Of a DNA stretch of 33,849 nt, positions 1 to 33,849 are shown one piece after another (position 1 is the stretch's first letter; the number at the start of each line of letters is the position of its first letter). The notes beneath the pieces were generated by a model, which was not told the origin of the DNA, searched no databases, and was given only the letters and a program-made list of their open reading frames with translations. The stretch is from Candidatus Falkowbacteria bacterium (lineage in GTDB: Bacteria; Patescibacteriota; Patescibacteriia; UBA11705; JABHMO01), in NCBI GenBank assembly GCA_018674305.1, contig JABHAL010000015.1, forward strand, positions 94,683 to 128,531, in the 5' to 3' direction. The position numbers and the translations under genes are program-made.

Positions 1-184
1 CAATTATTTTCCGTCCATCAAAGGCAAGTACGGAAAGTCCCTTTAAATATTGTCTCATCAATGACCAGGGACCGTTCCAGAGCAAATGCTTTTCGTGGTA
101 AAAATAGTGAGACAGAATTATGAAGTTTAACATCAGTTCAACAAAGCCACACTTTTTCTCATGATTCACGTAACTGATTCTCAT
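1..184 (-). CDS. Unknown protein, N-terminal 61 residues (runs off the left edge)
   Basis: The minus-strand reading frame opens with ATG at 184 and stays open to the window edge. It begins MRISYVNHEKKCGFVEL. A good ribosome site (GGAGGT) lies 6 nt upstream. The visible part is rich in Leu, Phe, Tyr and His, and I recognise no family. The start codon lies only 20 nt after the strong hairpin at 204-233, so transcription must either read through that hairpin or be controlled by it; see the leader at 204-296. The rest of the protein is outside the window. Confidence 0.6.
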   Translation of the reverse strand, partial: MRISYVNHEKKCGFVELMLNFIILSHYFYHEKHLLWNGPWSLMRQYLKGLSVLAFDGRKII

Positions 185-203
185 CTTACACCTCCAAGTA
201 AAC

Positions 204-233
204 GCAAAAGTCGAGCAACGGCTCGACTTTTGC
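204..233 (-). terminator. Intrinsic terminator or attenuator hairpin
   Basis: A perfect 13-bp inverted repeat (GCAAAAGTCGAGC) with a 4-nt loop and T residues at the end of the stem. It ends the M20 peptidase transcript but sits just in front of the next gene, 20 nt before its ATG. The upstream segment 245-252 (minus strand AACGGTTC) can pair with 217-224 (GAGCCGTT) and would break this stem. Confidence 0.7.
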
Positions 234-254
234 AATAAAAAGCTGAACCGTTAT

Positions 255-296
255 TCACGTCTTTTTACTTTTTAAAGTTGTACTAGTAATACTCAT
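255..296 (-). CDS. Possible Thr/Ser-rich leader peptide, 13 aa
   Basis: A short ORF reads MSITSTTLKSKKT. Its ATG overlaps the TGA stop of the M20 peptidase (ATGA), so translation could be coupled to that gene. It has four Thr codons (ACT, ACA, ACT, ACG) and three AGT Ser codons in 13. Its stop lies 3 nt before the segment that can pair with the terminator hairpin at 204-233, which is the layout expected of an attenuator leader. I see no own promoter or ribosome site, and a 13-codon ORF can occur by chance. Confidence 0.3.
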   Translation of the reverse strand: MSITSTTLKSKKT

Positions 297-1405
297 TGAT
301 TTTCTTTTATTAGTTTTTCATAACACTCCACCATTTTGTCCAACAAATTGATTTCACAATATTCATCGGCCATATGAGCCTGGCTTAGATTTCCTGGCCC
401 CCAAATTAAACAATCTCCCCATTTCTTAAATAAGCCTGCCTGTGTCCATCCCGGCGTGACCTTCAGGTCATAACCGCCCAAAACTTCTTGTGAAATTTTT
501 TGTGATTGATTAAACAAGGGGCTTTCCTTATTTAATAAATTTGGTTCACCAAAAAAACTTATTTCTACTTGAACTTGAGAATCCACTTTTGTCAAAAGAC
601 TTATAATATCTTGCACAACAGACTCAATGTCTTCACTTGGTAAAATACGTCTATTGATAACAAAATTACATTCATCGGGAATAACATTTGAAGCACTGCC
701 ACCCTGAATCATACATACTGCTTGAGTAGGAAAGCCAAATAATTCGTCCTCATTTTTTTCCAAATTCATTTCGTATTCTTCAAGCTTTTTAAATGCTTGA
801 AAAGCTTTGTGAATAGCATTACTTTCTAAATTCTTTTTGTAACTTGTTCTACTAGAGTGAGAGGCTTGACCTGTGAATTTAACTTTAACCTCTATTACCC
901 CCTTTTGGCCTATTTCCAAAGCACCACCAGTTGGCTCACAAATTACTATTTTTGCATCAGAAAAACTTAGTCTTTTCATGAACTCCTTTCCTCCTGCACA
1001 GCCGGCTTCTTCATCTGCATCAAACAAGAATACAATATCTTGTTTTGGTGTCTCCTTGATTGATTTGGCAGCTTGGATCATACAGGCCAATCCCGCTTTC
1101 ATATCACTTGAGCCTAAGCCATAAACCTTGCCATCCTTCTCAATTGGATTAAACGGATCCATTGTCCATTTGTTTGAAACTGGCACAGTATCTGTATGTC
1201 CACTGAAAATTATTGGTTCGTTCGAACTCTGTCCGGCAATTTTAATTTCTAAATTATACAAATCTAAATCTCCTTTTTTTATCGGCGTTACTGTACACAA
1301 CTTTTTTGGAAACAAAGATACAATAAAATCTACAATTTGTTTATTGCTTTTTATTCCCTGTGAATCAATACAGATTAATTTTTTCAATAATTGTAATGTT
1401 GTCAT
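293..1405 (-). CDS. M20-family metallopeptidase (ArgE/DapE-like), 370 aa
   Basis: Zinc-dependent amidohydrolase of the M20 family, which includes succinyl-diaminopimelate desuccinylase, acetylornithine deacetylase and di/tripeptidases. Visible signatures are the first metal motif FSGHTDTVP, then GLGSSDMKAGLA, the catalytic-acid/metal region DADEEAGCAGG, and the late motif containing PGNLSQAHMADEY, which carries the C-terminal His ligand. The middle part (GQASHSS) fits the dimerisation/lid domain. The exact substrate cannot be read from the sequence. The frame stays open to 1534, but I take the ATG at 1405 (MTTLQLLKKL): the longer start would overlap the GNAT gene and include the hairpin at 1431-1457. 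No strong Shine-Dalgarno site precedes 1405. Confidence 0.9.
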   Translation of the reverse strand: MTTLQLLKKLICIDSQGIKSNKQIVDFIVSLFPKKLCTVTPIKKGDLDLYNLEIKIAGQSSNEPIIFSGHTDTVPVSNKWTMDPFNPIEKDGKVYGLGSSDMKAGLACMIQAAKSIKETPKQDIVFLFDADEEAGCAGGKEFMKRLSFSDAKIVICEPTGGALEIGQKGVIEVKVKFTGQASHSSRTSYKKNLESNAIHKAFQAFKKLEEYEMNLEKNEDELFGFPTQAVCMIQGGSASNVIPDECNFVINRRILPSEDIESVVQDIISLLTKVDSQVQVEISFFGEPNLLNKESPLFNQSQKISQEVLGGYDLKVTPGWTQAGLFKKWGDCLIWGPGNLSQAHMADEYCEINLLDKMVECYEKLIKENQ

Positions 1406-1430
1406 ATTTAATATAATTATTTTTATTAGG

Positions 1431-1457
1431 GGCGGAGACAATGTTATTGTCTCCGCC
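1431..1457. terminator. Perfect 12-bp hairpin between two genes
   Basis: GGCGGAGACAAT, a 3-nt loop and its exact inverse. It lies between the stop of the GNAT gene and the start of the M20 gene. The T-rich flank is on the plus-strand side, so on the minus strand it is not a textbook terminator; it may act as a terminator or as an RNA-stabilising hairpin. Confidence 0.55.
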
Positions 1458-1487
1458 TGTTTATTTTTCAAAGAAACTTTAGCCAAG

Positions 1488-1976
1488 CTACTTCGGCAAC
1501 ACGTAATAGAAGCAATGGCAATCTGGAAAATCACTCTCTTCCAAGCAATTCACACAAGATTCACGTAATTCCATTGGCATTGTCAGCTTGTTCGCACTTA
1601 CAAAGCCATTCCGCTCGACGATATTCACAGAATACTCGTTGGGCAAAGAAACTACTGACTTGTCTGGAAACGTTTTTAAAGCTGACTGAAGCACAAAGAA
1701 ACGTAGCTTCGTAGCCAAACCTTTTCCACGGAATTCATGCTTTACTACCAAGCTCATCATTTCAACGCAACTGTTCCACACTTTAAATGAACTATAGGCA
1801 ACCAGTTCACTGTCAACAAACAATAATCCAGCTTGCGCATTGAGGAATTCTTTTAGTAATTCTTCCATACTTTTGTAAGCAACCAGACTGTTACGGTTCT
1901 CCGTGAATAGCAGTTCATAAACAGTTTTCAGGTGACAAAAATCTTCTTCGCCAGACATCTTCATTTTTACATTCAT
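1488..1976 (-). CDS. GNAT-family N-acetyltransferase, 162 aa
   Basis: Predicted acetyl-CoA-dependent N-acetyltransferase. The acetyl-CoA-binding motif A is clear at about residues 77-92 (VVKHEFRGKGLATKL, with R-G-K-G-L-A as the Q/RxxGxG/A signature). The following NIVERNGFV fits the terminal GNAT strand/helix. The C-terminus is unusual in having four Cys within about 20 residues (CVNCLEESDFPDCHC), perhaps a metal site. The start at 1976 has a good ribosome site (AAAGGAGA) about 4 nt upstream. The substrate is unknown. The 360-nt upstream region holds an attenuator-like leader (2122-2243), so expression may respond to translation. Confidence 0.85.
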   Translation of the reverse strand: MNVKMKMSGEEDFCHLKTVYELLFTENRNSLVAYKSMEELLKEFLNAQAGLLFVDSELVAYSSFKVWNSCVEMMSLVVKHEFRGKGLATKLRFFVLQSALKTFPDKSVVSLPNEYSVNIVERNGFVSANKLTMPMELRESCVNCLEESDFPDCHCFYYVLPK

Positions 1977-2121
1977 GTGTTCTCCTTTGAAATAATTAGC
2001 AATCCGATGGACTGCTTAATATTTTTAAAGAATATTCAAAACACAAAGCAAACCACCGAAATGTAAAGGGTGCGTCTGTATGAATGGAAATTTTTGAATA
2101 AATTCAACATATCAACAAAAA

Positions 2122-2141
2122 AACAGTCCTAATGGACTGTT
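2122..2141 (-). terminator. Intrinsic terminator upstream of the GNAT gene (attenuator segment 3:4)
   Basis: On the minus strand AACAGTCC, loop ATTA, GGACTGTT, followed by seven T. It is not adjacent to any long gene: the gene ending at 2340 already has its own terminator at 2307-2329. It therefore ends a short transcript that starts around 2250. Confidence 0.75.
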
Positions 2142-2233
2142 CTATATTTTAAATTCTATTACTTATTAAAATAAATACAAACAGCCCGTAAGAATAAACT
2201 TACGATAATGATTTTTTCTCATTTTTTGGCTGT
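2122..2233 (-). promoter_or_regulatory. Four-segment attenuator-like leader of the GNAT gene
   Basis: On the minus strand, segment 1 (ACAGCC, 2228-2233) pairs with segment 2 (GGCTGT, 2181-2186). Segment 2 extended (GGGCTGTT, 2180-2187) can instead pair with segment 3 (AACAGTCC, 2134-2141) using one G-U pair. Segment 3 also pairs with segment 4 (2122-2129) to form the terminator. Two small hairpins lie inside the 1:2 arm (CGTAAG/CTTACG at 2187-2204, AATGA/TCATT at 2207-2223), giving a three-way junction. Such mutually exclusive pairing is typical of transcription attenuators or riboswitches. I recognise no known riboswitch or T-box signature. Confidence 0.55.
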
Positions 2234-2243
2234 ATGTGTTCAT
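2166..2243 (-). CDS. Candidate leader peptide upstream of the GNAT gene, 25 aa
   Basis: A short ORF starting MNTYSQKMRKNHYRKF covers attenuator segments 1 and 2. A TAATAT box at 2259-2264 could serve as its promoter -10, giving a leader of about 9 nt, but I see no good -35. There is no codon run pointing to one amino acid. It might sense general ribosome stalling, for example by an antibiotic, which would suit an acetyltransferase target. That is inference only; the ORF could also be accidental. Confidence 0.3.
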   Translation of the reverse strand: MNTYSQKMRKNHYRKFILTGCLYLF

Positions 2244-2306
2244 ATTTTTACTTTTGCATATATTATGACGTCAATCAAACGACTTTGTTACATCCATTCA
2301 ACCAAA

Positions 2307-2329
2307 AAGAAGCATCAATGATGCTTCTT
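2307..2329 (-). terminator. Intrinsic terminator
   Basis: A 10-bp stem (AAGAAGCATC) with a 3-nt loop, followed on the minus strand by a T run. It lies 11 nt after the stop of the gene ending at 2340. Confidence 0.85.
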
Positions 2330-2339
2330 GTGTTATGAA

Positions 2340-3422
2340 CTAAAACTTTTCTTTAAGTAGCTCTATGCTACGCTTCAGTTCCACAACCACGCTACTGTCC
2401 GGTCTTTTACGGTAAAAGTATGGAGGTCGTTGCAGGTCCTTGATCCTGACTTGAACTGGCACTTTAGTAATGCGCTGAGTTTCTGCCTCTATAGCTTTGT
2501 AAAGAACAATTGTCTGCTCTAAACAAAATAATGAGAAATCTTTTGCTGCCTCTGGTGGAATATTTGCCCATGAAATTGGATCACCCAATGGTAAAACATA
2601 TGGAGCGCCGTAGTTACCTTGCATCGGAATTGAGTAATAGTATTCCCTCATTACCTCAGAGGAAAATCTATTATCAAGCGACTCACCCACTGTTCTTCCC
2701 GAGCAACCAATTCCTGGATAAAAGTCTCTTTCACTGACCCAGTCAATTACATCTTCCTTGACAAATTTCTCTGCCCAGAAATACGGACGGTCCAGTGTAA
2801 CACACTCAGACTCATCTGCTGGCCGGATCTCAATACCTACAATAAACATTTCAACTTGGATACCGATACTACTTAAGAGTTTTTGTGCGGCTATCAAAGA
2901 CTGCCGGGTCCATGTACCGTCATCAACAAGAACTACTCTTTTGTTGATCATCCTTTTAATGCGACCCTGATTAGCAATACGATCTAACTGAGAAGCAATT
3001 GTCAGGTTGGAATTTCGAGGGCCATGACCTAAATCTGTCCAACCTGCAGTCCAATTATCTTCTGCTTGATGTTTTGACCACTTTACTACACGATTGACAT
3101 CAAAATGAATATCTGCAATTCCTTGCTCTACATAAACCTGGTCCAACGAAATAACCGGAATATCTTTTGAATTTTCACTAATCAACATCATTATTCCAGT
3201 TTTGACATACTCATAGCGAGAAAGATGTACTCTCTGCTCTGGCTCTGGAAAAATCTCTTTCAATTTACTCAACAACCGAGCTTGATGCTTTTGAAAGAAC
3301 TGTCGCTCTGGCACGTAAAAAGGCCCAGCTTCACCAAGCCATCGACTTACAATTACTCGCAAATCTCCTGAAACAATGTAAGTCCTACCTCCTGGTTGCT
3401 TACTGACCGCACCTTGTTTCAT
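2340..3422 (-). CDS. Phosphoribosyltransferase-like protein, 360 aa
   Basis: I do not recognise a named family. The segment at about residues 162-176 (KRVVLVDDGTWTRQSL) matches the PRPP-binding loop of type I phosphoribosyltransferases: a hydrophobic strand, two acidic residues, then a short Gly/Thr loop. The loop is not canonical, since TWTRQ replaces the usual xTGxT, so catalysis is uncertain. The N-terminal half is rich in Arg and aromatic residues. No signal peptide or membrane segment is visible. The start at 3422 has GGAGGT 5 nt upstream. The leader contains GTTCTTTAACC (3443-3453), a motif shared with several other genes here. It is 76 nt downstream of the HAD gene and may be cotranscribed with it. 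Confidence 0.6.
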   Translation of the reverse strand: MKQGAVSKQPGGRTYIVSGDLRVIVSRWLGEAGPFYVPERQFFQKHQARLLSKLKEIFPEPEQRVHLSRYEYVKTGIMMLISENSKDIPVISLDQVYVEQGIADIHFDVNRVVKWSKHQAEDNWTAGWTDLGHGPRNSNLTIASQLDRIANQGRIKRMINKRVVLVDDGTWTRQSLIAAQKLLSSIGIQVEMFIVGIEIRPADESECVTLDRPYFWAEKFVKEDVIDWVSERDFYPGIGCSGRTVGESLDNRFSSEVMREYYYSIPMQGNYGAPYVLPLGDPISWANIPPEAAKDFSLFCLEQTIVLYKAIEAETQRITKVPVQVRIKDLQRPPYFYRKRPDSSVVVELKRSIELLKEKF

Positions 3423-3442
3423 GGCACCTCCACCTTGTTTTT

Positions 3443-3453
3443 GGTTAAAGAAC
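3443..3453 (-). promoter_or_regulatory. boxA-like leader motif GTTCTTTAACC
   Basis: Close to the E. coli rRNA boxA (TGCTCTTTAACA) and repeated in front of several other genes in this window (17114, 18486, 13746). It lies 21 nt upstream of the start codon. Function is inferred from resemblance only. Confidence 0.35.
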
Positions 3454-3498
3454 TATTCAACTTCCCTTATTATATAAAAAATATACTTACTGTTTTTA

Positions 3499-4332
3499 TT
3501 ACTTTACTAATCCATCAATTTTTAATAATATTTCCTCTACACCTTTTGTAATTTCCTCACGAGCAATAAAATCAGCTACTTCTTTGGCTTCTATGCTGGC
3601 ATTGCCAACCACAAAGAGATAATCGATTTCACTTCTCATTGGATTATCCATCGCATCATCCGTAATTACAACTTTAATGTGCTTTGGATACTGTCTTGCT
3701 AGCTCACGAAATGCTGCTACCTTGTTATATTCAGTTGGACAAACAAGCAAATTCGCAAACGGCTTTGTATATTCAGACTTAAATTTTAAATTGTTTTCAA
3801 AGATTTCTTTCTTAACATGTTCATGAAATTCTTTAGCCTTATCTAGGTCCGCCACAAACTTATTGTCTTCAATTCTTTTTACATGAATACTGATCGTAAA
3901 ACGCCTAAACTCATTCATAATAAAGACATACTTTTTATCTTGTGGAATCTCCTGAACGTCAATATGTTTGTTAATATCCGTTGTATCTCCTTCGAAAAAT
4001 AATGCGTCTGGATAATGTTTTTCAATTATGCAGTGTATCAAGTGTTGGACTTTTTGCAATTGCTCTTTTGTTTCCAAGCTAACCAAATCGTTAACAGCGC
4101 CTGTTTCTTGATTATAAATAAAACAACCATTTTCAGCTATCATCGGACCACGCAAACTAAATATTTTTGCAACATGCATTAAATCTTCTTGCGACCGATT
4201 TGAATTCAACAAAAAAGTATGACCCTCATCTTCAAGTTGGTCGATTACAGAATTGATAGTTGGGGAAGTTGATCTATACTTTGTATCTAGCAACGTCCCA
4301 TTTACATCTAAAGTTATTAAATATTTACGCAT
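3499..4332 (-). CDS. HAD-superfamily hydrolase (Cof-like), 277 aa
   Basis: Haloacid-dehalogenase-type phosphatase fold. Motif I is LDVNGTLLD near the N-terminus (nucleophile Asp9). Motif II is represented by FLLNSNRS, and motif IV by VVITDDAMDNPM. The length fits Cof/mannosyl-3-phosphoglycerate-phosphatase-like enzymes with a C2 cap. One key residue is unusual: the general acid/base Asp expected two residues after the nucleophile is Asn11. Together with the atypical motif II this may mean altered or lost phosphatase activity. No Shine-Dalgarno site is seen; the promoter -10 ends 14 nt before the ATG, so the mRNA leader would be only about 7 nt. It lies downstream of hisS. Confidence 0.8.
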   Translation of the reverse strand: MRKYLITLDVNGTLLDTKYRSTSPTINSVIDQLEDEGHTFLLNSNRSQEDLMHVAKIFSLRGPMIAENGCFIYNQETGAVNDLVSLETKEQLQKVQHLIHCIIEKHYPDALFFEGDTTDINKHIDVQEIPQDKKYVFIMNEFRRFTISIHVKRIEDNKFVADLDKAKEFHEHVKKEIFENNLKFKSEYTKPFANLLVCPTEYNKVAAFRELARQYPKHIKVVITDDAMDNPMRSEIDYLFVVGNASIEAKEVADFIAREEITKGVEEILLKIDGLVK

Positions 4333-4345
4333 ATGTTTGTATTTT

Positions 4346-4374
4346 CATTTAATCACATCCATAGAATTTGTCAA
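4346..4374 (-). promoter_or_regulatory. Promoter of the HAD gene
   Basis: TTGACA (4369-4374), 17-nt spacer, TAAATG (4346-4351). It predicts a transcript starting about 7 nt before the ATG. Confidence 0.65.
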
Positions 4375-4470
4375 GTCATTAAATAAAAAATGGCTCTGTT
4401 CTCTATATGTCAAAACCAAATTATATATACCCTTGCTCGCCTACCGAAGATTTATCGAAGGTAAGTAATT

Positions 4471-5778
4471 TTACTTAAATTTTAGAATTTCCTCTGCTAC
4501 TTCTTTCACATCAAACAATTTTTGATCACCTGTCTTCATATTACGAAGCATAACCTTTTCGGACTTAATTTCATCTTCTCCTAGAATTATTACCCATGGT
4601 ATTTTATAAGTATTTGCATATTCCATTCCCTTTTTGAACTTTTTATTTACATAACTGATATCTGTATTTACATCTAACGCTCTTAATGTTTTTGCTATTT
4701 TTAGGGCTGGTTTAATAAAATCGTCTTTCATTGGCACAATGTAAACATCAACTACACTTGCTTGCATTTCTTTATTTTCTGACAAACTTAAAGCATCAAA
4801 TATTGTTTCTAGTCCAAAGCTGATACCTACAGAAGGATAAACTTTTCCATCCTCCAGAAAACCACCAATCATGCTATCATAACGACCACCACCACAAACA
4901 GATGAACTGAACTTAGTTTTATCTTCTAAATATACTTCAAAAACATTTCCAGTGTAATAAGCCAACCCTCTAGCTAAACTCGGAACAAAATTAATATTAG
5001 AACCATCTAATACATTTTCCAAAACTTGTCTCACTTCAGAAATACCTTCATTATCTCCAATTTTTGTCTCTAATTTTTCAAGTAATTCCTTGTTATTACC
5101 TTTTAAAGTGATTAATTCTAAAACTGTAGCAACATTTTCTTTTGCAATACCTTTGTTTTCAAGTTCAACTTGGACTCCCTTTCTTCCCACCTTATCAAGC
5201 TTATCAATAGAAATAATTACCGACACTTGATCTGCATCAGCTATGCCAGCGTAATTAAGAATAGCGTTCAATATTTTTCGATTGTTTATCTGAACTTCAA
5301 CTGCGATTCCAAGTTTAACAAAAGCCTCACTTACGAGCTGTAAAATCTCAGCATCAAGAAACAAATCCGGCTCACCCACTACATCAACATCACATTGCCA
5401 AAATTCACGATAACGACCAAGTTTGATTGGACCATCACGATAAACTTGGCCAATTTGATAACGTTTGAATGGCTTTTTAAATTGTGGATTCATGCCTACA
5501 AAACGAGCAAAGGGCACAGTAAACTCCGTACGTAAAACTAAATCTCGAAGGCCCTGATCTTTCAACTTAAAAGTTTCTTTCATGGCATCTGACTCTTCGC
5601 CAATTCCAAACTTAGACGCAAATAGATCGCTGCGCTCAATGATTGGCGTTTCTATTGGATTAAAACCAAAAGATTCAAATACTTGCTGCAAAGTTTGAAC
5701 GATTTTATTGCGAGCAATTTTTTCTTTCGGGCCAAAATCTCTAACACCTTTAGCACGTTGTAGAATTTCTGATTTCAT
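4471..5778 (-). CDS. hisS: Histidyl-tRNA synthetase, 435 aa
   Basis: Charges tRNA-His with histidine using ATP; class II synthetase. Visible features are the N-terminal GVRDFGPKE, motif 2 with the RYQIGQVYRDGP loop, the His-specific motifs GLAYYTGNVFEVY and SVCGGGRYDSMIGGF, and a C-terminal anticodon-binding domain (VDVYIVPMKDD to the end). Length is normal for bacterial HisS. The ATG at 5778 gives the standard N-terminus. There is only a weak ribosome site (AGAGA), and it lies within a 9-bp hairpin (5785-5811). The tRNA-His gene lies 271 nt upstream on the same strand with no clear terminator between them, so both may share the His-codon attenuator at 6204-6296. Confidence 0.96.
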   Translation of the reverse strand: MKSEILQRAKGVRDFGPKEKIARNKIVQTLQQVFESFGFNPIETPIIERSDLFASKFGIGEESDAMKETFKLKDQGLRDLVLRTEFTVPFARFVGMNPQFKKPFKRYQIGQVYRDGPIKLGRYREFWQCDVDVVGEPDLFLDAEILQLVSEAFVKLGIAVEVQINNRKILNAILNYAGIADADQVSVIISIDKLDKVGRKGVQVELENKGIAKENVATVLELITLKGNNKELLEKLETKIGDNEGISEVRQVLENVLDGSNINFVPSLARGLAYYTGNVFEVYLEDKTKFSSSVCGGGRYDSMIGGFLEDGKVYPSVGISFGLETIFDALSLSENKEMQASVVDVYIVPMKDDFIKPALKIAKTLRALDVNTDISYVNKKFKKGMEYANTYKIPWVIILGEDEIKSEKVMLRNMKTGDQKLFDVKEVAEEILKFK

Positions 5779-5784
5779 ATGTGT

Positions 5785-5811
5785 CTCTAAATTCGATACT
5801 CTAATTTAGAG
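5785..5811 (-). promoter_or_regulatory. Hairpin over the hisS ribosome-binding region
   Basis: CTCTAAATT and AATTTAGAG form a perfect 9-bp stem, 7-33 nt upstream of the hisS ATG, and contain the only Shine-Dalgarno-like bases. An alternative small hairpin (5799-5811) competes with it. It could limit translation of hisS; I infer this from position only. Confidence 0.4.
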
Positions 5812-5845
5812 TTTTCATATTATCCTATTTTTTAAGACTCAATGT

Positions 5846-5940
5846 CATTCTTCGCATAAAGCTTCGAACGACATTCTTCGCTTTTTATAATGGCTGTGCC
5901 ATTCGTAGCTCCGACTAATCAAGTACGGAGCGAAGAATGG
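5846..5940 (-). promoter_or_regulatory. Structured hisS leader with alternative pairings
   Basis: On the minus strand CATTCTTCGC (5930-5939) can pair perfectly with either of two identical downstream GCGAAGAATG copies (5872-5881 and 5846-5855). It can also pair imperfectly with 5899-5913 (CGGAGCTACGAATGG). These three pairings exclude each other. The segment directly follows the tRNA-His 3'-end remnant. It may be a regulatory leader or a decayed repeat. Confidence 0.4.
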
Positions 5941-6000
5941 GGTGAGCGACGGGACTTGCCCGGCATTCGCCGGGCAGCCGGCGCATGCCGGCTGAACCCA
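5937..6000 (-). pseudogene. tRNA-His 3'-end remnant, split by a GC-rich palindromic insert
   Basis: Positions 5937-5958 repeat exactly the 22 bases at 6049-6070, i.e. the acceptor 3' strand, CCA and T arm of tRNA-His. After the insert, 5994-6000 continues with the T-loop bases GAACCCA. It is thus a second copy of the tRNA 3' part, interrupted in the T loop. No D or anticodon arm remains. Confidence 0.75.
5957..5993. repeat. GC-rich double-hairpin element inside the tRNA remnant
   Basis: Two adjacent perfect hairpins: TGCCCGGC-ATTC-GCCGGGCA (5957-5976) and AGCCGGC-GCAT-GCCGGCT (5976-5993). The base composition (about 75-80% GC) contrasts sharply with the AT-rich surroundings. It interrupts the tRNA sequence ACTTGAACCC with one duplicated G, which suggests insertion of a small mobile palindrome of the REP type. 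Confidence 0.6.
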
Positions 6001-6049
6001 TATCAACTCTCTACGGAATTCAGCTATATACTTTCATTTTATTATTTTA

Positions 6050-6126
6050 TGGGGTGAGCGACGGGACTTGAACCCGCGGCCACTAGCGCCACAAGCTAGT
6101 GCTCTACCAACTGAGCTACGCCCACC
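6050..6126 (-). tRNA. tRNA-His (GTG)
   Basis: Complete cloverleaf. The acceptor stem GTGGGCG pairs with CGCTCAC (one G-U), the anticodon stem is CTAGC/GCTAG with loop TTGTGGC (anticodon GTG), and the T arm is GCGGG-TTCAAGT-CCCGT. The histidine-specific extra G-1 (6126) faces C73, and CCA is encoded. It lies about 77 nt after the attenuator terminator at 6204-6220 and upstream of hisS. Confidence 0.95.
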
Positions 6127-6161
6127 ATAATAAATACAATTAACTAAGTTTAACAAACCGA

Positions 6162-6183
6162 CGACGGGACTACGCCCACCATA
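6162..6183 (-). pseudogene. Internally deleted tRNA-His remnant
   Basis: On the minus strand TATGGTGGGCGTA (the 5' flank and acceptor 5' strand of tRNA-His) is joined directly to GTCCCGTCG (its T-arm 3' part). It looks like a tRNA-His copy that lost its middle, probably at a shared G. It lies 36 nt upstream of the intact gene, so three copies once stood in tandem. Confidence 0.65.
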
Positions 6184-6203
6184 AACTTATATAATCAACA
6201 AAA

Positions 6204-6219
6204 GCCAGCTTTTGCTGGC
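6204..6219 (-). terminator. Attenuator terminator in front of tRNA-His
   Basis: On the minus strand GCCAGC-AAAA-GCTGGC followed by TTTTGTT. It lies between the His-rich leader peptide and tRNA-His. Alone it would be read as the antiporter terminator, but a consensus promoter (6305-6333) lies between the antiporter stop and this hairpin. Confidence 0.8.
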
Positions 6220-6250
6220 CAATTTTAACTAAATTAAAACTAGAACCAGC
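6204..6250 (-). promoter_or_regulatory. His attenuator: antiterminator/terminator pair
   Basis: Segment 2 (GCTGG, 6246-6250) can pair with segment 3 (CCAGC, 6214-6218). The pairing is extended by an inner 8-bp stem AGTTTTAA/TTAAAATT (6234-6241 with 6221-6228). This antiterminator uses the 5' half of the terminator stem and therefore excludes it. The leader stop codon (6252-6254) lies one base before segment 2, so a ribosome that finishes the leader would cover segment 2 and allow termination. A ribosome stalled at the His codons would leave it free. Confidence 0.75.
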
Positions 6251-6251
6251 T

Positions 6252-6296
6252 TTACTGACTTAAATGGTGATGATGAATTGTGTTCATTTGTTTCAT
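6252..6296 (-). CDS. His leader peptide, 14 aa
   Basis: The ORF encodes MKQMNTIHHHHLSQ, with four consecutive His codons (CAT CAT CAC CAT, 6264-6275), and ends in TAA just before the antiterminator. The ATG lies 9 nt after the promoter -10 box, so the RNA would have a leader of about 2 nt and no ribosome site. Other genes in this window show similar near-leaderless starts. An ORF in another frame starts at 6300 but has no His run. The arrangement closely parallels the enterobacterial his-operon leader peptide, but the downstream genes here are tRNA-His and perhaps hisS. Confidence 0.8.
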   Translation of the reverse strand: MKQMNTIHHHHLSQ

Positions 6297-6304
6297 ACAT
6301 ACAC

Positions 6305-6333
6305 ATTATACTTGTATCTTTGGATTTTGTCAA
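6305..6333 (-). promoter_or_regulatory. Promoter of the tRNA-His attenuator
   Basis: TTGACA (6328-6333), 17-nt spacer, TATAAT (6305-6310): a perfect consensus. The -35 box begins 3 nt after the stop of the antiporter gene. Confidence 0.9.
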
Positions 6334-6335
6334 TA

Positions 6336-8033
6336 CTACATAAAAAGCGAATCATCCAGATAAGGCAAGTCGAATATATGTTTTTTTCGTTCTTCTTTGT
6401 ACTTACTGTGATCAAGTTTATTTTTCCTGACCAAATCTATCATAAATCGACGACCCAAATATGGAGGCATTATCACGTATGTAGCTCCGGCTTTGTAAAG
6501 TTTCTCTGCGTGATTAGGCCTATTGGCAATACATAAAACATTAATTCTTGAATGTGCTCTCTTAACATGCGAAATCAAGGTCATATTCACATCAAGCTCT
6601 GGAATTGTAGAAATAACTAGCTTAGTTCCTGTTAAGTTCAAATTATCTATTAAATCAGGATCATCAGCTGAACTATATAAACATGGAATGTTTTTTTCTG
6701 TTAAAACCTTAATCACTTCTGGGTCATGATCAACTACTAAATAACTAATTTTCATATTCTTGAGTTGTCGAACCAAGCCACCACCTAAACGATGTGAACC
6801 AAATAAAATAACTTGATATTCTTGAGGATTTTCAGATGTAATTTTTTTTCTATCGGTATCAGGAAATATCTTATGTAAAAATTTATAAAACACTTTATAT
6901 ATCTGGTGATTATATGTGATGTAATAAGTAGAAACAGTAATTGTAATGATTCCCACAATGGTTGCAGGCCCAAGTATTTCTTTTGGCAAATGACCAAGTC
7001 CGACGCCCATTCCAATTATAATCAATGAAAACTCACTAATCTGTGATACCGTAAGTCCAGCAAAAAAACTGGTTTTCAATGTATACTTCAGCCAACGCAT
7101 AACTAGAATCATAATAATTGGATTACCAACTAAAACAAATAAAGAAAATATTACAATAAAACCAAGTGAACTTTGAATTTCACCCAGATGAATATTTGCA
7201 CCTAAAAACACAAAGAAAATTATCAAGAAAAAATCCCTTAAAGATTGAATCCTAAAAGCAATTTCTCGTTGATAAGGCGATACTGAAAGTATTACTCCCG
7301 CCACCAGAGCACCCAACTCTAATGAAAAACCTAATTTAAAGAACACTGAAGCAATTGCAAAACAAATTCCTATCGAAAAGATAAAAAGCATTTCCTTGTT
7401 TTCAGCAAAGATCCTGTCAACGTGCGGAATTACAAACTTCAGCAAAACATAAATACAAACTGCGACTATGGCCATTTTTCCTAGCAAAGTAAAAATCGTT
7501 GTCATCCACCCACCTTCTCCCATTGTACTTGAAGCAGATAAAATAATAAAAAATATCATGGCGACTAAATCTTGAACTAATAAAAATCCAATTGTAATCC
7601 TACCATAAAGAGTATCTTGTTCCTGTTTGTTATAAAGTAATCTTAAAATAATAATTGTACTACTTAAGGCAAAAGCTAATGACACATAAAAAGCTACAAT
7701 AGGCGTTAATCCCAAAAATTTAGCAATAAAAAAACCACCAACAGTGGTAAATAAAATTTGTGCCAAACCTGTAATAACAGCGACTTTACCTACATCCTTA
7801 ATTACTTTTGGTTTCAACCCTAGACCAACAATAAACAATAGCAATGCTACGCCAATATGTGAAAACGCTTCTAATGCTCCGCCTTCAGGAATAAAACCAG
7901 TCACTGACGGACCAACGATTATTCCCGTTATTATATAACCAACAATCAATGGTTGCCGGAGAAGTTTCATTACTAAAGACACTATTAAAGCAATGCCAAG
8001 CACTACTCCAAGCTGTATAAAGACATCTGTCAT
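6336..8033 (-). CDS. CPA2-family cation/proton antiporter with TrkA-N domain, 565 aa
   Basis: Inner-membrane K+ or Na+/H+ antiporter of the KefB/KefC type. About twelve hydrophobic segments fill residues 1-385, with typical motifs such as QPLIVGYIITGIIVGP near the N-terminus and GFSLELGALVAGVILS in the middle. Residues from about 405 form a cytoplasmic Rossmann-like RCK/TrkA-N domain (YQVILFGSHRLGGGL, then VVDHDPEVIKVL), which in this family binds nucleotides and gates transport. The glycine loop (GSHRLGGG) is slightly degenerate. There is no C-terminal TrkA-C domain. No clear Shine-Dalgarno site precedes ATG 8033. Ion specificity cannot be told. Confidence 0.9.
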   Translation of the reverse strand: MTDVFIQLGVVLGIALIVSLVMKLLRQPLIVGYIITGIIVGPSVTGFIPEGGALEAFSHIGVALLLFIVGLGLKPKVIKDVGKVAVITGLAQILFTTVGGFFIAKFLGLTPIVAFYVSLAFALSSTIIILRLLYNKQEQDTLYGRITIGFLLVQDLVAMIFFIILSASSTMGEGGWMTTIFTLLGKMAIVAVCIYVLLKFVIPHVDRIFAENKEMLFIFSIGICFAIASVFFKLGFSLELGALVAGVILSVSPYQREIAFRIQSLRDFFLIIFFVFLGANIHLGEIQSSLGFIVIFSLFVLVGNPIIMILVMRWLKYTLKTSFFAGLTVSQISEFSLIIIGMGVGLGHLPKEILGPATIVGIITITVSTYYITYNHQIYKVFYKFLHKIFPDTDRKKITSENPQEYQVILFGSHRLGGGLVRQLKNMKISYLVVDHDPEVIKVLTEKNIPCLYSSADDPDLIDNLNLTGTKLVISTIPELDVNMTLISHVKRAHSRINVLCIANRPNHAEKLYKAGATYVIMPPYLGRRFMIDLVRKNKLDHSKYKEERKKHIFDLPYLDDSLFM

Positions 8034-8067
8034 TTGTTTTTGTTTTTTTTATTTGTTTTACAAAATT

Positions 8068-8073
8068 ATTATA
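8068..8073 (-). promoter_or_regulatory. Extended -10 promoter of the antiporter
   Basis: TGGTATAAT: a perfect TATAAT with an upstream TG, but no good -35 box. Predicted leader about 28 nt. Confidence 0.55.
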
Positions 8074-8102
8074 CCAGATTTTATAGAAATCGGAAAATAA
8101 AA

Positions 8103-8128
8103 AAGCACCTGTTTATTAACAGGCGCTT
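8103..8128 (-). terminator. Intrinsic terminator
   Basis: An 11-bp stem (AAGCGCCTGTT on the minus strand, one G-U), loop AATA, followed by T residues. Ends the zinc-ribbon gene at 8148. Confidence 0.85.
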
Positions 8129-8147
8129 ATATACGCACTACTCTCTT

Positions 8148-9716
8148 TTATCCTGATCGCAATTCTTGACACTTAGAACATCGTGATTCTCTAGTGCTTT
8201 GAACAAACCAGTCTTTACACATGTTACATTGGGCTATATGTTTTTCACATTCAGGACACCGGGAATACCCTCGCCAAATCAATTTATTACAACTAGGACA
8301 ATGCATTTTTGCCAATAGTTGTTTGCATTTAGTACAGCGGAGAGCTTCTGTATAATTCTGATGCCCGCACCCTGGGCACGCTTTTTTTGCCAGCGAACCA
8401 CTACAGTTCGGACAATCCTGATTTTTGTCCTCTTTCCTTTTGAAGATTTGTGTTTGACAATACGGACAAATACTTAGGGACTTCTCACAATGCGGACAGT
8501 TTTTGATCTTCATTTCACAAATAATACATTGTGAAGAATTTTTATAAATCAAGTTCCGATTACCAGACTTATCGAGACAGTCTTTATTTGGACATTGAAT
8601 AACCTGCAAAGGTTTACCGCAACGAGTGCATTTCTTCAAATTCGAATACACACTACTCCTGCAAAATGGACAAGTAACCAACTTCAAACTCTTGGCACAA
8701 ACAGGACATCGTGGATCTTCCTGCTCATAGCAAGAAGCCTCAATCAGATTTTCACAATGATGACAGGTCTTGAGTTTCTTTTCACAGAAAACACATTTTG
8801 AACTGCCGGCGTAAATCCGATTGGGTTTACCAAGATGATCCACACACTTGTCGTTTGGGCAACTAATCATCAACAAGTTTTTACCACAACGAACACACGC
8901 TTCCATATCCAGATAAGTTTCTGAATTGCACTCTGGACAGATACTTTTGTGCAAACTGCGCCCACATTGTTCATGTGGGCAATATGGATACTCCTGATCA
9001 AACAAGCTTTTCAGAATAAAACGATCACAATGAGGACAACGCGCCAGCTTCTCCTGACAATGATTACAAACTTCTGCATCAACTGCAACTTCCTGACTAC
9101 AATTGGGACACAAGAAAATCAAACCTTGTCGAATTTCCTCCGCCTGTCTGGCAATCGCCTCTTTGCGTCGTTTTCGTGCTTCTTCTTCCTCGCGTTTTCG
9201 TCCAGCAATTTCTGCCAATCTTTTTTTCTCAGTAGCTGCTGTTTCTTTTAGCTTTCTTTGCTCAACCTTCCTTGCCTGTTCTACTTTTCTTTCTTGTTCA
9301 GCTTCAGATAGCCGTCGTTGATTTTCCTCAGCTTCTACTTTTTCTTCTTCGGTCATTTGTGGTGGCGGGAACTTGACTTTGTCTCTCAAGCTCGAGGGAA
9401 TCACCGATGAATGTGAAAGTGAAATATCAGAGTCACCCTCTTTCACGGCCTGTTTCCAGACATCAACCGCCGAAGAATCCAGCTTAGCAATCAGAGTAAG
9501 CTGGCCTTTATTCAAATAACCTGCACGACATTTAAGAAAAGCATCAGGACCAATACAAAGAAATACTACATCCCGTGTGAAAGATGTTGACACAAATTCC
9601 TCAACTGAGATTAATGAAACTGGTTCCGCACTAATAGGTGCAAGGTTCAATCCCAACACCTGCTTCGATACTTGCACAAGTTTCATCAAACTTTGGCTAG
9701 TTAACTTAGTCTCCAT
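8148..9716 (-). CDS. Zinc-ribbon array protein with coiled coil, 522 aa
   Basis: Three parts are visible. Residues 1-120 form a small globular domain (FLCIGPDAFLKCRAGYLNKGQL) that clearly resembles the N-terminus of the neighbouring 9906-12053 protein. Residues 125-195 are almost only Glu, Lys, Arg, Ala and Gln, a long coiled coil. From about 205 to the end there is a continuous array of CxxC zinc ribbons (CPNC, CPHC, CPEC, CPFC, CPGC and others), including repeated CPNxxC units. Such arrays usually bind protein or nucleic acid; no enzyme motif is present. No signal peptide is seen, so it is probably cytoplasmic. I take ATG 9716 (METKLTSQ), which has AAGGAGGCG 7 nt upstream; the longer start at 9770 has none. 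Confidence 0.8.
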   Translation of the reverse strand: METKLTSQSLMKLVQVSKQVLGLNLAPISAEPVSLISVEEFVSTSFTRDVVFLCIGPDAFLKCRAGYLNKGQLTLIAKLDSSAVDVWKQAVKEGDSDISLSHSSVIPSSLRDKVKFPPPQMTEEEKVEAEENQRRLSEAEQERKVEQARKVEQRKLKETAATEKKRLAEIAGRKREEEEARKRRKEAIARQAEEIRQGLIFLCPNCSQEVAVDAEVCNHCQEKLARCPHCDRFILKSLFDQEYPYCPHEQCGRSLHKSICPECNSETYLDMEACVRCGKNLLMISCPNDKCVDHLGKPNRIYAGSSKCVFCEKKLKTCHHCENLIEASCYEQEDPRCPVCAKSLKLVTCPFCRSSVYSNLKKCTRCGKPLQVIQCPNKDCLDKSGNRNLIYKNSSQCIICEMKIKNCPHCEKSLSICPYCQTQIFKRKEDKNQDCPNCSGSLAKKACPGCGHQNYTEALRCTKCKQLLAKMHCPSCNKLIWRGYSRCPECEKHIAQCNMCKDWFVQSTRESRCSKCQELRSG

Positions 9717-9773
9717 CAAACGCCTCCTTGCGTAAAAATAGCAAAAACAATTGTAACGAACACACAACAAAGG

Positions 9774-9801
9774 AGTTTACCATGTATACGGGTTTTGTCA
9801 A
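9774..9801 (-). promoter_or_regulatory. Promoter of the 8148-9716 zinc-ribbon gene
   Basis: TTGACA (9796-9801), 16-nt spacer, TAAACT (9774-9779). Confidence 0.65.
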
Positions 9802-9867
9802 GCAGTAAATCACGGAAAACACAACTCTGTTATCTGCTTTGTAATTCTGTAGTTTCGTGAATAAAAA

Positions 9868-9894
9868 AGCAGCCCCTGTATTACAGAAGCTGCT
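9868..9894 (-). terminator. Intrinsic terminator
   Basis: A 12-bp stem on the minus strand (AGCAGCTTCTGT with ACAGGGGCTGCT, two G-U pairs), 3-nt loop, then TTTTTT. Ends the 9906-12053 gene. Confidence 0.9.
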
Positions 9895-9905
9895 GTGTTT
9901 ATTAT

Positions 9906-12053
9906 TTATTCAATGCAATCATTGCACTTGATGGTACGCCCATCTGAAACCATCAAGGTTTTGCACTTAATGCAATTACGTAATGACTTATTACACACTG
10001 GACAAGTTGTTAGTCCAACGTAGAGTTGAGTTGTATGCTCATAATCATCATCCAAGCAACAATCATCAGCAGGACAGTCAACCAGAGTTAGACTTTCACC
10101 ACACTTGGGACATTCATCCAATTCTGCACAAATGTCAGCGTGACAATATGGACAAGGCATTTCTATTAAAGCCTTTTCACAGTGCTGACAAGTTTTGCCA
10201 GCTGAGGTCATCGCCTGACAGTGAGGGCATTCAACTAGCTTTTCTTTACACCAAGGACACTGTTCCTTCCCTTTATATACTGACAGGGGCTCACTATTAT
10301 AATCGGCGCAATACTCATTTGGACAATCGAAGCTTTCTAACGCTTTGTCGCAACTAGGACAAAGACTTAACCCCGAAGCAATTTCAACATGACAATGAGG
10401 ACAGTTCACCTTCATCTGCAAAGTGTCACACTTACTACAATAACAATCTTCATTTTCAATTTCCTGCGAATCAACATGCCCTTTTAGCAACATACTGAAA
10501 CAATTCGGATTGATACATTCAACAAAGGTCCCTACGCAATATGGACACTGCGTCAATCCAACATACAAAATTTCTTCAGTATTAAGTTCGCAGTCTACAT
10601 TGGGACAATCAGTCCTGATCAACGCTTTGCTGCATTTTGGACATTCTTGCAAACCAGCAGCGATTTCTTTATTACAATGAGGGCACTCTACTTGCAAGAA
10701 CGAACCTCCGCACTTATCGCAACTGGAATTGTGAGCTTCATCTTCATCCCAACCTTCTTGAACTGAACCACAATTGGGGCACTCACCCACATTTTCTTCA
10801 CAAGCAGGGCACTCTTCTAGTCCTTTATAAAACCGCATCTCACAATCTTCATGTGGGCAACTTACCATTTCCAACTTTTCATCACAATTGGAACACTCAT
10901 CCAAGTCTGATAGAATGCCAAGTTCGCAATGTGGACAAGGTATTTCATTGTAGTTTTTTTCACAATGAACACAAATGGAATCTTCAAAATCACGATCCTC
11001 ATTCCATACACCACAATGATCACACTTCACAATTGTTTCCGAGCAATATGGGCATTCGTCATCTTCCATATAACTTTCACGAAAATATTTTTTGCACTCT
11101 GGACATTTTACTTCCGGGCCATCCTCATGTTCATCTTTTGAATCGAGATGAGTTGATTGACTCGACTCTTCCTCAGATTCAACCTTATCCTCAACAAATT
11201 TGTGTTCGCAATGCAAGCATTGCTTATGGCCAGCATAATTGAACTGACCACAATGATCACATTCTTCAACTTCAAACTTGTGATGACACCGACTACAATA
11301 TTGCTCGCCGACTTCTTCAACCAACAAGCAATGCGGACAAACTGAAACGTCAATTGTATTCTGACGTGTGATGAGAATGAATGGAGTAATTTGAACACAT
11401 TCGACGACAGCTTCTTCTTCCTTAGATGGATATTCAATCACAGATTGGCTTACTTCAGGCTCAACCTCTTTTGGTGTAACAACATAAGGTTCTTCGTCCA
11501 CAGATGGATATTCAATCACAGATTGGCCTACTTCAGGCTCAACCTCTTTTGGTGTGATTACATAAGGTTCATCACCCGCATCAGAAGATTCATCTTCTTC
11601 TAATTCAGCCTCTTTTACCAAATCATCTAGATCAAGTTCATCCAAATGTGCAGCATCTTTATCCGCCTCTTCAGTCTCACTTACTGAATCAGATTGTTCC
11701 ACAACCTCAGGCTTTTCGCACAGAAGATCTGTAGGAATAGTTGATGATGCGTCGAAGAACACGTCTCTACAAAGTTGCTTCATCAAGAAAATCCAACGCT
11801 GTCGTTCTTCATGACTAAGCTCAGCAATTATCTTGATTTGACCACGACTTGCGTAAGTTGGTTTTACAAGCAAAAAAGCGTTGTAGCCAAGAAAAATATA
11901 AAATTCACTTGGCATGGAATCTTCATCTCCAAAATCGGCAGCCTGCTCAAGCACATTCTGCCTGGCTGGCATCACAGCAGCATCAAAGATATACAGCTCT
12001 CGTGTTTTCTGAAGAACCACATTTAGCAATTCCAAACTTACATTCCCACTCAT
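9906..12053 (-). CDS. Large zinc-ribbon array protein, 715 aa
   Basis: Paralogue of the next gene downstream. Residues 1-125 hold the shared N-terminal domain (FYIFLGYNAFLLVKPTYASR, then IKIIAELS). Residues 130-225 are an acidic, probably disordered linker with a 26-residue tandem repeat (EPYVVTPKEVEPEV core). From about 235 to the end, well over 20 CxxC knuckles follow one another (CPHC, CSRC, CDHC, CPYC, CPNC and so on), often as ribbon pairs with Asp/Glu-rich spacers. It lacks the coiled coil of its neighbour. No catalytic motif, signal peptide or membrane segment is seen. ATG 12053 has AAGGAGG 6 nt upstream. Function unknown; a scaffold or nucleic-acid/protein-binding role is a guess. Confidence 0.8.
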   Translation of the reverse strand: MSGNVSLELLNVVLQKTRELYIFDAAVMPARQNVLEQAADFGDEDSMPSEFYIFLGYNAFLLVKPTYASRGQIKIIAELSHEERQRWIFLMKQLCRDVFFDASSTIPTDLLCEKPEVVEQSDSVSETEEADKDAAHLDELDLDDLVKEAELEEDESSDAGDEPYVITPKEVEPEVGQSVIEYPSVDEEPYVVTPKEVEPEVSQSVIEYPSKEEEAVVECVQITPFILITRQNTIDVSVCPHCLLVEEVGEQYCSRCHHKFEVEECDHCGQFNYAGHKQCLHCEHKFVEDKVESEEESSQSTHLDSKDEHEDGPEVKCPECKKYFRESYMEDDECPYCSETIVKCDHCGVWNEDRDFEDSICVHCEKNYNEIPCPHCELGILSDLDECSNCDEKLEMVSCPHEDCEMRFYKGLEECPACEENVGECPNCGSVQEGWDEDEAHNSSCDKCGGSFLQVECPHCNKEIAAGLQECPKCSKALIRTDCPNVDCELNTEEILYVGLTQCPYCVGTFVECINPNCFSMLLKGHVDSQEIENEDCYCSKCDTLQMKVNCPHCHVEIASGLSLCPSCDKALESFDCPNEYCADYNSEPLSVYKGKEQCPWCKEKLVECPHCQAMTSAGKTCQHCEKALIEMPCPYCHADICAELDECPKCGESLTLVDCPADDCCLDDDYEHTTQLYVGLTTCPVCNKSLRNCIKCKTLMVSDGRTIKCNDCIE
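11424..11579. repeat. Two tandem 78-bp repeats inside the zinc-ribbon gene
   Basis: Copies at 11424-11501 and 11502-11579 differ by only a few bases and encode a 26-residue acidic repeat. The high DNA identity points to a recent duplication. Confidence 0.85.
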
Positions 12054-12085
12054 TGATGCCTCCTTGTGTTATAACCGAAACAAAA

Positions 12086-12098
12086 TTGTTAAAGGGCC
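12086..12098 (-). promoter_or_regulatory. boxA-like leader motif GCCCTTTAACAA
   Basis: Lies between the promoter (12111-12138) and the ribosome site of the 9906-12053 gene. It resembles the TTCTTTAAC motif in other leaders here. Confidence 0.3.
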
Positions 12099-12110
12099 AA
12101 TTAATGAAAT

Positions 12111-12138
12111 ATATTATCACAATTACAAATTTTGTCAA
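12111..12138 (-). promoter_or_regulatory. Promoter of the 9906-12053 gene
   Basis: TTGACA (12133-12138), 16-nt spacer, TAATAT (12111-12116). The -35 box lies directly after the mscS terminator. Confidence 0.75.
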
Positions 12139-12141
12139 TAA

Positions 12142-12172
12142 AAAAGCCAGGATCTTTCAATCCCGACCTTTT
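12142..12172 (-). terminator. Intrinsic terminator of the mscS-type gene
   Basis: On the minus strand AAAAGGTCGGGAT pairs with ATCCTGGCTTTT, with one bulged G and two G-U pairs; then a T run. Confidence 0.75.
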
Positions 12173-12190
12173 GACTAAAATTAAACAATA

Positions 12191-13270
12191 TTAAGTCTTT
12201 TCAACTTGTATAGTCTGAGTAGGATAAGCAAATTCGATTTTTTCTTGTTCGAAAGCTTTGAATATTTGTAAATTAATTTCTTGATTTTTGTCCATGTAAT
12301 CTGCATATTCAGTAGATTTAACAAAATATACTAATTCAAAATTCAAGCTAAAGTCTCCATAATTAGCAAAATGACAACGATCAAATTCAACTCCTTCAAT
12401 CTCCTTAACTATTTTTTTAATGATTCGAGGAATGGATTTTAACTTAGTAAATGACAATCCATAAACAACCCCCAAAGAAGTAACCACTCTACGCTGTTCT
12501 AATTTTTTAAAATTTTGAACTCTAGCAGTTGTTAATTCTCGATTAGACACAACTAATTCTTCACCTTGCAAAGTTCGTATGCGAGTTGTTTTCATACCGA
12601 TGCGCTCTACAGTTCCAGAATCTGTTCCAACCGTAATAAAATCACCTGGCTGAAATGGTTTATCAACATACAATGAAAATGAACTAAATATATCTGTCAA
12701 AATATTTTGTAAAGCCAAGGCAATAGCAATCCCACCAATCCCCAAACTAGCAATCAAAGATGTAACATTAATCCCTAGATTAGAAAGAATCATAATTAAG
12801 GCTATGGCCCACAACACGAACTTTACTATCATGCTGGCAGCTCGGAGCATAGACTGAGAATGCTTTTTTTCGCCTTGTGAATCTTTATTTTTTTCTAAAT
12901 ATTTACTGATAAAATAATCCACAAATCGAGTCACGGCTTGAACAACCTCATAAACAACAGCGATTAAGATAATTACTGTTAAAACCTTACCAACCAATTC
13001 AGGGAATGATAAATATTTAATAGCGAAATATAAGGCCACAAAGAAATAAAACGGTGGCTTTATTTTTGAAAAAATAGCAATCATCGCATCATCCAGATCA
13101 TTCTTGGTTTTGCCGGCAATTTTTTTCAATCGCGATAAAATGATAACTTGGAATAATTTTAACAAAAATATTAAGCCTACGAAAATAATAATTGCAATCA
13201 ACCAACTGTAAAAAGTATTTTCCAAAAAGCTGAAATTTTTGAGAAATTCTAAACTTGAAAACTCTAACAT
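12191..13270 (-). CDS. Small-conductance mechanosensitive channel (MscS family), 359 aa
   Basis: Membrane channel that opens under tension to release solutes on osmotic downshock. Several hydrophobic helices fill residues 15-190. The pore-lining TM3 and beta domain are clear in GIGGIAIALALQNILTDIFS followed by DKPFQPGDFITVG, with GTVERIGMKTTRIRTLQGE and VVSNRELTTARVQNF typical of the family. The C-terminal vestibule domain ends at about residue 355. The gene has no Shine-Dalgarno site. A TATAAT box at 13285-13290 lies only 15 nt upstream of the ATG, giving a leader of about 8 nt. It is divergent from the small membrane protein at 13382. Confidence 0.93.
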   Translation of the reverse strand: MLEFSSLEFLKNFSFLENTFYSWLIAIIIFVGLIFLLKLFQVIILSRLKKIAGKTKNDLDDAMIAIFSKIKPPFYFFVALYFAIKYLSFPELVGKVLTVIILIAVVYEVVQAVTRFVDYFISKYLEKNKDSQGEKKHSQSMLRAASMIVKFVLWAIALIMILSNLGINVTSLIASLGIGGIAIALALQNILTDIFSSFSLYVDKPFQPGDFITVGTDSGTVERIGMKTTRIRTLQGEELVVSNRELTTARVQNFKKLEQRRVVTSLGVVYGLSFTKLKSIPRIIKKIVKEIEGVEFDRCHFANYGDFSLNFELVYFVKSTEYADYMDKNQEINLQIFKAFEQEKIEFAYPTQTIQVEKT

Positions 13271-13284
13271 AAAAATATATATTA

Positions 13285-13290
13285 ATTATA
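13285..13290 (-). promoter_or_regulatory. -10 box of the mscS-type gene
   Basis: Perfect TATAAT 15 nt before the ATG, without a clear -35 at 17 nt. An alternative pair, TTGACT (13296-13301) with TATATT (13274-13279), would start the RNA at the ATG itself. Confidence 0.45.
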
Positions 13291-13364
13291 ACTGTAGTCA
13301 ATATAACACATTTGTTGTCGTTTTGAAACCCTTTATCTTTTCTGTGGTTATGCTATGCTTTAAA

Positions 13365-13370
13365 TATAAT
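13365..13370 (+). promoter_or_regulatory. -10 box of the small membrane protein gene
   Basis: TATAAT ending 12 nt before the ATG at 13382; no clear -35. The predicted leader is about 5 nt and has no ribosome site. Confidence 0.45.
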
Positions 13371-13381
13371 AATACAAATTT

Positions 13382-13651
13382 ATGTTTGAGAAAAAACAAA
13401 TCAATGTGTTTAGTTTCGCTCTAGCAATTGGCATGACTTGTGCTATTTGGGCGCTTTTGCTTGGTTTAATAGCCTGGCTCTTTGACTACGGTACACAACT
13501 CGTGCAAATATTTTCAACTCTCTACGTAGGCTATGCTCCAACTTTCGTTGGTAGTATTATTGGTGCACTTTGGGCATTTGTTGACTGTTTCATTGGCGGC
13601 GCAATAGTTGCCTGGTTGTACAACCTCTTTAGCAAGAGAATAAAAGCTTAA
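13382..13651 (+). CDS. Small two-helix membrane protein (family often labelled 'bacteriophage holin'), 89 aa
   Basis: Two hydrophobic helices (about 10-35 and 50-80) with the characteristic pattern YVGYAPTFVGSIIGALWAF followed by FIGGAIVAWLYNLF. This pattern is shared by short proteins of bacteria and archaea that databases often call 'bacteriophage holin'. Nothing here suggests a phage or lysis role, so that name should be treated with caution. No Shine-Dalgarno site; a -10 box 12 nt upstream suggests a near-leaderless mRNA. It is followed by its own terminator at 13669-13695. Confidence 0.75.
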   Translation: MFEKKQINVFSFALAIGMTCAIWALLLGLIAWLFDYGTQLVQIFSTLYVGYAPTFVGSIIGALWAFVDCFIGGAIVAWLYNLFSKRIKA

Positions 13652-13668
13652 ATTATTTGCTTTCTGTT

Positions 13669-13695
13669 AATAAGCCGCCAATTGTGTGGCTTATT
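13669..13695 (+). terminator. Intrinsic terminator
   Basis: AATAAGCCGC pairs with GTGGCTTATT (one G-U), followed by T-rich sequence. Ends the 13382-13651 gene. Confidence 0.75.
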
Positions 13696-13704
13696 TTACT
13701 TATC

Positions 13705-13733
13705 TTTACAAAGTTAATTATTTACTGTAAATT
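13705..13733 (+). promoter_or_regulatory. pilB promoter
   Basis: TTTACA (13705-13710), 17-nt spacer, TAAATT (13728-13733). A boxA-like GATCTTTAACA follows at 13746-13756, directly before the ribosome site. Confidence 0.65.
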
Positions 13734-13745
13734 AGTATATTAAAT

Positions 13746-13756
13746 GATCTTTAACA
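13746..13756 (+). promoter_or_regulatory. boxA-like motif GATCTTTAACA in the pilB leader
   Basis: Differs from the E. coli boxA core CTCTTTAACA at one position. It lies between promoter and Shine-Dalgarno site, as boxA-like copies do at several other genes here. Confidence 0.4.
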
Positions 13757-13768
13757 AGGAGGCTCCAA

Positions 13769-15550
13769 ATGACAGCCAGAAAAAACGACAAAGGTAGCAA
13801 TACTGGAACAAAAAATTCCAAAACTGCTCCCCCAGTGCCAAACGCTCGTAGCGTTGATGCGATGGGTGAAATTTTACTACGAGAGCAGGTTGTATCGATC
13901 GAACAACTTGATCAAGCCAGAGGTGAAATCGCCAAACAAGGTGGAACACTGCAAAGAGCTTTATCAGGGTTAGGACACCTGTCTGAAACTGACTATGTCA
14001 AGCAGATTGCCAAAAGATTTGGTGTGGCCTCGGTGGACATTGATCAAATTGCCATCCCAGAAGATGTTCTGAAGGTTTTTTCAAAACGTGATGCAGTCCG
14101 CTTTGGTATTGTCCCAATTGAAATACAAAAAGACACTCTCTCCATTGTCACTGCTGACCCAGCTGCATCTCTGTACCTCATGGACGATTTTAAACATATG
14201 ACTGGCTTCAAAAAAGTTGAAGTTCTGGTTACCACTGAATCACAATTGGAATCTGCTCTTAATGAATTTTACAAAGAAGACACACTGACTGATGTTTTAG
14301 AAAACTCCGACCTGTCAACTGAAGACATTCGGATATTAAGAGAAGAAGATACTATTGACATGCAACAACTGGAATCAGAATCTGGTGAGGAAAAAGTTGT
14401 CCGCTTTGTAAATTTGATTCTTTACGATGCCATCATGAAAGGCGCTTCAGATATTCACATTGAGAGTTATGAAAAATCTTACCGCGTCCGTTACCGAATC
14501 GACGGAGTTCTTTCAGAGGCGGTTGCTCCGGAAAGCAGAATTCGTAATGCCGTTGTCTCTAGAATCAAAATTATGAGCGACCTGGACATTTCCGAACGCC
14601 GACTTCCACAAGATGGAAGGATTAAACTAAAAATCGGTGACACCAAGGATGTAGATTTTCGCGTTTCAGTTTTACCAACAACCAATGGTGAACACATTGT
14701 CCTTCGAATTCTAGACAAAAGTGCTCTAAAGCTAGACATGACAAAGCTTGGCTTCAACGCTGGGCAATTCGAAGAATTTCAACAAGCTGTTAAGCAACCT
14801 TGGGGCATGGTATTGGTAACTGGGCCAACCGGGTCAGGCAAAACCACCACCCTTTACAGTGCTCTGATGGAATTGAACAAATCAACAGACAAAATTCTAA
14901 CCGCTGAAGACCCAGTTGAAATTACTGTTGAAGGAATTAGTCAGGTTCACATCAATGATGAAATCGGACTAAACTTTGCAGCCGCGCTTAGATCATTTCT
15001 ACGACAAGATCCGGACATTATCATGGTTGGCGAAATTCGCGATTTTGAAACGGCAGAGATTGCCATTAAAGCAGCCTTGACTGGTCACTTGGTACTGTCA
15101 ACATTACACACCAATGATGCCCCTTCAACAATCAATCGTCTATTAAACATGGGAGTAGAACCGTTTTTGGTGACTTCTGCCATCAACTTAATCGCAGCAC
15201 AAAGACTGGTTAGGGTTATTTGCAAGGCATGCAAGGAACCTCTGCCTGTTTCTGCTGACAGGCTACTTGAACTCGGTTTACCGGAAGACAAAATTACTGA
15301 TGCCTGTCTATATCACGGCGTTGGTTGTAAGCGTTGTAATAACACAGGATACAAAGGCCGGATAGGTTTATATGAACTTATGTCCATGGGAGATAAAATT
15401 AGAGAATGCGTTCTCCAAGGCTATTCTGCTATGGAAATCCGACGCGAGGCAACTCGACTCGGTATGCAACCACTTCGAGAATCAGGCATTGATAAAATGC
15501 TAGAAGGTGTAACCACACTTGAGGAAATTTTAAGAGTTACTCGTAAGTAA
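13769..15550 (+). CDS. pilB: Type IV pilus / type II secretion assembly ATPase PilB, 593 aa
   Basis: Cytoplasmic hexameric ATPase that drives pilus fibre assembly. Residues 25-165 form the N-terminal MshEN-type domain, residues 205-330 the N2 domain (ASDIHIE, then RLPQDGRIKLKIG), and the rest the RecA-like ATPase. Walker A is GPTGSGKT at 352-359, the Asp-box/Walker B region contains PDIIMVGEIRD, and the His box LVLSTLHTND follows. The tetracysteine zinc site is present (C485, C488, C520, C523), which separates PilB/GspE from retraction ATPases. Start at 13769 with AAGGAGG upstream. No other pilus genes are in the window, but two ATPase-less relatives lie at 26282-27639. Confidence 0.93.
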   Translation: MTARKNDKGSNTGTKNSKTAPPVPNARSVDAMGEILLREQVVSIEQLDQARGEIAKQGGTLQRALSGLGHLSETDYVKQIAKRFGVASVDIDQIAIPEDVLKVFSKRDAVRFGIVPIEIQKDTLSIVTADPAASLYLMDDFKHMTGFKKVEVLVTTESQLESALNEFYKEDTLTDVLENSDLSTEDIRILREEDTIDMQQLESESGEEKVVRFVNLILYDAIMKGASDIHIESYEKSYRVRYRIDGVLSEAVAPESRIRNAVVSRIKIMSDLDISERRLPQDGRIKLKIGDTKDVDFRVSVLPTTNGEHIVLRILDKSALKLDMTKLGFNAGQFEEFQQAVKQPWGMVLVTGPTGSGKTTTLYSALMELNKSTDKILTAEDPVEITVEGISQVHINDEIGLNFAAALRSFLRQDPDIIMVGEIRDFETAEIAIKAALTGHLVLSTLHTNDAPSTINRLLNMGVEPFLVTSAINLIAAQRLVRVICKACKEPLPVSADRLLELGLPEDKITDACLYHGVGCKRCNNTGYKGRIGLYELMSMGDKIRECVLQGYSAMEIRREATRLGMQPLRESGIDKMLEGVTTLEEILRVTRK

Positions 15551-15554
15551 ACAA

Positions 15555-15584
15555 AAACCCGTAAGTTATCGAACTTACGGGTTT
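15555..15584. terminator. Bidirectional intrinsic terminator
   Basis: A perfect 13-bp stem (AAACCCGTAAGTT), loop ATCG, T-rich on both sides. Separates the convergent pilB and phoH-type genes. Confidence 0.92.
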
Positions 15585-15589
15585 ATTTT

Positions 15590-17023
15590 TTAACGCATAC
15601 GCCTGATTGCTTCTTCCACAAAAGCAGATCTCTCAGGTTTTACAAAACTAATGTGGGCAGCAATTTGCGAATCTTTCCACCTTTCTACAGTAAATGTCAA
15701 TCCATTTGAAAGGGCAGACAAATACTCGCTGTCAATTTGCCCAATGTCACCTGTCAAAATTATCTTTGAGTCATGTCCCAAACGGGTAACTGCAGTTGTA
15801 ATTTCGTGCGGTGTCATATTTTGAACTTCATCAAGAATCAGAATGGTATTATTGACAGTTTTTCCACGAACGTGGATCAAAGGTTCTACAGACAAAATAT
15901 GTTGTGTGATTTGAGCTCTAACGTAGTCAATCACAGCTGAACCATTTTGAATATCTCTGTCTGTAACCAACAAGGAGTAAGCATCAATAATAGGTCTTGC
16001 CCAAGGTTCAAACTTTTCTTCTAACGTGCCAGGATAGTAACCCAGCTCTTTCTCGCCAACAACCGTAATTGGACGCCATACTAGAATCTTGTCGAATTCA
16101 TTATCTGCACTCTCAACAAGTCTCTTGCCAGCCAGCAAGGCCATCAAGGTTTTTCCTGTTCCAGCTGGACCCAGCAAAGTAACCATAGTGGCAGTCGACT
16201 CCATCAAGAGAGCGAGAGCTAAGGCTTGTTCATTATTAACTGGTTTAATTCTTCTTTTCCAGTTACCAGTTTTAGCGTGAGGTCCTTTAACAAAATGAAC
16301 CTTGCCTGTACTGGTCCGATAAATACCTAATGAGGTTTTTGGAGTATCTTTTACTGTCCAATGAAAAACAAATCCAGTGTTTGGATTCACTTCTAACTGA
16401 CCTAATTCCTCGGACAATTCACTAAGAAGAACTCCGTCATCTCGATGTAGTTTATTATTGACATCGCTAGCCTTTTCCGCTGACAACTCAAGATGAATTA
16501 TCCCAGAAAAAATCTGATCTACACTAGAAACCAGTTTATCACGTTGCCAGTCTTCAGATTTAATACTAATAGCACTGGCCTTGATGCGCATATTAACATC
16601 TTGACTAAGAAGAATAACTTCCTTTCCTGCTTGATCGGGCTTTTTATCTTCCTGGTCCTTCCAATGTTTAGCAGTAAGGATAACTCGATTATCCACTTTT
16701 TCCTTTAGTGGATATCCCAGGCCAAGTTTGGAAATATCAGCAGCATTATAATCAACAAAGACTATTCCGCCACCATCAGTTTCTACTCCATTACGTAGGA
16801 ATCTGCCCTGACTTTCCGCTTTTGCTCTGTATTTTTCAATATTCCTGGTTGCTTCTCTAACAGTAAAAGCCAATTGAGGTTTCAACCGTTTGATATCATC
16901 CAATTCTTCAACAACCCACAAAGGGACAACAATGACATTATCTCCTAAGTCATCAATAACAGTGGGGTTGTAAATAAGGATATTTGTGTCAAGTATGTAA
17001 ACTTTCTTTTCCGACTCCGGCAT
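15590..17023 (-). CDS. PIN domain - PhoH ATPase fusion (YlaK/PhoH2-like), 477 aa
   Basis: Predicted RNase/RNA helicase of the PhoH2 type. An N-terminal PIN nuclease domain begins VYILDTNILIYNP with the first catalytic Asp, followed by VVEELDDIKR. A PhoH ATPase domain follows from about residue 255, with Walker A GPAGTGKT at about 285-292 and a Walker B/DEAD-like LILDEVQNMTP near 395, then ILTGDIGQID. This architecture is linked to RNA turnover, in some genomes as a toxin-antitoxin-like module, but no antitoxin gene is seen next to it. Start at 17023 with GGAGG 5 nt upstream; the leader is about 110 nt long and contains a boxA-like GTTCTTTAACC. Confidence 0.92.
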   Translation of the reverse strand: MPESEKKVYILDTNILIYNPTVIDDLGDNVIVVPLWVVEELDDIKRLKPQLAFTVREATRNIEKYRAKAESQGRFLRNGVETDGGGIVFVDYNAADISKLGLGYPLKEKVDNRVILTAKHWKDQEDKKPDQAGKEVILLSQDVNMRIKASAISIKSEDWQRDKLVSSVDQIFSGIIHLELSAEKASDVNNKLHRDDGVLLSELSEELGQLEVNPNTGFVFHWTVKDTPKTSLGIYRTSTGKVHFVKGPHAKTGNWKRRIKPVNNEQALALALLMESTATMVTLLGPAGTGKTLMALLAGKRLVESADNEFDKILVWRPITVVGEKELGYYPGTLEEKFEPWARPIIDAYSLLVTDRDIQNGSAVIDYVRAQITQHILSVEPLIHVRGKTVNNTILILDEVQNMTPHEITTAVTRLGHDSKIILTGDIGQIDSEYLSALSNGLTFTVERWKDSQIAAHISFVKPERSAFVEEAIRRMR

Positions 17024-17113
17024 GTTTCCTCCACAAAATTAAAGCATCTTGTGATTCGGGGTTGAGTTGATAGGATAACCCGCCTCCCAACGCACTAGGG
17101 GTCATGTTTATTT

Positions 17114-17124
17114 GGTTAAAGAAC
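17114..17124 (-). promoter_or_regulatory. boxA-like leader motif GTTCTTTAACC
   Basis: Identical over 11 bases to the motif at 3443-3453. It lies within the phoH leader, just after the transcription start. Confidence 0.4.
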
Positions 17125-17139
17125 AGAAATCAATAGTTA

Positions 17140-17168
17140 AACTTATCAATAATATTAGGCATTGTCAA
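17140..17168 (-). promoter_or_regulatory. Promoter of the PIN-PhoH gene
   Basis: TTGACA (17163-17168), 17-nt spacer, TAAGTT (17140-17145). The leader between 17040 and 17135 also contains CGGGTT/AACCCCG, which can form a weak hairpin. Confidence 0.7.
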
Positions 17169-17220
17169 ACCCTGACCAAATTAATTATAAACTATTATCT
17201 TTTTTATAACAAATATAAAA

Positions 17221-17246
17221 GCTCCACCGTTGATGAACGGTAGAGC
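17221..17246 (-). terminator. Intrinsic terminator
   Basis: GCTCTACCGTT pairs with AACGGTGGAGC on the minus strand (one G-U), loop CATC, then TTTATATT. The mismatch on the plus strand shows it works for the minus strand. Confidence 0.85.
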
Positions 17247-17255
17247 TTTTTTCTC

Positions 17256-17579
17256 TTACTTTCTCCTCAGTCTAGCCAAGTCAGCTTCAGCTTTTTTCTC
17301 TTTGACCGACTTTCGCCTGGTAGTGTGAAACTTCCACACATAAGCTTTTGAGTTATCAGAAGCTCGTTGCCAGACCTTGAACTTTACAGGAAAAGACTTT
17401 CGACTTGCATGTAATCTGGTAATAAACGAATATGGCACACGAAATACTCGATGTTTTTCATCATCAGCGTCAAATATGTCCACCATATCTGTCGACTCAC
17501 TCAACTCTTGCAAGCCACCAACGACGGTTTCATTCGTAAAAGCATCTGCACATTCCACAAACCATTGCTTTTTACTCAT
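17256..17579 (-). CDS. Unknown 107-aa basic protein
   Basis: I recognise no family. The first half is acidic (ESTDMVDIFDADDEKH), while the second half is strongly basic (FHTTRRKSVKEKKAEADLARLRRK at the end) and could bind nucleic acid. There is no membrane segment and only one Cys. Its ATG overlaps the stop codon of the upstream inositol-phosphatase-family gene by four bases (ATGA), so the two are cotranscribed and translationally coupled. The pair ends in the terminator at 17221-17246. Confidence 0.75.
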   Translation of the reverse strand: MSKKQWFVECADAFTNETVVGGLQELSESTDMVDIFDADDEKHRVFRVPYSFITRLHASRKSFPVKFKVWQRASDNSKAYVWKFHTTRRKSVKEKKAEADLARLRRK

Positions 17580-18472
17580 TTCACGTACCTCACATCAAAG
17601 ATTTCACGAAGATCGGCAATTCGACTTTGATGTACTACGATAATTTCATGATCTGTTTGAAACTTCCTTGAGCTGATTTGCAACTGATCTTCCAGTGCAA
17701 TTGCTATTCCTCTCACAGGGACTACATCAAAAAACTTGAAACCAAGCTTTCTGGAAATCCCAAAGATAGGAGTTAAGTCCCATGGAGTTTGCCAACCGGC
17801 ACGCAAAATTGCTGCACCAACTTCACCTTTCCACAACCTAGCAAACATTGTCCCAATACTGCCACCATCTATTTCATGACCACCAGTGATTCCACCCTTT
17901 TTCATAGCGACATCAATCGGCTGTGAATATGTGTATGACGGATCTCGCAGAACCCAACGTTGTTCCATCAATGTTTTACTTTCATCAACCAGAAGTCTCT
18001 CAGCTATATCCATATCAAAGATACGATAGACTCGACTTGAACCAGGCCGGAAGTAAAAAATCTCTTTGGTGTTTACATCACCAATTGCGGCGGCAACAAC
18101 TTCCCCACCTTGGACCAGTGCCAACATCGTACCAACACCATGCGACTGACGTCGCACGAAGGCCTTCGTGCCATCCAAGGGATCAACGGTGAAATATATG
18201 TCACAGTCCGAATGAGTACACTCAATGCGTAACTCATCTTCCTCTGCCACAATTCCAAAGCTAGGAAAACATTCTTGCAAAGACTTGATATAAATTCGCT
18301 GAGCTGCTGCATCAGCTGAGGTCATGACATCATTCATCTGACCGTCATAACCCTGCTTAACCTGGGCTGAAAAACTCAACCTCTCTAGGCGAATCGCCTC
18401 AATGGCTCGACGCACCAATTCCTTCATAATAATACCAACAGCATGCCCATTCAACTCTCCAAAATCACTCAT
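17576..18472 (-). CDS. Inositol monophosphatase-family phosphatase, 298 aa
   Basis: Mg2+-dependent, Li+-sensitive-type sugar/nucleotide phosphatase (IMPase, CysQ and FBPase-like superfamily). Metal-binding motifs are visible: the GIVAEEDE region (first Glu pair), FTVDPLDGTKAF (Asp-x-x-Asp-Gly-Thr) and AGWQTPWDLTPIFGISRKLG (the C-terminal Trp-Asp). The length is slightly above average because of a longer N-terminus. The substrate could be inositol phosphate, 3'-phosphoadenosine-5'-phosphate or another sugar phosphate; sequence alone does not decide. ATG 18472 has GGGAGG 7 nt upstream, and the leader contains a boxA-like GATCTTTAACG (18486-18496). Confidence 0.88.
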   Translation of the reverse strand: MSDFGELNGHAVGIIMKELVRRAIEAIRLERLSFSAQVKQGYDGQMNDVMTSADAAAQRIYIKSLQECFPSFGIVAEEDELRIECTHSDCDIYFTVDPLDGTKAFVRRQSHGVGTMLALVQGGEVVAAAIGDVNTKEIFYFRPGSSRVYRIFDMDIAERLLVDESKTLMEQRWVLRDPSYTYSQPIDVAMKKGGITGGHEIDGGSIGTMFARLWKGEVGAAILRAGWQTPWDLTPIFGISRKLGFKFFDVVPVRGIAIALEDQLQISSRKFQTDHEIIVVHQSRIADLREIFDVRYVK

Positions 18473-18485
18473 TTTACGCCTCCCA

Positions 18486-18496
18486 CGTTAAAGATC
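18486..18496 (-). promoter_or_regulatory. boxA-like leader motif GATCTTTAACG
   Basis: Ten of eleven bases match the pilB leader motif at 13746. It lies between the promoter and the ribosome site. Confidence 0.35.
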
Positions 18497-18506
18497 AATA
18501 CACCAC

Positions 18507-18535
18507 AATATACATTATTTGTATGATTTTGTCAA
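18507..18535 (-). promoter_or_regulatory. Promoter of the inositol-phosphatase-family operon
   Basis: TTGACA (18530-18535), 17-nt spacer, TATATT (18507-18512). Confidence 0.8.
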
Positions 18536-18544
18536 TATTAAAAA

Positions 18545-18570
18545 AAATGCGCTCGAATTTGAACGCATTT
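18545..18570 (-). terminator. Intrinsic terminator
   Basis: On the minus strand AAATGCGTTC pairs with GAGCGCATTT (one G-U), loop AAATTC, followed by TTTT. Ends the ATP-grasp gene. Confidence 0.8.
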
Positions 18571-18577
18571 GTAAACA

Positions 18578-19654
18578 TTACTTCTCCTCCCATTCTTGAG
18601 CATCGATAACTTCCAGAATTCGTTTAGAAAGATTAAAACCTTTTGAGCTCGGATAACCAGGAAAAGCATTCAATTCCACCACGTAGATTTTTTTCCAATC
18701 AGCACTAAACATTATGTCTACACCAGCAAGATCCAAAGCCAAAGCTTTAGTTGAACGGACAGCAATCTTTCTGGCTCGCTGAAGAACTTTTGGTGGTATG
18801 TACTGCAAAAATCGAGCATCTTTCCCCGTCCCGCCCTGAGAAATGTTGGTAGTCACACTTTCTGGTTCATTTACACGGCAGTAAATATAGTTAATATTCC
18901 CTCTGAACACGTAAAATCGCAGATCAAACCTCAAACCATTTATTAGGCCCGCAGGAACAGCTTTTTCAATAATTATGTCTTTTCTTAAAAGCTGTTGAAC
19001 AAACTCTTCATTTCCCGCGACATCCTGAAATCGCCAATTGAATTCAGATTCAGAATTGACAATCTTTCCATCAACAAAGCCAAAATTGGTTTTCCAGTAA
19101 TCCTTGTCCATGTAGGTAATGCCCTTCCCCATGGAGCCGTAACGAACCTTTAAATACAACTGCTCGCCATCATCGACCATCTGCAAAATCTGTTCAAGCT
19201 CACGTGTATAAACTGATTCAGGCACATTAATCCCAGCGCCTTGCAACATCAACTTAGTTAATTCCTTGTCTCGGTCAGTAAAAATGTATAAAGGATGATT
19301 CAAGTAATACACAGTTTTATCATGGTAATGACTGAGCAAAACCAGATTGATTTTTGACCAAAAGCGTCGAAACTTTTCATAAAACTGAGCATTACCATAG
19401 AGACCATCATATCCCTTACACTCAATGTATTTATTCCAATGAGTATGTGGGAAAAACAAGAAGATTATTACAATCTCACTGTCAATCTGAGGTAGTTTGC
19501 CAGCTTCAAGGCACTCATAAGTTTCAATCACATAGTTGGTTCTTTTCATCCTACCGGATCGTAAATTCCGGCATAGTTTAAGGTACGCGTCCCAGTCTTT
19601 TTGCTCTCCGATAACGAGCAACGTTGCGTTGGAATCAACATGACCCACCTCCAT
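18578..19654 (-). CDS. ATP-grasp protein (RimK-like), 358 aa
   Basis: Predicted carboxylate-amine ligase. Residues 1-115 form a preceding alpha/beta domain. The ATP-grasp fold follows: the first ATP-binding strand with Lys (LYLKVRYGSMGKGITYM, about 170), RFDLRFYVFRG near 250, the Gly-rich NISQGGTG, and the Mg2+-binding end DLAGVDIMFSADWKKIYVVELNA, with Asp and the Glu-x-Asn pair. ATP-grasp enzymes of this type add amino acids to proteins, peptides or cofactors; the substrate here is unknown. ATG 19654 has GGAGG upstream. It is transcribed alone between two terminators; upstream lie the Cse60-like genes. Confidence 0.82.
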   Translation of the reverse strand: MEVGHVDSNATLLVIGEQKDWDAYLKLCRNLRSGRMKRTNYVIETYECLEAGKLPQIDSEIVIIFLFFPHTHWNKYIECKGYDGLYGNAQFYEKFRRFWSKINLVLLSHYHDKTVYYLNHPLYIFTDRDKELTKLMLQGAGINVPESVYTRELEQILQMVDDGEQLYLKVRYGSMGKGITYMDKDYWKTNFGFVDGKIVNSESEFNWRFQDVAGNEEFVQQLLRKDIIIEKAVPAGLINGLRFDLRFYVFRGNINYIYCRVNEPESVTTNISQGGTGKDARFLQYIPPKVLQRARKIAVRSTKALALDLAGVDIMFSADWKKIYVVELNAFPGYPSSKGFNLSKRILEVIDAQEWEEK

Positions 19655-19718
19655 TTTGCCACCCTCCTTGCCTTGCCAATAATTAAAATTATAAAAAGAA
19701 CCACAGTTCCGCGCACCA

Positions 19719-19746
19719 AGCTTAACACATGGACAATTTATTTCAA
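19719..19746 (-). promoter_or_regulatory. Promoter of the ATP-grasp gene
   Basis: TTGAAA (19741-19746), 16-nt spacer, TAAGCT (19719-19724). The same unusual -10 occurs at 27682 and 29160. Confidence 0.55.
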
Positions 19747-19777
19747 TTCATTTGTAAAAAGATATCCACAACAAAAA

Positions 19778-19801
19778 ACAGGAGACTATTTAGTCTCCTG
19801 T
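19778..19801 (-). terminator. Intrinsic terminator
   Basis: A 10-bp perfect stem ACAGGAGACT, 4-nt loop, then TTTTTTGT on the minus strand. Ends the 20509-19814 operon. Confidence 0.9.
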
Positions 19802-19813
19802 GTGTTTATATAA

Positions 19814-20278
19814 TCACGAACGTCTTGTTCCATCAGAATACTGTACCAACAAACCTAATGCCGTCCAACCGCCGGAAGATGGCACCGCCATAGATGCAAT
19901 TCGCATGTCTACAAAATGCACATCTCTTCGTGGATTATCATCAATGAAAACATTAACCCGTTCGGACATCTCATCTGCCAACTTCTGATGTTCCATATTG
20001 GTTTCATCCAGGAAAATTTTTACACGTACGCCTTTCAATTGTGCACCTCCTCCTTTCTGCTTCTTGGCTTTGATTCTACTTTTCGAATAATCAACTTTAA
20101 CGCTGATGATTGAATACCATTTTCCATTGTCTTCGGTGTTGCCTGCCAATCTAAAATCCACAAAATTCACAAAAATGTTCGAATGATCGCTCAGCCAGGC
20201 ATTAATTTCATCACTTAGGTTGTCAGCAAATTCCTGATGATTGGTACATTCTTCACGAATAAACATTTTAATTGCCAT
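19814..20278 (-). CDS. Two-copy Cse60-like domain protein, 154 aa
   Basis: The protein consists of two copies of one domain of about 70 residues: copy 1 starts MAIKMFIREECTNHQEFADN, copy 2 starts VRVKIFLDETNMEHQKLADE. They are joined by a Lys/Gly-rich linker (KKQKGGGAQ). Each copy has the pattern KxFxxExxxHQxxADxxxxxxNxxxxD, then a V-D-x-R strand and a final hydrophobic strand VxYS. This resembles the small Cse60-type (sporulation-protein-like) alpha/beta domain; the match is by eye. The gene directly upstream (20288-20509) encodes a single copy. ATG 20278 has AAGGAGG 5 nt upstream; the genes are 9 nt apart. Function unknown. Confidence 0.7.
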   Translation of the reverse strand: MAIKMFIREECTNHQEFADNLSDEINAWLSDHSNIFVNFVDFRLAGNTEDNGKWYSIISVKVDYSKSRIKAKKQKGGGAQLKGVRVKIFLDETNMEHQKLADEMSERVNVFIDDNPRRDVHFVDMRIASMAVPSSGGWTALGLLVQYSDGTRRS

Positions 20279-20287
20279 GATGCCTCC

Positions 20288-20509
20288 TTAGTTTGAGCTA
20301 ATTTTGTAATATTTAATCACAATCGTCAAGACCGCATAATTACCAGCTGCAGTTGTATTAACTTCCACAGAGTCAAGATCAATATTCTCCAAATGTGCCT
20401 CGATCCAGTCATTAGCTTTACTAGCCAAATTGTCAGCTAATTTCTGATGACGCACATTATCTTCATTTAAGAAAATCTTTAGCTTTAAAGGTCGTTTTTC
20501 TTGTGCCAT
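20288..20509 (-). CDS. Single-copy Cse60-like domain protein, 73 aa
   Basis: Contains LKIFLNEDNVRHQKLADNLA, matching both domains of the next protein downstream, and ends in the strand VLTIVIKYYKI. It is soluble and has no Cys. It is the first gene of a two-gene operon; domain duplication of this gene may have given rise to the second. GGAGG lies upstream of ATG 20509, and the leader contains TGTTCTTTATAAA, a weaker version of the boxA-like motif. Confidence 0.72.
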   Translation of the reverse strand: MAQEKRPLKLKIFLNEDNVRHQKLADNLASKANDWIEAHLENIDLDSVEVNTTAAGNYAVLTIVIKYYKISSN

Positions 20510-20544
20510 TTGCAGCCTCCTTTATAAAGAACACTCAGTAAATG

Positions 20545-20573
20545 AATTTAACATATTACTTTTTCATTGTCAA
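20545..20573 (-). promoter_or_regulatory. Promoter of the Cse60-like operon
   Basis: TTGACA (20568-20573), 17-nt spacer, TAAATT (20545-20550). Confidence 0.85.
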
Positions 20574-20585
20574 GTGAAACAAAAA

Positions 20586-20612
20586 CACCCACCTTTACAA
20601 CAAAGATGAGTG
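20586..20612 (-). terminator. Intrinsic terminator downstream of tRNA-Asn
   Basis: CACTCATCTTT pairs with AAAGGTGGGTG on the minus strand (two G-U), loop GTTGT, then TTTTTG. Probably ends the tRNA-Asn transcript; no long gene precedes it. Confidence 0.8.
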
Positions 20613-20739
20613 ATTCATGGCTTATATCAAAGGCAAGCCGAAGATAAAAATTCATATACTAACATTATAACATATCTGCAGTGAACTATTCGTTCCTCAA
20701 GTTCACTGCATGAACCATCCACTCATAAAACATGGTTTA
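20613..20739 (-). other. Structured stretch between tRNA-Asn and its terminator
   Basis: No convincing gene. It contains a perfect 10-bp hairpin GCAGTGAACT/AGTTCACTGC (20678-20709, 12-nt loop) and a small hairpin near 20618-20640 (GGCTT/AAGCC). An extended -10 promoter TGTTATAAT (20664-20669) has an ATG 9 nt downstream at 20655, the same spacing as the His and Asn leaders. The 35-codon frame from there runs through the terminator, so I do not call it a gene. A short non-coding RNA of about 70 nt is possible. Confidence 0.35.
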
Positions 20740-20799
20740 CCATGAAGTCATGCCAAACTTATGATCCCAAACTAGCTTGGTTTCGCATGTACTTCATGG
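20740..20799 (-). other. Trailer hairpin that includes the tRNA-Asn CCA end
   Basis: CCATGAAGT-A-CATGC (20785-20799) pairs with GCATG-ACTTCATGG (20740-20753): 14 bp with one bulge. The first three bases are the CCA of the tRNA. The hairpin could compete with the acceptor end or guide 3' processing. Confidence 0.5.
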
Positions 20800-20871
20800 C
20801 TCCGGGACCAGGATTCGAACCTGGAACTTCGCGTTAACAGCGCGGTGTGTTACCAATTATACCATCCCGAA
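20797..20871 (-). tRNA. tRNA-Asn (GTT)
   Basis: The acceptor stem TTCGGGA pairs with TCCCGGA (one wobble), discriminator G, CCA encoded. The anticodon loop CTGTTAA carries anticodon GTT and the T arm is CCAGG-TTCGAAT-CCTGG. The D stem has one A-C mismatch and the anticodon stem one C-A at 27-43, so the fold is slightly weak but typical. It lies about 76 nt behind the Asn attenuator terminator. Confidence 0.93.
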
Positions 20872-20946
20872 ATAATTATCAATTCATTAATTTAACAAAT
20901 ACTAAATAAATTAAAAAAACAAAATCCAAATATTCATAATCAAAAA

Positions 20947-20965
20947 AACCAGCTTCTCGCTGGTT
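20947..20965 (-). terminator. Attenuator terminator in front of tRNA-Asn
   Basis: AACCAGC-GAGAA-GCTGGTT followed by TTTTT on the minus strand. Its stem and the downstream TTTTGATTAT resemble the tRNA-His attenuator terminator. Confidence 0.85.
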
Positions 20966-21003
20966 GAATATGTACTATTTTACACAAAATAAACTCAACC
21001 AAC
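20947..21003 (-). promoter_or_regulatory. Asn attenuator: antiterminator/terminator pair
   Basis: Segment 2 (GTTGGTTGA, 20995-21003) pairs over 9 bp (one wobble) with segment 3 (TCAACCAGC, 20959-20967), which is also the 5' half of the terminator. An inner stem TATTTT/AAAATA (20986-20991 with 20976-20981) extends the antiterminator. Segment 2 consists of the last codons and TGA stop of the leader peptide. A ribosome reaching the stop would mask it and permit termination; stalling at the Asn codons (21013-21027) would leave it free. Confidence 0.82.
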
Positions 21004-21051
21004 GTTTTGCAGGTTATTATTATTATTGGTTGTGGTTGCTGTGTATTTCAT
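20995..21051 (-). CDS. Asn leader peptide, 18 aa
   Basis: The ORF encodes MKYTATTTNNNNNLQNVG. Five consecutive Asn codons (AAT x4, AAC) lie at 21013-21027 and a sixth follows before the stop. The ATG lies exactly 9 nt after the -10 box, as in the His leader, and both share the surrounding ATGTATGAAA. There is no ribosome site, so translation would be nearly leaderless. The cognate tRNA gene lies directly downstream. Confidence 0.83.
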   Translation of the reverse strand: MKYTATTTNNNNNLQNVG

Positions 21052-21059
21052 ACATTTGT

Positions 21060-21088
21060 AATATAGCAAATTATCTAACTTCTGTCAA
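21060..21088 (-). promoter_or_regulatory. Promoter of the tRNA-Asn attenuator
   Basis: TTGACA (21083-21088), 17-nt spacer, TATATT (21060-21065). The -35 box lies 5 nt after the stop of the upstream gene, as for the tRNA-His module. Confidence 0.9.
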
Positions 21089-21092
21089 GCCC

Positions 21093-22697
21093 CTACTCGT
21101 CCATCACTTCATCTTTCTTCTCTCGGAAAAACCCAAACAACCCTTCAAAGACCTCCATTAACAATTTAAATGGTGCATCAATTATAACATCTAGAAACAT
21201 TGCTAAAACATTTATCTTGGAAAATTTTCCTGACATCCAGCGGCCCATACTCACAAACGGCAAGGCAAAAAAGTCTATCAAGGCAGTAAGTAAATTGTCA
21301 CGCCGATCAACAACCAAAAGCTCCTTGACCGGTCGACGGATTCTAATTCCAAAGAAACTAACTAAAGTTAAAAACAGAACAAATATTAAACTGCTAAAAA
21401 AGTTGAACTCCAATTTATTCAATCCCCAGAAAATTACCATCAATGAAAAAACAAAGCTCAAGGAGTAAATAAAGTGGAACATAAAATTCGTAACTTTGCC
21501 TCTGCGTCTCGGATGTTTAAGCTCATAAGTTTTTCCCTTGCCCTCATCAAATACAATCTGGTCGATTTCGGTTATAATCTTTTTGGTGTTTTCTTTTTTC
21601 GGCATGCGGATCATAATAGCCACAAAAAACATCAGAACTGGTGGGAAGAAAACATTAATTGCGCCTGCAGTATAATCAATTGCCCCCGCTAAATAAAAAT
21701 CCATTGGTAATTCCAGCGATAAGGCTAAAATCATTTTTGTAAAAAAAACATAAATAATACTTCGAACTACACCACGACGAAGTTTAACATTCACTCCTTT
21801 GTAACGCTTGTTGATAGCTTTCTTTACCTCTGCCTCCAATGTTTCGCGGTCAGCCATAAGCTGATCGGTTTTGCCATGATTTGATTCAATAACATCTCGA
21901 ATAATCCAAAATATTATAGCTTTCTTTTGTAAAATCTTATTAAATGGTTTAACCCAAGGGTGATGCAGCTGTTTCTCCAATTCCATTTTTACCTTGTCAA
22001 TATTATTAGCAATTGTTTGAATCACTTTCTCGTCTGCATTTTTCCAATTTGGATAATATAAATTCAACAACATGGTCCGCATCATAGCCGCGTCCCATTT
22101 GAATAAAGCTCGGTAACAAGCAATATAGACTTGTAATTCCTTTTCTTTCTCATCTACGCCATTGTCCTTCAATTGAATTCTGGGATTATAAACTGAGAAC
22201 ATTGCTGTAACTAAAGCCTTTTCTTTACTTGGAGGAATTAGGGCTGCTTCAATCTCAACAGCTGCCATCTCCAAAAAGTATCGGTAAGTTTTTTTATCCA
22301 CTCGTCCGTCTATCTCTTTTATTCTGGTTAGCAATGAATTATATTTCTGAATTATTTCATCTACTTCATCTACCATTTCAAGTGGTACTTGGCTTTTTAT
22401 GTAACCACCACGAATAATTTCCTTTAATAAATGCTTAGCTAGATTTTCTTGGTGATAATTATCTAACAAGTAGTTCTCCATGATCACCTTTTCATATAAT
22501 AACTTTCTTTTTAAAATTCTAAAAATCCCATTCTTGCGGACAAGATGTTCTTCCTGATAATCAACGGCATTGCGGACCTTCTCGTAAACTAACGAAGCTT
22601 TACCAATGACTGCGCTGACCTTGAGCATTTCCCCAGACCCAAGCTTAGCTTTTTTATTTTGCAAGTTTTTAATCAACTTACTTAAGACTTTTGACAT
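21093..22697 (-). CDS. Large membrane-anchored protein of unknown function, 534 aa
   Basis: I recognise no family. Residues 1-305 are soluble, Lys/Glu-rich and predicted mostly helical. Hydrophobic segments follow at about 313-335, 350-370, 400-425 and 428-450, then a basic amphipathic stretch (GIRIRRPVKELLVVDRRD) and a hydrophobic C-terminal tail (INVLAMFLDVIIDAPFKLLM) ending in charged residues. The N-terminal half is probably cytoplasmic. No Cys-rich or nucleotide-binding motif is seen. The start is not supported by a Shine-Dalgarno site; ATG 22697 is the first in frame. The gene is followed directly by the tRNA-Asn attenuator promoter. Confidence 0.7.
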   Translation of the reverse strand: MSKVLSKLIKNLQNKKAKLGSGEMLKVSAVIGKASLVYEKVRNAVDYQEEHLVRKNGIFRILKRKLLYEKVIMENYLLDNYHQENLAKHLLKEIIRGGYIKSQVPLEMVDEVDEIIQKYNSLLTRIKEIDGRVDKKTYRYFLEMAAVEIEAALIPPSKEKALVTAMFSVYNPRIQLKDNGVDEKEKELQVYIACYRALFKWDAAMMRTMLLNLYYPNWKNADEKVIQTIANNIDKVKMELEKQLHHPWVKPFNKILQKKAIIFWIIRDVIESNHGKTDQLMADRETLEAEVKKAINKRYKGVNVKLRRGVVRSIIYVFFTKMILALSLELPMDFYLAGAIDYTAGAINVFFPPVLMFFVAIMIRMPKKENTKKIITEIDQIVFDEGKGKTYELKHPRRRGKVTNFMFHFIYSLSFVFSLMVIFWGLNKLEFNFFSSLIFVLFLTLVSFFGIRIRRPVKELLVVDRRDNLLTALIDFFALPFVSMGRWMSGKFSKINVLAMFLDVIIDAPFKLLMEVFEGLFGFFREKKDEVMDE

Positions 22698-22788
22698 AAA
22701 ATATAAGTAATAAAGGAAACTTTAACTTAAATCATTAATCAGTTAACTGGCTACACTATAGCAAAATTAAACTAAAAAAACAACAGCC

Positions 22789-22805
22789 TTGGCTAAATTT
22801 GCCAA
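22789..22805 (-). terminator. Weak intrinsic terminator
   Basis: TTGGC/GCCAA stem with a 7-nt loop, then GGCTGTTGTTTTTTT on the minus strand. Ends the EF-Tu-like gene. Confidence 0.45.
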
Positions 22806-22811
22806 TTAATT

Positions 22812-23060
22812 TTACACTTTGTACACTCGGTAACCTGACCGTACTTTTTCACTTACTTTGAGGCCTACATCATCACCCTTTTTAGCCTTTTTAATTGACT
22901 CTCGTTCAATTTGCATTGAGTCAACAACTTGTTCAAATTCCACTTCTCCACCCTGAATTTTGATCGTTTCACCAACCTTCAAAGGCTTATCCAATTTCAA
23001 TACGGCAACACCAATGTTCTCAAAGTAGTTTGCCACTTTACCGATTAATTTTTCGGCCAT
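22812..23060 (-). CDS. EF-Tu domain-2-like small protein, 82 aa
   Basis: A stand-alone beta-barrel like domain 2 of translation GTPases: MAEKLIGKVANYFENIGVAV, then LKVGETIKIQGG, DSMQIERESIKKAKKGDDVGLKV and RSGYRVYKV. Database entries call this 'translation elongation factor-like protein' and it is frequent in Patescibacteria and archaea. There is no GTPase domain, and the cellular role is unknown. I take ATG 23060 (MAEKLIG), which matches the family N-terminus, rather than the in-frame ATG 12 nt upstream. No Shine-Dalgarno site is visible; the upstream region is a degenerate AATTACN repeat. Confidence 0.85.
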   Translation of the reverse strand: MAEKLIGKVANYFENIGVAVLKLDKPLKVGETIKIQGGEVEFEQVVDSMQIERESIKKAKKGDDVGLKVSEKVRSGYRVYKV

Positions 23061-23067
23061 ATATATT

Positions 23068-23111
23068 AGCAATTAGTAATCAGTAATTTGTAATTGGTAA
23101 TTGGTAATTAC
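23068..23111. repeat. Degenerate AATTACN heptamer repeat
   Basis: About six imperfect copies (plus-strand variants of GTAATTG and AGTAATC) fill most of the gap upstream of the EF-Tu-like gene. Probably simple-sequence slippage; it may also carry the promoter. Confidence 0.5.
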
Positions 23112-23124
23112 GCGTTGATCATTA

Positions 23125-23838
23125 TTAAATAATTAACATTATAATCCCCAACGCAATCAGCATTAACCCGATTGCTAAACGCATCCATCTTTTATTTTCT
23201 TTGCGCCATTTATCTATTTTTTCAGGCGGTAAGCCATAATATACAGAAAATAAAATCACTAACAAAGGAAGAACAAAAATCAAATTATAAAGTAATAAAT
23301 AAGCAAATGCTTGCCACCAGGTATTCTTAGCAGCTAAAAGTGATAAAATCGCCAAATAAACTCCACCAGTACAAGGTAGTTCAAACAGAGCAACTAATAA
23401 GCCGAGAACAATCGCAGCTGGCAAAGTTGCTTTTTTAATGTACTTTTGTAATAACGGTTTTTTAGAATCTGGAATTGCCAAGGTGAATCCTTTACCTGAC
23501 CAGAAAACTTCTTTTAGATTAATTAAACCAAGAATTATAGCCAAAGCAGCCGTGAAATAATAAAACCACTTTGTAACGTGAATACTTTGAACAAAACTTA
23601 ACAAACCTAGACCTGAAATGAAATAAACAAGAAAAACTACAGAAATGTAAACCAATCCGATTGTCAACATTCGTTTCTTGTTTTTCACGGCCATTAAATA
23701 CAAAATAAGAAATACTAAAACTGCAAATGCACAAGGATTAATCGAATCGATTACAGCTGAGCCGATGATTAAGGGGATTGTTATACCATTCATAAGTGAC
23801 AAATTAATAAAGTTTATAAAGTTACTGCTGAAGTTCAT
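23125..23838 (-). CDS. CcdA/DsbD-like thiol-disulfide membrane transporter, about 237 aa
   Basis: Polytopic membrane protein with six hydrophobic segments. Two conserved Cys sites fit the CcdA family: SINPCAFAVLVFLILYL near the start and ELPCTGGVYLAILSLLA after the third helix. CcdA moves reducing equivalents from cytoplasmic thioredoxin to extracytoplasmic thiols. The start is uncertain: the frame is open up to 23979, but upstream it overlaps the DUF389 gene. I choose the ATG at 23838, 17 nt inside that gene's end; 23793 is also possible. The overlap suggests coupling to the DUF389 gene, whose Cys-rich tail could be a redox partner. Confidence 0.8.
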   Translation of the reverse strand: MNFSSNFINFINLSLMNGITIPLIIGSAVIDSINPCAFAVLVFLILYLMAVKNKKRMLTIGLVYISVVFLVYFISGLGLLSFVQSIHVTKWFYYFTAALAIILGLINLKEVFWSGKGFTLAIPDSKKPLLQKYIKKATLPAAIVLGLLVALFELPCTGGVYLAILSLLAAKNTWWQAFAYLLLYNLIFVLPLLVILFSVYYGLPPEKIDKWRKENKRWMRLAIGLMLIALGIIMLII

Positions 23839-25117
23839 CAGGAGAACTTTCATCAAAGCATGGTGTTCCTCCGGCAAATAATAGATCTTCACAAAGGCCC
23901 GTTTCTTCATTATATTGTTGGCCAGCAAACTCGACACCATTTTCACAAATAATAATTTTAGGACAAATAGGACAGCCAACTAATTTAGAATAAGAACGTA
24001 TCACTTTTTTGTTCCCAATAGATATTGGACATTTGATTAATTCATTGAGATTTTCAACTGGTTCTTGTACCAAGGGAGTCTCGTCATCCTTCCAAAGATC
24101 AGACAACTTTCTTCCGACTTCTAAGGTTGGCACCACTGTCACATTTAGAATTACCGTTTCTTTCAATCTTTTGGTTAAAATATTCTCCATTGCCTCGACC
24201 TCATCCTCAGTAATCCCTTCTTTTGCCTGTACTGTTAAATTAGCAACTAAAATATCATTTTTTTGATCAATCTTCAAGCTGGATACTGCTACATTTTGCA
24301 AACTAGAAACTACAACATCTTTTACTGCCTTTGATTGTTTCACTGTCAGTGCGGTTTGTTTCGTAATTAATACAAGTGGCACAATAATAACAATTAACAA
24401 AAGTAAGCTCCACCGAAAGCCAGATTTTCTTTTTTCTTCAGCTTGAGCTGAACTAGTAGAAAAGTTGGAAATTAAAAACAAAATTGTAGCCGCAAAAGTA
24501 ATTGCTATCAGATTGGATAAATACAATAAGAATGCTCCAGCAGCTGCATCAAATTCACCTCTAGCTAATGACAATCCAACCGTAGCAACTGGCGGCACAA
24601 TCGCAGCCGCAACAACAACACCGGAAATTGCGCTCCCCATTTTCGGATAAGCAATGATAAAGGCGCCCACGAAACCGGCAGCTAAAGCAATTAAAAGCTC
24701 TAATAATGTTGGTTGCGTTCTGGATAAGAATTCCTTGCTTTCAATAACAACTTCCGGGGCAATCAGGCCAACCAATATTGAGAAAATAACAATTACCAAA
24801 GTCGATTTAAGAATTGTCATTAACGAAGTTCTCAATATATGTGAACGTCCCATTGTAACCCCCAAGGCCATTCCTAAAATCGGCCAAACCAAAGGAGCCA
24901 ACAACATTCCACCGATTACAACAGCAGCCGAATCAATAACGATTCCCAATGCAATAATTATCCCGGCGAAAAGTGTCATTACATAGAAATCAAAATCACC
25001 TTTTGCATTTTCATTGATTTGCTCGAAAACTTTTATTTGTCGCTTGCCAGCAATGAAAAAACTTTTAAAAAATCTACGCTTTAAAACCTGCGCTTCCTGT
25101 TTTTTTACTTTTTGCAT
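23822..25117 (-). CDS. DUF389 (TIGR00341-like) membrane protein with Cys-rich tail, 431 aa
   Basis: The N-terminal core (about residues 40-245) matches DUF389 membrane proteins: FDFYVMTLFAGIIIALGIV, GGMLLAPLVWPILGMALGV and AYPKMGSAISGVVVAAAIVPP. A soluble domain (270-345, KDVVVSSLQNVAVSSLKID) follows. Unusually, the last 70 residues carry seven Cys, including GCPICPK (a CxxC) and CEDLLFAGGTPC, which looks extracytoplasmic and disulfide-forming. The molecular role of DUF389 is not established. It overlaps the CcdA-like gene, which supports a redox link. Only a weak AGGAT precedes the ATG. Confidence 0.85.
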   Translation of the reverse strand: MQKVKKQEAQVLKRRFFKSFFIAGKRQIKVFEQINENAKGDFDFYVMTLFAGIIIALGIVIDSAAVVIGGMLLAPLVWPILGMALGVTMGRSHILRTSLMTILKSTLVIVIFSILVGLIAPEVVIESKEFLSRTQPTLLELLIALAAGFVGAFIIAYPKMGSAISGVVVAAAIVPPVATVGLSLARGEFDAAAGAFLLYLSNLIAITFAATILFLISNFSTSSAQAEEKRKSGFRWSLLLLIVIIVPLVLITKQTALTVKQSKAVKDVVVSSLQNVAVSSLKIDQKNDILVANLTVQAKEGITEDEVEAMENILTKRLKETVILNVTVVPTLEVGRKLSDLWKDDETPLVQEPVENLNELIKCPISIGNKKVIRSYSKLVGCPICPKIIICENGVEFAGQQYNEETGLCEDLLFAGGTPCFDESSPDELQQ

Positions 25118-25175
25118 AAATTGATCCTATTTTAATATTTATAGTATAGCAAATTATGACAATTAAAGAAAATAA

Positions 25176-25204
25176 TAAATAACAACTCACCGAATTAAAG
25201 TCAA
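25176..25204 (-). promoter_or_regulatory. Candidate promoter of the DUF389 gene
   Basis: TTGACT (25199-25204), 17-nt spacer, TATTTA (25176-25181). A TATACT box nearer the gene is an alternative. An AACACC/GGTGTT hairpin lies just upstream. Confidence 0.4.
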
Positions 25205-25275
25205 TAGCTTGGCAACACCTACAGTGGTGTTAAATGTAATTAATTCTAGGATGTAAATGTTCATAATTATTGTAT

Positions 25276-25404
25276 TTAGCCACCTGGCCCTGAAAGGGCC
25301 AGGCTAGGTTTTGTAAAGGCTACTAAAGTAGCCTGAAGAGACTTAGCCCCATTTATGGGGGTTTAGAATATAATAGCCTGGGGTTTTCAACCCCAGGTGG
25401 CTAA
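25276..25404. repeat. 129-bp multi-hairpin palindromic element
   Basis: Terminal inverted repeats TTAGCCACC/GGTGGCTAA enclose four perfect or near-perfect hairpins: CCTGGCCCT/AGGGCCAGG (25283-25303), AGGCTACT/AGTAGCCT (25317-25334), CCCC/GGGG with ATTTAT loop (25347-25360) and CCTGGGGTT/AACCCCAGG (25377-25397). It has no ORF and lies in the gap between the divergent DUF389 and rhomboid genes. It resembles a non-autonomous palindromic (REP/MITE-like) element or a structured RNA. The rest of the 25118-25537 gap holds only promoters. Confidence 0.65.
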
Positions 25405-25459
25405 GTAAGTAAAATTTAACTCATTAATATTGCCAAGGTATTGAACCATTACAACTCAC

Positions 25460-25488
25460 TTGACATTTCCACTAATATGTTTTAATAT
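25460..25488 (+). promoter_or_regulatory. Promoter of the rhomboid gene
   Basis: TTGACA (25460-25465), 17-nt spacer, TAATAT (25483-25488). Confidence 0.85.
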
Positions 25489-25537
25489 GTATTGTTAATC
25501 AAAATTGCTCATTATAAATATTCAATCGGAGGCTTAA

Positions 25538-26239
25538 ATGGAGAAAACAGCAATAGTCACAAAGATTCGCTCACGCATCAGTTATAATGCACCTGTAATT
25601 TACACTTATGCAATAATTTGCATGCTAATCCTGGCGCTAACCTCGATCTTTTCTGGACTACATGTCTTTGTTGAATCACCAGCTGAATTTGCCACGGACA
25701 AAGTATTATTTTGGCTTGGCTTGTTCACTCACATTTTTGGTCATTCTGGCTGGGAGCATTACGCTGCTAACTTTATGTTAATTGTGCTGATTGGTCCTTT
25801 GCTTGAAGAAAAGTATGGTTCTTGGTGGTTAATTCTAATGATTATCACTACCAGTATAATCACTGCGCTTTTCAACACCCTGTTATTTGATCATACGGTT
25901 CGGGGGGCAAGTGGAATAACCTTCATGTTTATCATCTTGGCATCTTATGCTGGAGCAAAAGTCAATAAAATTCCATTTGGTTTTCTATTAGCAATTCTAA
26001 TCTTTCTCAGTGTGGAAGTTGTGGGTATGTTCAATGATGATAACATTGCTCACTTTAGTCACTTAGTGGGCGGTGGTTGTGGGGCCTTTATGGCAAGTTT
26101 GTATATCAAACTACAACACAAAATACAAGCTAGACGTTTAGCTAAACAACCCAGTGATGAATTTGCAACTGAACCTTCACCCGCCCCAATTAACCCGGCA
26201 ACTGGTGAAATTGATTTAGAAAAACTATTAAGCGATTAA
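25538..26239 (+). CDS. Rhomboid-family intramembrane serine protease, 233 aa
   Basis: Six hydrophobic segments between residues 20 and 190. The family signatures are present: HSGWEHYAANFMLIVLIGPLL (the H-x(n)-N oxyanion region on TM2), RGASGITFMFI (the catalytic Ser in GxSG on TM4) and IAHFSHLVGGGCGAF (the catalytic His with GG on TM6). So it should cleave membrane-embedded substrates. The C-terminal 40 residues are a soluble, Pro-rich tail. The substrate is unknown. ATG 25538 has CGGAGG 7 nt upstream. It is one of few plus-strand genes and is followed by a terminator shared with the convergent gene. Confidence 0.93.
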   Translation: MEKTAIVTKIRSRISYNAPVIYTYAIICMLILALTSIFSGLHVFVESPAEFATDKVLFWLGLFTHIFGHSGWEHYAANFMLIVLIGPLLEEKYGSWWLILMIITTSIITALFNTLLFDHTVRGASGITFMFIILASYAGAKVNKIPFGFLLAILIFLSVEVVGMFNDDNIAHFSHLVGGGCGAFMASLYIKLQHKIQARRLAKQPSDEFATEPSPAPINPATGEIDLEKLLSD

Positions 26240-26244
26240 ATATA

Positions 26245-26276
26245 AAAGGTGTAGTTAACATTGTAACTACACCTTT
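26245..26276. terminator. Bidirectional intrinsic terminator
   Basis: AAAGGTGTAGTTA and its inverse with a 6-nt loop, A- and T-runs on both sides, between convergent genes. Confidence 0.9.
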
Positions 26277-26281
26277 TTTGT

Positions 26282-27175
26282 TTACTTGATAAAAATCACT
26301 ACTTGTTCTTTCACCTGATCATCTTCAACTGGTGAAATTACGACGTCAAACTGTCCAAGAAAACCTTTGGTCAGTTTATTCTTGCGGAAACTGCCAGTTT
26401 GCAATTCCCCGAACTTATCACTGTCCAGCTTAGCCCAAGTTTTCAGAGCTGAACACATCAACGGCAAAAGACTCAGTGGCGGTGATTTGGGTCGACAGAG
26501 CTCCTTCTTGTCATCATGAACAGAAATATTCAGCGCACGATAATTCTGCCCCTTTACCTTATTGCCTGGTTCAAGGTGAACCTTCTTGGCTCCACTTTCT
26601 TTGGCTCGCTCAAGGATTGCCAATAACATCCAACCTGCTGTACTTTCCTCAACCTTCAAAGAATGGCTAACCTCAGCCTCTGGCTCCGAAGTCTTGTCAT
26701 CTTTTTTGACTTCTTCAGCAACCGTCTCCTCGACCCCAGGTTGCTCTTGCACCTTAAGATACTTCTCAATAGCCGCCCGAATCTCCTTGCTTGTTGCTCT
26801 ATAATACTTGAACGTCACGTTCAACTTGACCGCTCTAGCAACAGCGAACAACATCCCGGAATCTTCGGTCACAGCCACATGAACTTCGTCGCCCTTTCGA
26901 TCAAAAGCAAAAACCAAACTACGAAATGCTTCATCTTTGGTGAAAACTTCCAAAGCCTCAGCTGACGGAACAACCTTCTTAAGTTTCATCTCAGGAAAAC
27001 TACGGACCATCAAGCTTCGTGAATTGGTCAGAAAGTATCGAGTGAGAGCAAAAGCACCTTTGGCCGCTTGCTTGGCTTCATCTCCAGTTTCTAGTAATTC
27101 TTTAGCATCTTCCGGATCTACTAAACCATTTGCAACCGCTTTGTCCATCAGCTCCTTTAAACTAAACTTACTCAT
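26282..27175 (-). CDS. PilB/GspE-like protein lacking the ATPase domain, 297 aa
   Basis: By eye the protein aligns with the first half of PilB at 13769. Residues 1-140 match the MshEN-type domain (VVPSAEALEVFTKDEAF corresponds to IAIPEDVLKVFSKRDAV, and DEVHVAVTEDSGMLFAVARAV to the following sheet). After an acidic linker, residues 190-297 match the N2 domain (ERAKESGAKKVHLEP corresponds to KGASDIHIE). It stops exactly where the Walker-A domain would begin, so no ATP hydrolysis is expected. I choose ATG 27175, which has AAGGAGG upstream, not the earlier in-frame ATG at 27208. It forms an operon with the next gene. A regulatory or decoy role at the pilus machine is inference. Confidence 0.65.
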   Translation of the reverse strand: MSKFSLKELMDKAVANGLVDPEDAKELLETGDEAKQAAKGAFALTRYFLTNSRSLMVRSFPEMKLKKVVPSAEALEVFTKDEAFRSLVFAFDRKGDEVHVAVTEDSGMLFAVARAVKLNVTFKYYRATSKEIRAAIEKYLKVQEQPGVEETVAEEVKKDDKTSEPEAEVSHSLKVEESTAGWMLLAILERAKESGAKKVHLEPGNKVKGQNYRALNISVHDDKKELCRPKSPPLSLLPLMCSALKTWAKLDSDKFGELQTGSFRKNKLTKGFLGQFDVVISPVEDDQVKEQVVIFIK

Positions 27176-27234
27176 TGAATCCTCCTTGCCCCGAAGTCTT
27201 TCGACCATCGGAAGAATGTACTTCAGGGCTGATT

Positions 27235-27639
27235 TTAGATTAATCGTGACAACTGAAGTTCGAACCCTTCTTGACCTGCCTGTTCACTTAAAACTATTAC
27301 CTGAACTAGTATTTTAACTCCTCCGATAAGTTTAATTTCAAATTCTCTTTTGTCACCTGGCCTACCCTTCTCTACTTGGAATCCTGACCTTTTACGGATC
27401 TCAGCAAACAAGTACTGTTTATTATCTCCCGAAGTTGTAATAGACTGTCGGACGTGACCGTGCAGGCAATGATAGACTTCCAACTCACCAGCCTTTGCCA
27501 TCAAAGTAACTGAATTCAAACCTAAATCCACAACGTGAGCAATTAACAGTTTTAAAAAAAGGGCACTACTTCTTTTCATCCCCTCTTCTGATACAAGAAT
27601 ACTACTACTAAGCTCATCAAGATTAATTGTATTCCCCAT
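27235..27639 (-). CDS. Stand-alone PilB N2-like domain protein, 134 aa
   Basis: Residues 25-134 follow the N2 domain of PilB: FLKLLIAHVVDLGLNSVTLMA corresponds to the ASDIHIE helix-strand, LFAEIRKRSGFQVEKGRPGD to SRIKIMSDLDISERRLPQD, and REFEIKLIGG...VQVIVLSEQAGQEGFELQLSRL to the last two strands. The conserved Asp-Ile-His is lost (NSVTL), and there is no ATPase domain. It is therefore a degenerate relative, the first gene of a two-gene operon with the 26282 gene. ATG 27639 has AGGAG 7 nt upstream. The similarity is by eye and needs a profile search. Confidence 0.6.
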   Translation of the reverse strand: MGNTINLDELSSSILVSEEGMKRSSALFLKLLIAHVVDLGLNSVTLMAKAGELEVYHCLHGHVRQSITTSGDNKQYLFAEIRKRSGFQVEKGRPGDKREFEIKLIGGVKILVQVIVLSEQAGQEGFELQLSRLI

Positions 27640-27681
27640 TGTGATCTCCTATGAGATTTTTAATGATCTTAACATCAATTA

Positions 27682-27710
27682 AGCTTAGATTACTTTCTTT
27701 ACTGTGTCAA
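27682..27710 (-). promoter_or_regulatory. Promoter of the PilB-like pair
   Basis: TTGACA (27705-27710), 17-nt spacer, TAAGCT (27682-27687), followed by TAATTG as at 29160. Confidence 0.75.
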
Positions 27711-27735
27711 CACTGAAACATTATTTAAACAAAAA

Positions 27736-27759
27736 AGGCCTGTCTCATAAGACAAGCCT
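27736..27759 (-). terminator. Intrinsic terminator
   Basis: AGGCTTGTCT pairs with AGACAGGCCT on the minus strand (one G-U), then TTTTTTG. Ends the 27771-28151 gene. Confidence 0.85.
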
Positions 27760-27770
27760 CTTTTTAATAT

Positions 27771-28151
27771 TTACATTACTTGTATTAATAAATATATCCC
27801 CAAAATCAACGCAATAACAATATCAAGTGCCCAAAGCCAATTATTTTTCATGAAGTACTTAGCTAAATGCATTGTTTCTTTGGGAAAAAATAACATGAAC
27901 AGTCCCTTAATTAAAGTAAGCCAACCAATAACTGTGATTACAATTCGCCAAGCATCAACCCAGACATTGTGTCCGAAAATCATTAAAAGACCAATAACCA
28001 AAGTGAATGTTCCAAATAAAAAAACCCAACCTTCATCATGTTTAATTTCTTTTAAAACTTCATTGAAAAACTTTTTACGTAGGGCCATAAACAGAGCCAT
28101 GACCACAAAGAATAAGCCAAATACTTTGGCTAATAAAATTGAAGTGAACAT
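27771..28151 (-). CDS. Small four-helix membrane protein, 126 aa
   Basis: Four hydrophobic helices (about 3-22, 42-60, 65-88 and 105-125) separated by short basic loops (RKKFFNEVLKEIKHDEG). No catalytic motif. Similar short integral membrane proteins are widespread in Patescibacteria without known function. An extended -10 promoter TGTTATAAT (28180-28185) lies 29 nt upstream; no Shine-Dalgarno site is visible. Confidence 0.72.
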   Translation of the reverse strand: MFTSILLAKVFGLFFVVMALFMALRKKFFNEVLKEIKHDEGWVFLFGTFTLVIGLLMIFGHNVWVDAWRIVITVIGWLTLIKGLFMLFFPKETMHLAKYFMKNNWLWALDIVIALILGIYLLIQVM

Positions 28152-28179
28152 AAGGATTTACTTATGAATTATTAATTAT

Positions 28180-28185
28180 ATTATA
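28180..28185 (-). promoter_or_regulatory. Extended -10 promoter of the 27771-28151 gene
   Basis: TGTTATAAT, without a good -35 box; leader about 22 nt. Confidence 0.5.
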
Positions 28186-28218
28186 ACACAAAAATATTAT
28201 TATTTGTAAAAAAATAAA

Positions 28219-28239
28219 AATCGCCCAGTATGGGCGATT
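28219..28239 (-). terminator. Intrinsic terminator
   Basis: AATCGCCCA with its inverse, 3-nt loop, then TTTTTATTTTTTT on the minus strand. Ends the LIM-peptidase gene. Confidence 0.92.
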
Positions 28240-28244
28240 ATAGC

Positions 28245-29120
28245 TTACTTAAAGGTTCGCATGAAACTAACTATTTCCGAACCTGACTTATCACGAAGTG
28301 ATTCAACCAATCTTGGCTGAGCTTGAAGACAATCACGTGAATGCCTAGCACGATTATACCAGAACTCTGCTCCTACCCTATCCTTCAACACGCTACAAGC
28401 AATACTTTCAGCCAACCAATCCTGATCATCAATCGACAAAATCTCGCGTTGCCAAAAAAGCTCAATTAACCAGGCGTGAAACATTTCATGTGCAAGGACA
28501 CCCAGAAACATGGAGTGTGGGAGCCCATACAAAATTTCAATGCTGTGATGTTTCAGAATTTTTATTTTTCCAATTTCAGCATAATGAAAAACGCAATGCC
28601 CTAAACACGTTGAATCTGGTTTAACAAAAGTTTTTTGTAGTTTAGAATAATCAACAACAGCAAAACTTGTTGGTCTTTGGATTTTACAACCAAGGTTCTT
28701 GAAAATTATTTCCATTTGAGTGATATCATTTTTTCCGATACTGTGTACTGCCGTTGTCGCGCAACCAGAACATAACTTCCGATGGTCTGGTAAACGCAGA
28801 AGAGTTTTGTCACTCAATTGTTTAGCACAAGCAAAACACTGTTTACTAGGATTGAAACAGGACTCACAAATTAATCCATGGTCACCGACCCAATGTCCGC
28901 CATCAATAACCTGCCGACAAATTGAACACTGACTTGTGTTTTGTTTATAGCAATCAACATGATAGGCGTTATCACCATCAACAATAACAAAATATCTATC
29001 CAATATTGACCTGGCGCAAAGTGGACAGACAGGTCGACGATCATGTTTGCAATAATCACAAAACAATACTCCATTATAGCGGTCGCACTTAGCAACCTGC
29101 TTTCCACAGTCACATTTCAT
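28245..29120 (-). CDS. LIM-like zinc-finger protein with DA1-like metallopeptidase domain, 291 aa
   Basis: Residues 1-120 hold a chain of zinc sites: CDCGKQVAKC, CDYC, then a LIM pattern CPLC...HVDC...CSIC...CESC, and a further CFAC...CSGC. Residues 120-291 carry a gluzincin-type peptidase: LGVLAHEMFHAWL (HExxH, His211-His215) followed by DWLAESIAC with a probable third ligand Glu238. The LIM plus HEMxHAWL combination is that of plant DA1, a ubiquitin-activated peptidase limiting organ growth, and of its few bacterial relatives. There is no signal peptide. ATG 29120 has AAGAGG 6 nt upstream; a TTG at 29126 would touch the ribosome site. The substrate is unknown. Confidence 0.8.
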   Translation of the reverse strand: MKCDCGKQVAKCDRYNGVLFCDYCKHDRRPVCPLCARSILDRYFVIVDGDNAYHVDCYKQNTSQCSICRQVIDGGHWVGDHGLICESCFNPSKQCFACAKQLSDKTLLRLPDHRKLCSGCATTAVHSIGKNDITQMEIIFKNLGCKIQRPTSFAVVDYSKLQKTFVKPDSTCLGHCVFHYAEIGKIKILKHHSIEILYGLPHSMFLGVLAHEMFHAWLIELFWQREILSIDDQDWLAESIACSVLKDRVGAEFWYNRARHSRDCLQAQPRLVESLRDKSGSEIVSFMRTFK

Positions 29121-29159
29121 GCTCAACCTCTTGTTTTAATGAACAATAAATAACAATTA

Positions 29160-29188
29160 AGCTTATTACATAAAATTAGTTTTGTCAA
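29160..29188 (-). promoter_or_regulatory. Promoter of the LIM-peptidase gene
   Basis: TTGACA (29183-29188), 17-nt spacer, TAAGCT (29160-29165), followed by TAATTG. Confidence 0.75.
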
Positions 29189-29195
29189 TATTCAA

Positions 29196-29221
29196 AAGAC
29201 CTGTCACATCTGACAGGTCTT
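29196..29221 (-). terminator. Intrinsic terminator
   Basis: AAGACCTGTCA with its perfect inverse, loop of 4, then TTTTGAATATT on the minus strand. It lies 11 nt after the stop of the small ORF at 29232-29366, which supports that ORF or another short transcript. Confidence 0.85.
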
Positions 29222-29231
29222 ATTTTTTGAA

Positions 29232-29366
29232 CTACTTTCTAACAAAAACATTCTGATAGATTATTTTATTCCCATAAATGACATAATCTATTTTTAAAAT
29301 TAACTTACCAAAAGAATTAAATCTATATAATTTAAATATTTTATAACCAACCTCATCACTATTCAT
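29232..29366 (-). CDS. Possible small protein, 44 aa
   Basis: The frame opens with MNSDEVGYKIFKLYRFNSFG and ends 11 nt before a strong terminator. It is rich in Lys, Tyr, Phe and Ile, as random AT-rich sequence would be, and has no ribosome site. The transcript between the terminators at 29396-29425 and 29196-29221 contains no other gene, which is the main support. It could be a decayed gene. Confidence 0.35.
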   Translation of the reverse strand: MNSDEVGYKIFKLYRFNSFGKLILKIDYVIYGNKIIYQNVFVRK

Positions 29367-29395
29367 ATTTTATTTTTGATTTAATGCGTAAAAAT

Positions 29396-29425
29396 GAGGA
29401 CAAACGTTTTCTAACATCTGCCCTC
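29396..29425 (-). terminator. Terminator of the GAGGACAAAC family
   Basis: GAGGGCAGATGTT pairs with AACGTTTGTCCTC on the minus strand: 13 bp with three G-U pairs, loop of 4. It shares GAGGACAAAC (plus strand) with the terminators at 30081 and 30611. Ends the 29464-29724 gene. Confidence 0.6.
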
Positions 29426-29463
29426 AGTAACTTGAGTGCTAATTTTACAACCCACAACTTAAA

Positions 29464-29724
29464 TTACAAGTCCATTGGTTTCCACTTGAATGGATTTTCA
29501 CGAAGATCAATAGGCCTAACCTCTTTTGTACTTTCAAGCAAATCAAGAGGCAATTTTGCAGCCGGTGGAACATACGTTCTCATTTCTTCTTGAAGCCTTT
29601 GAGCACGCTGAAGAGCGTAATCTGGTCCGCTTCGAGCATTCCACTGATCAATAATTCTTGATGTCGGACTATGCTGCATACGATGAATAACTGCATCCCG
29701 AAACCTGTGTTGATCAATATCCAT
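29464..29724 (-). CDS. Unknown 86-aa protein
   Basis: No family recognised. It is soluble, charged and predicted helical: MDIDQHRFRDAVIHRMQHSP, then DYALQRAQRLQEEMRTYVPP and a Pro-rich end. ATG 29724 has GGAGGAG 5 nt upstream. The frame extends to 29793, but that would include the terminator hairpin of the preceding gene (29759-29794). It is the second of several very short genes each with its own terminator. Confidence 0.65.
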   Translation of the reverse strand: MDIDQHRFRDAVIHRMQHSPTSRIIDQWNARSGPDYALQRAQRLQEEMRTYVPPAAKLPLDLLESTKEVRPIDLRENPFKWKPMDL

Positions 29725-29758
29725 AACACTCCTCCATGAGAACATTGCAGTTAAAAAG

Positions 29759-29794
29759 AGTGGGAACAAACAAACATTGTTGTTTGTTCCCACT
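29759..29794 (-). terminator. Intrinsic terminator
   Basis: A perfect 15-bp stem AGTGGGAACAAACAA with a 6-nt loop, then CTTTTTAAC on the minus strand. Ends the 29810-30010 gene. Confidence 0.92.
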
Positions 29795-29809
29795 TTGGCT
29801 TATACGAAA

Positions 29810-30010
29810 CTAGTCGTTGCCATACGTCCGCCGAGGCGGCAAGTTGTCAGGGTTGATTTCATTACCGAAACCGGTATTGAAAGCGTCCTGGCGGATACCC
29901 AAGTCTCCCAAGGCCTCCCGTTCACCCTCATGAACTGCCTGGTGGGTGTCCCAATCCATCACGTCGCCTGGTACGTTCGTCATCCTGTCGGGGTGGTGTC
30001 CTTGACTCAT
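29810..30010 (-). CDS. Unknown 66-aa protein
   Basis: No family recognised. It is hydrophilic, rich in Asp, Gly, Asn and His (MSQGHHPDRMTNVPGDVMDW), ends in PPRRTYGND, and is probably disordered. Its GC content is visibly higher than that of its neighbours, which may point to a different origin. I take ATG 30010, with GGAG 6 nt upstream; an in-frame ATG at 30022 lacks a site. A CTAGAG/CTCTAG hairpin lies just upstream. It is followed by its own strong terminator. Confidence 0.6.
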   Translation of the reverse strand: MSQGHHPDRMTNVPGDVMDWDTHQAVHEGEREALGDLGIRQDAFNTGFGNEINPDNLPPRRTYGND

Positions 30011-30080
30011 AACCTTCTCCATTCTAGAGTTAAACCTCTAGCCAAACCCAAACACCATTGTTTAGATTCGCCATAAAGGT

Positions 30081-30110
30081 GAGGACAAACAGACATGGCT
30101 GTTTGTCCTC
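30081..30110 (-). terminator. Terminator of the GAGGACAAAC family
   Basis: GAGGACAAACAG with its perfect inverse, 6-nt loop. The flanking bases (CAATCCTGTGTTT) also match those at 30611-30640, so the two terminators are duplicates. Confidence 0.85.
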
Positions 30111-30135
30111 AATCCTGTGTTTACAATAAAGCTAA

Positions 30136-30318
30136 TTAACCACGGGTATCAACCGGATCATCTGCATATTCTTCCTTGTAATGACCACCCCGGCCCTTAC
30201 AACTTCCGCATTTTTTCCATTCGCCCGTAAGCCAGCTCTTCTTTTTTCCGCCAGAACAACCACAACTCACCCAGACCTTTATCTTTCTTCGTGAGCAATC
30301 ATAACGTGATATCCCCAT
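30136..30318 (-). CDS. Small Cys-rich zinc-binding protein, 60 aa
   Basis: Contains a CGC pair (VSCGCSGG) and CGSCKGRGG, which matches the CxxCxGxG knuckle of the DnaJ zinc domain; the end is acidic. It is probably a mini zinc-binding protein related to the two genes upstream. ATG 30318 (MGISRYDC) has a strong GGGGGGT site; the frame extends to 30375 but would overlap the previous gene. It is cotranscribed with the 30339-30542 gene (20-nt gap). Function unknown. Confidence 0.65.
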   Translation of the reverse strand: MGISRYDCSRRKIKVWVSCGCSGGKKKSWLTGEWKKCGSCKGRGGHYKEEYADDPVDTRG

Positions 30319-30338
30319 AAAGCACCCCCCTTTGTCAT

Positions 30339-30542
30339 TTAAGCCTTGTCCTTGTTTTCTGAACAGTACCAACAACCACCATAATTTTCATCACCGGCTT
30401 CGCCAGTTCCGTTACATCGGCCACAATTACCTGTTCCATTGCAGGATGAGCAATCTTCATAGCGACCACCACTGGGATGACGAAGATGAATTGCCCAATC
30501 CTTACCAGAACCACCACAACTTCTACAATTTCCACTTGACAT
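30339..30542 (-). CDS. Mini DnaJ-zinc-finger-like protein, 67 aa
   Basis: Starts MSSGNCRSCGGSGKDW and carries three CxxCxGxG-type knuckles (CRSCGGSG, CSSCNGTG, CGRCNGTG) plus a final CWYC. The pattern equals the central zinc domain of DnaJ without J or substrate domains. It is a close paralogue of the 30657-30860 gene: same first five residues and the same CNGTGNCGRCNGTGEAGD. ATG 30542 has AGGAGG 7 nt upstream. It may bind unfolded proteins or act as a metal or redox protein; this is inference. Confidence 0.75.
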   Translation of the reverse strand: MSSGNCRSCGGSGKDWAIHLRHPSGGRYEDCSSCNGTGNCGRCNGTGEAGDENYGGCWYCSENKDKA

Positions 30543-30610
30543 TTTTACCTCCTGTTTATTAACTATCTCCAATTCCACTAATTACTGTATAAATAATTAA
30601 CAAAATTAGA

Positions 30611-30640
30611 GAGGACAAACAGACTTTACTGTCTGTCCTC
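30611..30640 (-). terminator. Terminator of the GAGGACAAAC family
   Basis: GAGGACAGACAG pairs with CTGTTTGTCCTC on the minus strand (one G-U), loop of 6. Ends the 30657-30860 gene. Confidence 0.85.
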
Positions 30641-30656
30641 AATTCTGTTTTCAAAC

Positions 30657-30860
30657 TTACCAGGAGGACTTATTCTCAGCACAGCGCCAACAGCCACCAG
30701 AATTTTTGTCCCCGGCTTCACCAGTTCCATTACAACGACCACAGTTGCCAGTGCCGTTGCAAGCCGAACAATCTCCGTAATCGCCACCACCAGGAAGACG
30801 CACATTCATTTGCCACTCTTTTCCAGAACCACTACAGTGTGGACAGTTTCCACTTGACAT
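30657..30860 (-). CDS. Mini DnaJ-zinc-finger-like protein, 67 aa (paralogue)
   Basis: MSSGNCPHCSGSGKEW, then CSACNGTGNCGRCNGTGEAG and CWRCAENK: eight Cys in four CxxC pairs, three with the DnaJ-type GxG. It has the same length as the 30339-30542 protein and differs mainly in the middle (NVRLPGGGDYGD). Duplicate genes plus duplicate terminators show a recent tandem duplication. ATG 30860 has AAGGAGG 7 nt upstream, and a TATAAT box lies at 30909-30914. Confidence 0.78.
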   Translation of the reverse strand: MSSGNCPHCSGSGKEWQMNVRLPGGGDYGDCSACNGTGNCGRCNGTGEAGDKNSGGCWRCAENKSSW

Positions 30861-30908
30861 TTTGACCTCCTTTGAGTTGAACGTTGTTAAATAACTATGT
30901 TCGCTTGT

Positions 30909-30914
30909 ATTATA
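30909..30914 (-). promoter_or_regulatory. -10 box of the 30657-30860 gene
   Basis: Perfect TATAAT, no convincing -35; leader about 42 nt. Confidence 0.45.
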
Positions 30915-30962
30915 TCTGCTAAAATTTATGAAGAATACTGAAATTTTTGAGAAAACAAAAAA

Positions 30963-30978
30963 GCTCTAAAATTAGAGC
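30963..30978 (-). terminator. Intrinsic terminator
   Basis: GCTCTAA with its inverse, flanked by A- and T-runs on both sides. Ends the 31007-32857 gene. Confidence 0.8.
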
Positions 30979-31006
30979 CTTTTTGAAATGTATTTTCAAT
31001 AGCTTA

Positions 31007-32857
31007 TTAAATTTTATCAATAATTCCTATCTTTAAGTTCTTTGGATTAAATTCTATAAAGAAATTCATAAGTTTACCCGTAACTTTTAATCCTAAATCT
31101 TTACCTGTTTTCTCCTTCAAAAGCTTTGATAATGGGGTAACGATCTTACCTTGAAGTTCATTACGATATTTTGAATAACCAGATTCAGACAACTGCTTAT
31201 TAGTTACTGGTTGACCGACATTCTGCAGTAAAAACTCAACTAACTCAATTGTTGCTTTTTGTGAAGGTAATTCTTTTGAAGAATAATTTTTTCCCTTGAT
31301 GTATAATTTACCATCAATTTTATCAAGCAATAAATCAAAATCTGCTTTATCAAGTTCGTTCATACTGACAATACTATTTACTTCGTCTTTATTGTCCCAA
31401 ACCTCCAGCTTTAAAGAATTCTTATCTAAAAATTCTGAATATATATCTTTCTTAATATATTGCTCAAGTCTCACACCATCACTCCCCCAGCCATCTCGCC
31501 ATGAACAAAAATCAATTTGAACATTTTCATTATGATCTCGTCTTATTTCCTCGACAAGTTTGAAGCTTTGCTCTCTAAATCTATGAAGTGGACTGAACGC
31601 AAAAATATTTCCATCCATTTTTCCCCAATACAATGGTCTTAACCCAACTTTTTCATCGACTTCAGACGCCCTTCTTTTAATTTTATCTAAAATTGTTTGT
31701 AAATTTTTTGACGGAAAATCTTCAAAAACACCGTTAATATTTCGTAAAATACTTTGATGTTCCAAAAATTTCGTTACTACAGAGCCAGATAGTTTATTTT
31801 GATACAATTCAATCAATTCAAAAACATAATTTACTAACTGATAGCTTTGTCCTACAGCATAATCATGCCAATACTTACCATCAACATCCAATTCTTTCAA
31901 AAATGGTGGCAACCTATCAGAGTCAAGGTCTATAGCTTTTGAAAACAATTTTTTTGTTTTATCTCTAATTATATCAAAACTTGGCATCAAACTTTTATGC
32001 ACGTACTCTGCGGCAAGGCCAGGCTCTTTTGAGGCCCCTGGATAAATACCAACAACGTCCAAAGGAAAATATCCTGTAACATCTGCTAATTCATCTAAAC
32101 GAAACCCCCAAACCTCAAGCTTCTCAGCTTTTTCCATATCATCTAATATGAATGGTCTCTTGTCTTTGTATGGTTTTTTCTCACTACCCGCTCTTTCCTC
32201 AGTAAAATAAACCATTGGCAACTTGGAGTCCAAGAGACTGGAGTAAGAACTGTTACCAGCGGCTCCACCATTCATTCCCTTGGATATCATTTTCAAGGTT
32301 TGGCGATGAATATCTCTGAAATCTTTAGCAAGCTTAGTTTCACCTTTGAGAATTTCAGCCGAACTTGTTGACGGAAATTGCTTGAACTCCTCAATAGAAA
32401 TCCGGTTTAAATACAAATATATTGCTGACATTGCAACCGTTTCAAAGCTCGAATCAATGCCTCTTGAGTCACTAGATTCGAAAAGATAATTTAAAGTGAT
32501 ACCATTAAAATCATTTGACCATTTCTTCCTTACTAACTCCTGCAAATAATCAATATGTTCGCACCAACCATCCAAACTACAATCATTAGTATTAAATTTG
32601 TCTTTACTCGTATTATAAACTAGATATGACCCATTACTTACTGTTGATTTACCATTATTTACTTTGATTCCAACATAGCATTTTAAAGGTAACTTCAAAC
32701 GAACAAGCGGCGCACCGGCGCGCCAGATTATACCAGGAGACAAAGAAAAATTAAAAGCGCCAGAAACAACAATATCATTTTCCGCGTAGAATTTTTTATA
32801 GACTTCGGGAAAACGTTCTTTTAGAGTCTTTGAATTAAATGGTCTGTCTTGCGACAT
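31007..32857 (-). CDS. GHMP-kinase-like protein with C-terminal winged-helix-like domain, 616 aa
   Basis: I do not recognise an exact family. The N-terminal 160 residues resemble GHMP (sugar/mevalonate) kinases: VVSGAFNFSLSPGIIWRAGAPLVRL looks like the substrate-binding N-terminus, and SDSRGIDSSFETVAMSAIYL the ATP-binding GLGSSAA loop, although altered. The middle (about 200-420) fits no motif I know. The last 75 residues (LVEFLLQNVGQPVTNKQLSE) look like a winged-helix DNA- or protein-binding domain. This combination suggests a sugar-sensing regulator or an unusual kinase; it is uncertain. ATG 32857 follows a consensus promoter, but no Shine-Dalgarno site is seen. Confidence 0.6.
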   Translation of the reverse strand: MSQDRPFNSKTLKERFPEVYKKFYAENDIVVSGAFNFSLSPGIIWRAGAPLVRLKLPLKCYVGIKVNNGKSTVSNGSYLVYNTSKDKFNTNDCSLDGWCEHIDYLQELVRKKWSNDFNGITLNYLFESSDSRGIDSSFETVAMSAIYLYLNRISIEEFKQFPSTSSAEILKGETKLAKDFRDIHRQTLKMISKGMNGGAAGNSSYSSLLDSKLPMVYFTEERAGSEKKPYKDKRPFILDDMEKAEKLEVWGFRLDELADVTGYFPLDVVGIYPGASKEPGLAAEYVHKSLMPSFDIIRDKTKKLFSKAIDLDSDRLPPFLKELDVDGKYWHDYAVGQSYQLVNYVFELIELYQNKLSGSVVTKFLEHQSILRNINGVFEDFPSKNLQTILDKIKRRASEVDEKVGLRPLYWGKMDGNIFAFSPLHRFREQSFKLVEEIRRDHNENVQIDFCSWRDGWGSDGVRLEQYIKKDIYSEFLDKNSLKLEVWDNKDEVNSIVSMNELDKADFDLLLDKIDGKLYIKGKNYSSKELPSQKATIELVEFLLQNVGQPVTNKQLSESGYSKYRNELQGKIVTPLSKLLKEKTGKDLGLKVTGKLMNFFIEFNPKNLKIGIIDKI

Positions 32858-32884
32858 AGTTTAATGTTATTTAATAATACTTTA

Positions 32885-32913
32885 ATTTTAGCACAAATAC
32901 TACATTTTGTCAA
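32885..32913 (-). promoter_or_regulatory. Promoter of the GHMP-like gene
   Basis: TTGACA (32908-32913), 17-nt spacer, TAAAAT (32885-32890). The -35 box overlaps the end of the gene upstream. Confidence 0.85.
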
Positions 32914-33100
32914 TATAGTTACCTGTTTTGGCCAAAAATAAACCAAATGTAATCAATAAGATCCAATTCAGATTAAAATAGTAAATCACAAACCCAGGCA
33001 TCGCAAGCTCACAAACTGCTAAAATTACAGAAAATATAAAGAAATTCAAAAATAGAAAATTTATTAACTTATGAAAAAATTCAATTAAAGATAGATTCAT
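32900..33100 (-). CDS. Small two-helix membrane protein, 66 aa
   Basis: Two hydrophobic helices (about 10-32 and 35-58) with a short polar end (KTGNYIDKM). No motif. Its ATG follows the stop of the 33102-33620 gene by one base, so the two form an operon. Possibly an envelope-associated partner. Confidence 0.6.
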   Translation of the reverse strand: MNLSLIEFFHKLINFLFLNFFIFSVILAVCELAMPGFVIYYFNLNWILLITFGLFLAKTGNYIDKM

Positions 33101-33101
33101 A

Positions 33102-33620
33102 TTATTTTTCTAAAGTAATTTTTATGCTATCAACCAGCACTTTCTCGTTGGTGATACCGAGTTCTTGAAAGGCTAAAATAAATTTGTATTTGTTTTTAAT
33201 CCTTTCAGCGTTGGTTAAATCGAATTCCATTTCATAATCAATATAACCATCAGGAGTTTCCGGTAATTCTTCAAAATAAAATGCCCAATCATTCTGCACA
33301 AGTTTAAGTCCAAACTTTGCTTGAACATCATATGGTCTGTAATAACGTAATATGACTTTGGCTTTTTTAAACGTTCGAGGTGAATAAACATCTAGATAAA
33401 CTGGCTCAAAAATAATTCTTTGTAAATCATCATATTGAGCCACTCGGCCTTCTGGATAAAATCCTTGGATAAACCGCTCTTGACCTGAAAAGTTATAATT
33501 GTAAGTCAAACTATTATTCGGCACAAGCTTCTGATAAATCAAAAACAAAAACAAAATCAACAGACCGGCTGTGACGACTATTTTTGTGATTTGCAACAAC
33601 TTGTTCAGATTGATTTTCAT
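33102..33620 (-). CDS. Membrane-anchored extracytoplasmic protein, 172 aa
   Basis: One N-terminal transmembrane helix (ITKIVVTAGLLILFLFLIY, residues 11-29) preceded by Lys and followed by a beta-rich domain of about 140 residues with many Tyr and Phe (SLTYNYNFSGQERFIQGFYP). There is no lipobox or cleavage site, so it probably stays anchored with its domain outside. I recognise no family. Similar single-anchor proteins often sit in Patescibacteria surface-polysaccharide clusters. It starts divergently from the gene at 33645; no ribosome site is visible. Confidence 0.65.
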   Translation of the reverse strand: MKINLNKLLQITKIVVTAGLLILFLFLIYQKLVPNNSLTYNYNFSGQERFIQGFYPEGRVAQYDDLQRIIFEPVYLDVYSPRTFKKAKVILRYYRPYDVQAKFGLKLVQNDWAFYFEELPETPDGYIDYEMEFDLTNAERIKNKYKFILAFQELGITNEKVLVDSIKITLEK

Positions 33621-33638
33621 GCGAAAAAATGTTAAACT
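33610..33638 (+). promoter_or_regulatory. Promoter of the right-edge gene
   Basis: TTGATT (33610-33615), 17-nt spacer, TAAACT (33633-33638). The ATG lies 7 nt after the -10 box, so the mRNA would be leaderless. The -35 overlaps the start codon of the divergent gene. Confidence 0.6.
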
Positions 33639-33644
33639 TAAACT

Positions 33645-33849
33645 ATGAAGCTCAAACTCAGATTAATTTATTTTTTCAGACCCTTCTCTTTCATTGCTCT
33701 CATCTTAGCAAATATTTTTGTAATTAAAAACCCTTACTTGGGAGTGGTTGTGGCCGGAATATTAATTTTCTTTTATGGACAGCGTCTCGGCCACAAAATA
33801 TTTGCGACATCTGATAGATTTTTCCAAACTCTTTATGGAAGCTTAGCCT
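33645..33849 (+). CDS. Membrane protein, N-terminal 68 residues (runs off the right edge)
   Basis: The frame opens MKLKLRLIYFFRPFSFIALI and stays open to the window edge. Two hydrophobic stretches (about 13-27 and 32-46) flank NPYLG. No family can be named from this fragment. No Shine-Dalgarno site; the promoter position predicts a leaderless transcript. Confidence 0.6.
   Translation, partial: MKLKLRLIYFFRPFSFIALILANIFVIKNPYLGVVVAGILIFFYGQRLGHKIFATSDRFFQTLYGSLA

Follow-up and report, generated by a model that had tools for sequence, protein, structure and literature searches.

The tRNA-Asn gene of a Candidatus Falkowbacteria bacterium is preceded by a short, Asn-rich open reading frame (ORF) and by competing RNA hairpins, which very probably constitute a ribosome-mediated transcription attenuator acting on the very tRNA by which its own control codons are decoded. 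Since the product is the tRNA reading these codons, the arrangement would form a negative feedback loop on Asn-tRNA supply. Ribosome-mediated attenuation is known for amino-acid operons, through the his, trp, leu and pheA leaders. To our knowledge, the gene regulated in this way has always been a protein gene, which is usual rather than mechanistically required, and the regulated gene described here, tRNA-Asn, departs from those targets. We analyzed the locus within a stretch of 33,849 nucleotides from contig 15 of a 1.28-Mb genome, referred to as the window.

The Asn leader locus

The original prediction had described a promoter, an 18-codon ORF with an Asn run and a sixth Asn codon, a 9-bp antiterminator and a 7-bp terminator with a T run. 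All of these are present on the minus strand in that order, followed by tRNA-Asn:

21083..21088, minus strand: -35 box TTGACA (scan; 11/12 matches together with the -10 box, spacer 17 nt)
21060..21065, minus strand: -10 box TATATT, 8 nt before the leader ATG
20995..21051, minus strand: leader peptide ORF MKYTATTTNNNNNLQNVG with its stop codon, 18 codons (sequence)
21026..21032, minus strand: segment 1, CAACCAA, which can pair with TTGGTTG of segment 2
21013..21027, minus strand: sensor, five consecutive Asn codons (sequence)
21006-21004, minus strand: sixth Asn codon, two codons past the five-codon run
20995..21003, minus strand: segment 2, GTTGGTTGA, the antiterminator 5' arm, containing the stop codon
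20959..20967, minus strand: segment 3, TCAACCAGC, partner of segment 2, or of segment 4 via AACCAGC
20942..20965, minus strand: intrinsic terminator AACCAGC-GAGAA-GCTGGTT plus T run (scan; kept in relatives)
20797..20871, minus strand: tRNA-Asn(GUU), type 2 (U11) (ARAGORN; Rfam RF00005)

By its sequence, TTGACA-N17-TATATT is a predicted sigma70 promoter. The leader codons read ATG AAA TAC ACA GCA ACC ACA ACC AAT AAT AAT AAT AAC CTG CAA AAC GTT GGT TGA. The antiterminator pairs GTTGGTTGA with TCAACCAGC over 9 bp including one G-U, and the predicted helix reaches 12 pairs. The terminator hairpin occupies 20965-20947, of which 20953-20947 is segment 4, and the T run continues to 20942. We also found an alternative pairing absent from the original prediction, between CAACCAA at 21032-21026, just 5' of the Asn run and reaching into it, and TTGGTTG at 21002-20996. 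The downstream tRNA does decode the leader's codon, as had been proposed: both ARAGORN and Rfam RF00005 return tRNA-Asn(GUU), and a search of the genome, in which all 39 tRNAs were typed, identifies it as the only tRNA-Asn. The gene upstream of the locus (21093-22697, 534 aa) is unannotated and gave no match in a Pfam search; its closest named relatives are in Candidatus Falkowbacteria metagenome-assembled genomes (MAGs), which makes the organism a Patescibacterium.

Leaders in related genomes and the role of chance

We considered synteny as a guide to related loci and rejected it, as the homologs of the upstream gene in L023 and L025 are not followed by tRNA-Asn. Given this uninformative neighborhood, the tRNA itself was taken as the search key. 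BLAST with tRNA-Asn reached close relatives only, and a pattern spanning the anticodon arm and T arm was used instead. Searching 240 class genomes with this pattern and reading the flanks, plus a phylum sample, gave 81 class loci. The relatives are about 250 genomes of the class, mostly MAGs of tiny uncultivated bacteria, and are themselves related, so that counts among them are not independent; the window's genus is represented by one genome and its family by five.

The tRNA-Asn genes recovered are of two types. Type 1 (37 genes) has C at position 11, with a D stem of GCTC or GCGC, and type 2 has U11, with GTTC, GTTT, GTTG, GTAT, GTAA or GTTA in the 40 genes counted, to which the phylum sample added four. 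None of the 37 sampled type 1 genes is preceded by a leader. An in-frame Asn-run leader precedes 42/44 type 2 genes, nearly always accompanied by a terminator, so the original prediction, which had staked itself on the leader persisting in relatives that keep the tRNA, is supported across about 250 class genomes. Under a strict score (at least 4 Asn in 8 codons, ATG start), leaders were scored at 35/40 type 2 genes vs 0/37 type 1 genes (Fisher p about 1e-16). This split is kept within the cell in genomes that encode both types, for example G042, G008, G009, G100 and G174.

Together with one frameshifted locus, the 42 in-frame cases make 43 leader-bearing loci, spread over 20 families. In the frameshifted locus (L095, G015; about 60-120 nt before tRNA-Asn at 1162), a one-base frame change at an A7 run splits the ATG from the Asn run, and may be an assembly error, decay or a slippage site. 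In L030 (G002), the type 2 tRNA-Asn is kept and the leader is lost, and in L103 and L175 the automatic terminator calls are weak. Within the window's family, G001 encodes the leader MKQIQTNNRNNNCKQTLAG before tRNA-Asn; at the level of the order, MKLYLTQFSANNNNGQPR in G008 and MKYSRKNLDNNNNNSRPALFS in G009 occupy the same place. Outside the class, the type 2 pattern matched once among about 350 genomes (L168), and this gene lacks a leader.

The promoters of these loci share a geometry. Almost all relatives have -35 boxes of the TTGAC type (mean match 5.5/6), the leader ATG follows the -10 box at 5-10 nt in 38/41 loci, and only 4/41 leaders have a Shine-Dalgarno-like motif. Bacterial transcripts normally begin about 7 nt past the -10 box. 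Because the ATG lies 5-10 nt past that box, the transcript is predicted to begin 0-3 nt before the ATG, and the leader message is probably leaderless.

In an AT-rich genome such as this one, AAT repeats arise easily, and a chance AAT/AAC repeat lying beside an unrelated terminator, without any regulation, is one alternative reading. However, 5,000 dinucleotide shuffles of the 420 nt upstream of the tRNA yielded no equally Asn-rich ATG ORF (Asn in 8 codons). The runs mix AAT with AAC, are in frame and are broken by other codons: leaders average 5.8 Asn codons, and AAY triplets in frames 0, 1 and 2 number 239, 33 and 17 over 41 leaders. Their position relative to the ATG, the stop codon and the terminator is kept over 20 families, while type 1 tRNA-Asn genes lack the leader even in genomes with both types. 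Conservation already refutes the chance reading, to which we give next to no probability. The earlier judgment that chance is very unlikely is thus upheld, both by the shuffles and by conservation in relatives.

We also scanned the short ORFs upstream of 155 tRNA genes in four genomes (G000, G137, G154 and G174) for cognate codons within an 8-codon stretch. Among these 155 genes, only the four type 2 tRNA-Asn genes scored at least 5 cognate codons in 8 (6, 6, 8 and 5). Comparisons with non-cognate amino acids reached 5 in seven cases and never exceeded it. The window's tRNA-His scored 4, as did three other genes whose matches look like chance. Single-genome statistics thus suffice for the Asn case, and conservation carries the His case, described below. 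Beyond type 2 tRNA-Asn, and tRNA-His in the window's family, no cognate leaders were found at the other tRNAs among these 155.

Two side observations concern the flanks of other tRNA genes. In front of several tRNA genes lie broken 5' halves of the same tRNA (L002, L006, L008 and L012 of the same genome, and the window at about 6185-6140), whose D loops often carry inserted palindromic repeats, as in GCGGGAGTAGCTTAGTCCCGACGTC...CGGGATTGGTTAGAGCGC, which occurs twice before tRNA-Gly. About 60-150 nt upstream of tRNA-Arg(UCU), which lies at 678 in L003, an ORF encoding MTSPEFTARR and a stop overlaps with a terminator hairpin, and a second promoter follows it. We rejected this ORF as an Arg leader, since its codons CGC and CGT are not read by tRNA-Arg(UCU) and another promoter follows.

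The predicted RNA switch

The original prediction had called for covariation analysis of segments 2, 3 and 4, and the alternation between them is indeed kept through sequence change. Segments 2 and 3 from the same locus pair with a mean energy of -17.1 kcal/mol vs -9.3 kcal/mol when swapped between genomes, and 0/20,000 permutations reach the value of the own pairs. The terminator arms vary between genomes (CCAGC, CCGGC, CCCGC and CCGCC types); with the 2:3 match kept while the arm sequences differ, compensating change must have occurred. In the 41 leaders, the partner of the terminator's 5' arm is the 3' end of the ORF. Pairing between segments 1 and 2 is weak on average (own -6.7 vs permuted -5.2, 0/20,000; 41 loci). 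It is clear in the window and in some relatives, down to -22 kcal/mol, and may be absent in some loci.

The pairing of segments 2 and 3 bears on whether the short ORF could instead encode a functional Asn-rich micropeptide that is co-transcribed with the tRNA by happenstance. The ORF is open, and Lys is the second residue in 23/41 leaders. Yet the peptide is unconserved outside the Asn run, and it is the RNA pairing over the ORF 3' end that is conserved; we regard a micropeptide as very improbable.

For an attenuator, the arrangement of leader and hairpins is apt. The stop codon lies inside or adjoining segment 2 in 40/41 leaders, segment 2 begins a median of 30 nt from the first Asn codon and about 8 nt from the last, and the terminator starts 16-48 nt (median 27, 41 leaders) from the stop codon. 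The spacing of segment 2 and the position of the stop fit what a ribosome-operated switch requires.

In equilibrium folds, which take no account of kinetics, placing the ribosome on the first Asn codon brings the median terminator probability over 41 loci to about 0.01, and placing it on the stop brings it to 0.96. Both limits (terminator below 0.2 when stalled and above 0.8 at the stop) are passed by 28/41 loci. In about a quarter of the loci the terminator is still largely formed at equilibrium in the stalled state, and kinetic folding must therefore be assumed there. In the window, a ribosome on Asn codons 1-4 leaves an antiterminator of 11-12 pairs (free-RNA fold -19.1 to -16.1 kcal/mol); once the ribosome is at Asn 5 or at the stop, the terminator forms. 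In these models, the antiterminator and terminator are mutually exclusive, as ribosome-mediated attenuation demands.

From this architecture we infer that the leader is translated, that ribosomes stall on it and that readthrough follows, as well as the physiological role, and propose the following mechanism. RNA polymerase would start from TTGACA/TATATT almost exactly at the leader ATG, with a ribosome translating the leader close behind. When Asn-tRNA is plentiful, the ribosome would clear the Asn run and reach the UGA within segment 2; there it would hide segment 2, segments 3 and 4 would pair, and transcription would end before tRNA-Asn. When Asn-tRNA is scarce, the ribosome would stall on the Asn codons and the free segment 2 would capture segment 3, so that no terminator would form and tRNA-Asn would be made. 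The circuit would thereby set tRNA-Asn output by the speed of Asn decoding, with slow decoding giving more tRNA and fast decoding less. What would be gained from more tRNA when free Asn itself is lacking is not obvious.

The probable regulated product, its likely charging route and a parallel His operon

A scan of the window revealed no promoter-like site on the same strand between the terminator and the tRNA. In 21/41 loci, no more than 30 nt separate the end of the terminator from the tRNA, so few that there is little room for another promoter. Transcription of the tRNA therefore has to pass the terminator. The true target could still be a protein gene further downstream, asnS or another, with the tRNA merely first in the operon. 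Such control has precedents in the synthetase genes with leader peptides (PMC2965389, PMC1262725), asnS lies 60-90 nt after the tRNA in G232 and G137, and in the His case the order is likewise tRNA-His and then hisS. However, these are the only two of the loci examined in which asnS directly follows. The window genome carries asnS on a different contig and without an Asn leader, and none of 20 regions examined upstream of asnS has an Asn leader of its own. The downstream genes are unrelated between loci (asnS, glutamine synthetase, an MnmA-like tRNA thiolase, an ABC transporter, kinase-like and unknown genes), and hundreds of bases separate the tRNA from the next gene at several loci. The tRNA is therefore the common target, and we consider a downstream protein target improbable.

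The two tRNA types differ in the company they keep. Counting as true AsnRS those proteins over the TIGR00457 cut-off, AsnRS is encoded in 35/40 genomes with type 2 tRNA vs 7/29 with type 1 only, and the five type 2 genomes without it are 73-88% complete. In genomes at least 90% complete, the figures are 34/34 vs 5/24 (Fisher p about 4e-11), in a comparison of related genomes whose type 1-only set is those fetched rather than a random draw. GatB is encoded in nearly all genomes. Given the co-occurrence of AsnRS with type 2 and the near universality of GatB, AsnRS most likely charges type 2, and the indirect Asp-tRNA/GatCAB route most likely uses type 1. The varying type and number of tRNA-Asn within the class suggests gain and loss of the AsnRS route.

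These data also speak to a biosynthetic reading, in which the controlled tRNA-Asn would be the carrier for tRNA-dependent asparagine synthesis, with Asp-tRNA-Asn amidated by GatCAB. A carrier tRNA induced by starvation would make physiological sense, and the near-universal GatB would supply the enzyme. Against this, it is the controlled type that accompanies AsnRS, in all 34 near-complete genomes with that type, the uncontrolled type prevails where AsnRS is missing and the indirect route is obligatory, and the window genome and G154 have the controlled type alone. We judge this reading improbable as well. In our preferred model, the controlled type would serve asparaginyl-tRNA synthetase, and the second type, found mostly in genomes without AsnRS, would be unregulated. 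Across the tRNA sets of G137, G154 and the window genome (G000), type 2 stands alone in G000 and G154, with both types elsewhere. In those two genomes the attenuator would govern the only tRNA-Asn, and a basal level must therefore be allowed; in two-type genomes, it may set the contribution of the AsnRS route.

The original prediction had cited a second codon-tRNA match in the window, at tRNA-His, and this match proves real:

6333-6328 and 6310-6305, minus strand: His-leader promoter, TTGACA and TATAAT (sequence)
6252..6296, minus strand: His leader peptide MKQMNTIHHHHLSQ with its stop codon (sequence)
6200..6219, minus strand: His-leader terminator GCCAGC-AAAA-GCTGGC-TTTT (sequence)
6050..6125, minus strand: tRNA-His (ARAGORN)
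5778-4471, minus strand: hisS, next after tRNA-His

The GCCAGC of this terminator also pairs with GCTGG directly after the His leader stop. The leader is kept before tRNA-His in two other genera, as MKKVTAIHHHHHHQ (L035, G001) and MNSANQNHHSHHCRLLLD (L034, G004). Judged from sequence, the His leader, terminator, tRNA-His and hisS form a putative attenuated operon parallel to the Asn case, and three genera of the family have kept it. A strict His pattern matched 13/240 class genomes, with no leader there except in G000 and G004. In a sister family (L158, L159 and L160), we noted about 300 nt before tRNA-His (at 1495) a long, conserved and apparently structured region without a His leader; it ends in the terminator GGGAAAAGAGAG..TTTTTT, has no Rfam match over threshold, and is a candidate for an unknown cis-regulatory RNA.

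Like the his, trp, leu and pheA attenuators, the Asn locus has a leader ORF with a run of regulatory codons, a stop in or beside segment 2 and exclusive 2:3 and 3:4 pairings. Unlike them, it would regulate a tRNA gene rather than a biosynthetic enzyme, sense Asn, be probably leaderless and reside in a Patescibacterium. Synthetase genes can also be under leader-peptide control, as at pheST. In bacilli, His leaders precede the hisS paralogs hisS* and hisZ (PMC2965389), and trpS and leuS have leader-peptide control in Streptomyces (PMC1262725). These systems similarly tie the decoding and charging of one amino acid to its charging machinery, and the window's tRNA-His-hisS arrangement is close to them; the difference is that here the tRNA comes first and is usually the sole common target.

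T-box riboswitches control asnS, asnA and hisS in Firmicutes, and share with the Asn locus a choice between terminator and antiterminator that answers to the charging of one tRNA. Here, in contrast, a translating ribosome would be the sensor and the output is a tRNA rather than a synthetase. Rfam covariance models gave no T-box motif or specifier loop in the window or in ten loci scanned permissively, where only tRNAs were over threshold. The Rfam amino-acid leader families, such as Thr_leader (RF00506), belong to the same mechanism class; none scored over its gathering score, the best being Thr_leader at L114 with 27 bits against a cut-off of 55. In the open-access literature, a scope that gives no proof of absence, we found neither leader-peptide attenuation of a tRNA gene nor an Asn leader.

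Taken as a whole, the data make it likely that the class has an attenuator on a leaderless mRNA by which a tRNA gene regulates itself through the decoding speed of its own codons. This attenuator would act as a gate on the AsnRS route in genomes with two routes, would be the first known case in which ribosome-mediated attenuation controls a tRNA gene, and would have a second, His version in the window's family. The supply of tRNA in bacteria is usually ascribed to promoter strength, gene copy number, and growth-rate or stringent control. Codon-specific feedback on a tRNA gene would, if true, be a new layer of this control. It would also allow Asn-tRNA supply to be read out directly in the cell, in bacteria that are believed to rely on other organisms for amino acids. 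With control strictly confined to the AsnRS-linked tRNA-Asn and absent from the amidation-linked one, the balance of the two charging routes becomes testable.
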